Positions 1 to 36,405 of a stretch of 36,405 bases of DNA are shown one piece after another. Origin of the DNA: Brevinematales bacterium (GTDB taxonomy: Bacteria; Spirochaetota; Brevinematia; Brevinematales; GWF1-51-8); NCBI GenBank assembly GCA_013177895.1, contig JABLXV010000035.1, positions 1-36,405 of the forward strand, read 5' to 3'. The translations under genes and the position numbers were made by a program. The number at the start of each line of letters is the position of its first letter. Within the stretch, counting starts at the first letter, position 1. Under the pieces are notes generated by a model. It searched no databases and was not told the DNA's origin. It worked only from the letters and a program-made list of their open reading frames with translations.

Positions 1-28
1 TTCTATTCATGGGGCGGGCTATTGGGAA

Positions 29-364
29 TTATAGACTGACGTGCTCGGTCGGCGGCGTTTTCGAGTTGATAAAGAATCTCAGCATATAGTCTTCATAGGC
101 GGCTTTATCTTCCGGGTGAAGCTCCTCGATACGTAATCCGTACTCGCCCTCGCTGTCGCCTTTATTTTTAATACGGCAGAAGAAAACAACATTCTTTCCC
201 TCGATATTCAGTGAAATCTTCAGCAGGTCCTCGACCTCGAGGATTTGCCGCGTTCCGATTTTCAGGCCTTCGAGAGAAATATCGATCACTTCGCAGGGAT
301 AGGTGGAATCGTTAATAGTGTAGGTAGAATTTAAATTGACAAGAATACGGGTACTGCGTATCAT
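29..364 (-). CDS. PilZ domain protein
   Basis: A 111-residue protein made almost entirely of one PilZ domain, the fold that usually binds cyclic di-GMP and controls motility, adhesion or envelope traits. The second PilZ signature is visible as D28-I-S-L-E-G33 (D/N-x-S-x-x-G). The first signature, usually R-x-x-x-R, is only R3-S-T-R6 right at the N terminus, one residue short, so c-di-GMP binding is uncertain. The start at 364 is supported by GGAG about six bases upstream and by a promoter at 396-424. It stands alone, divergent from the deacylase gene. Family assignment is fairly sure; ligand and partner are unknown. Confidence 0.8.
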   Translation of the reverse strand: MIRSTRILVNLNSTYTINDSTYPCEVIDISLEGLKIGTRQILEVEDLLKISLNIEGKNVVFFCRIKNKGDSEGEYGLRIEELHPEDKAAYEDYMLRFFINSKTPPTEHVSL

Positions 365-395
365 ATATTTTTCTCCGTCCCCATTATCGAAATAT

Positions 396-424
396 ATTCT
401 AGCGCCGGTTTCGGGATTTGTCTA
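396..424 (-). promoter_or_regulatory. Sigma-70 promoter for the PilZ gene
   Basis: On the minus strand TAGACA (419-424) and TAGAAT (396-401) are separated by exactly 17 bases and lie about 30 bases before the start codon. Good match to the vegetative consensus. Confidence 0.6.
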
Positions 425-508
425 TTTTTTGGAAGATGCGCTTTTGAGAAAAGGATGGATATTTTACGGTTTATTCTTTCAAGACATGAAAATAAATTGA
501 AACGACAA

Positions 509-531
509 AACGTTCCGCTTGACGGAACGTT
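509..531. promoter_or_regulatory. Perfect 9-bp inverted repeat over the dtd -35 box (possible operator)
   Basis: AACGTTCCG, a five-base loop, then CGGAACGTT: a perfect inverted repeat. The -35 hexamer TTGACG (519-524) begins in the loop and runs into the right arm. No gene ends nearby on either strand (the flanking genes are divergent), so a terminator role is unlikely; an operator is the better guess. Confidence 0.5.
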
Positions 532-547
532 GAGGGTTGCTTATAAT
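519..547 (+). promoter_or_regulatory. Sigma-70 promoter for dtd
   Basis: TTGACG (519-524), 17-base spacer, perfect TATAAT (542-547), about 38 bases before the ATG at 586. Confidence 0.75.
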
Positions 548-585
548 AAGGGGAAGATTTACTAACGAATACTTGCAGGGTGTGT

Positions 586-1035
586 ATGCGCGCGATAATC
601 CAACGGGTCAAAGAGGCAAAAGTTGAGGTTGACGGAGAGGCGATTGGTTCCATCGGAAAGGGAATCCTGGTCTTCGTCGGCATAGGGAAAAGCGATACGG
701 ATAAAGATATCGAATATATGGTAAATAAAATTCCCGGATTGAGGATTTTCCCCGATGGGAGCACGGAGACTGCCATATCGGTTACCGAAATCGGCGGGGA
801 TATCATGGTGGTATCTCAATTTACCCTTTTCGGCGATCTGAGGAAAGGGAAACGCCCTTCTTTCTCGGATGCGATGCCTCCCGCCCATGCGAAAGAGTTA
901 TTCGAACGGCTATTGAGCGCGTTTAAGCAGGCGGATATCGCCGTAAAGACCGGGGTGTTTCAGGCTATGATGGATATCAGCCTTGTGAACGACGGCCCGT
1001 ATACGGTGCTTTTAGATTCCGCTAAAGTATTCTAG
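586..1035 (+). CDS. dtd: D-aminoacyl-tRNA deacylase
   Basis: Hydrolyses D-amino acids (and glycine) mischarged onto tRNA, a cytoplasmic translation quality-control step. The product of 149 residues has the family length, begins with the typical MRAIIQRV strand, and carries both active-site signatures: SQFTLFGD in the middle and the NDGPYTV motif (cis Gly-Pro) near the C terminus. A GTG at 580 is in frame, but the ATG at 586 has GCAGGG just upstream and gives the canonical N terminus, so I use 586. It is followed nine bases later by the MBL-fold gene and probably shares its transcript. Very secure. Confidence 0.96.
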   Translation: MRAIIQRVKEAKVEVDGEAIGSIGKGILVFVGIGKSDTDKDIEYMVNKIPGLRIFPDGSTETAISVTEIGGDIMVVSQFTLFGDLRKGKRPSFSDAMPPAHAKELFERLLSAFKQADIAVKTGVFQAMMDISLVNDGPYTVLLDSAKVF

Positions 1036-1044
1036 GAGCTGAGA

Positions 1045-1869
1045 ATGAAGTTAACATTCTGGGGCGTGCGGGGTTCTATCCCCGTACCGGAAATCAATAA
1101 AATGAAAGTCGGCGGAAATACCTCCTGCGTGGAAGTCGATCTGGGTATCTCCACCCGCTTGATCCTCGACGCGGGCACGGGAATTCGTCCGCTCGGCGCG
1201 AAGATCGCCAAGGAGATCGCCGAGGGGAAAGTTACCGAGGTGATTATCCTCCTGAGCCATTATCATTGGGACCACATCCAGGGATTTCCCTTCTTCAACC
1301 CGATATTCAACCCTAAATTCAAGATTTATATTTTCGGGCCCGCCAAAGCGAACCGGAAGCTCGAGGGATTATTGTCCGGGCAGATGGAATACGATTACTG
1401 GCCGGTGAAGTTCTCCCAGCTCCCGGTAAATATCGATTTCTACGAACTCAACGAGGGGTCGCACCTGTTCAAGACGGGGCTGCGGGTGGTGGCGAAACGC
1501 CATATCCATCCCGGAACCGCCCTGGGATACCGTGTCGAGTTCGGCGGGAAATCCTTCGTCTACTGCACCGACGCGGAGCATTTCCAGAATCAGGTGGATA
1601 AACGGGTGGTGGAACTTTCCAGCGATACGGGACTGTTAATCCATGACGCGCAGTACACCGACGACGAGATCGAGTACCGTCTCGGATGGGGCCATAGTAC
1701 ATGGCGGCAGGCGGTGGATGTGGCGAAGCAGGCGGCGGTGAAGCGGCTCGTGCTGTTCCATATGGACCCGGAGCGTACCGACGAGGACGCGCTGGCTATC
1801 GAGGCCGACGCGAAGAAAGAATTTCCCGGCGCGGTTCTCGCGAAAGAGGGGATGACGCTGGAAGTGTAA
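1045..1869 (+). CDS. MBL-fold metallo-hydrolase
   Basis: A 274-residue metallo-beta-lactamase-fold hydrolase of the PhnP/RNase-Z-like branch (COG1235 type). The metal-binding motif H-Y-H-W-D-H follows LLS at about residues 72-77; further likely ligands are the histidine in RHIHPGTALG, the aspartate in YCTDAEH and the histidine in GWGHST. The N terminus MKLTFWGVRGSIP is typical of this group. The substrate cannot be told from sequence (cyclic nucleotides, phosphodiesters or RNA ends are possible in relatives). AGGAG precedes the ATG. It sits downstream of dtd in the same direction and converges on tatD with an eight-base gap. Confidence 0.88.
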   Translation: MKLTFWGVRGSIPVPEINKMKVGGNTSCVEVDLGISTRLILDAGTGIRPLGAKIAKEIAEGKVTEVIILLSHYHWDHIQGFPFFNPIFNPKFKIYIFGPAKANRKLEGLLSGQMEYDYWPVKFSQLPVNIDFYELNEGSHLFKTGLRVVAKRHIHPGTALGYRVEFGGKSFVYCTDAEHFQNQVDKRVVELSSDTGLLIHDAQYTDDEIEYRLGWGHSTWRQAVDVAKQAAVKRLVLFHMDPERTDEDALAIEADAKKEFPGAVLAKEGMTLEV

Positions 1870-1877
1870 TCCCGGTA

Positions 1878-2636
1878 TTAAGTTAGCTTGAATATTCTCC
1901 TGAAATTCCCATCGATTTCCCCGGATAAAACATCCAAATCTTTATCCAGTAATTTCGCCGTAAACTCATAGGTATGCCGGACGTACCCGGGGATATTTTT
2001 CTTGCCCCGGTGCGGGACGGGAGTGAGGTAGGGGGCGTCTGTTTCTAAAAGGAGTCTGTCCGTCGGGACCAGGCGCGCGGCCTCCCGTAACGGTTCCGCC
2101 TTCGAGTAGGTGATATTCCCCGCGAACGAGAGATAATACCCGTGGCCGATCAGCCGTTCCGCCTCGGCGGGGCCGTACCCGAAACAGTGAAAGATGACGG
2201 GAGTATCGAACGAATAGGATGTCAGGATACGGAACGTGTCGTCGAAGGCGTCGCGGGAATGGATTATCAATGGGAGATTCTTCGATACGGCTGTCTCGAT
2301 ATTGAAGCGGAAAAGTGTTTCCTGTTCCGCCGGGGTGGAATATCCCCAGTGGTAGTCCATCCCCACCTCGCCGATCGCGTCGGGGGGATACCCGGATATC
2401 AGCCGAAGGAATTCATCCCGCATGGCGTCCCCGAACTCCGGGGCGTTCTCGGGATACAGCCCGCACCCGTGGAGGATACGGGGGATACCCCGAAGGAGCG
2501 CGGCGTTTAAGATTTCAGCATTATTTGTCGATATTTCAAGAAGATAGGATAGCTCACGAGGAAAATTGTTTAAAAATTCAGCAAGTTCTTCGGGGGTATA
2601 GGTGTGCCTGAGATGGCAATGACTATCGATAAACAT
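1878..2636 (-). CDS. tatD: TatD-family metal-dependent deoxyribonuclease
   Basis: A 252-residue TIM-barrel hydrolase of the TatD/YcfH family, metal-dependent DNases acting in the cytoplasm. Visible family motifs: MFIDSHCHL at the N terminus (H6 and H8 metal ligands), AIGEVGMDYHW, IIHSRDAF, FHCFGY and LETDAPYL. An upstream in-frame start at 2684 exists, but AAGGAG lies directly before the ATG at 2636 and the canonical MFIDSHCHL begins there; the promoter at 2661-2689 also lies inside the longer version, which rules it out. Lone gene, convergent with the MBL-fold gene. Confidence 0.93.
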   Translation of the reverse strand: MFIDSHCHLRHTYTPEELAEFLNNFPRELSYLLEISTNNAEILNAALLRGIPRILHGCGLYPENAPEFGDAMRDEFLRLISGYPPDAIGEVGMDYHWGYSTPAEQETLFRFNIETAVSKNLPLIIHSRDAFDDTFRILTSYSFDTPVIFHCFGYGPAEAERLIGHGYYLSFAGNITYSKAEPLREAARLVPTDRLLLETDAPYLTPVPHRGKKNIPGYVRHTYEFTAKLLDKDLDVLSGEIDGNFRRIFKLT

Positions 2637-2660
2637 AAGCGCTCCTTTGACAGGTAAAAA

Positions 2661-2689
2661 ATTATAGCGAAAGATTACCGCCAAGTCAA
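2661..2689 (-). promoter_or_regulatory. Sigma-70 promoter for tatD
   Basis: On the minus strand TTGACT (2684-2689), 17-base spacer, perfect TATAAT (2661-2666), about 25 bases before the ATG. Confidence 0.8.
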
Positions 2690-2814
2690 AGGAAATAAAG
2701 GAATAAAAATTTTACATATTATAGGAAGAAAACGCAGAAATTATTAGCGTATTTTTCTTAAATGTGTTAAAATATTGCGGGGTGGAGTGAATTTGGAGAC
2801 TCCTGGAGGTATTC

Positions 2815-3852
2815 ATGGTACATTACAAGAAAAAACGGCCGGCTCTCAAGTCATCCGCGGAAGTATATAAGAAGTCCAAATGGATGAAGTTTAAAGAGCA
2901 GACTACGATGTTTTTTAGTAACCTGAAGCGATTCTTCGCCAAGATTATGTTGAAAATACATGAAAAGGGCTCCCAGAAACTCACCATCATGGTTGTACCG
3001 CACAACGAAAAGAAAATATTCAATATTCAGATATCCAACTATATCATGTTTTTCGCGACTGTTATTCTCACGGTGACAGTTGTCACATCGGTCATCACTA
3101 TCTCGAGTAACCAGCAGAACGCGAAAAAACTAGTCAGCCTGAGCGATGAAAACCAGTCGCAAATTCTCGTGATAGAGGGCTTTAAGAATAGCATCCAGAG
3201 TCTGAATAATAAATTCTCAAAGTTTAAGGCCGACGTCAACCAGATATTCCGGGCGGCAGGCGGCGACAGCGATATCTATCAGTTTAACGAGATCAAGATC
3301 GGCGGCGAGTATACCAACGACATGCTGCCGCAGGAAGCGTTATCGCTTGAAAAACTTGCTATGGAACTCGAGCTGACGAAGATGAAGATCGGCGAGATGC
3401 TGATGTTCAAGGCTCAGATGGGCACTCTTCTCAGCGAGATACCGTCGCTCTATCCTCTCGCCGCGCGCGCGAGAATTACATCCCCCTACGGTCCCCGTAT
3501 CGATCCGGTCTATCGATGGAAATCCAGTTTCCATGCGGGGCTTGATCTTGCGGTCGATCCCGGTACTCCCGTATTTGCCGCCGCTGACGGCGTGATCGAT
3601 ACCGCGGGATACCATGGCGGATACGGACTCTTAGTGAAAATCAAGCATAAATACGGATTCGAAACTAAATATGGTCATATGCTGAAACTCGGCGAACAGA
3701 TCACGGTAGGCGCCCAGGTTAAGCAGGGGCAGATTATCGGATATGTAGGTTCATCGGGTAAGGCGACCGGCCCTCATCTTCATTACGAAGTGCTGATCGG
3801 CGGCAAGACCGTCAACCCCGAACCGTTTATCTGTATGCGCCCGGGTAACTAA
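2815..3852 (+). CDS. Membrane-anchored M23 (LytM-type) peptidoglycan endopeptidase
   Basis: A 345-residue cell-wall hydrolase. A basic cytoplasmic N terminus of about 75 residues is followed by one membrane segment (about 76-97), a helical, likely coiled-coil stalk (about 105-215), then an M23 domain. The zinc and catalytic residues are intact: H240 and D244 in FHAGLDL, H288 in KYGHM, H321/H323 in PHLHYE, so it should be active rather than an EnvC-like activator. GGAGG precedes the ATG. It is the first gene before a bactofilin; this pairing is known elsewhere (LmdC and Csd proteins with bactofilins), where the cytoskeletal polymer positions the endopeptidase to shape the cell. That role is inferred here from the pairing. 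Confidence 0.92.
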   Translation: MVHYKKKRPALKSSAEVYKKSKWMKFKEQTTMFFSNLKRFFAKIMLKIHEKGSQKLTIMVVPHNEKKIFNIQISNYIMFFATVILTVTVVTSVITISSNQQNAKKLVSLSDENQSQILVIEGFKNSIQSLNNKFSKFKADVNQIFRAAGGDSDIYQFNEIKIGGEYTNDMLPQEALSLEKLAMELELTKMKIGEMLMFKAQMGTLLSEIPSLYPLAARARITSPYGPRIDPVYRWKSSFHAGLDLAVDPGTPVFAAADGVIDTAGYHGGYGLLVKIKHKYGFETKYGHMLKLGEQITVGAQVKQGQIIGYVGSSGKATGPHLHYEVLIGGKTVNPEPFICMRPGN

Positions 3853-3889
3853 TACTTCATATAATATTACAGTGTCGATTGGAGGGGTT

Positions 3890-4324
3890 GTGTCCGACAA
3901 AGAAAAGACTCAGTTAGGTAATGAAGCTCAGGTGCGTGTAGATACCCACAGTGTAATCGGTATCTCCAATGCGTTCAGCGGGGAATTTCGCGCCGACGGG
4001 ATTCTCAGGATTGACGGTGATTTTAAGGGTGTTGTAAAAGGTAAGGGGACGGTTCTTATCGGGGAGAGAGGACGGATTTTAGGCGATATTTATGCCCGTT
4101 CCATCCGCGTCGGCGGCAAAGTCAAAGGCAATATTTACGCGATGGAAAAGGTCGAACTTCTTTCTACCGGTAAACTGGTGGGGAATCTTTGGGCGCCTAA
4201 ATTTCTCGCCGAAGAGGGGATGGTTTTTACCGGGAACGGGAAAACCCTGAATAAAGACGATGTCGAGAAACTGTTCAAGCAGAATGTAGAAAATCAAGTC
4301 CCGATAATAAATGAGGATATATAG
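3890..4324 (+). CDS. Bactofilin
   Basis: A 144-residue bactofilin (DUF583), a cytoskeletal protein that polymerises without nucleotide through a right-handed beta-helix. The core runs from about ISNAFSGEFRADG to LLSTGKLVGNLWAP, with repeating G-x-I/V turns (LRIDGDFKG, VLIGERGRI, IRVGGKVKG). Flanking tails are short and polar. A GTG at 3872 is in frame, but GGAGGGG directly precedes the GTG at 3890, which I take as the start. It lies about 40 bases after the M23 gene and ten bases before the STAS gene, so it is probably co-transcribed and acts with the M23 enzyme on cell shape. Confidence 0.93.
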   Translation: MSDKEKTQLGNEAQVRVDTHSVIGISNAFSGEFRADGILRIDGDFKGVVKGKGTVLIGERGRILGDIYARSIRVGGKVKGNIYAMEKVELLSTGKLVGNLWAPKFLAEEGMVFTGNGKTLNKDDVEKLFKQNVENQVPIINEDI

Positions 4325-4333
4325 GGGTTGGTT

Positions 4334-4843
4334 ATGTCTGAGATTTCCAAGGTAATGGTCGGACCTTTCGAAGGCGGAGCGCTGGTTAAGGTCACCGGCA
4401 GAGGTACTATGGAATTCTGCTCCCAATTATTCGATTATCTCATCGCGCGGATTGAAAAGAACAAATCCGAAAATATTTACTTTGAACTCTCCGAAACGAG
4501 CTATCTGGACAGTTCCTTTATTGGCGTCATTGTTTCGATAGAGAAGAAACTCCAAAAAGAATCGCGCGGGTCGATTGTGATCCTGAATCCCACGGAGAAG
4601 GTTAAAGAGATTCTCTCGATGATGGGGTTAAGCGAAATCCTGCCGATGAAGGAAAGTACCAAGATAAAGAATATTGAGTTAAATGAAGAAATAGAAAAGA
4701 AACTGGAAAAAGATTATAACGATATCAAACTGCTCTTGGAATCCCATCAAAATCTTATGGAAATCAATCCTGAAAACAAAAAGCGTTTCGGTCTGGTCGA
4801 GGAAATGCTGAAGCAGGAACTCGAAAGGAACAAAAATGAATGA
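4334..4843 (+). CDS. STAS-domain protein (anti-sigma-factor antagonist-like)
   Basis: A 169-residue protein with an N-terminal STAS domain (about 1-105) and a charged helical C-terminal extension (about 110-169). The phosphorylation-site region usually reading DSSG is Y-L-D59-S60-S61-F-I-G, so the serine is present although the following glycine is replaced by phenylalanine. STAS proteins of this type sequester anti-sigma kinases or act as scaffold partners, but no kinase or phosphatase partner gene lies in the window. AGGGG precedes the ATG at 4334. The end overlaps the lpxA start by eight bases, indicating translational coupling within the envelope gene block. Confidence 0.82.
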   Translation: MSEISKVMVGPFEGGALVKVTGRGTMEFCSQLFDYLIARIEKNKSENIYFELSETSYLDSSFIGVIVSIEKKLQKESRGSIVILNPTEKVKEILSMMGLSEILPMKESTKIKNIELNEEIEKKLEKDYNDIKLLLESHQNLMEINPENKKRFGLVEEMLKQELERNKNE

Positions 4844-5633
4844 TATTCATCCTACCGCGATTATTGGGCAGGACGTAGTATTAGGCGACGGAATTAAAAT
4901 TCACCCTTACGCTGTTATCGACGGGAAAGTCGAGATCGGCGACGGTTGTGTTATCGGTCCGTGTGTCCATCTGACCGGATGGGTACATATCGGGAAACGT
5001 ACTAAAATTTATGCTCATGCCTCTATCGGGGAAGACCCGCAGGATTATTCGTTCGACGGTACTCCGGGGCTGGTGGAGATCGGCGACGATTGTCTGATCC
5101 GCGAGGGTGTTACCATCCATACCCCTGTTCACGGGGACGAGGGCTGTAAGACGATTGTCGCGAATAATGCGTTCCTGATGGCGAACGCTCATGTCGCGCA
5201 TAATGTCGAAGTGGGGGAGTATACGGTTGTCGCAAACGGAACCTTGCTTGCGGGATACGCGAAGGTCGAGGAACGGGTGTTTCTTTCGGGGAACATCGGG
5301 GTTCACCAGTTCTGCCAGATCGGCGCGTTCAGTATCGTCTCGCCGGTCGCAAAGGTAGTCCAGAATATCCCGCCGTTTATGACCGCCGACGGGAATCCCG
5401 CGCTTGTGCATGGATTAAATGTGGTGGGATTGCGGCGGAACAGTTTTAACGAGGAACAACGCTCGAAGATAAAGGACGCGTATAAAATGCTCTATTTCAG
5501 CGGGATGGGTTTCCGGGCCGCGTGCGACGAGATAGAAGCGAAATATCAAGAGGATCCCTGGATAATGAGGCTGGTTACATTTGTCCGGCAATCCAAGAGG
5601 GGGATAATCGGTGCCGCCCAGAAAGGGGAATAA
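4836..5633 (+). CDS. lpxA: UDP-N-acetylglucosamine O-acyltransferase
   Basis: First committed acylation of lipid A synthesis: transfers a 3-hydroxyacyl chain from acyl carrier protein to UDP-GlcNAc, in the cytoplasm. Length 265 matches the family. The N-terminal two thirds are hexapeptide repeats of a left-handed beta-helix (IHPTAIIG, VEIGDGCVIG and so on). The catalytic histidine is H122 in NAHVAHNVEVG (equivalent to H125 of E. coli). The C-terminal helical region with NPALVHGLNVVGLRR is typical. It overlaps the STAS gene upstream and lpxB downstream by 23 bases. Very secure. Confidence 0.96.
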   Translation: MNDIHPTAIIGQDVVLGDGIKIHPYAVIDGKVEIGDGCVIGPCVHLTGWVHIGKRTKIYAHASIGEDPQDYSFDGTPGLVEIGDDCLIREGVTIHTPVHGDEGCKTIVANNAFLMANAHVAHNVEVGEYTVVANGTLLAGYAKVEERVFLSGNIGVHQFCQIGAFSIVSPVAKVVQNIPPFMTADGNPALVHGLNVVGLRRNSFNEEQRSKIKDAYKMLYFSGMGFRAACDEIEAKYQEDPWIMRLVTFVRQSKRGIIGAAQKGE

Positions 5634-6813
5634 CTCTTCCGATACGCAAAGTCCTTCTCATCAGAAAGAACTCAAAGCTGAAAAAACATTTTTCTTCTCC
5701 GCCGGGGAAATTTCCGGCGACGCTCACGCATCCGAGCTCATCGGCGAACTCAGCGCTATGGGGCGGTACGATTTCGTCGGACTGGGCGGGAAGCAGATGT
5801 TCGAGGCTGGGCTCCGTTCGGCGTTCGGCGACGTCTCCACGCTCAGTACGGTAGGGTTTGTCGAATCGCTCAACTTTATCGGAAAAAAAGTCCGCCTCCT
5901 CAGAAATTCGGTGGAGTTCCTGAAAAAAAATCCCCCCGCCGCCGTCATCCTTGTCGATAATCAGGGCTTCAATATCCTGCTCGGACGGGAAGCGAAAAAG
6001 CTGGGGATACCCGTTTTTTATTATATCCCCCCGACCGTGTCGGTATGGGCGGAATGGAACGCGCCTAAGGTCGCGGCAATCTGCGACCACCTGATCTGTA
6101 ATATAAGCGCTGATATGGAGATATACCGACGTTACACGGAAAATGTCTACTATCCCGGGCATCCGACTGTCGATAAAATCGCCAAGTTCGTGCCGGACGC
6201 GGGCTTCCTGAAAAAACTCGGGCTGACTCCCGGGAAACCGGTCGTATCGATATTTCCCGGTAGCCGCCATCAGGAGCTCAGGAAACTTCTGGGCATCATG
6301 CTGGACGCCGCGAAGATACTGATTGAGAGCGACGGGTATCAGGTGATACTTCCCGTGTCGCACGCCAAGTTCAGGGGGACGATTGAACGCGCGATGCATG
6401 CACGGAAGCTGGACGGCAGGATCGCGCTGGTGGAGGACGACCCTTACTCGGTGATGCATTCCGCATCGGTGAACATAATGGCTTCCGGCACCGCGACCCT
6501 TGAGTCGGTACTGATGCGGCGTCCGCCGGTCATCTGCTACAGGATATCCCCGATATCGTTCGCGATCGCGAAGCGCCTTGTAAAGAAACAAATGATCGGC
6601 CTTCCGAATATATTTCTCGATAGAAAGGTTTTCCCTGAACTCCTCCAACGGGACTGCAATCCGCGAAAGATCGCTCAGACGGTGCGCGAATTAATTTCTC
6701 CCAGCCCGGAGCTTCGCGCGTTATTGGAACAATCGTACGACGGTGTGCGGGACATTGTCGGCGAGCCGGGTGTTTCGTCACGCGCGGCGCGATATATCCT
6801 CGACCGGGTATAA
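5611..6813 (+). CDS. lpxB: Lipid A disaccharide synthase
   Basis: Glycosyltransferase of family GT19 that joins UDP-diacylglucosamine and lipid X to form the lipid A disaccharide at the inner membrane. Recognised by the N-terminal FFSAGEISGDAHASELI motif at about residue 27 and by FPGSRHQEL and the C-terminal nucleotide-binding segment around ASGTATLESV. The 400-residue length is normal, with an extra polar N-terminal stretch of about 25 residues. Translation starts at a GTG at 5611 inside the end of lpxA, with AGAGGGGG a few bases upstream. Its stop is one base from the ruvX start. Confidence 0.95.
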   Translation: MPPRKGNNSSDTQSPSHQKELKAEKTFFFSAGEISGDAHASELIGELSAMGRYDFVGLGGKQMFEAGLRSAFGDVSTLSTVGFVESLNFIGKKVRLLRNSVEFLKKNPPAAVILVDNQGFNILLGREAKKLGIPVFYYIPPTVSVWAEWNAPKVAAICDHLICNISADMEIYRRYTENVYYPGHPTVDKIAKFVPDAGFLKKLGLTPGKPVVSIFPGSRHQELRKLLGIMLDAAKILIESDGYQVILPVSHAKFRGTIERAMHARKLDGRIALVEDDPYSVMHSASVNIMASGTATLESVLMRRPPVICYRISPISFAIAKRLVKKQMIGLPNIFLDRKVFPELLQRDCNPRKIAQTVRELISPSPELRALLEQSYDGVRDIVGEPGVSSRAARYILDRV

Positions 6814-6814
6814 C

Positions 6815-7231
6815 ATGGGCAGGATTCTCGCTATCGACGTCGGTGAGAAACGGGTCGGCCTCGCGGTCACCGACGACCTCCAGATCATCGCATCCCCCTT
6901 CGACGTGCTCCCCAATAACAACGAACTTTTCACAAAGCTGAAAAACATCTGCGTCGAGTATAAAGTCGCCAAACTGGTGATCGGTATGCCGTATTCGAAG
7001 AAGCATAAGGAAGCCTCCGCGATGGCGGAAGGTTTCACCGAAAGTATTAAACAGGAGTTTGCCGACAGTATGGGGCTGGAAATCGATTTTCAGGACGAGC
7101 GCAACAGCTCTGTTTACGCCGAGACATGGATGAAGACCGAGGGCTATTCCTACAAACGGATACGCGAGAGTTCCGATAAATATGCGGCTCTCAAGATTCT
7201 CGAGGACTATATAACCCGACCAAAAGAGTAA
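6815..7231 (+). CDS. ruvX: RuvX/YqgF-family Holliday junction resolvase-like nuclease
   Basis: A 138-residue RNase H-fold protein of the YqgF family, implicated in processing of pre-16S rRNA and as a putative Holliday junction resolvase. The first beta-strand motif ILAIDVGEKRVGLAVTDD carries the catalytic aspartate, VIGMPYS is the second motif, and DERNSS and a late aspartate position complete the site. Longer in-frame reading upstream runs inside lpxB; the ATG at 6815, one base after the lpxB stop, gives exactly the family length. It appears to be the last gene of the lpxA-lpxB run. Confidence 0.93.
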   Translation: MGRILAIDVGEKRVGLAVTDDLQIIASPFDVLPNNNELFTKLKNICVEYKVAKLVIGMPYSKKHKEASAMAEGFTESIKQEFADSMGLEIDFQDERNSSVYAETWMKTEGYSYKRIRESSDKYAALKILEDYITRPKE

Positions 7232-7263
7232 GTGTATTATTAATGACACAGTTTAATGAATGT

Positions 7264-7321
7264 ATCCCGGAGGCTACTGGTTATCTTATAATATAGTATA
7301 GAAATAGTGAAGCACCGGGAT
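7264..7321. repeat. Spaced 7-bp inverted repeat upstream of lpxC
   Basis: ATCCCGG at 7264-7270 and its exact complement CCGGGAT at 7315-7321 flank 44 AT-rich bases and end at the first base of the sigma-54-like promoter. It may be a spaced regulator site, though chance is possible at this arm length. A TATAAT at 7287-7292 inside has no convincing -35 partner. Confidence 0.3.
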
Positions 7322-7336
7322 GGCATACTTCTTGCA
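7321..7336 (+). promoter_or_regulatory. Sigma-54 (RpoN)-like promoter before lpxC
   Basis: TGGCATACTTCTTGCA matches the -24/-12 consensus TGGCACG-N4-TTGCW: invariant GG (7322-7323) and GC (7334-7335) are present at the correct 12-base spacing, with mismatches only at the sixth and seventh positions. A start near 7347 would leave about 20 bases before the lpxC ATG, enough for the GGTGGGA ribosome site. No comparably good sigma-70 promoter was found in this gap. Confidence 0.55.
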
Positions 7337-7367
7337 ATAATAATGCAGCACAGGGTGGGAGCACGAT

Positions 7368-8297
7368 ATGAGAAGACAGAATACAATTAAAAAGAAAATA
7401 ACGTTTACCGGAAAAGGACTCCATAGCGGTAGGATCGGTCATCTGACCCTGAAACCCGCGCCCGAAGATACGGGTTTGGTATTTATATATAACGAAAATC
7501 ACCAGAAGCACTTCATTCCTTACACCCCTGAAAATGTGGTCGATACCCGGAACAATATCTCCATCAGCAACGGTAAGGCTGTGATTCGTACGGTCGAACA
7601 TCTGGTGGCGGCGTTGTACGGCCAGCGTATCGATAACTGTCTGATCGAGAGCGATATGAACGAAGTTCCGATTATGGACGGAAGTGCGCTCGAGTTCGTA
7701 GCGGGTCTGGAGGAGGCGGAAGTCGAGGAGCAGGCTAAGGACCGCGAGGAACTCCGTATCATTAACCCGGTATGGGTAACGTCGGAGGACAAGTTTATCG
7801 TGGCTCTCCCGTATAACGGCCTCAAGCTCAGTTATACGATCTCCTTCCCAAATTCCCCCATCGGTACACAGACATTTAATTTGGATTTTTCCTCGGAGAA
7901 TTTTCAGAAAAAAATCGCCGGAGCGAGAACCTTCGGTTTTATAGAGGACTTGGATTATTATCAGAAGAACGGGCTGGTGCTCGGCGGTGATTTTGATAAT
8001 GTCCACGTATTCAGTAAAAAAGAGAACCGTTCGCTGAACAGCTCGCGTTATGACGACGAGCCTGTCCGGCATAAAGTGCTCGATCTCATCGGCGGTATCG
8101 CGATGCTGAACTTCGACATCAAGGCGTTTATCATCTCCTACAAGGGCGGACATACGCTGGATACCATGTTCGCGCAGAGGGTGATGAGCACGATCTCCGG
8201 CGTCCAGAAAGTCGGCGGGGTTTACTCCTACGGGACGGATACGAATTATTATTACATGCTGGCGGATATTCTCGACCTTGAGAAATTCCCGTCGTAG
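7368..8297 (+). CDS. lpxC: UDP-3-O-acyl-N-acetylglucosamine deacetylase
   Basis: Zinc enzyme that removes the acetyl group from the LpxA product, the committed step of lipid A synthesis. Length 309 is normal. The catalytic residues are visible: E77-H78 in TVEHLVAAL, H235 and D239 in RHKVLDLIGG, and H262 in KGGHTLD. The N terminus KITFTGKGLHSG is canonical. It is separated from ruvX by 136 bases holding a sigma-54-like promoter, so it is probably transcribed separately from lpxA and lpxB. Neither lpxD nor fabZ, common neighbours, is in the window. Confidence 0.96.
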   Translation: MRRQNTIKKKITFTGKGLHSGRIGHLTLKPAPEDTGLVFIYNENHQKHFIPYTPENVVDTRNNISISNGKAVIRTVEHLVAALYGQRIDNCLIESDMNEVPIMDGSALEFVAGLEEAEVEEQAKDREELRIINPVWVTSEDKFIVALPYNGLKLSYTISFPNSPIGTQTFNLDFSSENFQKKIAGARTFGFIEDLDYYQKNGLVLGGDFDNVHVFSKKENRSLNSSRYDDEPVRHKVLDLIGGIAMLNFDIKAFIISYKGGHTLDTMFAQRVMSTISGVQKVGGVYSYGTDTNYYYMLADILDLEKFPS

Positions 8298-8410
8298 ATA
8301 AAAGCTCCCGAAGAATATGGAATTATTATAAGGGCGGTTCCAAAAACTATTAACATTTTTAATAATAGTAATGATATATCTTTAAAATACGCCCAATGGT
8401 CACTTCCTTG

Positions 8411-8427
8411 CCGCCGAGAATCGGCGG
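8411..8427. terminator. GC-rich hairpin downstream of lpxC
   Basis: CCGCCGA, loop GAA, TCGGCGG: a perfect seven-base-pair stem about 110 bases after the lpxC stop, followed by TTATTA rather than a strong T-run. A weak terminator or mRNA-stabilising hairpin. Confidence 0.35.
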
Positions 8428-8453
8428 TTATTAGAAGTGCCCATAAACACACC

Positions 8454-8540
8454 TGTCATTGCGATAACGCGCTACAAAGGTTCTAAAAGCGCGGCGGCGG
8501 GAATACATCATCTAATGTAGCTTCGCTTTCTGGTCTCACG
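8454..8540. repeat. Dispersed palindromic element, copy 1
   Basis: Begins TGTCATTGCGATA and contains CGCGCTACAAA and AAAGCGCGG arms, as in copies 3 and 7; the inner TAGCTTCGC resembles the AGATTGCTTCGC core of other copies. Degenerate right end. The rest of the 358-base gap between lpxC and the HisIE-like gene holds the hairpin at 8411 and the promoter at 8601; no gene is seen. Confidence 0.6.
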
Positions 8541-8600
8541 TTTAGTGCCCCCCCCTATCAAACTTCTTCAAAAAACCCGAAAACACCCCTTTTTATTCTC

Positions 8601-8629
8601 TTGCTTTTTCTTTCCAAATCGGATACAAT
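8601..8629 (+). promoter_or_regulatory. Sigma-70 promoter for the HisIE-like gene
   Basis: TTGCTT (8601-8606), 17-base spacer, TACAAT (8624-8629), about 27 bases before the TTG start. Confidence 0.65.
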
Positions 8630-8655
8630 CTTAAAAATTGATTTCGGAGGGCACG

Positions 8656-9255
8656 TTGTCCGTCAACTCAATTCCACAATGGGATGCACTGATAAAAAAC
8701 TATTCCGAAGCGGTTCCCGCCGTAGTGCAGGATTCCATGTCGAAGGCCGTTTTAGGCCTTGTCAGGATGAATCGCGAGGCATATAATAAAACCCTCGAAA
8801 CCGGCGGGTTAAACCACACCACGGACGCCGGAACGGCTGTTTTTAGCAGTGACGGCATGCAATTCGCGGTGAAAAATATCGCCGGAAACGATGCGAAGGA
8901 TGCCCTGCTGATTACCGTGGACACCGGATCCCATGATGTTCTGCATACTCAATTCGGCGATACTACGATGGATAAGTCCTCCATACTGAACGCGGTTTAC
9001 GATGTGATCCGCGAACGGAAGACGCACGCACCGGAGAATTCCTATGTGGCGAAGAAACTTTCCGAGGGCATCGACCGTATCCTGAAGAAGATCGGCGAGG
9101 AAGCGGGCGAGGTGATTATCGCCGCGAAAAACGGCGACCCGGAGGAGATCGGGTGGGAAATGGCCGACCTGATTTTCCATATGTGGCTGGTGCTGGGTTT
9201 TTACGATTTATCACCCGAAATTGTCTACGATAAGTTGATCGAGCGAAGAAAGTAG
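8656..9255 (+). CDS. HisIE-like protein: phosphoribosyl-ATP pyrophosphohydrolase with a degenerate cyclohydrolase domain
   Basis: A 199-residue protein with the layout of bifunctional HisIE. The C-terminal HisE half (about 108-199) keeps the MazG-like metal site: KKIGEEAGEVIIAAK and EMADLIFHMW. The N-terminal half aligns with HisI through VVQD..MSKAVLGLVRMNREAYNKTLETG, but every catalytic segment is altered: the usual W-x-K-G-E-T-S-G is VFSSDGMQF, the DCDxD metal motif is NDAKD, and the CH(T/K)G...SCFGD zinc motif is HDVLHTQFGD. There is no cysteine in the whole protein. Cyclohydrolase activity therefore looks lost while pyrophosphohydrolase activity may remain. The start is TTG at 8656 with GGAGGG just before it. 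No other his gene is nearby, so the role may not be in histidine synthesis. Confidence 0.8.
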   Translation: MSVNSIPQWDALIKNYSEAVPAVVQDSMSKAVLGLVRMNREAYNKTLETGGLNHTTDAGTAVFSSDGMQFAVKNIAGNDAKDALLITVDTGSHDVLHTQFGDTTMDKSSILNAVYDVIRERKTHAPENSYVAKKLSEGIDRILKKIGEEAGEVIIAAKNGDPEEIGWEMADLIFHMWLVLGFYDLSPEIVYDKLIERRK

Positions 9256-9291
9256 TTCCTTCGCGTAAAAATTTTATCAGCGGATGCGTCT

Positions 9292-9516
9292 ATGAAAAAA
9301 CTCATTATCGACGATGATCAGATTTCCCTCGACTTTGCCGTGATCGAGGGAGAGAATTTTAACGATATCGTATATATCCAGCAGAGGGGAGTAGGGGAGC
9401 TGATCAACGGGGAGGACGAGCGCGGGAACACCTTACGGCTCCGTATCGATTCGATCATCGACACCCGTCTGGTTGTCCAGATACTGGAAATCATCCCCCC
9501 GTCAATAAACCCATGA
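9292..9516 (+). CDS. Small hypothetical protein upstream of rsmE
   Basis: A 74-residue protein I do not recognise. It is acidic, beta-rich in appearance, without cysteines, membrane segment or signal peptide; it contains the segments LDFAVIEGENF, RGVGELING and LRLRIDSIIDTRLVVQIL. It lies 36 bases after the HisIE-like gene, and its stop overlaps the rsmE start by four bases (ATGA), which supports it being a real translated gene coupled to rsmE. The ribosome binding site is weak (GCGGA). Confidence 0.6.
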   Translation: MKKLIIDDDQISLDFAVIEGENFNDIVYIQQRGVGELINGEDERGNTLRLRIDSIIDTRLVVQILEIIPPSINP

Positions 9517-10247
9517 GGCGTTTTTTTATTCCCGCCGCCCGGATCGACGGCAGCCGGGTCACGGTTGACGGAAGCGACTATCATCATCTGATCCATGTGC
9601 TACGGAAACAACCCGGCGATATATTCGAAGCGACCGACGGATGGGGCAATATCCTGCGGATCAGAATTACTGATGCCGCTGGCGGCCATGCCGCGGGGGA
9701 GATTATCGGGCTGATCTCCGCGCCCGAACGGTCGGTGACGCTGACGCTTTATCAGGCAATCCCGCGTCAGGGACTGTTCGATTTTATCATAGAAAAATCC
9801 GCCGAGCTTGGAGTTCGTAGGGTCGTCCCTGTTGTTACCGAACGGACGGTCGTGCGGCTCGCGGAGGAACGCTCGGCAAAAAAACTGGAACGGTGGCGGC
9901 GTATCGCAAACGAGACCGTGAAAAAGATCGGGAGAGCCGATACGATCGACGTACTCCCTGTGTGCGGGCTGAACGAGATAATCGGGCAACTCCATCCCGG
10001 GTCGCTTCGGATTGCCGCATGGGAGATGGAAGAGACGCGGGGACTCCGTACAATCCTCCGCGAAAAACCGGATAGTAAGGATGTCGAGATTGTGATCGGG
10101 CCGGAGGGCGGGTTGAGCGCGGGCGAGATTTCCGCGCTGACCGGGATGGGATTTGAAAGCGTCAGTCTGGGAAAGCGTATCCTGAAGGTCGAAACCGCCG
10201 CAGTCGCGGCGATCGCGAATATCTTCTACGAGTTGGAAAGCGATTAA
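9513..10247 (+). CDS. rsmE: 16S rRNA m3U1498 methyltransferase
   Basis: SPOUT-fold methyltransferase that methylates N3 of U1498 in 16S rRNA. The 244 residues carry the N-terminal PUA-like domain (MRRFFIPAARIDG to about residue 70) and the C-terminal knot motifs VIGPEGGLSAGE and SLGKRILKVETAAVAAIAN, which bind S-adenosylmethionine. The family segment IIEKSAELGV is present; the usual EQ-x-GR segment reads VKKIGR. It starts within the preceding small gene. Its stop codon shares bases with the stop of the convergent TPR gene (TTAA). Confidence 0.94.
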   Translation: MRRFFIPAARIDGSRVTVDGSDYHHLIHVLRKQPGDIFEATDGWGNILRIRITDAAGGHAAGEIIGLISAPERSVTLTLYQAIPRQGLFDFIIEKSAELGVRRVVPVVTERTVVRLAEERSAKKLERWRRIANETVKKIGRADTIDVLPVCGLNEIIGQLHPGSLRIAAWEMEETRGLRTILREKPDSKDVEIVIGPEGGLSAGEISALTGMGFESVSLGKRILKVETAAVAAIANIFYELESD

Positions 10248-13200
10248 ATTCCTTTCAATAGATTGGCCTTGAATTCGTCGATAATATCCTGTAGCGTGGT
10301 ACGCATCGGAATCTCGTCGTCGAACGCGGGCTGCTGGTTCTTCATCGCGGGGTTCAGGATGTACTTGATATTCGCTTCCGCTTGTGCGTAGATCACCTTG
10401 ATCTTGTTAGCCGAGTTCTTCGCCTGGTAGAAGTCGAGAAGCGCGTCCTGCTCATACTTATCTTTATAAGCGGCATATTGATAGGCGTATATCAGGTTGA
10501 CCACCCCTTTATTATTATAGGCATGGGCGAGCTGAGAGTATATCTCGATATGCCGTTGGAGCTCGGGATTGATATATCCCATCTTCTGGGCGATACTGTC
10601 GTAGTACTCGATCGCTTTTTCGTACTGGGTTTTCGCGAGACTGTATTTTCCGGTGTGATAGTACGTATTCCCGAGCGCGAACGATAATATCGGATTATAC
10701 GGTTCGTCGATATACAAGTCCTGCCATTCCTCCGAGGCCTTCTCATAGCTCTTTTCACGGTAGTACAGCCACGCGAGATTGTATTGGAGGAGGAAGTCCT
10801 TCTGTCCTTCGGGAAGATAGTATCGCGCGGTCTTATAGGCCATCAGCGCTTTGCTGAGCGATTTCTCGGGATCGGACATTTGCAGCCGGTTATAGTAGTA
10901 TATATGCCCGAGGTTCGCGTAGGGTTTGTAGTAGTACGGCGCGAAATTGGTGGCGCTCTCGAACTCGTTTTTCGCCAATTCGATATTCCCCGTAAGGCCT
11001 TCGCTGATATAGTATATTTCCCCTCGAAGGTTGTATGCCTTTCCGTTTTTAGCGTTGAGTATGATGGAATTCGATGCGGCGATCAGGGCGTCGATATAAT
11101 TCATATTGAGCGTCAGATAGCGCGCGTATTCGTAATAAGCCTCGCTGAACAGCATCTTTTTCGGTATCTCGTTGCTCTTAAAGTTCTTTTTATTCTTTTC
11201 CTCTTTTTCTACCGGTTGTCCCTTCTTCGGCATATTCTGATCGATAAAATCGATCAACGGTAATAAAACCGTCTTCGCTTCCTTCATATTCCGGTTGTCG
11301 TTGTAATACCTCGCCAGCCGGGTCATCACCTCGACATTAATCGCCTTAGGGTCGGCGACAGCGATTCTCTGTAATAGGTAAGTGATCAGTTCGTCATCCT
11401 TCTCACGGATCGCGATTTCGATCTGGCGGAACATCGTGCCGATATGTTTGGCGTTCTTAGAGAGGAATTCCTGATAGGTCTTTTTCGCCTCGTCATAATA
11501 CTTACTCTGCTCGGCTGCGGTGGATGAGTTGTCCCCCCATTCGATATAGGTCTGCCCGAGCCGGTCGACTACGTCGAACTCGTCGGGCATCTTTTTCTTC
11601 AGACTGCTGAGGATCGCGACAGCCTTGTCGTATTTCTTGGGATAGACCGATTTATAATACTCGGCGAAATTAAACACAGTCAGCTTATCGAGGGGTTTTT
11701 CCTGTAGGGCTTGGAGGAATTTTTTCTCAGCGAGCTGGAACTCGTTCTTCTCAAGATAGGCGATAGCGTAACGGTTATACCAGTCCATATCCGGGCCGCC
11801 CTTATTCTCGCCCTCGGTAAATTTCGCTTCGGCGACTACATAATTACCTTTCTTTAATTCCGCGATGCCGTCCTCATAGGACCGGCTGGCGTTACCGGGA
11901 ACCCAGACCAGCCGCCAGATTAATATAGCGACCACGAGGAGTAAACCGAAGAATATAGCCGCGTATTTTGTGATATTCTGGAGTTCTTTCTGGAACTCCT
12001 CGGCCTTACGCGCTTCTTCGGTGAAGATTACCCGGCGGGTTTTCGGCTTCGGAACTTCGGGGCGTTCCTCGATTTCCTCTTCAACCTGCATCTGTTCTTC
12101 AGGAACATTTTCCTTGATAAACCTGTTAATGGCGTCTTCAGGCTGTTCCAAAATCAGCATGGCGACCAATTGTTCCATGATGTTTTTTGGAAGCAGGCGG
12201 TCTATAAATATTTTTCTGAGTTTTTTTCTGAGGTCCGGGTCTGCAAAAACATTGATACGGTTTCGTATTTTTAGCAGTTTGGATTCATCCAAATCGATGT
12301 CCGATTCCCGGCCGTATCCAACTGGGGGTTTAGATGATGAAGGCGCTCCAAAAGCGGGCTCGGATAAGGACGCTTCCTCCTCGTCGTCAGGGAGTTCCTG
12401 CACCTCTTCAATACCGTCCGCCTCGAACGACGGTTCGGGGAATTCCATTCCGGCGGGTTCGTCGAATGAAGCGAATCCGGGTGTTTCCGCGCCGGCCTCG
12501 GGCTCATCGAACACCGGGAATTCCGGCATTTCGGCAGCGGTTTCAGACTCCATCAGAGCGGAAAGATCATCCTGCGGCGCTCCCGGTTCCATGAGGGCGG
12601 ATAGGTCTTCCTGCGGCGCTCCAGGTTCCATCAATGCGGAAAGGTCGTCCTGCGGGGAGTTGTCTGTTTCCATAAACGCGCTGAGATCGGGTTCGGATGT
12701 TTTCAGTTCGGCGGAGTCTTCCGCGCCGAAATCCGGCATCTCGAACGATTCTCCGGGGAATTCCGTACCGCCGGCATCCGGCATAAACGATTCATCCGGC
12801 ATACCGGGCGTCATGGAGGCGTCCTCGGGGAACGATGGATGCGAATCGTCGAAAAGCGCTTCGAGGTCGCCGAGACCTGCTTCCTCCCCGGAAAGATCCT
12901 TCCCCGGTTCGGCCGATTTTGCCGGGGCTTCCGGTTCGAGCGGGGGTTCGCCTATATCGATGGCAGGCCTGCCTGATCCCTTCTCTTCATCGCCCATTTT
13001 TGCCTGCGCGAGCAAATCGGAAAACTCGCTTTCTATTTCATTCGGGGCGCCGGTCGATTCTAATCCGCCGATATCGCTGAAATCGTATCCGCCCTGCGCG
13101 CCTTCCCCTTCAATCTCTACATTATCCATATCGTAAGGCGATTCACCGTCCTGTTCGGCGGCGGTCTCGTCCATAATATCCTGTATCAGATCCTGCGGCC

Positions 13201-13855
13201 CACCGCCTTCCTGGAAACGCCGATGTAATTCATCGAGCGACGGGGGAACCATGTCCAGGTTATTCATTTCTTCCAGTACGTCGGGATCAACAGCAACTTC
13301 CGCGGTTATGCCCACTGCCGCCTGGCCGGGTTTGGTTTCCGGAGCCGCGGGGGAAGTGGTCGAGGGCGCGGGTGCGGGGGTCGGTGAGGCCGGAGCCTTA
13401 GTTTCCGGGGCGCCCCATGCTTCCTCGGAGAACACGTCGGCGGATTCTTTCTTTTCAGCGGGCGGGGCGGGGAACGGATCCTCGCCGAACGCCGCGAAGT
13501 CCTCGTCGATAGTCTGCCCGTCATCCGTCATCGCCAGCGCGCTGTATTCGGATAAGTCATCCATCGGAGCCGGTTCGGAGGTGTCTTCTCTGCCAAAGGG
13601 CATATCGGAAAGTTCGTCCAGAGACGCGGCGGGAGACGCCGCTGGCGCCGGAGGCGCTTTTTTCTCATCCTTGCCGGATGTGGCGGCGTTTATCAGGCTG
13701 TCAAGATTGTCCCAGTTTTGGGGGCTGATTTCTTCTTCGGTGACCGTCATCCCCGTGGACGCATTCTCAATCCCGTCGAGTTCCAGATTGAGATTATTCG
13801 GCTCGAATTTATTTTCATGCCCTAAGAATTTTAAAAGAAAGTCGTAATTACCCAT
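10244..13855 (-). CDS. Very large acidic single-pass TPR protein
   Basis: About 1203 residues in three parts. Residues 1 to about 510 are low-complexity, rich in Glu, Asp, Ser, Pro and Ala, with a 14-residue tandem repeat (DLSALMEPGAPQ-type) at about 389-435. A charged helical part follows (about 520-620) with conserved-looking VAMLILEQPEDAINRFI. One membrane segment lies at about 630-652 (AAIFFGLLLVVAILIWRLVW). The C-terminal 550 residues are TPR-like helical repeats rich in paired tyrosines (SYEKASEEWQDLY, YSLAKTQYEKAIEYY). The layout recalls the TPR protein FlcA of the spirochaete flagellar collar, but I cannot confirm homology. An ATG at 13897 also reads in frame; it has no ribosome site, whereas the ATG at 13855 has AGGA upstream. 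It follows comF on the same strand. Confidence 0.8.
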   Translation of the reverse strand: MGNYDFLLKFLGHENKFEPNNLNLELDGIENASTGMTVTEEEISPQNWDNLDSLINAATSGKDEKKAPPAPAASPAASLDELSDMPFGREDTSEPAPMDDLSEYSALAMTDDGQTIDEDFAAFGEDPFPAPPAEKKESADVFSEEAWGAPETKAPASPTPAPAPSTTSPAAPETKPGQAAVGITAEVAVDPDVLEEMNNLDMVPPSLDELHRRFQEGGGPQDLIQDIMDETAAEQDGESPYDMDNVEIEGEGAQGGYDFSDIGGLESTGAPNEIESEFSDLLAQAKMGDEEKGSGRPAIDIGEPPLEPEAPAKSAEPGKDLSGEEAGLGDLEALFDDSHPSFPEDASMTPGMPDESFMPDAGGTEFPGESFEMPDFGAEDSAELKTSEPDLSAFMETDNSPQDDLSALMEPGAPQEDLSALMEPGAPQDDLSALMESETAAEMPEFPVFDEPEAGAETPGFASFDEPAGMEFPEPSFEADGIEEVQELPDDEEEASLSEPAFGAPSSSKPPVGYGRESDIDLDESKLLKIRNRINVFADPDLRKKLRKIFIDRLLPKNIMEQLVAMLILEQPEDAINRFIKENVPEEQMQVEEEIEERPEVPKPKTRRVIFTEEARKAEEFQKELQNITKYAAIFFGLLLVVAILIWRLVWVPGNASRSYEDGIAELKKGNYVVAEAKFTEGENKGGPDMDWYNRYAIAYLEKNEFQLAEKKFLQALQEKPLDKLTVFNFAEYYKSVYPKKYDKAVAILSSLKKKMPDEFDVVDRLGQTYIEWGDNSSTAAEQSKYYDEAKKTYQEFLSKNAKHIGTMFRQIEIAIREKDDELITYLLQRIAVADPKAINVEVMTRLARYYNDNRNMKEAKTVLLPLIDFIDQNMPKKGQPVEKEEKNKKNFKSNEIPKKMLFSEAYYEYARYLTLNMNYIDALIAASNSIILNAKNGKAYNLRGEIYYISEGLTGNIELAKNEFESATNFAPYYYKPYANLGHIYYYNRLQMSDPEKSLSKALMAYKTARYYLPEGQKDFLLQYNLAWLYYREKSYEKASEEWQDLYIDEPYNPILSFALGNTYYHTGKYSLAKTQYEKAIEYYDSIAQKMGYINPELQRHIEIYSQLAHAYNNKGVVNLIYAYQYAAYKDKYEQDALLDFYQAKNSANKIKVIYAQAEANIKYILNPAMKNQQPAFDDEIPMRTTLQDIIDEFKANLLKGI
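12550..12688 (-). repeat. 42-bp tandem repeat in the acidic region of the TPR gene
   Basis: About three and a half units encode variations of DLSALMEPGAPQD/E (the outermost reads DLSAFMETDNSPQD). The units differ at several silent positions, so this is an older internal duplication rather than a fresh slippage product. Confidence 0.75.
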
Positions 13856-13972
13856 GGGTTTTCCTATCCCGCCTCGTAGAGAAGAATCGGTATCCATTTG
13901 TATATCGGTATAAAGTATTAATTATTAATCAGTTTAACTGAAAAGCTGATAAATGTCCATCGCTAAAGGTAT

Positions 13973-14689
13973 TTAAGCCCGGAAAAACGTGAGAATTTCT
14001 ATTTCACGGGCTCCTCCGGCCAATAGTGTCGCCGTACCCTCTTCAACCGTGCTTCCGGTGGTAAAAATATCGTCTATCAGCAGGATTTTTTTATCGCGGA
14101 TTACCCCTTGCGTATCCGGCAGGAGCGGGAATTGCCCCCGCACCGATTCGCGGCGTTCCTTCTGGCTCAACCGGCTCTGATGGGTGGGGTGCTCCTTCCG
14201 TTCCAGCAAAGGGGTATAAGGGATTTTCAATCTATCGAGGATGTAATCCACCTGATTATATCCCCGAACTTTCAGGCTTTGCCGGGATAACGGGATAGCG
14301 GTACAGACATCGAATTGCCGGGTATTGAGGAAATCCCTAATCGGGGATTCCAGTAAATGTGCCAGATCGCTTCCCGTCAGTTTGTCCGATTCGAACTTAA
14401 ACGACAGCACCATATCGCGGATGACGGGGTGTGTATAGGACAGCATCGACGTATTCCGGGTGAAGCTGAACGCGCCGATAGAGCAGTCGTAGCATAATCC
14501 GGGGGTGTCCGCATAGGTTGGCGCGGAGCATTTTACGCACGGGGATGGGATGGCCGCCCCCGACGATGCCAGATATTCGGCGCAATCGGGACAAAGGTGT
14601 GTGAAGAGGGCTTCATCGGTACGGACTCCGCACGAGACGCAGAAATGGGGGAAGAAGAACGACAGTATCCGGTGCGGGAGATTTATCAT
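13973..14689 (-). CDS. comF: ComF-family phosphoribosyltransferase-like protein
   Basis: A 238-residue ComF/GntX-family protein, required for DNA uptake in naturally competent bacteria and otherwise of unclear role. An N-terminal zinc-finger region has Cys pairs (FCVSCG, LCPDC, PCVKC, LCYDC at about residues 16-72) and the C-terminal domain has the PRPP-binding loop ILLIDDIFTTGSTVEEG. The ATG at 14689 starts two bases after the stop of the upstream thioredoxin-fold gene and gives the usual MINLPHRIL N terminus; a longer reading to 14752 overlaps that gene and is rejected. Other competence genes are absent here. Confidence 0.9.
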   Translation of the reverse strand: MINLPHRILSFFFPHFCVSCGVRTDEALFTHLCPDCAEYLASSGAAIPSPCVKCSAPTYADTPGLCYDCSIGAFSFTRNTSMLSYTHPVIRDMVLSFKFESDKLTGSDLAHLLESPIRDFLNTRQFDVCTAIPLSRQSLKVRGYNQVDYILDRLKIPYTPLLERKEHPTHQSRLSQKERRESVRGQFPLLPDTQGVIRDKKILLIDDIFTTGSTVEEGTATLLAGGAREIEILTFFRA

Positions 14690-14691
14690 TA

Positions 14692-15429
14692 TCAGACCGT
14701 TTTTTGGACAATAGGCCAGAGTTCGGATAGATTTCCCAGCATGTAGTCCCATACCGCGCGCGCCTTCGACGGGAGTATACGCGGGGCGGATTTCGTCCTG
14801 ATGCCGATTCGCCCCACCGCGGGACGAATCATCAGCCAGTGCACGAACGCCTCCGGGGTATAAAGCTGCCCGAGAATCGTCTCATCGGACATTTTTCCGC
14901 TGATCCAGTAAAGTTCCCGCAGGAAATTGAGCGCGATGACTTTATGGAACAAGTGGGGTTTCTCCAGTAAAAATCCCGGTAACCGGAATTCCGTCAGCGT
15001 GCGCAGTTTTTCCATAAACACGCCCTTATCGGGAACCACAATCCAACTCAGCCCGGAGGTCGCGAGGAGATAATCGGGATTCTGGAAGAGGATGCCCGGT
15101 TCCTCGTAGAGGTAGAGGTACGCGGCAATCCCCACATTATCCGTGGCCGCGCTGATAATCCCCCTGAACAGGGTCTCGTCGTCAGGGATAACGGGACTGT
15201 ATAGGTTGAGATACTTCCGCAGACGTTCGATATCGAACGCGCCGGATATCACCATATTATTATCCGCGAATAGCGAGGGTACGGACAATACCCCGTGACG
15301 GAACGTATCGAACGGGGCGTTACCCGCGTCGATAATAACCGCGCTCGCGCGTATGCCGGTCTCGTCGAGCAGGGCGAGGAGTTCGCGGCTATGCGGGCAT
15401 GTCGTGTGGATATAGGCGGTAAGAACCAT
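14692..15429 (-). CDS. Thioredoxin/glutaredoxin-fold protein with unknown C-terminal domain
   Basis: A 245-residue protein. The first 75 residues look like a glutaredoxin: MVLTAYIHTTCPHSRELLALLDE has a beta-strand followed by C-P-H-S (one redox cysteine, the second replaced by serine), and SVPSLFADNN fits the cis-proline loop. Residues 80-245 are mainly helical (AATDNVGIAAYLYLYEEP, LNFLRELYWISGK) and not recognised. The start at 15429 is preceded by GGAGCGG. It forms a two-gene unit with comF, two bases apart, but a functional link is not obvious. It could be a reductase-like or sensing module rather than a true disulfide oxidoreductase. Confidence 0.65.
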   Translation of the reverse strand: MVLTAYIHTTCPHSRELLALLDETGIRASAVIIDAGNAPFDTFRHGVLSVPSLFADNNMVISGAFDIERLRKYLNLYSPVIPDDETLFRGIISAATDNVGIAAYLYLYEEPGILFQNPDYLLATSGLSWIVVPDKGVFMEKLRTLTEFRLPGFLLEKPHLFHKVIALNFLRELYWISGKMSDETILGQLYTPEAFVHWLMIRPAVGRIGIRTKSAPRILPSKARAVWDYMLGNLSELWPIVQKTV

Positions 15430-15544
15430 ATTTCCGCTCCGGTGTTTTATTGATAGTATTATAACAGAATTGGGGGATTTTGCCAAAAAAGAAACCGTTC
15501 TATAGGGTAAGTCATTTTAGTAAAGTTGAAAAAAAGGAAATCCT

Positions 15545-15646
15545 TGTCACTGCGAGAAGCGGCGCGACGAAGCAGTCTATATAACATTATACACATTAAT
15601 AAAATAGATTGCTTCGCAAATCCTGACGGATTAGCTCGCAATGACA
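15545..15646. repeat. Dispersed palindromic element, copy 2
   Basis: Left end TTGTCACTGCGAG, inner GAAGCAGTCTAT, then the mirror ATAGATTGCTTCGC and right end GCTCGCAATGAC: a long imperfect inverted repeat. No coding capacity. Confidence 0.8.
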
Positions 15647-15666
15647 TGGTGAGTTCGTCATCAAGC

Positions 15667-15686
15667 CCCACCGGGTGGGTCTTTTT
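15667..15686 (+). terminator. Hairpin plus T-run between elements 2 and 3
   Basis: CCCAC, three-base loop, GTGGG, then TCTTTTT. It looks like a plus-strand intrinsic terminator, but no plus-strand gene ends here; it may terminate read-through across the repeats. Confidence 0.4.
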
Positions 15687-15712
15687 AGTAAAGTTGAAAA
15701 AAAGGAAATCCT

Positions 15713-15822
15713 TATCACTGCGGGACGCGGCACGCGAACAGTCTGCTTTTTCCTATTAGGTAAAAAAATAGATTGCTTCTACCGCGCTTCAAATACTTTT
15801 TATAGCGCGGCATCGCAATGAC
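15713..15822. repeat. Dispersed palindromic element, copy 3
   Basis: Left end TATCACTGCG, inner AACAGTCTG and ATAGATTGCTTC, then the CCGCGCTTC / AGCGCGG stem and right end ATCGCAATGACG. Same family as copy 2, with the extra GC stem also seen in copies 1 and 7. Confidence 0.8.
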
Positions 15823-15841
15823 GAAGGAAACCTAAAAAAAG

Positions 15842-15860
15842 AAACCGGGTTTTCACCCGG
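15842..15860 (-). terminator. Minus-strand intrinsic terminator without an annotated gene
   Basis: On the minus strand CCGGGT, loop GAAA, ACCCGG is followed by TTTCTTTTTTT. The nearest gene to the right is on the plus strand, so this terminator has no protein gene to end. See the finding on a possible small RNA. The surrounding 15430-16022 gap otherwise holds repeats and the promoter at 15974. Confidence 0.55.
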
Positions 15861-15973
15861 CCTCATCTATTTGTGAACCGGTTCTGGGAAATATTCGATA
15901 CAGGTTATCATATCCCTCTTGTGTTAAGGTACGATTAGGATTAAATAAAAAATCGGGAAATTCAGTTTTTCAC

Positions 15974-16002
15974 TTGCGGAAAAACGGGGGACGATTTACA
16001 AT
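15974..16002 (+). promoter_or_regulatory. Sigma-70 promoter for the WbuC-like gene
   Basis: TTGCGG (15974-15979), 17-base spacer, TACAAT (15997-16002), about 20 bases before the GTG start. Confidence 0.6.
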
Positions 16003-16022
16003 AAGAAACTAAGGAGAAAGCG

Positions 16023-16496
16023 GTGGGAGATTTTCAGCTCATTAGTTTCAGTACGATGAACGATTTGCTGGTATCGGCGAGACGGTCGACGCGGCTCCGG
16101 CGGAATTATAATTTTCACGAGCACGCGGATGCGGTACAGCGCTTTTTAAACGCATTGATACCCAACACGTATGTGCGGCCGCACCGGCATATCAATCCGC
16201 CCCGGTTTGAGACTTTCCTCGTCCTACGGGGGCGTGTCGCGGTGGTGTTTTTCGATAACGAGGGCAGGATTACCGGGTCGAACTATATGGGCGAGAGGTG
16301 CGAGGTGAAGGGAATCGACATCAGTCCCGGAGTATGGCATACCCTGATCTGCCTCGAGGACGCTGTGATTTTCGAGGTGAAGGAAGGCCCGTATCAAGAG
16401 GACACGGATAAAGAATTCGCGATATGGTCGCCGGACGAAGGGTCGCCGGAAGCGGGAAAATACCTGGTACACCTCATCGCGAATATCGGAGGCTGA
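16023..16496 (+). CDS. WbuC-family cupin metalloprotein
   Basis: A 157-residue cupin of the WbuC family, often found near O-antigen or cell-surface sugar genes; activity is not established for the family. Metal-binding positions are visible in RPHRHINPPRFETFLVLRG (two His, then Glu) and the later VWHTLI. The N-terminal RRNYNFHEHADAVQRFLNAL is typical of the family. The start is GTG at 16023 with AAGGAG seven bases upstream. It precedes a zinc-dependent phospholipase C family gene by two bases, so the two form an operon. Confidence 0.85.
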   Translation: MGDFQLISFSTMNDLLVSARRSTRLRRNYNFHEHADAVQRFLNALIPNTYVRPHRHINPPRFETFLVLRGRVAVVFFDNEGRITGSNYMGERCEVKGIDISPGVWHTLICLEDAVIFEVKEGPYQEDTDKEFAIWSPDEGSPEAGKYLVHLIANIGG

Positions 16497-16498
16497 TC

Positions 16499-17503
16499 AT
16501 GCCGAAAGAGGTGGCACATTGGACATTCGCTAAAAAGGCGCTCGACCGGTTAAAAAGCGAATCCCCGTTACGCCGTCTCATCGATGAACACAAATTCCTG
16601 TACTATACCGCCGCGCTCGCGCCGGATTCCCCGTACTATTATACCAGCGGTTACCGGTGGAAGGCATACCGGCTGACGGGCTCGAGGATACATAATAATA
16701 AGGATTCCTATCAGGTATTGCGAAACCTGCTCGGGGCATACCGCGATAGGAACAATCCCGCCGTATGGGTATTTGTCGCGGGGGTATTGTCCCATTTTAT
16801 GTGCGACGCGGTTTTTCACCCGTTCGTCATCCATTTCAGCGGGGACAGCGCCGGCAAGAAAGGCCGCGCGTATATCGATACCGTCTACCGTCATTCGACA
16901 ATCGAGACGATGATGGATATGTACTACTGGGACGAGGAACCGCTTCCGGGCGGGAGGTTTTTCAGGGATTATGTCGCGAAGGTGGAATTGCCGTTCGCGG
17001 AATTCGCGGAATTATTAAAAATCCTTTATGCCCGCGGTCAATCGCTCGATAATAGAATAATCATGAATTATATGAATAAGCATTCGCGGACTCAGGCGAT
17101 GTTCCAGAAGAAGTGGCCGCACGTCCTGTTTCGTTCGCTCGACTTCGCGACCGGGCGTTCCCTCCGGCATTTCATGGCGCTGTTTTACCCGTTAAAACAT
17201 CCCAAGCCGTCCGAGTTGTTCCGTTATCCGGTCGCGTTCAGGCATCCTCTCCACGGGGAACGGCAGGTATCGTCGATACGCGAGTTGGAGAAGGAGGCGG
17301 TCGATAATACGTTCGAATGGTTCAGGAAAATCGACGCGTTCTGGGATACCCCGGATTTGTGGACGATATTCGACCATGAAATAGGGCCGAACCTGAAGAC
17401 CGGCGTACCCGATTCGGTGGGGGAGGATATGCGTTTCTTTAACACGGAGGTATCCGTGTGGAATATCATCAAACAGCCCGCCGGGCCGTTTAATTATATC
17501 TAA
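16499..17503 (+). CDS. Zinc-dependent phospholipase C family protein
   Basis: A 334-residue protein of the zinc-dependent phospholipase C / S1-P1 nuclease-like all-helical family. Candidate metal ligands: H6 in EVAHWTFAKKAL, D in LAPDSPYY, H and D in LSHFMCDAVFHPF, and H and E in RHSTIETMMDMYY. There is no signal peptide, unlike classical secreted toxins of this fold, so a cytoplasmic or membrane-associated housekeeping role is more likely than secretion. CGGAGG precedes the ATG at 16499; an upstream in-frame extension lies inside the WbuC gene and is rejected. Substrate unknown. Confidence 0.8.
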   Translation: MPKEVAHWTFAKKALDRLKSESPLRRLIDEHKFLYYTAALAPDSPYYYTSGYRWKAYRLTGSRIHNNKDSYQVLRNLLGAYRDRNNPAVWVFVAGVLSHFMCDAVFHPFVIHFSGDSAGKKGRAYIDTVYRHSTIETMMDMYYWDEEPLPGGRFFRDYVAKVELPFAEFAELLKILYARGQSLDNRIIMNYMNKHSRTQAMFQKKWPHVLFRSLDFATGRSLRHFMALFYPLKHPKPSELFRYPVAFRHPLHGERQVSSIRELEKEAVDNTFEWFRKIDAFWDTPDLWTIFDHEIGPNLKTGVPDSVGEDMRFFNTEVSVWNIIKQPAGPFNYI

Positions 17504-17513
17504 CCGGTCAGAT

Positions 17514-17542
17514 TTGCTTTATTATCAGGATATTATTATATT
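17514..17542 (+). promoter_or_regulatory. Possible promoter for the tandem small-protein genes
   Basis: TTGCTT (17514-17519), 17-base spacer, TATATT (17537-17542). Transcription would start close to the first ATG (17559), leaving a very short leader, so this is less certain. Confidence 0.4.
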
Positions 17543-17558
17543 ATATAAGGAATGATCG

Positions 17559-17873
17559 ATGGCGATGATGTTGGAATTCTGGAAAAACGGCGCGATGCGG
17601 AAGATATATGTCAATTTTGACAGGCAGGTAATGAGCCTGAGCGCATTTTTACTGTATCCCGAAGCGAAGGCTTTAGTGAAATTAATGTATAACAAAATCG
17701 CCTCCGATTATACATCGGAAATCAGGGATACCGAGCTTCGGACTGTCGGGGAGTTCATCCGTAATCACTTCCTGCGGCTGGATAAGACGTTCGACGTGGT
17801 GGTGCTCGGGGATGACAACCGGCGAACGGTATTGTTCAATCTCGAAGATAACAAGATAGGTGAAAATTATTAA
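17559..17873 (+). CDS. Unknown small protein, tandem paralogue A
   Basis: A 104-residue cytoplasmic-looking protein that I do not recognise. It is clearly related along its whole length to the next gene: shared segments are LEFW near the N terminus, VNF, AFLL/DFLL, VK-x-MY-x-KI-x-x-DYTSE, TVGEFI-x-x-HFL and DVV-x-LG followed by a VxFN-x-ED end. No signal peptide, membrane segment or cysteine pair. The two genes are 12 bases apart and presumably co-transcribed. Confidence 0.7.
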   Translation: MAMMLEFWKNGAMRKIYVNFDRQVMSLSAFLLYPEAKALVKLMYNKIASDYTSEIRDTELRTVGEFIRNHFLRLDKTFDVVVLGDDNRRTVLFNLEDNKIGENY

Positions 17874-17885
17874 TGCGGGGGAATT

Positions 17886-18185
17886 ATGGCGATCACGCTT
17901 GAATTCTGGACGAGTAAAACCCTGAATACGATCTGCGTGAACTTTAACCAGAGTACGTTTCCGCTACGGGACTTTCTCCTGATGGACGACGCGAAGAAGG
18001 TCGTGAAGGCGATGTATAAGAAGATCGAACGGGATTACACGAGCGAACTGAAGGACACGATTCCCGGTACGGTCGGCGAGTTTATTAAGAAACATTTTTT
18101 GGACTACGATAAAAACTATGACGTGGTTATTCTCGGGGAGGAACCGAACTGGTCGGTGATCTTCAACATCGAGGATAAGAAATAA
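17886..18185 (+). CDS. Unknown small protein, tandem paralogue B
   Basis: A 99-residue relative of the preceding gene (roughly half of positions identical by eye), with the same order of motifs: LEFW, VNF, DFLL, VVKAMYKKI-x-RDYTSE, TVGEFIKKHFL, YDVVILG and a final FNIED. GGGGGA precedes the ATG. A tandem duplication in which both copies are retained intact suggests both are used, perhaps as a heteromer; function unknown. Confidence 0.7.
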   Translation: MAITLEFWTSKTLNTICVNFNQSTFPLRDFLLMDDAKKVVKAMYKKIERDYTSELKDTIPGTVGEFIKKHFLDYDKNYDVVILGEEPNWSVIFNIEDKK

Positions 18186-18200
18186 CGGTAACGATTGGTC

Positions 18201-18310
18201 GCGCGCTTCTACAAAATTTCGATACGCGGGATGGAATAATCGGTTTAATCGCAGGGATATTATAGAAATAGTTTGCATCCCGAATCCTAACGGATTCGCT
18301 CGCAAAGACA
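18201..18310. repeat. Dispersed palindromic element, copy 4 (degenerate)
   Basis: The right part, GTTTGCATCCCGAATCC, then GGATTCGCTCGCAAAGACAGG-like sequence, parallels the right part of copy 2; the left part with CTACAAAATTTC and ACGCGGG is decayed. It fills most of the gap before the copper chaperone gene. Confidence 0.5.
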
Positions 18311-18344
18311 GGAATTTCATTATGGAATACACAGGAGGAAATAT

Positions 18345-18542
18345 ATGAAGCAGAAAGTAAAAATAGACGGGATGAGCTGCATGCATTGCGTGAAAGCGGT
18401 GCAGGAGGCGTTATCCGCGGTGAAGGGGATTTCCGATATCGCGGTCAAGATCGGCGAGGCGGAATTTACTACAGGCGACGGATTCGATATGAATACGGTG
18501 CGTACCGCGATCGAAGAGGCCGGGTATGAGGTGGTTTCCTAA
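18345..18542 (+). CDS. copZ: Heavy-metal-associated domain protein, likely copper chaperone
   Basis: A 65-residue single HMA domain with the metal-binding motif G-M-S-C12-M-H-C15 in the first loop and the typical ending EEAGYEVV. Such proteins carry Cu(I) to a P-type ATPase in the cytoplasm. The copper ATPase gene lies 460 bases downstream on the same strand, which supports a copper role over mercury or cadmium. AGGAGG precedes the ATG. Confidence 0.88.
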   Translation: MKQKVKIDGMSCMHCVKAVQEALSAVKGISDIAVKIGEAEFTTGDGFDMNTVRTAIEEAGYEVVS

Positions 18543-18544
18543 CT

Positions 18545-18874
18545 TTACAGGGACGGCCCCGCGACGATCATCGAGAACATCACAATCATCATCACGACCA
18601 TAAATAGCGACATCAGTATTCCCGCGATTGCCATCGCTTTACCGCGTTCGTTCTCAGGGTCGAGCCGCAGTATGCCCATGACGCATAGCACGAGCGCGAT
18701 CACCTGCGAGATAAGCACCATCAGGTTGACCGACCAGAACGTGTACAGCATGATAGGGAGCCCCATCAGGATAAACGTCCCCACGACGGTGAAAGAAAAT
18801 ACGGATACGGAAAGGATAAACCCCGTTAGTATCTGGGATTGATATTTTTTATGCGGTAAAAAACGTTCCGGCAT
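18545..18874 (-). CDS. Small membrane protein between copZ and copA
   Basis: A 109-residue hydrophobic protein with three predicted membrane segments (about 14-36, 42-70 and 78-103, the last Met-rich: LMSLFMVVMMIVMFSMIV). Unrecognised; small proteins like this are often annotated DUF4190-like or unknown. The start at 18874 is chosen for the strong GGGAGGGG site just upstream; a start at 18895 would include it. It lies on the opposite strand between two copper genes and has its own promoter. The methionine-rich segment is suggestive of metal contact but this is only a guess. Confidence 0.6.
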   Translation of the reverse strand: MPERFLPHKKYQSQILTGFILSVSVFSFTVVGTFILMGLPIMLYTFWSVNLMVLISQVIALVLCVMGILRLDPENERGKAMAIAGILMSLFMVVMMIVMFSMIVAGPSL

Positions 18875-18897
18875 TGCCCCTCCCGGGAAGACCATAG

Positions 18898-18926
18898 ATT
18901 CTAACCCGCGATCGGTTTCATGTCAA
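18898..18926 (-). promoter_or_regulatory. Sigma-70 promoter for the small membrane protein
   Basis: Minus strand: perfect TTGACA (18921-18926), 17-base spacer, TAGAAT (18898-18903), 24 bases before the start. Confidence 0.7.
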
Positions 18927-18947
18927 TAATCTCGGCGCGAATTTTAT

Positions 18948-18976
18948 TTGCCTTAACCGCAACATATCGTTAAATT
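18948..18976 (+). promoter_or_regulatory. Candidate promoter for copA
   Basis: TTGCCT (18948-18953), 17-base spacer, TAAATT (18971-18976), 25 bases before the ATG. Moderate match; no clear CueR or CsoR-type operator was recognised. Confidence 0.4.
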
Positions 18977-19001
18977 CTAATATTGTATCATGGAGGGCGT
19001 T

Positions 19002-21215
19002 ATGGTAAAAAAAATAGAAGTCGCTATAGAAGGAATGACCTGCGCGGCGTGTTCCACAAGGGTGGCGAAGTCGCTGAATAAGCAGGACGGCGTGATCGAC
19101 GCGGCGGTGAACCTCGCGGCGGAAAAGGCCTATATTGTCTACGACCCTAAAAAGATAACCACCGACGCGATGGTAAAAACCGTCGAACGCGCGGGATACC
19201 GTCTCGTGCTCGATACGAAAAAAGCGCCGACTGAAGAAGAACGCTTCCGCAAGGTTCGGGTGAATTTTATTACCGCGCTCATTTTCGCGGGCCCCGGCGC
19301 GCTTCTTATGCTGTTCCATATGCTGGGATGGCTTCACCTGCCGTACTGGGATTATATCGAAATTATCCTTACACTGCCCGTGCTTTTTTACTCCGGCCGT
19401 CATGTGATGAAAAGCGCGCTCCTTTCGACCCTCAGCCTGTCGCCGGGTATGGACGTGCTGATCGCGATGGGCTCGCTCGCGTCGCTCTCGACGGGAATCA
19501 TGCGCGTATTCGGTATCCCGGTGACCAACTTCGCGCTGGTGGGCAGCATGATTATCGCGTTCCACCTGCTGGGCAAATACCTCGAGGCCGCCGCGAAGGG
19601 GAAGGCGTCCCGCGCGATCAGGGCGTTGATCGAGTTCGGGGCGAAGAACGCGCGCGTACTGGTCGACGGCGCGGAAATCGAGATACCAATCGAGCAGCTC
19701 AGGATCGGCGATATCGCGGTCATCCGCCCCGGCGAGAAAATCCCGTCGGACGGCGAGGTGATCGATGGGTACTCCGCGGTGGACGAATCGATGATCAGCG
19801 GGGAGTCCGTACCGGTCGAGAAAAAGGCCGGCGACCCGGTGATCGGCAGTACGATCAACAGCACGGGAGTATTGAAGATAAAGATAACGAAAGTCGGAAA
19901 GGAGACTTTCCTTTCGCAGTTGATTCGTCTGGTCGAGGAGGCGCAGGCGGGGAAGGTGCCGATCCAGGAATTCGCCGATAAAGTCACCGGGGTATTCGTC
20001 CCCGTGCTCGTGGGGATTGCTGCGGCGGTATTCCTGTTCTGGTACTTCCTTCCCGATATCGGCGACAGTATTATGAAATGGGGCGCGGGCTGGATCCCGT
20101 GGGTAGACCCGTCGATGAACCGGTTGTCCCGCGCGGTGTTCGCGGCGGTGGCGACCCTCGTGATCGCGTGCCCCTGCGCGCTCGGACTGGCTACCCCGAT
20201 GGCGATTATGGTCGGCGGCGGACTGGGCGCCCGGCACGGCATCCTCATCCGCAACGGCGAATCGATCGAGATGATGAAGGATATCGATACCGCCTTGTTC
20301 GATAAGACCGGGACGATCACCGAGGGGAAACCCGAAGTGGTGGAGATTATCCATACGCCGGGGTTCGACGGATTCGAGACGGCGCTCGCGTCGCTCGAGC
20401 GGTACTCGGAGCATCCGCTCGCCGGGGCGGTACGCGACTACGCGAAGGCGCGCGGCTTGACGCTGAGCGAGCCGGAGGATTTTGCGGCGATACCCGGCAA
20501 GGGCGTGAGCGCGAAGATCGGCGGGAATATGTACTACGCGGGAAGCGCGGATTTGATGCTGGAGAAATGCGGCGCAATCCCTTCGTTCGGCGGGGCGATC
20601 GACTCCGCGAAGGAGGACGGCCTGAGCGTTATCTTTCTCGGCTCGCCGGGCAGTGTTCACGGCTTCGCGGCTCTCGCGGATAAGATCAAGCCCGATTCGA
20701 AGACCGCTATCGAGGGGTTGAAGGCCATCGGGATTACGCCGATTATGGTGACCGGGGATAACGAGAAGACCGCGAAACGTATCGCGCGCGAAGCGGGGAT
20801 AGAACGAGTCTACTCCGGCGTACTGCCTGCGCAGAAGATCGACATAGTCCGCCAGCTGAGAGCCGAGGGGCGGCGGGTAGTGATGGTCGGCGACGGTATC
20901 AACGACGCGCCCGCGTTGAAGGGCGCGGACGTCGGTATCGCGATCGGCACCGGAACCGATATCGCTATCGAGGCGGGGGATATCACCCTTGTCAACGGGA
21001 GTCTCACCGGTGTGGAACGCGCGGTTCGGTTATCGCGCGCGATATTCGTGAAGATTCGCCAGAACCTGTTCTGGGCGTTCTTCTATAACCTCGTGGCGAT
21101 TCCGATGGCGGCGATGGGATTACTGCATCCCGTGATAGCCGAAGCGGCGATGGCGTTCTCGTCGATCAATGTGATACTGAACTCCCTGCGCCTGAACGGG
21201 ATCAAGCTGGACTGA
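19002..21215 (+). CDS. copA: Copper-exporting P1B-type ATPase
   Basis: A 737-residue heavy-metal P-type ATPase. One N-terminal HMA domain (G-M-T-C14-A-A-C17) is followed by eight membrane segments. The ion-binding C390-P-C392 motif ([11 protein letters not shown]), the phosphorylated D434 in [14 protein letters not shown] in RYSEHPLAG and [10 protein letters not shown] are all intact. The last segments contain YN in [14 protein letters not shown] and M-x-x-SS in [15 protein letters not shown], the pattern of Cu(I) (P1B-1) pumps. The ATG at 19002 has GGAGGG upstream; the ATG at 18990 overlaps that site. It works with the HMA chaperone upstream for copper export across the inner membrane. Confidence 0.95.
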
Positions 21216-21220
21216 ATAAT

Positions 21221-21446
21221 AAAGGCCGCCCGAAGGGGTTTGATGATAAAGTATTTTGTCATCGCGATGCGTTTTGGTGAGCTTGTCGAACCATAGCCGA
21301 GGCAATCTATCTTAATACCATATAAGGAATCAAACAGACTGCTTCACCGCGCGCAATGAAAACAATACGGCGCGGGGTTCGCAGTGACAGGAAATCGATT
21401 GTCGTTTTATGAGATAAAATGGACAATAAAAAAGGCCGCCCGAAGG
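21221..21446. repeat. 16-bp direct repeat: intact and broken terminator copies
   Basis: AAAGGCCGCCCGAAGG occurs at 21221-21236, just after copA, and again at 21431-21446, where it forms the intact terminator of the AIM24 gene. In the first copy the right stem arm reads GGGGTTT instead of GGCGGCC, so the hairpin cannot form fully. Copy 5 of the palindromic element lies between. Confidence 0.6.
21256..21390. repeat. Dispersed palindromic element, copy 5
   Basis: Left end TTGTCATCGCGATGCG, inner GTCGAACCATAGCCGAGGCAATCTATC, mirror half CAGACTGCTTCACCGCGCGC and right end TTCGCAGTGACAGG. Closest in layout to copy 6 (shared GTGAGC and CGAACCATAG segments). It fills most of the 254-base gap between copA and the AIM24 gene. 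Confidence 0.8.
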
Positions 21447-21451
21447 CGGCC
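21427..21451 (-). terminator. Intrinsic terminator of the AIM24-family gene
   Basis: Minus strand: GGCCGCC, TTCG loop, GGCGGCC, followed immediately by seven T. A strong, textbook terminator 18 bases after the stop codon. Confidence 0.85.
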
Positions 21452-21469
21452 GAAAATAATTAAATCCGA

Positions 21470-22138
21470 TTAACTTTTGACAATCATCGGGGCGAGGATG
21501 CCCGCGAGAGCGGAAAGGTTGCGGGTCTGGAGCCAGAGTTTCCCGGGGCCGGTATATTCGCCGACCAATCCTTCGCCGGAGGCCAAAGTGGAGAACAAGC
21601 CCTTGGCCGCTTTTTTCAGCTTATACTGAACCTGAGCTTCCCATGCTACCATGTGGCCGGTATCGACAATATAGGTTTCGCCGGGAGCCAATTCCTTCAT
21701 CAGGATAGCGCCGTACGAACCGAGGAACAGATCGCCGGTTCCGGTGATTTTTGAGAGGAAGAGACCTTCGCCGCCGATGAGGGCTTTCAGCGACCCTTGA
21801 GCGCTGATTTGGAGGTCGACTGTGCCCGCGAGATATGCACCGGCCTGAGCCATCAGCGTCTGGCCGGCGAGCTTTACATGAACTATATCGCCGGGAGTAG
21901 CGGGGGTGATTAAAAGTTCCCCGGCTGCATTAGCGGTATAAACTGACGAGAATAACGATTCACCGCCGACCATCGCGCCTATCGCGCCCAGAAATCCTTT
22001 ACCGGTAGTTTTCGCCTTGAGTTCGATAGAAGGACTCATCGCAACCATAGCGCCCGCTTCGGCCTTGATATTCTCACCCGCCTGCAAATTAACGCGCAGA
22101 ATAGTAAAAACCGGCCCGCCTTCAATTTTAAAATCCAT
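21470..22138 (-). CDS. AIM24 / TIGR00266-family protein
   Basis: A 222-residue protein of the AIM24 family (TIGR00266 type), a beta-rich fold related to tryptophan RNA-binding attenuator-like proteins; bacterial function unknown. Typical features are the opening FKIEGGPVFTILRVNLQAGENIKAEAGAMVAMS (spread over about 35 residues), GESLFSSVYTA, GEGLFLSKITGTGDLFLGSYG and the C-terminal GEGLVGEYTGPGKLWLQTRN. The start at 22138 has AAGGAGG upstream; a longer reading to 22174 crosses the promoter. It lies downstream of tetR but has its own strong promoter and terminator. Confidence 0.88.
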   Translation of the reverse strand: MDFKIEGGPVFTILRVNLQAGENIKAEAGAMVAMSPSIELKAKTTGKGFLGAIGAMVGGESLFSSVYTANAAGELLITPATPGDIVHVKLAGQTLMAQAGAYLAGTVDLQISAQGSLKALIGGEGLFLSKITGTGDLFLGSYGAILMKELAPGETYIVDTGHMVAWEAQVQYKLKKAAKGLFSTLASGEGLVGEYTGPGKLWLQTRNLSALAGILAPMIVKS

Positions 22139-22162
22139 ATCAGCCTCCTTAGAATTTGATTT

Positions 22163-22190
22163 ATTATAATACACGATTTTATTTTGTCAA
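22163..22190 (-). promoter_or_regulatory. Sigma-70 promoter for the AIM24-family gene
   Basis: Minus strand: TTGACA (22185-22190), 16-base spacer, TATAAT (22163-22168), both hexamers perfect. It lies between the tetR stop and the AIM24 start. Confidence 0.75.
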
Positions 22191-22204
22191 AAATCCTTCA
22201 CTAT

Positions 22205-22810
22205 TTATTTATCGAAAAAGCTCATAACCCCCTTATGCAGAAGCCGGATGATATCGAACATCACCTTTTCGATCCAATCCTTGGATTTATTCTTTTTCAG
22301 AATTTCGATAATCATGGTAATATAGGTTTCAGAAAGCAGGTCGATAACGAATTCCTTCTGTACGTCGAATTTCTGCGAGGCCGATTTTTCTATCTGCTCG
22401 ATACCTTTTTTCAGGGTTTGCGAAAGTTTATCGGTGAATTTATGCCTGAAATCCCCGAAAATGGAACCCTTCGCGCCCTGGAATAAAATAATTAATTCTT
22501 TCTTTCTTTTATATACATAATCCGCCGCAACCGAAATAACCCCTCTCAGCTTATCTTCCGGGAAACTGAGATCGGATAATATCGGTTCGGCAATCTTGTT
22601 GACGAGTTCGAGAATTTCTTTCCTGACGTTTTCTACCAGCGATCGGAACATATCTTCTTTGTTTTCATAATAGCAATACAAATTACCGACCGTCATATCG
22701 GCTTTTTTCGCGATCACCCGCATGGAGGCGTTTTTAAACCCGAACTGATAAAACTCCTCGAGCGCGGATTTCTCAATCTTTTTACGTGTGCTTTCCAGTT
22801 TCACTCTCAT
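22205..22810 (-). CDS. TetR/AcrR-family transcriptional regulator
   Basis: A 201-residue regulator. The N-terminal helix-turn-helix is clear: IEKSALEEFYQFGFKNASMRVIAKKADMTVGNLYCYYENKEDMF spans roughly residues 10-54 and follows the TetR pattern. The C-terminal 140 residues form the ligand-binding, dimerising helical domain, with a ligand that cannot be predicted. The ATG at 22810 has GAGGG upstream; an ATG four codons earlier is possible. It begins 25 bases after the stop of the CocE/NonD hydrolase on the same strand, so the hydrolase and regulator are probably one transcript and the regulator may control it. Confidence 0.88.
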   Translation of the reverse strand: MRVKLESTRKKIEKSALEEFYQFGFKNASMRVIAKKADMTVGNLYCYYENKEDMFRSLVENVRKEILELVNKIAEPILSDLSFPEDKLRGVISVAADYVYKRKKELIILFQGAKGSIFGDFRHKFTDKLSQTLKKGIEQIEKSASQKFDVQKEFVIDLLSETYITMIIEILKKNKSKDWIEKVMFDIIRLLHKGVMSFFDK

Positions 22811-22835
22811 GTTTTCCCTCATATTTTAAATAAAT

Positions 22836-24821
22836 TCATTCAAACCATTTCATTTTTTTCTCAAACTTTTTCTCAAAAATGACCTTTTCATTCTCGGTAA
22901 TCGTACATTTGATGGATACGTTGTCATGCGTAACGGTCTGTTCGGAATATGCGTGATACTGCTTACCGTCCAGATGGAATTTCATTTCCGCATCGGCGGT
23001 CAGTATGGATTTCGCCGGGTTATCCGTGAAGGCGTTCGCCTCGTAGGTATGGGACAGGTTGATATCCGGCAGGCCGGGGAACATATTCAGCGCTAACTTC
23101 AGCCCGGAAAGTACGTTGATGTTCTTCTCCTTGGGGTTATCGCGGATTTCCCATATCTTCTCCTGTTTCGGCGAACCCAATCCGTTCAACATCCCTGTAT
23201 CGGCCGGGGGAAATTGGGGTTTGAACGTCGGCAGGGGTTTATCCTTCAGCGAGGGCAGCACCAGTTCCTCGGTGATATCCGGTCCGAAGTGCAGGTTGAT
23301 ATTCCCCGCATAGGGCAGAGAAAACAGACGCGGGAAATCGGATAACTGGACGCTGACGCGAACAGAATGGAGTTTCTCCAACCGGTACGCGGTGGGCAGG
23401 AGCGGTATCTTTATTTTATAGGGTTTGCCGGGCTCCACGGGGCTGACTTTATCCAATCCGTCCCTTCTGCTCAGCCGCATCCATCCCCGGGTGATAAACT
23501 TCGAGTTTTCCTCCGCGTCGACGTCGCACAAACGCACTGTGATAGCGGCGTCCGGCATATCGGTGGAAACGGTAAGGGTGACGCAGGGTTCGCCGGTAAT
23601 CTCGATATTTTCCGGTATCGGCGACGTTGTGAACGAGAGGGAACGGGTGTCGTCTTTGGACTGCTCCTTCGGATAATCGACCCCTAACGTAAGCACGCTC
23701 ATCAGCCCGGAATATGCCCCGACTGTCGGATCGTGCGAGCATATCAGCATCATATCCCTGACTTCGGTGCCTTTCCCTAGCGAACGGTTCGAGCGCAGAT
23801 TCATGACTATCTCGTTGACGCCGTTGGGAGGCCAGTTCTCCTCATAGCGCCAATGCTCCTCGCCCATAAAATATACCGATACGGGCGGGTCTTCCATGAT
23901 CCCGTTGGGGATACCCTTCAGCCAGTAATCGAACCACCGCAGCGCGATAGTGAGATATTCGGTAGGCTGCGCATCAGTCAGGCTTGGCCACATATGCACC
24001 CACGGCCCGATGACGATCTTTTTCGGCCCGCGAATCTGATTGAACAGATCGGTGGAATCCTTATGCGAAAAACCGTTCCATCCGTCGAGTATATAGGTTG
24101 GGACGGTGATTTTATCAGAGTCGATATTCACGTTCTTCCAGTAGGAGTCGGAAAGGGTGTGATCGATGGGTTCGGTAATAAACGGTTCGAAATGGTCGAG
24201 GTGCCGCTGCCAGATTTCCCTCCAGTTCTTGAGATTGGAGTGATTCATCGGGGGCAGGATTTGTATCAGGTTCATAATATTTATCCATGACCCGAACAAT
24301 CCGAGCATATTCAGCGACCCGCCGGGAAATACCAGATTGGGATAAAAGTTGATAGGAGCCATCATCGAAAATATCGCCTTTAACGCGGGAGGGTTCGCGG
24401 TCGCGGCATTGAGCGCGGCCATACCGCCGAATGACTCACCCAGCATACCGACGTTGCCGTCGGAAAAATCCTGAGCGGCGCACCATTCGACGACCTTCGC
24501 GAGCATTTCGGGATTCAGTATATCGAAAGGATTTTGCGCGATTCCGTCGGAAGCCCCGATGCCGGGAAGGTCGACCAGCACCACCGCGTAGCCCGCCGAC
24601 GTCATCTGGAACGCCTCGAGGCTGAACAGAGGGGACATCATTCCGTCCTTCATATACGGGTATGCCATCAGGATTACCGGCCATGAGGGTTTGCCGGACG
24701 GAAGATTGATATTCGCTCTCAGGGTGAGGGATTCTCCCACAGGAATTTCGACATTTCGCCTAGTATTCGAATTGATAAATGATACGAGTTTGAGTTTCTC
24801 TACGAGATTTCCCAGCCCCAC
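22836..24821 (-). CDS. CocE/NonD-family alpha/beta hydrolase
   Basis: About 661 residues. An N-terminal alpha/beta hydrolase domain of the X-Pro dipeptidyl-peptidase (S15)/CocE type has the nucleophile elbow G-E-S130-F-G-G and the histidine segment IGPWVHMWPS; a C-terminal jelly-roll-like domain (about 350-540) has the typical ITGEPCVTLTVSTDMPDA and RGWMRLSRR segments; a further 110 residues at the end are not typical. Where CocE has G-W-Y-D-G-F this protein has G-W-N-G-F, so the usual acid residue is missing or shifted. No signal peptide, so likely intracellular. The start is uncertain: TTG at 24833 or GTG at 24821; the latter fits the promoter and a GGGGG site better. Substrate unknown (ester or amide). 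Confidence 0.82.
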   Translation of the reverse strand: MGLGNLVEKLKLVSFINSNTRRNVEIPVGESLTLRANINLPSGKPSWPVILMAYPYMKDGMMSPLFSLEAFQMTSAGYAVVLVDLPGIGASDGIAQNPFDILNPEMLAKVVEWCAAQDFSDGNVGMLGESFGGMAALNAATANPPALKAIFSMMAPINFYPNLVFPGGSLNMLGLFGSWINIMNLIQILPPMNHSNLKNWREIWQRHLDHFEPFITEPIDHTLSDSYWKNVNIDSDKITVPTYILDGWNGFSHKDSTDLFNQIRGPKKIVIGPWVHMWPSLTDAQPTEYLTIALRWFDYWLKGIPNGIMEDPPVSVYFMGEEHWRYEENWPPNGVNEIVMNLRSNRSLGKGTEVRDMMLICSHDPTVGAYSGLMSVLTLGVDYPKEQSKDDTRSLSFTTSPIPENIEITGEPCVTLTVSTDMPDAAITVRLCDVDAEENSKFITRGWMRLSRRDGLDKVSPVEPGKPYKIKIPLLPTAYRLEKLHSVRVSVQLSDFPRLFSLPYAGNINLHFGPDITEELVLPSLKDKPLPTFKPQFPPADTGMLNGLGSPKQEKIWEIRDNPKEKNINVLSGLKLALNMFPGLPDINLSHTYEANAFTDNPAKSILTADAEMKFHLDGKQYHAYSEQTVTHDNVSIKCTITENEKVIFEKKFEKKMKWFE

Positions 24822-24846
24822 AGGCGCCCCCAAATTGAGATGGTTT

Positions 24847-24875
24847 ATTCTATATTTAATATGCTAATCAATCAA
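24847..24875 (-). promoter_or_regulatory. Sigma-70 promoter for the CocE/NonD-tetR unit
   Basis: Minus strand: TTGATT (24870-24875), 17-base spacer, TAGAAT (24847-24852). Immediately upstream is a directly repeated CAATATTTTTCT (two tandem copies starting about 24873) that could be a regulator site. Confidence 0.55.
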
Positions 24876-24933
24876 TATTTTTCTCAATATTTTTCTCGAT
24901 TTTACGTTTTATACTGTATTTTCCGCTCAGCTC

Positions 24934-24962
24934 TTGTTTATTAATATTCCTTGTGGTATAAT
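24934..24962 (+). promoter_or_regulatory. Sigma-70 promoter for the caspase-like gene
   Basis: TTGTTT (24934-24939), 17-base spacer, perfect TATAAT (24957-24962), 32 bases before the ATG. Confidence 0.7.
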
Positions 24963-24994
24963 AATTTGAAAGGAAGGACGGGTTGGAGGCGGGT

Positions 24995-27070
24995 ATGCGT
25001 AAATTTTCGATAATTGCCGCGTTTTTAATTTTTGTAACGAATCCACTGGTTTCTGAGACGATTGACGTAGTCACTATCGGGAATCTGGCGGGGAATGTCC
25101 AGATAAGGGGCTTCGAAGCCAATATGTGGAACAATGCGACGTATGGGGACACCGTATCGGGATTCAGCGAAATCAGGGTGAACGGTAAAAACGACTTTGT
25201 GACCCTGATCTTCCCCGACGGCAGCGAAGCGCTGATCGAAGGTCTTGCGATGGTACGGATTGAAGATATCAATACGAAGGATAAAAACGGGATAAATTAC
25301 AGTAAAATGGAAATCTATTCGGGGAAAATCAAACTCCTCCCGAAAGATTCGCAGGTACATTACTTTGTCGTGAAAACCCAATCGGCCAATATGGAGGTGA
25401 AGAATAAGAGTCAGGTCGGCGCCGACGGGAAAATCCAGGCGCTCGAGACCGAGGCGGGGGTGAAGCCGCCGATCATCTTCCTGACCGCGGAAGTGAATGT
25501 CGGGGTCGACAAGGTGCTGAAGGCCGGCGAAGAAGGGGAAATCCTCCTCCAGATCGAGAACCGGGGTAAGGGCGACGCATCGGGGGTATGGATCGAGCTC
25601 CAGCCGATCTCCGGGACGAACGGTATCACGTTCACTCTCCCCGGCACGGTTGATATACCCGCGTCATCCAGCAAGACGGTTAGCGTGAAGATAGCCGCGT
25701 TGAAGACGGTGCTGAGCGGTTTCGCGCAGTTCCGTGTCACGGTTAAGGAACCGTTCTTCAAGAAGGACTCTGACCCCATCAATATCCAGATTGAGACCCA
25801 GGAATTCCTCTATCCGCAGTTTAATATTATCGACTGGGGCATCAACGACGACAAGGAAGGCGACAGCTACGGAAATAATAACCATAGCGCCGAAGAGGGC
25901 GAGAATGTCGAACTCGAGGTCATTATCGGGAATACGGGCGAGGGCAGGGCGATGGGAGTATTCCTGAACGCGACCATTATCGGGAATAACGGCGTCGTCT
26001 TAATCAGCGACCTCCCGTACTTCAACCTCGGCGATATCGCTCCCGGGGATTACCGGAAAGTGCTCATCCCGTTATCGATAGGGAAGAACCTCCAGCAGAA
26101 GGATGTCAAGATACAACTGGACATCAAGGAAACGAAGGGGAGTCTGTCGCTGACGGAGTTTATCGAATGCAAGATCGGGAAGCCCAAGGCCGCTTCGAAG
26201 AATATCGTAGTGGGGACGCCGGGTTCGCTCAACGCCAAGTCGGCCAAGGTGGATGTGGATATCAAGATACCCGCCGGTAAGACCCCGTATAAGAATCCCA
26301 TCGCGGTGATTATCGGGAATAAGGACTATATTAACGATATCAAGAACGTCGATTTCGCGGTGCATGACGCGGAGACGGTGAAGAAATATTTTATCAAGAC
26401 GTTCGGTATCCCAGAGAAGAATATCCTGTATAAGGAGAATGCCGACGGGGCGGTGTTTACCGATATTTTCGGCCAGAAGGACGGCGCGAAGAAAAGCCGT
26501 CTCTACCAGCTCACGGTGAAGCAGAAGCCTGACGCGGTGTATGTTTTCTACAGCGGGCACGGTATCCCCGGACTGAGCGATAAAAAGGGGTATTTTGCCC
26601 CGGTGAACGTCATTAAGGATAACGCGGAATCCACCGGATACTCGATGGACGTGTTTTACAATAATCTGAAAGAGCTCAAATCGCTGGGGGTGAAAAAGAT
26701 CGTCGTCATCATCGACGCGTGTTTCTCGGGCGATTCGGATGTGGGGATGCTGATCGAGGACGTCTCGCCGATTTACGCGAAGGTGGATAACCAACTGGTG
26801 GCGGACGAGACGGGGATAGTTTTTACAGCGGCCAGCGGATCGGACTACGCGACATGGTTCCGTGAAAAGTTCCACGGCCTCTTTACCTATTACTTCCTCA
26901 AGGGCATCGGGGGCGACGCGGACAAGAACGCCGATAAGAAGGTGACTGTCGGCGAGATGCGGGATTATCTCCTTGCGACAGTGCCCGACGAGGCGATGTT
27001 CATCAAGGGGATCGCGCAGACCCCGCAGGTGCGCGGCGACGACGGCGAGGTGATTGTCACGCTGGAATAG
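24995..27070 (+). CDS. Exported FecR / CARDB / caspase-like (C14) protein with EF-hand loop
   Basis: A 691-residue multidomain protein. Residues 1-20 are a signal peptide (MRKFSIIAAFLIFVTNPLVS). A FecR-like beta domain (about 24-130) has VTLIFPDGSEALIEG and MEIYSGKIKLLPK. Two CARDB-like Ig domains follow (about 150-270 and 275-405; motifs LLQIENRGKGDASGV and EVIIGNTGEGRAMGV). The caspase-fold domain begins at about 430 (PIAVIIGNKDY) with the catalytic dyad H522 in YSGHG and C576 in DACFSG. An EF-hand-type loop D-x-N-x-D-x-x-V-T-x-x-E lies at 643-654, suggesting calcium dependence. Likely a periplasmic or secreted protease of the metacaspase/orthocaspase group. The ATG at 24995 has GGAGG upstream. 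No obvious operon partner. Confidence 0.88.
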   Translation: MRKFSIIAAFLIFVTNPLVSETIDVVTIGNLAGNVQIRGFEANMWNNATYGDTVSGFSEIRVNGKNDFVTLIFPDGSEALIEGLAMVRIEDINTKDKNGINYSKMEIYSGKIKLLPKDSQVHYFVVKTQSANMEVKNKSQVGADGKIQALETEAGVKPPIIFLTAEVNVGVDKVLKAGEEGEILLQIENRGKGDASGVWIELQPISGTNGITFTLPGTVDIPASSSKTVSVKIAALKTVLSGFAQFRVTVKEPFFKKDSDPINIQIETQEFLYPQFNIIDWGINDDKEGDSYGNNNHSAEEGENVELEVIIGNTGEGRAMGVFLNATIIGNNGVVLISDLPYFNLGDIAPGDYRKVLIPLSIGKNLQQKDVKIQLDIKETKGSLSLTEFIECKIGKPKAASKNIVVGTPGSLNAKSAKVDVDIKIPAGKTPYKNPIAVIIGNKDYINDIKNVDFAVHDAETVKKYFIKTFGIPEKNILYKENADGAVFTDIFGQKDGAKKSRLYQLTVKQKPDAVYVFYSGHGIPGLSDKKGYFAPVNVIKDNAESTGYSMDVFYNNLKELKSLGVKKIVVIIDACFSGDSDVGMLIEDVSPIYAKVDNQLVADETGIVFTAASGSDYATWFREKFHGLFTYYFLKGIGGDADKNADKKVTVGEMRDYLLATVPDEAMFIKGIAQTPQVRGDDGEVIVTLE

Positions 27071-27073
27071 GGG

Positions 27074-27562
27074 TTATTTATCCTTGGCGCGTTTCAACTG
27101 AAGGAGACGCACGAAGTGCGCGCGTTCCTCGTTGATGATCTCGTCGATAAAATTCTGCTCCGAGGAGTCCACGACAACGCGAACCTCGCTGTAAAAAAGG
27201 ACGTGATCGAGTTCCAGACTCATCGCGAATTCAAAAACCCCTTCCATATCTTTCAGGCGGCGCAGTTTCTCATTGAGGATATCCTTCGAGAAAAGTTTTG
27301 TGCTGAAATAATAAAGCAGCGATTTCAGGTTGACGTCCAGAGAGGGAATCTCCGATTCCGCGCGGATTTCTGACAGACGCTGCGAGAATTTAATACGGTG
27401 TTTATCTTCTGAGTCCGCCAATATTTTGAAAAGATTCTTGATATCGGAGTCCTTTGCCATCATAGCGATTTTATCATAGAGGTCGCGCGTGGTTTTTTCC
27501 GATTCTACCGCAAAGCGGTAAACGTCCTGCGCGGAGATATTACTGATATTTCCAAAATCCAT
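27074..27562 (-). CDS. Ferritin-like diiron-domain protein (rubrerythrin-related)
   Basis: A 162-residue four-helix-bundle protein of the COG1633 ferritin-like group. Probable iron ligands: E20 (FAVESEKTTRDLY), E52 and H55 (ADSEDKH), the glutamate in SLELDHVLFYSEV, and Glu plus His in NEERAHF. No rubredoxin-type CxxC tail, so it is not a full rubrerythrin. Likely cytoplasmic, in oxidative stress or iron handling. It starts at 27562 and converges with the caspase-like gene, three bases apart. Confidence 0.8.
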   Translation of the reverse strand: MDFGNISNISAQDVYRFAVESEKTTRDLYDKIAMMAKDSDIKNLFKILADSEDKHRIKFSQRLSEIRAESEIPSLDVNLKSLLYYFSTKLFSKDILNEKLRRLKDMEGVFEFAMSLELDHVLFYSEVRVVVDSSEQNFIDEIINEERAHFVRLLQLKRAKDK

Positions 27563-27588
27563 TATTACGTCCCAAATAAATATCTATC

Positions 27589-27617
27589 ATATTATTGAAT
27601 GGTGCATTAAAAGTCAA
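27589..27617 (-). promoter_or_regulatory. Sigma-70 promoter for the ferritin-like gene
   Basis: Minus strand: TTGACT (27612-27617), 17-base spacer, TAATAT (27589-27594), 27 bases before the ATG. Confidence 0.6.
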
Positions 27618-27629
27618 GCGTGGAATTGC

Positions 27630-27658
27630 TTGAAAAGTACAACTTTTAACGATATAAT
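27630..27658 (+). promoter_or_regulatory. Sigma-70 promoter for the Ig-like lipoprotein gene
   Basis: TTGAAA (27630-27635), 17-base spacer, perfect TATAAT (27653-27658), 27 bases before the ATG at 27685. Its -35 lies 13 bases from the -35 of the divergent ferritin-like promoter. Confidence 0.7.
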
Positions 27659-27684
27659 TGAAGCAGAACACGCGGAGAAGGTGT

Positions 27685-28332
27685 ATGAAAATAAAAATCC
27701 CGGTTATCGGTATTTCGATATTATTATTCTGCGGGTGCTCGCTGATCCTCGAATCCCTCTTTGCGGGGGAATTGACCGTCTATATCCATGATCCCAGCGA
27801 ATACAACCAGAAGACATCCTCCTTTTATCTCTCAGGTACGGTGTACACGAAGGAATCGGAGGTCGAAAGTATTTCCGTGCGTGTTTCGCCGGGCGATTAT
27901 ACAAACACGGTCAGCGCGAGCGAAGGTAGCTGGAGTATCTGGGTGGAATTGTCCGAAGGGGCGAATACGGTCTCCGTATGGGCGACCGGGACAAACGGCG
28001 ATACCGGATCAAGCGCGACCAAGGATTATTTTGTCGATACCGTCAAACCCCTTATCACCTTTTCTTCAGGGTATATCGGAAAAACATACTTTTCCACAAG
28101 CCCCGTAACTTTTACCGGGACAATCTATGAGGCGAATGGCCTGGAGTTTTTTATCTACGAGTGCAGCGTAGGAATGTCGGGGAGCTTCCCGAAGGTTAAC
28201 GGGAATTGGAGCGTGACAATTACTAACCTTCAGTTTAACACGAATTATATCTTTGAAATGATTGCCGAGGATTCTGTCGGCTGGAAGAATAAGACGAACT
28301 TTAAATTTTATGTGACGAATACGAATATCTAA
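27685..28332 (+). CDS. Putative lipoprotein with bacterial Ig-like repeats
   Basis: A 215-residue exported protein. A short hydrophobic signal (MKIKIPVIGISILLFCGC) ends in a loose lipobox with C18 as the probable lipidated cysteine. The rest consists of two beta-sandwich repeats of the kind found in surface proteins: FYLSGTVYTKESEVESISVRV and VTFTGTIYEANGLEFFIYEC mark equivalent strands, each followed by a GSWSIWVELSEGANTVSVWA- or GNWSVTITNLQF-type strand. Likely membrane- or surface-attached binding or structural role, unknown partner. GGAGAAGG precedes the ATG at 27685. Its end overlaps the convergent regulator gene by four bases. Confidence 0.72.
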   Translation: MKIKIPVIGISILLFCGCSLILESLFAGELTVYIHDPSEYNQKTSSFYLSGTVYTKESEVESISVRVSPGDYTNTVSASEGSWSIWVELSEGANTVSVWATGTNGDTGSSATKDYFVDTVKPLITFSSGYIGKTYFSTSPVTFTGTIYEANGLEFFIYECSVGMSGSFPKVNGNWSVTITNLQFNTNYIFEMIAEDSVGWKNKTNFKFYVTNTNI

Positions 28333-28772
28333 GTGGGGCGGTAATTATTCCGCCCGAGGATACGCGCGACCCGCAACAGCAGGTCTTCCCGTTTGAACGG
28401 TTTGACCACATACCCCCCGATTCCAAGCTCGACGAGCGCCCGTACCGCGCGTTCGTCGGTAACGCTGGTCACCATAATCACCTTCACCTGCGGATTGACC
28501 TTCTTAAGCTCCGCCATTGTTTCGATCCCGTTCATCTCGGGCATCTCGACGTCGAGAAAAACAAAATCGGGTTTCTTTTCGAGAGAAGTATAAATTTCCA
28601 GACCGGAACGCCCGCTGTCCGCTTCCGCGACCATTTCGAAACCCTCGCCTCGCAGGATTTGTATGAGCAGCTTCCGCATCATCATCGAATCGTCAATCGT
28701 GATTGCGGTAAACGGGAAACCGTTGGTAGTGCGAATGCCTAAAGGGATTCGGTGTTCTTCAGGGGGATTCAT
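28329..28772 (-). CDS. Single-domain response regulator (CheY-like)
   Basis: A 147-residue receiver domain with a 20-residue N-terminal extension and no output domain. Phosphorylation-site residues are complete: acidic pair D27-D28 (ITIDDSMMMR), phospho-acceptor D74 (FLDVEMPEMNG), T102 (IMVTSVTD) and K124 (YVVKPF). Such proteins relay from a histidine kinase to a motor or another kinase; no kinase gene is adjacent. GAGG precedes the ATG. It lies downstream of fba on the same strand, separated by the terminator at 28801. Confidence 0.92.
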   Translation of the reverse strand: MNPPEEHRIPLGIRTTNGFPFTAITIDDSMMMRKLLIQILRGEGFEMVAEADSGRSGLEIYTSLEKKPDFVFLDVEMPEMNGIETMAELKKVNPQVKVIMVTSVTDERAVRALVELGIGGYVVKPFKREDLLLRVARILGRNNYRPT

Positions 28773-28800
28773 AGCATCCTCGTAGGAAAGTATTTAAAAT

Positions 28801-28824
28801 GGCGGCGCTCCAAAGAGCGCCGCC
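28801..28824 (-). terminator. Terminator hairpin after fba
   Basis: A perfect ten-base-pair stem: GGCGGCGCTC, four-base loop, GAGCGCCGCC, eight bases after the fba stop, followed on the minus strand by ATTTT. The T-run is short but the stem is very stable. Confidence 0.7.
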
Positions 28825-28831
28825 CGTATCA

Positions 28832-29839
28832 TTACTTCTTTAATAACGCGATAATTTCCGGCGCTTTTCCTGCGCTTCCGAGAACATCTTTGTTCTTGCG
28901 CATATACATTTCTTTCAGCGCGTCGCGGGCGGGGCCGAGGTACTTACGGGGATCGAATTCCTCAGGCTTCGTCGCGAAAACCTCGCGTATTTTCGCGGTC
29001 ATCACGAGACGCCCGTCGGAATCGATATTTACCTTACATACCGCGGACTTGGCGGCCTCGCGGATCTGATCCTCGGGGATACCGATCGCTTCCTGCATCT
29101 TTCCGCCGTACTTATTGATAGTCGCGACCGCGTCCTGCGGAACCGACGAAGACCCGTGCATCACGATCGGGAAACCGGGTAGACGCTTGACTATCTCGTT
29201 GAGGATATCCAAACGAATGAGGGGCTTGGTGCCCGGTTTGAATTTATACGCGCCGTGCGAGGTGCCGATAGCGATCGCAAGCGAATCGCATCCGGTCTTG
29301 GAGACAAAGTCCTCGACCTCTTCGGGACGGGTGTAAACATGCTCGGCGGCGGACACTTCGTCCTCGACGCCGGCAAGCACGCCGAGCTCGCCCTCGACCG
29401 TTACGTCGTGCTTATGAGCATATTCCACGACTTTCTTAGTCAGCGCGACATTATCTTCATAGGAAAGATGGGAGCCGTCGATCATCACCGACGAGAACCC
29501 TGTCTCGATACAGGATACGCAAAGTTCGTAAGTATCGCCGTGATCGAGATGGAGGCTGATAGGTATCTCGCCCAAACCCTTCTCTTTGGAGATTTCCCTC
29601 GCCATTTCAACCGCGCCCTGTCCCATCCAGCGAAGGAGGGTCTGGTTCGCGTACTTGCGGGCGCCCGACGATACCTGAAGGATAACGGGGGACTGGGTGT
29701 CCACACAGGCGGCGATAATCGCCTGAATCTGCTCCATATTATTAAAATTATAAGCCGGTACCGCGAAAGCGCTGTCGACCGCGCGGGTGAACATCGCGCG
29801 CGTATTGACGAATCCGAGTTCCTTATAACTGACTGCCAT
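28832..29839 (-). CDS. fba: Class II fructose-bisphosphate aldolase
   Basis: Zinc-dependent aldolase cleaving fructose 1,6-bisphosphate into glyceraldehyde 3-phosphate and dihydroxyacetone phosphate (glycolysis/gluconeogenesis, cytoplasm). The 335-residue product has the class II motifs AVPAYNFNNMEQIQAI near the N terminus, SLHLDHGDTYE (zinc histidine and catalytic Asp), VEGELGVLAGVEDE, GTSHGAYKF (zinc His) and VMHGSSSVP (zinc His), and the phosphate-binding KVNIDSDGRL. AAGGAG precedes the ATG and a strong promoter lies upstream. Sugar specificity (fructose versus tagatose bisphosphate) cannot be fixed from sequence alone, but the length favours Fba. Confidence 0.94.
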   Translation of the reverse strand: MAVSYKELGFVNTRAMFTRAVDSAFAVPAYNFNNMEQIQAIIAACVDTQSPVILQVSSGARKYANQTLLRWMGQGAVEMAREISKEKGLGEIPISLHLDHGDTYELCVSCIETGFSSVMIDGSHLSYEDNVALTKKVVEYAHKHDVTVEGELGVLAGVEDEVSAAEHVYTRPEEVEDFVSKTGCDSLAIAIGTSHGAYKFKPGTKPLIRLDILNEIVKRLPGFPIVMHGSSSVPQDAVATINKYGGKMQEAIGIPEDQIREAAKSAVCKVNIDSDGRLVMTAKIREVFATKPEEFDPRKYLGPARDALKEMYMRKNKDVLGSAGKAPEIIALLKK

Positions 29840-29866
29840 ACTCTACTCCTTAATTTAATTCGATAT

Positions 29867-29895
29867 ATCCTAATTAGAACGACCCTAAAAGTCAA
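29867..29895 (-). promoter_or_regulatory. Sigma-70 promoter for fba
   Basis: Minus strand: TTGACT (29890-29895), 17-base spacer, TAGGAT (29867-29872), 27 bases before the ATG. Confidence 0.65.
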
Positions 29896-29945
29896 TTTTA
29901 GACGGAATCGATTTATTTTGGCGGGTACTGATTTTGATTAAGCTA

Positions 29946-29974
29946 TTGACATTTTAATTTTCTTGTAATACAAT
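29946..29974 (+). promoter_or_regulatory. Strong sigma-70 promoter for the acidic TerB-like gene
   Basis: Perfect TTGACA (29946-29951), 17-base spacer, TACAAT (29969-29974), 38 bases before the ATG. Confidence 0.8.
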
Positions 29975-30012
29975 TTTACCGGGTTTGGCAGATTCGTTTT
30001 CGGAGGTAAAAC

Positions 30013-30540
30013 ATGAATCAGATGAGAGCCGCATTCGATATTCTCGCTATTCTGTCCGGGAATGACGACGACATCATTATTACCGACGTCAACCAGATTA
30101 TGGACTTCCTGCAGGAGCATTTCGACGGGGAGCTAGACGAGGACGACGAGATGGAGAACCTGGGCGAGCTCTCGCAGAGTGAAATCGCGGAACGTTTTAA
30201 GAAAGCGGCGGATTCTTTTAAGGCCGAGAGTACCGATGAGGAAACCGAGGTTATGCTGGAATACATCCGTGAAAATATTGTGAACGATAACGATATCCCG
30301 GATTCGAAATATAATCTCATGCTGGAATTGAGCGCGGCGTGGGAGTTCGATATCGACGAGATTATCGAGGAACGTTTCAGCGAAATAGACGAATATGATG
30401 TCGAAAAGGATACCGAATGGGACGACGATTTTCTGGAAGAAGAGGACGATGACGACGACGACGACCTGTTCGAGGATGAAGACGATTTTGACGAAGATTT
30501 TGAAGAAGAGGAGATGGAAGAGGATTTCGACGACCGTTAA
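30013..30540 (+). CDS. Acidic protein with TerB-like N-terminal domain
   Basis: A 175-residue protein. Residues 1-118 look like a divergent TerB-type helical domain: FDILAILSGNDDDIIITDVNQIMDFLQEHF matches in pattern FDILYALMAADGHIDDREIDVIKEFLHSE of the TerB-like gene at 31817, and LMLELSAAWEFDIDEII matches MIEFLAREWRLDAAELL. Residues about 118-175 are almost entirely Asp and Glu with a few aromatics, giving an extremely low isoelectric point; such tails may bind cations or basic proteins or mimic nucleic acid. GGAGG and a strong promoter precede the ATG. Homology to TerB is a visual judgement. Confidence 0.68.
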   Translation: MNQMRAAFDILAILSGNDDDIIITDVNQIMDFLQEHFDGELDEDDEMENLGELSQSEIAERFKKAADSFKAESTDEETEVMLEYIRENIVNDNDIPDSKYNLMLELSAAWEFDIDEIIEERFSEIDEYDVEKDTEWDDDFLEEEDDDDDDDLFEDEDDFDEDFEEEEMEEDFDDR

Positions 30541-30577
30541 TAAATAAAAATATTTCCGGAAAATTTCCGTTTTCGGG

Positions 30578-30605
30578 GCATCCTCCGGTAGTATATATAG
30601 GATGC
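30578..30605 (+). terminator. Stem-loop after the acidic TerB-like gene
   Basis: GCATCCT, 14-base loop, AGGATGC, then TTTC. A possible weak terminator 37 bases after the stop; a second GC-rich hairpin (ACGGGGC to GGCCCCGT) lies at about 30645-30672. Confidence 0.35.
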
Positions 30606-30730
30606 TTTCATAGGGTTGGGAAATAACTGTAGATGATTTGGAGACGGGGCTGTCCGGTAAGGGCGGCCCCGTTCCTATTATTGGGAGAACGGTGCGGGAC
30701 TACAGGGGGGCTTGATGACGCACTGTTTTT

Positions 30731-30921
30731 TGTCATTGCGAGGCGTCATGGTGAGCGCTTGCCTGCCTTCTACCTTCGGTAGAGGGTAGACAGGTCCCGC
30801 GTTCAGCGGGATATCGAACCATAGACGAAGCAATCAATTTTATTATTGGTTATTAAATAAAACTGACTGCTTCACCCCGCGCATCGAAAAAATATTGTAG
30901 CGCGGGGGCTCGCAGTGACAG
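30731..30921. repeat. Dispersed palindromic element, copy 6 (long form)
   Basis: Left end TGTCATTGCGAGGCG, inner GACGAAGCAATCAATTTTA, mirror half GACTGCTTCACC and right end GCTCGCAGTGACA. It is longer than the others because an extra hairpin (CCTGCCTTCTACC / GGTAGAGGGTAGACAGG-like arms, about 30761-30793) sits in the left half. It fills most of the 504-base gap before the next gene; no coding region is seen in that gap. Confidence 0.85.
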
Positions 30922-30989
30922 AAAAGAATAAAAATCCGACTTCGTCATCACGCCCCATGCAGCCCGGTCTATTTTATATCTTTTAGCTA

Positions 30990-31018
30990 TTGACTTTATT
31001 TGATTTCGTGTGTAAAAT
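30990..31018 (+). promoter_or_regulatory. Sigma-70 promoter for the 144-residue membrane protein
   Basis: TTGACT (30990-30995), 17-base spacer, TAAAAT (31013-31018), 26 bases before the ATG. Confidence 0.7.
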
Positions 31019-31044
31019 TGTAGATATCCTTTAGGAGGGAAAAA

Positions 31045-31479
31045 ATGACTGGTATTCTTGCAATAGTACAGATTCTTATTCTCTTGGCCGGTGGAATCAT
31101 TGCGGCAAAAGTGTTGCTTGCTAAAATACTCCCGCCGCTTGGCGACTTAATTGAAAAGATAACGCCTTATCAATCGTATATCGGTATAGCTATCGGAATT
31201 TGGGGAGCTGTCGATTTGATAGTATTTCTGCTTTTCCCCCATCCGGCTTTTTACTATTTACCGTTATCCAGGGTATTTTTTATACTCATCGGAGTTGTCG
31301 AGCTTTTATTAGGTGTTATTCTCGCGATGGATTTTTTAAAGGCGAGAAAAGAACTGAAAGCGGAGTCCGTTGAAAAACTGGAAAAAGCGCTCATTCCTTT
31401 CAGAACCCCGTTGGGAATTCTTTCCATCGTAGCCGGATTTTATTCATTGATTTTTAGAATTATTTGGGGTGTTTTTTAA
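31045..31479 (+). CDS. Small four-TM membrane protein of unknown function
   Basis: A 144-residue integral membrane protein with about four hydrophobic segments (about 4-24, 46-64, 72-97 and 121-141), separated by a charged cytoplasmic-looking loop (KARKELKAESVEKLEKA). I do not recognise the family. AGGAGG precedes the ATG; it has its own promoter and a strong terminator, so it is a monocistronic gene. Confidence 0.7.
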   Translation: MTGILAIVQILILLAGGIIAAKVLLAKILPPLGDLIEKITPYQSYIGIAIGIWGAVDLIVFLLFPHPAFYYLPLSRVFFILIGVVELLLGVILAMDFLKARKELKAESVEKLEKALIPFRTPLGILSIVAGFYSLIFRIIWGVF

Positions 31480-31493
31480 TCATACAATCGGTT

Positions 31494-31521
31494 CCCCGCC
31501 TGAAAAGGCGGGGATTTTTTT
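31494..31521 (+). terminator. Intrinsic terminator of the 144-residue membrane protein gene
   Basis: CCCCGCC, loop TGAAAA, GGCGGGG, then A and seven T. Textbook intrinsic terminator, 15 bases after the stop. Confidence 0.92.
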
Positions 31522-31605
31522 ACCTACCCTTTGACTCCCGCCGTAATTTTTAGTATAATACTGTAGAGAGTTCCATCTTGGGGTGTGTTGATAAATCCGG
31601 TTTTT

Positions 31606-31723
31606 TCATTGCAAGTGGATTTGAAAAATCCGCGAAGCAATCTATTTTTAATAACTCAAAATGAGTTATAAAGAATACTTCTACCGCGCTTTAAAAATAT
31701 TTGTAGCGCGGTATCGCAGTGAC
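31606..31723. repeat. Dispersed palindromic element, copy 7
   Basis: Left end TCATTGCAAGTGG, GCGAAGCAATCTATTTTTA, a small AACTCAAAATGAGTT palindrome in the centre, then the CCGCGCTTTAAA / TAGCGCGG stem and right end ATCGCAGTGACG. Very like copy 3. It fills most of the 337-base gap; the remainder is the terminator before it and a T/C-rich stretch after it. Confidence 0.8.
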
Positions 31724-31816
31724 GCAAAATTCCTTCTTTGTCAACACGCCTCTTGGCGGTGATTTTAACTTGTCACTTTTTACTTTTCTACTTTTCACTT
31801 TAATAAGGAGAAAACT

Positions 31817-32257
31817 ATGGCCGAAGCCACTTATCTGGTTACACTCGAACAGGCGGGATTCGATATTCTGTACGCGCTGATGGCGGCCGACGGGCATATC
31901 GACGACAGGGAGATCGACGTTATCAAGGAATTCCTGCATTCCGAACGCGTCAAGCATAGCGCGTTATTCAACTATGAGAAACCTTATTACGGCGAATGCA
32001 ATTATCTCAAGGAACGGGATTACCTGAAGGAACTGGAACCGCGCTGGCTGAGACGGCGTTTCGAGAAGGCGGTGAAGGTATTGGGGGGATGGCTGGAGAG
32101 CGGGCCCGACGCGGAGGGATTCGAGAAGGACCTGGTCGAATTCTCGGTGAAGCTGATTCAGGCCGACGGGATAATCGCCCCGGAGGAAAAAGAGATGATC
32201 GAGTTTCTCGCGCGGGAATGGCGTCTGGACGCCGCCGAACTTCTTAAAATATCATAG
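31817..32257 (+). CDS. TerB-family protein
   Basis: A 146-residue all-helical protein with the duplicated acidic metal-binding motif of the TerB fold: ALMAADGHIDDREIDVIKEFL near residues 15-36 and LIQADGIIAPEEKEMIEFLAREW near 113-136, each a D-G-x-I-x-x-x-E pattern. TerB domains were named from tellurite resistance proteins but most, including stand-alone ones, have unknown roles, often linked to metal sensing or membrane stress. AAGGAG precedes the ATG. It converges with and overlaps the chemoreceptor gene by six bases. Confidence 0.82.
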   Translation: MAEATYLVTLEQAGFDILYALMAADGHIDDREIDVIKEFLHSERVKHSALFNYEKPYYGECNYLKERDYLKELEPRWLRRRFEKAVKVLGGWLESGPDAEGFEKDLVEFSVKLIQADGIIAPEEKEMIEFLAREWRLDAAELLKIS

Positions 32258-34147
32258 CCTGAACTGTCCTACAATCTCAGAAAGTTCCCTGCCCTTCATT
32301 TCCAACTGCTCGGCGAGCACCGAAAGTTCTTCCGACGACTGGACGTTTTCCTCGCCGTTACGGACGATTTCCTGGATACTGTCCACAATCTGGTTCGCCC
32401 CCTTGGACTGCTCCTCGATCGCGGTGCGGATACTCATCGATATCGCGCTGAGTTTTTCGCTGTTACGGAAAACATCCTGCACCATATTTTCCTGATCGCC
32501 CGTGATGAGGGTGATTTCCTGAAACATCTTATTACTGCCCTCGATATTCTGTACGATAGTTTTTAACGATTCGCTGGCTTCGCGGTTCAGGAGTTCCGAC
32601 TCCTGCCATTCCTTATGCCCCGCGTCGGATAGATTGACCGCCTCGTCGACGCTGGTTTTAATGGAGTAGATCAGCTTCTCGATATCCTGCACCGATACGG
32701 AGGTGCGTTCCGCGAGATTGCGGATTTCCGCGGCGACTATGGCGAATCCCTGCCCCATCGCGCCCGCGTGCGCTGCCTCGATAGCCGCGTTCATCGAGAG
32801 GATAGTCGTGCTCTCGGCGATCGCCTCGATCGATTCGAGGATTTCGTCGATATGGCGGGTCTGCTCGCCGGCGTTGCGGATTTTTTCGGACACCTCGCGG
32901 ATATTTTCCATAATCTTCGCGGTGCGGTCGATGGAGATATTCACCTTATCGATTCCCTTCTCGGCGGATTCTATATTCTCCGACGCTTTCCGGTTGATAT
33001 CCTTCGAGTTATTGATGATCGACCGGATCGCCTCGGAAAGCTGTTCGACCGCTCTATTCGTGCCGTCCATTATTTCAGTCTGGCTATTAACATCGGTCGT
33101 GATACTCTCCATCGTCATGGAGAACTCTTCCATCGCCGAGAGGATTTCCTCGGTATTCGACGACTGGTCGTTGACATTCTCGCTGACCGTATGGGAAGAC
33201 CCGGCAACCGCCTGCGAAGTGTTATCGATTTCCCCGGAGATGAGCTTGATCTTGCTGAAATTTTCGTGCAGTTTACGGCTGAAAAGATTGACCCTATGGA
33301 CAATATCACCGATCTCGTCGAAATGGGTCAGGATGACCCGTTTGGTCAGGTCGGCTTCCTTTCCGGCGGTGAGTTCGTCCAGTTTCTCGTTGAGGGTAGT
33401 AAGCTGTTTCCTGCTTTCGAGTGTGGAGATAAAATAAAGCCCGTAGCAGATAAGGAAAAAGATTAGGCTGATGATGCCGAGCCGCAGATAAACCGATTCG
33501 AGGGAATCGAAATAATCTTTGCGGAGGTAATTGACGAAAACGAAATAGGCGAGATGGGTCACCATAAAAAACAGGATGGCAAGCATGACTATGGAATTCT
33601 TGTTCCGGTAGAATAAATCGTTTTCGCCCGGGCGGATATCCGTCATATTCAGGAGCAGTTTATAATCGAACAGCAGGCGGTTGACGAGAAATATTGAATA
33701 GAGCGAGGCCATCAGTCCCGAGGCGTATTTGAGTATCAATCCCCAGAAAAACGGCAGCGGAGCCTTCCATCCTGAAATCGCGTAGAACACGATAACGCCG
33801 AGCGTCCAGAACACAACATTCACGACCATAAAAAACCATGGGACGTTCAGCGTGGATTTCCGCGCTTTCTCCTCATCGCTCCCGTCGAGAATGAACCTGA
33901 AGAGCGGTTTCAAAAAGCGGAGGATGACGAACACGAAGGCTATCGCGAACACGAGATATAAAGCGTAAGGGATAGGGGCTAAAGCCTTTAAAATCTGGGT
34001 ATTTAATTCGTTGGGAACAGTCACATGATAGAACGCGGTAAACAGCTCGCCGAACGCGAGAAACGCCAGGGGTATCAGAATCAGGGATAGCGCCAGTTTC
34101 AGTTTTAACCACTGAATCGCGCTGAGAGTACGAGTAGCTTTGCTCAT
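32252..34147 (-). CDS. Methyl-accepting chemotaxis protein with six-TM sensor region
   Basis: A 631-residue chemoreceptor. Six membrane segments (about 17-40, 57-78, 103-124, 132-156, 185-207 and 222-241) replace the usual two-TM, large periplasmic sensor. A HAMP-like linker follows (about 242-300), then a long cytoplasmic signalling coiled coil. The hairpin tip that contacts CheA and CheW is clear: AAIEAAHAGAMGQGFAIVAAEIRNLAERT. With almost no periplasmic loop, it probably senses a membrane-embedded signal, membrane energetics or a small molecule within the bilayer. No CheR-docking pentapeptide at the C terminus. No other chemotaxis gene is adjacent. Confidence 0.92.
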   Translation of the reverse strand: MSKATRTLSAIQWLKLKLALSLILIPLAFLAFGELFTAFYHVTVPNELNTQILKALAPIPYALYLVFAIAFVFVILRFLKPLFRFILDGSDEEKARKSTLNVPWFFMVVNVVFWTLGVIVFYAISGWKAPLPFFWGLILKYASGLMASLYSIFLVNRLLFDYKLLLNMTDIRPGENDLFYRNKNSIVMLAILFFMVTHLAYFVFVNYLRKDYFDSLESVYLRLGIISLIFFLICYGLYFISTLESRKQLTTLNEKLDELTAGKEADLTKRVILTHFDEIGDIVHRVNLFSRKLHENFSKIKLISGEIDNTSQAVAGSSHTVSENVNDQSSNTEEILSAMEEFSMTMESITTDVNSQTEIMDGTNRAVEQLSEAIRSIINNSKDINRKASENIESAEKGIDKVNISIDRTAKIMENIREVSEKIRNAGEQTRHIDEILESIEAIAESTTILSMNAAIEAAHAGAMGQGFAIVAAEIRNLAERTSVSVQDIEKLIYSIKTSVDEAVNLSDAGHKEWQESELLNREASESLKTIVQNIEGSNKMFQEITLITGDQENMVQDVFRNSEKLSAISMSIRTAIEEQSKGANQIVDSIQEIVRNGEENVQSSEELSVLAEQLEMKGRELSEIVGQFRL

Positions 34148-34162
34148 GTGACCGCCTTAATT

Positions 34163-34203
34163 TGCAATGCTATATTGTAATATCATTGCAGTATAATAAT
34201 CAA
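34163..34203 (-). promoter_or_regulatory. Chemoreceptor promoter with a palindrome over the -10 box
   Basis: Minus strand: TTGATT (34198-34203), 18-base spacer, TACAAT (34174-34179). The -10 lies inside an inverted repeat with perfect seven-base outer arms TGCAATG (34163-34169) and CATTGCA (34184-34190) and inner ATATT/AATAT arms, a plausible operator. Confidence 0.5.
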
Positions 34204-34213
34204 GTTTTCATTA

Positions 34214-34552
34214 TTAAAGCGCGGCCTCGCCCTGTTCGCCTGTTCGGATACGGATGACCTCCCCGATGGGATAGATAAATATTTTCCCGTCGCCGGCTTC
34301 GCCTGTATAACAGACCTCCTTGATCTTATCGACAATATTCGCAACCAGATTGTCAGCGGTGACCAGAACGATCATGAGTTTAGGAATCAGCTCGACTTCA
34401 TACTCCCCGCCGCGGAATAATTCCTTGTGCCCGCGCTGCCGCCCGAATCCCCCGGCCTCGAGAATAGTCATCCCGTGCACCCCGAGCAGCGAAAGCGCTT
34501 CTTTTAACGCAGTCAGCCGCGACGGCCGGATAATCGCTTCGATTTTTATCAT
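34214..34552 (-). CDS. glnB: PII nitrogen-regulatory protein
   Basis: A 112-residue PII protein, the trimeric sensor of 2-oxoglutarate and ATP/ADP that controls nitrogen assimilation. The T-loop GFGRQRGHKELFRGGEYEVELIPK region (residues about 36-59) keeps the tyrosine normally uridylylated (Y51 in GEY), while the nearby Tyr46 is Phe. The B-loop/C-loop TGEAGDGKIFIYPIGEVIRIRTGE is canonical for nucleotide binding. GGAGG precedes the ATG. No amtB, glnA or glnD lies in the window, so GlnB versus GlnK cannot be settled. A sigma-54-like promoter upstream fits nitrogen control. Confidence 0.93.
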   Translation of the reverse strand: MIKIEAIIRPSRLTALKEALSLLGVHGMTILEAGGFGRQRGHKELFRGGEYEVELIPKLMIVLVTADNLVANIVDKIKEVCYTGEAGDGKIFIYPIGEVIRIRTGEQGEAAL

Positions 34553-34574
34553 TGGTTTCCTCCTGACCTACTAT

Positions 34575-34591
34575 AACAATATTCGTGCCAA
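34575..34591 (-). promoter_or_regulatory. Sigma-54 (RpoN)-like promoter for the PII gene
   Basis: Minus strand: TTGGCACG, four bases, TTGTT. The -24 element is perfect; the -12 element is TTGT rather than TTGC, one mismatch at a normally conserved position, with correct spacing. The predicted start falls just before the GGAGG ribosome site, giving a very short leader. The rest of the 183-base gap is AT-rich with no gene. Confidence 0.5.
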
Positions 34592-34735
34592 CCGGTAAAA
34601 ATGATAGGATTGTTATGTTATTATATAACAAAGAGATAAGATGGTGATATAATCATAATGAATAGATATTATGCGATATATAGATTAATAATAGTGCATG
34701 TGGTTGGTATGTGATTATTTATTATGCCGCATCGG

Positions 34736-35020
34736 CTACAGGAGCCAGATCAGCAGATTCACCGCGATAACCAGCGTGACTAGAATAAATATGACGACAA
34801 TGAGGTGGGTTTGCCCTTTCAGCTCGGAGAAAAGGTATTGCAGGAAATAACGCGTTCCCGCCTTCGCGATATATTTCCGTGAGCTTGGGGGTAATGAACG
34901 GAAAACCTTATAATAGGGGTTGACGATTTTATAGGACTGCGCGAACGTTATGATAAACATTCCCGCGAGGAGCGCCCAATAAAAGATGCGGTACGCGATG
35001 AAAAAGACGTCCCCCGCCAT
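34736..35020 (-). CDS. Small two-TM membrane protein
   Basis: A 94-residue protein with an N-terminal membrane segment (about 5-26) and a C-terminal one (about 71-93), with a basic loop between (SLPPSSRKYIAKAGTRYFLQ). Not recognised. Its start overlaps the stop of the YkvA-family gene (TGATG), so the two are translationally coupled; it is the last gene of the DUF4159 operon. It may form a complex with the YkvA-like protein, which also has a C-terminal membrane segment. Confidence 0.65.
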   Translation of the reverse strand: MAGDVFFIAYRIFYWALLAGMFIITFAQSYKIVNPYYKVFRSLPPSSRKYIAKAGTRYFLQYLFSELKGQTHLIVVIFILVTLVIAVNLLIWLL

Positions 35021-35646
35021 CAGATTACCTTGAAATAGAATTTCAAAAGCAGGGTGATTATCGCCGCGATAAGCGCACCCGACAGGCTGATAATCACGAT
35101 AATCAGGTGTTTCTTGATATCCTTGTCCATCCTGCCCGGCGCCTGGTTCTTTCCCCCCACGAGGCCCATCAACTGGTCGTGGCGCAGGTCTTTCCGCAGT
35201 TCCGTGGTCTTCAGCGTATTTCTCACAATATCCGGGAGCGCCAGTTCCTTCTCGCGGCTCGACAGTTTCGATATAATCGCCCCGGCCACCATCCCGAGGA
35301 TAGCCACATCGTCCACATATCCCAGCACGGGGATAACGTCCGGGATAAAATCGAGCGGAGAGATAAAATAGACCAGCGCGGCGACCGTGTAGATTTTACT
35401 GCCGACATCGCCGCCCTTGCCGAACAGGTAATCGATGAGGATTTTTACTTTATCGCCGGCCTGCTTGACGATTTCCCCGAGCTTGCCCGCCTGGTCCTTC
35501 ACATGATCGAGGAAGTTTTTATCGTTTACTTTGATCTCCGCTTTCTCCTTATACTTGGAGTGCGCGAAACGCTCGAAGAGGCGGAGTTTCTTCTTTTTCT
35601 CTTTATCGTCGATAACTACGGCCTGCGCCGGTTCTTTCTTTTTCAA
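35020..35646 (-). CDS. YkvA-family (DUF1232) membrane protein
   Basis: A 208-residue protein. A basic N terminus (about 1-70) precedes the DUF1232/YkvA core, recognised by KIYTVAALVYFISPLDFIPDVIPVLGYVDDVAILG at about residues 79-115. A C-terminal membrane segment (about 180-205, LIIVIISLSGALIAAIITLLL) makes it longer than stand-alone YkvA proteins. The function of the family is unknown. GAGGAA precedes the ATG. It starts 11 bases after the DUF4159 gene and overlaps the next gene, so it is mid-operon. Confidence 0.82.
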   Translation of the reverse strand: MKKKEPAQAVVIDDKEKKKKLRLFERFAHSKYKEKAEIKVNDKNFLDHVKDQAGKLGEIVKQAGDKVKILIDYLFGKGGDVGSKIYTVAALVYFISPLDFIPDVIPVLGYVDDVAILGMVAGAIISKLSSREKELALPDIVRNTLKTTELRKDLRHDQLMGLVGGKNQAPGRMDKDIKKHLIIVIISLSGALIAAIITLLLKFYFKVI

Positions 35647-35657
35647 TGGCTTCCTCT

Positions 35658-36296
35658 CTAATAGGTCAATGAATAAATGACTATATTGACGCCCATCCTG
35701 AACGCGGCTTCGCGCTTCCCGGGGGGATCGTTATGAACCTCGGGGTAGTCCCATCCGTCGGCGATATCGCTTTCATAGGCGTAAAATACCGCGAGCCGCC
35801 CGCCGACGAACAAACCCCATCCCTCGGGCGGGGCGCCGTCATGCTCGTGTATCTTCGGCAGGCCGTCCTTGAACTCGTAGAAGCAATGATAGACCGGGTG
35901 ATCGAACGCCACCTTCTCGAACTTATACTCCGGGAAGACCTCCGCGATCACCTTGCGGAACGATTCGTCCAGCCCGTAGTCGTCGTTTACGAACAAGAAG
36001 CCTCCGTTCAGCACGAACTTCCTCAGGTTGGCCATCTCCTTCTCGTCCAATATCACCGGGACATGCCCGTTCAGGAAAAGGAATTGGTGCTCGAATATCC
36101 GTTCGTCGTCGAGGCCGAGCTCGACCGGTTCGGTCAGTGTATCGACAGTCGTCCGCCCGGCGAGTTCGTGCAGGAAATTCTTAACCCCGTCGAACGCGTT
36201 ATACCAGTCCCCGGAGCGGTACTTCAGGATAACGAAGTCGAACGGCCATAGCAGTACGGGTAATAGAATGAATAGCGATAATAAAACTCGTTTCAT
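35658..36296 (-). CDS. Exported DUF4159-domain protein
   Basis: A 212-residue protein with an N-terminal signal peptide (about 1-19, MKRVLLSLFILLPVLLWPF) and a DUF4159 domain, a glutamine-amidotransferase-like (flavodoxin-type) fold. Typical segments: FLFLNGHVPVILDEKEMANLRKFV, GGFLFVNDDYG, FRKVIAEVFPEYKFEK, DHPVYHCFYEF-x-DGLPKI and GRLAVFYAYESDIADGW. In other genomes DUF4159 proteins lie beside MoxR/BatA-type (aerotolerance) genes; none is seen before the window ends. It heads a three-gene operon with the YkvA-like and small membrane proteins. GGAG precedes the ATG. Confidence 0.85.
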   Translation of the reverse strand: MKRVLLSLFILLPVLLWPFDFVILKYRSGDWYNAFDGVKNFLHELAGRTTVDTLTEPVELGLDDERIFEHQFLFLNGHVPVILDEKEMANLRKFVLNGGFLFVNDDYGLDESFRKVIAEVFPEYKFEKVAFDHPVYHCFYEFKDGLPKIHEHDGAPPEGWGLFVGGRLAVFYAYESDIADGWDYPEVHNDPPGKREAAFRMGVNIVIYSLTY

Positions 36297-36311
36297 GCGC
36301 GCTCCGGGAGT

Positions 36312-36320
36312 ATTATAGCA
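36312..36320 (-). promoter_or_regulatory. Extended -10 promoter for the DUF4159 operon
   Basis: Minus strand: TGC directly followed by perfect TATAAT (36312-36317), an extended -10 element 16 bases before the start codon. The -35 region is only TTTTAA. A TTGACT lies further upstream but at the wrong spacing. Confidence 0.6.
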
Positions 36321-36405
36321 TGGTTTCCCCGTTTTTAAAAATATACGGTTTATAGTTGAAAGTCAAGCGGTTTTATTTTAAAGTATATCAGTTGACCGGA
36401 ATGAT

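Follow-up and report, generated by a model that had tools for sequence, protein, structure and literature searches.

We propose that lpxC in this genome is very probably transcribed, at least partly, from a sigma-54 promoter at 7321-7336, with an AAA+ activator, most likely an NtrX-like one, acting from 7233-7250. This reading is based on sequence comparison. LpxC is the committed step of lipid A synthesis, sets its rate and is a drug target; the best-known way of controlling it is proteolysis, in E. coli.

The window, that is, the whole stretch of 36,405 nt analysed here, is contig C35 of a genome of 3.6 Mb and 95% completeness (G000). FlaA, the family of the spirochaete periplasmic-flagellum sheath, was found in this genome and in 12 others of the phylum, compared with 0 of 14 control genomes, and on this basis we assign the phylum to Spirochaetota. 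The gene order on the + strand is lpxA, lpxB, a ruvX-type gene and lpxC, with the first three named by sequence reading. The features of the locus are as follows.

4836..6813, + strand: lpxA and lpxB, of the same pathway as lpxC and upstream of it (open reading frames, named from sequence)
6815..7231, + strand: ruvX/yqgF-type gene directly upstream of lpxC (open reading frame and sequence reading)
7321..7336, + strand: sigma-54 promoter TGGCATACTTCTTGCA, agreeing with the consensus in 10 of 11 letters and conserved across nine families (41 genomes)
7347, + strand: predicted transcription start of lpxC, placed from promoter geometry 12 nt after the C of the -12 element
7353..7361, + strand: conserved GGGTGGGAG, invariant in three congeners, probable ribosome-binding site of lpxC
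7368..8297, + strand: lpxC, UDP-3-O-acyl-N-acetylglucosamine deacetylase, 309 aa, with its ATG at 7368 (TIGR00325, 268.7 bits versus a cut-off of 187)

Sigma-54 sites were defined by GG-N10-GC in a TGGCAC-N5-TTGCA-like context and scored out of 11 consensus letters. Upstream of lpxC, the -24 GG is at 7322-7323 and the -12 GC at 7334-7335, so that the spacing is exact. When the 136-nt intergenic region was subjected to dinucleotide shuffling, 40 of 20,000 shuffles reached a score of 10 (p ~0.002). The site is the best sigma-54 site of the window, and shuffled windows had 0.2 such sites on average. A consensus-like sigma-70 promoter was looked for on the + strand from ruvX to lpxC, and none was found. 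The original prediction, which had placed the GG and GC of a -24/-12 promoter at exact spacing before lpxC and had seen no good sigma-70 alternative, agrees with these results.

The exact sigma-54 pattern was not enriched genome-wide, with 8 matches versus 7 for a control pattern, and genome-wide enrichment was dropped as support. The evidence from this single genome is therefore moderate, and conservation decides. The lack of enrichment would fit a -24/-12 match that arose as a chance resemblance. We consider this extremely improbable because the site is conserved at the same position in the 41 genomes, is nearly absent from control stretches, and is co-conserved with an enhancer (see below).

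Strong sigma-54 sites were also present upstream of P-II and amtB in the same genome (L012, G000:C1:15425; L019, G000:C97:4563). These are classic nitrogen genes, which suggests that the consensus is valid in this genome. Judging from these two sites, the organism appears to use RpoN for nitrogen control. Elsewhere in the genome, a strong sigma-54-like site on the minus strand (L014, G000:C17:63590-63605) was followed by a short stretch that closes with a G+C-rich hairpin and a T run. No convincing gene was found downstream of it, and the stretch is possibly a small RNA. Another sigma-54-like site was found upstream of the gene for a GAF/HD-GYP-domain protein (L018, G000:C73:17245).

When three congeners were compared from ruvX to the ribosome-binding site, the region was largely unalignable except for two blocks at a fixed spacing, AGTGTATTATTNATGANACAGT and GATGGCATANTNNTTGCA. 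The main conserved islands within the genus were the -24/-12 elements and one upstream (enhancer) block. For the whole phylum, we scanned the 73 genomes with a short LpxC for a site scoring at least 9 within 130 nt of LpxC. Such a site was found in 39 of the 73 genomes; the same scan of the reverse strand gave 2 of 73, and in-gene windows gave 0 of 73. With slightly weaker sites included, the count was 41 genomes in nine spirochaete families (f1, f2, f3, f8, f9, f21, f27, f28 and f32). Relatives in the genus, in the order and across the phylum thus share the predicted site ahead of lpxC.

From ruvX to lpxC, the + strand showed no terminator and, therefore, read-through from lpxA-lpxB-ruvX into lpxC is possible. 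All four genes are on one strand. Near lpxA and lpxB, no sigma-54 site scoring at least 9 was found. Because lpxC is normally essential, its strictly activator-dependent expression would be risky. These points would favour a minor role for the sigma-54 site, with lpxC transcribed mainly by read-through or from an unrecognised sigma-70 promoter. We regard this as improbable: a consensus-like sigma-70 promoter was missing from the intergenic region, and the promoter and the enhancer were both strongly conserved, also in families f2, f8, f9 and f32, which have a different upstream sequence.

Two elements upstream of the promoter were considered as sites for an activator.

7233..7250, + strand: candidate enhancer (upstream activating sequence) TGTATTATTAATGACACA, a conserved block and local variant of TGTNG-N8-CNACA
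7264..7321, no strand assigned: inverted repeat ATCCCGG (7264-7270) / CCGGGAT (7315-7321), rejected as functional

The first of these is likely to be the enhancer of the lpxC promoter. For a sigma-54 promoter, a conserved palindrome acting as enhancer is expected some 60-180 nt upstream, and TGTATTATTAATGACACA begins 88 nt before the -24/-12 site. The block is at the same spacing in two congeners (G001 and G003) and in f2 genomes. Upstream of the lpxC promoters of the phylum, the exact 18-bp palindrome TGTNG-N8-CNACA was present in 10 of 41 sequences, versus 0.1 expected. With at most one mismatch it was present in 21 of 41, from seven families, versus 1.4 expected. Exact copies occurred at a spacing of 8 only, and the enrichment was confined to that spacing. 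In f9 there were tandem copies 19-20 bp apart. Counting against the assignment, the copy in our genome agrees with the cross-family consensus in just 6 of its 8 positions.

The combination of enhancer variant and -24/-12 pattern was found once each in G000, G001 and G003, every time at lpxC. The TGTTG version of the enhancer together with the promoter (in f9, f21 and other genomes) was found at lpxC in seven genomes and in few other places, several of them inside coding sequence; in f9 and f21, the pattern was mostly at lpxC. We found no description of the TGTNG-N8-CNACA motif in the open-licence literature.

In three f2 genomes (L296, L297 and L298, around 1501-1605), the same enhancer variant and a -24/-12 site precede a sigma gene. 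Its product is a sigma-70-type factor closest to RpoS/RpoD models. A -24/-12 site was also seen before an RpoS/RpoD-like sigma gene in our own genome (L017).

The inverted repeat, which the original prediction had noted as ending at the promoter, is present in the sequence, but a functional role for it could not be upheld. A 7-bp repeat occurred in 47% of shuffles, and this one was missing in two congeners. We therefore attribute it to chance and rejected it as an activator site.

The genome carries rpoN with all three sigma-54 domains (AID, CBD and DBD) and six strong enhancer-binding proteins (EBPs) with GAFTGA or GSFTGA loops, as sigma-54 control in the predicted form would need. In family f4 of the same order (G006, G009, G011 and G012), which has small genomes, lpxC was apparently lost while rpoN was retained in a divergent form. 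Among the six EBPs, our candidate for the activator is the following.

G000:C1:91616-92971: NtrX-like response regulator (L005), adjoining an NtrY-like histidine kinase gene

This protein consists of a receiver, an AAA+ domain and a Fis-type HTH, and the kinase beside it is of the HAMP type. Its score against the NCBIfam NtrX model (NF051870), 445.6 bits, was the best of its NCBIfam matches but below the equivalog cut-off of 600, and we therefore call it NtrX-like only.

A tree was made of 60 EBPs from 15 genomes (13 with the lpxC promoter and two of f4 without lpxC), with a few weaker EBPs left out. NtrX-like proteins were the sole EBP group represented in all 13 promoter-bearing genomes, with exactly one member each. 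No member was found in the two f4 genomes. A kinase gene lay before most NtrX-like genes; in our genome, its domains make it NtrY-like. Among the lpxC-bearing families, NtrX was present in all nine with the site and absent from 11 of the 17 without it (Fisher p = 0.0024, with families partly dependent and NtrX presence called by a score threshold). Within f32, only G124 had no site, and it also had no NtrX.

Two observations count against this association. Six lpxC-bearing families without the site do have NtrX, and NtrX is present in many spirochaete families without lpxC. Because of the families without lpxC, NtrX must have further targets, and its presence was rejected as a marker of lpxC; only its distribution among lpxC genomes is informative.

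Given a real promoter, we think that there is a reasonably good chance that the NtrX-like protein activates it. The promoter and the enhancer might be real and the activator another of the six EBPs, such as the GAF-domain protein L003, the response regulators L002 and L004 or the receiver-less L007; EBPs of the L003, L002 and L007 types are also conserved in f1-f3. This seems unlikely to us. No protein of the L002 or L007 type was found in f9 and none of the L003 type in f8 or f21, though all of these families have the lpxC promoter; the NtrX-like group alone occurs wherever the promoter was sampled. In addition, the receivers of LpxC fusions cluster with those of NtrX (see below), and one NtrX gene adjoins lpxB.

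Outside spirochaetes, we analysed 80 lpxC loci from other phyla as controls, and 6 of the 80 had a site scoring at least 9. The 9-scoring sites of two of the control loci (L050 and L092) are probably due to chance. An acidobacterial locus (L109) and a deltaproteobacterial locus (L122) had the site together with exact copies of the TGTNG-N8-CNACA enhancer, and a Nitrospirae locus (L052) had it with near copies. One Nitrospira had the site and no enhancer copy. Each of these four genomes had one EBP with 585-613 bits against the spirochaete NtrX model, 28-136 bits above the next EBPs. In the deltaproteobacterial one of the four, a metagenome-assembled genome, the gene for this NtrX-like EBP lies directly after lpxB (L280). 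The gamma- and betaproteobacterial loci among the 80 were mostly without the site. Several phyla besides spirochaetes probably have an activator-requiring sigma-54 promoter, with an enhancer of its own, at lpxC.

The LpxC proteins of families f14, f16, f25 and f43 begin with a response-regulator receiver domain (by Pfam; L183, L184 and L186-L198), and the whole fusion protein is about 430-450 aa long. These receivers group with the receivers of NtrX-like proteins. The same families are without an lpxC sigma-54 promoter, and no NtrX-level match was found in their genomes. No report of a receiver-LpxC fusion was found in the open-licence literature. The fusions suggest that phosphorylation could also act on LpxC by another, second route. 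We tentatively put forward a wider reading, with somewhat more doubt than confidence, in which LpxC is under NtrX-type two-component control in several phyla by two interchangeable routes: the NtrX-like protein with sigma-54 and the TGTNG-N8-CNACA enhancer or, in spirochaete families where the activator is missing, a fused NtrX-like receiver. If this were true, phosphorylation would control the LpxC enzyme itself in the fusion families.

For our genome, the preferred reading of an NtrX-dependent sigma-54 promoter would work as follows. Sigma-54 RNA polymerase would bind 7321-7336 as a closed complex, and its opening would depend on the AAA+ activator sitting on the 7233-7250 enhancer. The activator would be the NtrX-like response regulator, phosphorylated by the adjoining NtrY-like histidine kinase, with transcription expected to start at 7347. 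Two-component phosphorylation would then make lipid A flux respond to an envelope or redox signal, possibly with basal read-through from lpxA-lpxB-ruvX beneath the regulated transcription of lpxC. In many spirochaetes, it looks as though outer-membrane synthesis is coupled to a signalling system and not to housekeeping transcription. If so, the LpxC decision in many non-model bacteria would be taken at transcription, under a signal-sensing kinase. The named regulator, the DNA motif and the receiver-LpxC fusions provide handles for testing what the cell senses.

In the open-licence literature, we found no paper on sigma-54 control of lpxC in spirochaetes. Sigma-54 has been described as a controller of the bacterial exterior, a general envelope theme (PMC3162934), and a comparison of sigma-54 regulons lists COG0774 (LpxC) among the sigma-54-enriched groups in Myxococcia (PMC12316311). 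Our finding shares the envelope theme with these papers, whose main texts leave lpxC control in spirochaetes unmentioned.

A spirochaete sigma-54 switch is known in the Rrp2-RpoN-RpoS pathway of Borrelia (PMC4014564). The arrangement in f2, where the enhancer-promoter pair also precedes the RpoS/RpoD-like sigma gene, recalls this cascade. To our knowledge, Borrelia differs in being without LPS and lpxC.

An NtrYX-type system has been tied to lpxC before. In Rhodobacter sphaeroides, NtrYX lowers the lpxC transcript, apparently indirectly, and affects the amount of LPS; no NtrX site was found at lpxC there (PMC7240162). NtrYX likewise lowers the lpxC transcript in Caulobacter (reviewed in PMC12444477). 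This lowering counts against our reading; in contrast to it, we propose a direct, activating role through a sigma-54 promoter and an enhancer.

The closest precedent is in Desulfovibrio vulgaris, where lpxC (DVU2917) is the only target of the sigma-54-dependent response regulator DVU2934 (PMC3333781, PMC4641369). Any view of RpoN control of lpxC as unheard of therefore needs qualifying. Orthologues of DVU2934 were reported in Geobacter lovleyi and Acidobacterium, and the Desulfovibrio motif before lpxC was reported only in close Desulfovibrio relatives (same sources). The Desulfovibrio system and the one proposed here would share a sigma-54-dependent response regulator acting on lpxC, in different phyla. 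The neighbours of DVU2934 are an HD-GYP regulator and a histidine kinase, whereas our candidate L005 sits with an NtrY-like kinase; another EBP of our genome, L004, is preceded by a kinase and has an HD-GYP-like protein in convergent orientation. In view of DVU2934, the promoter described here would be a phylum-wide spirochaete variant of an lpxC control that is already known.
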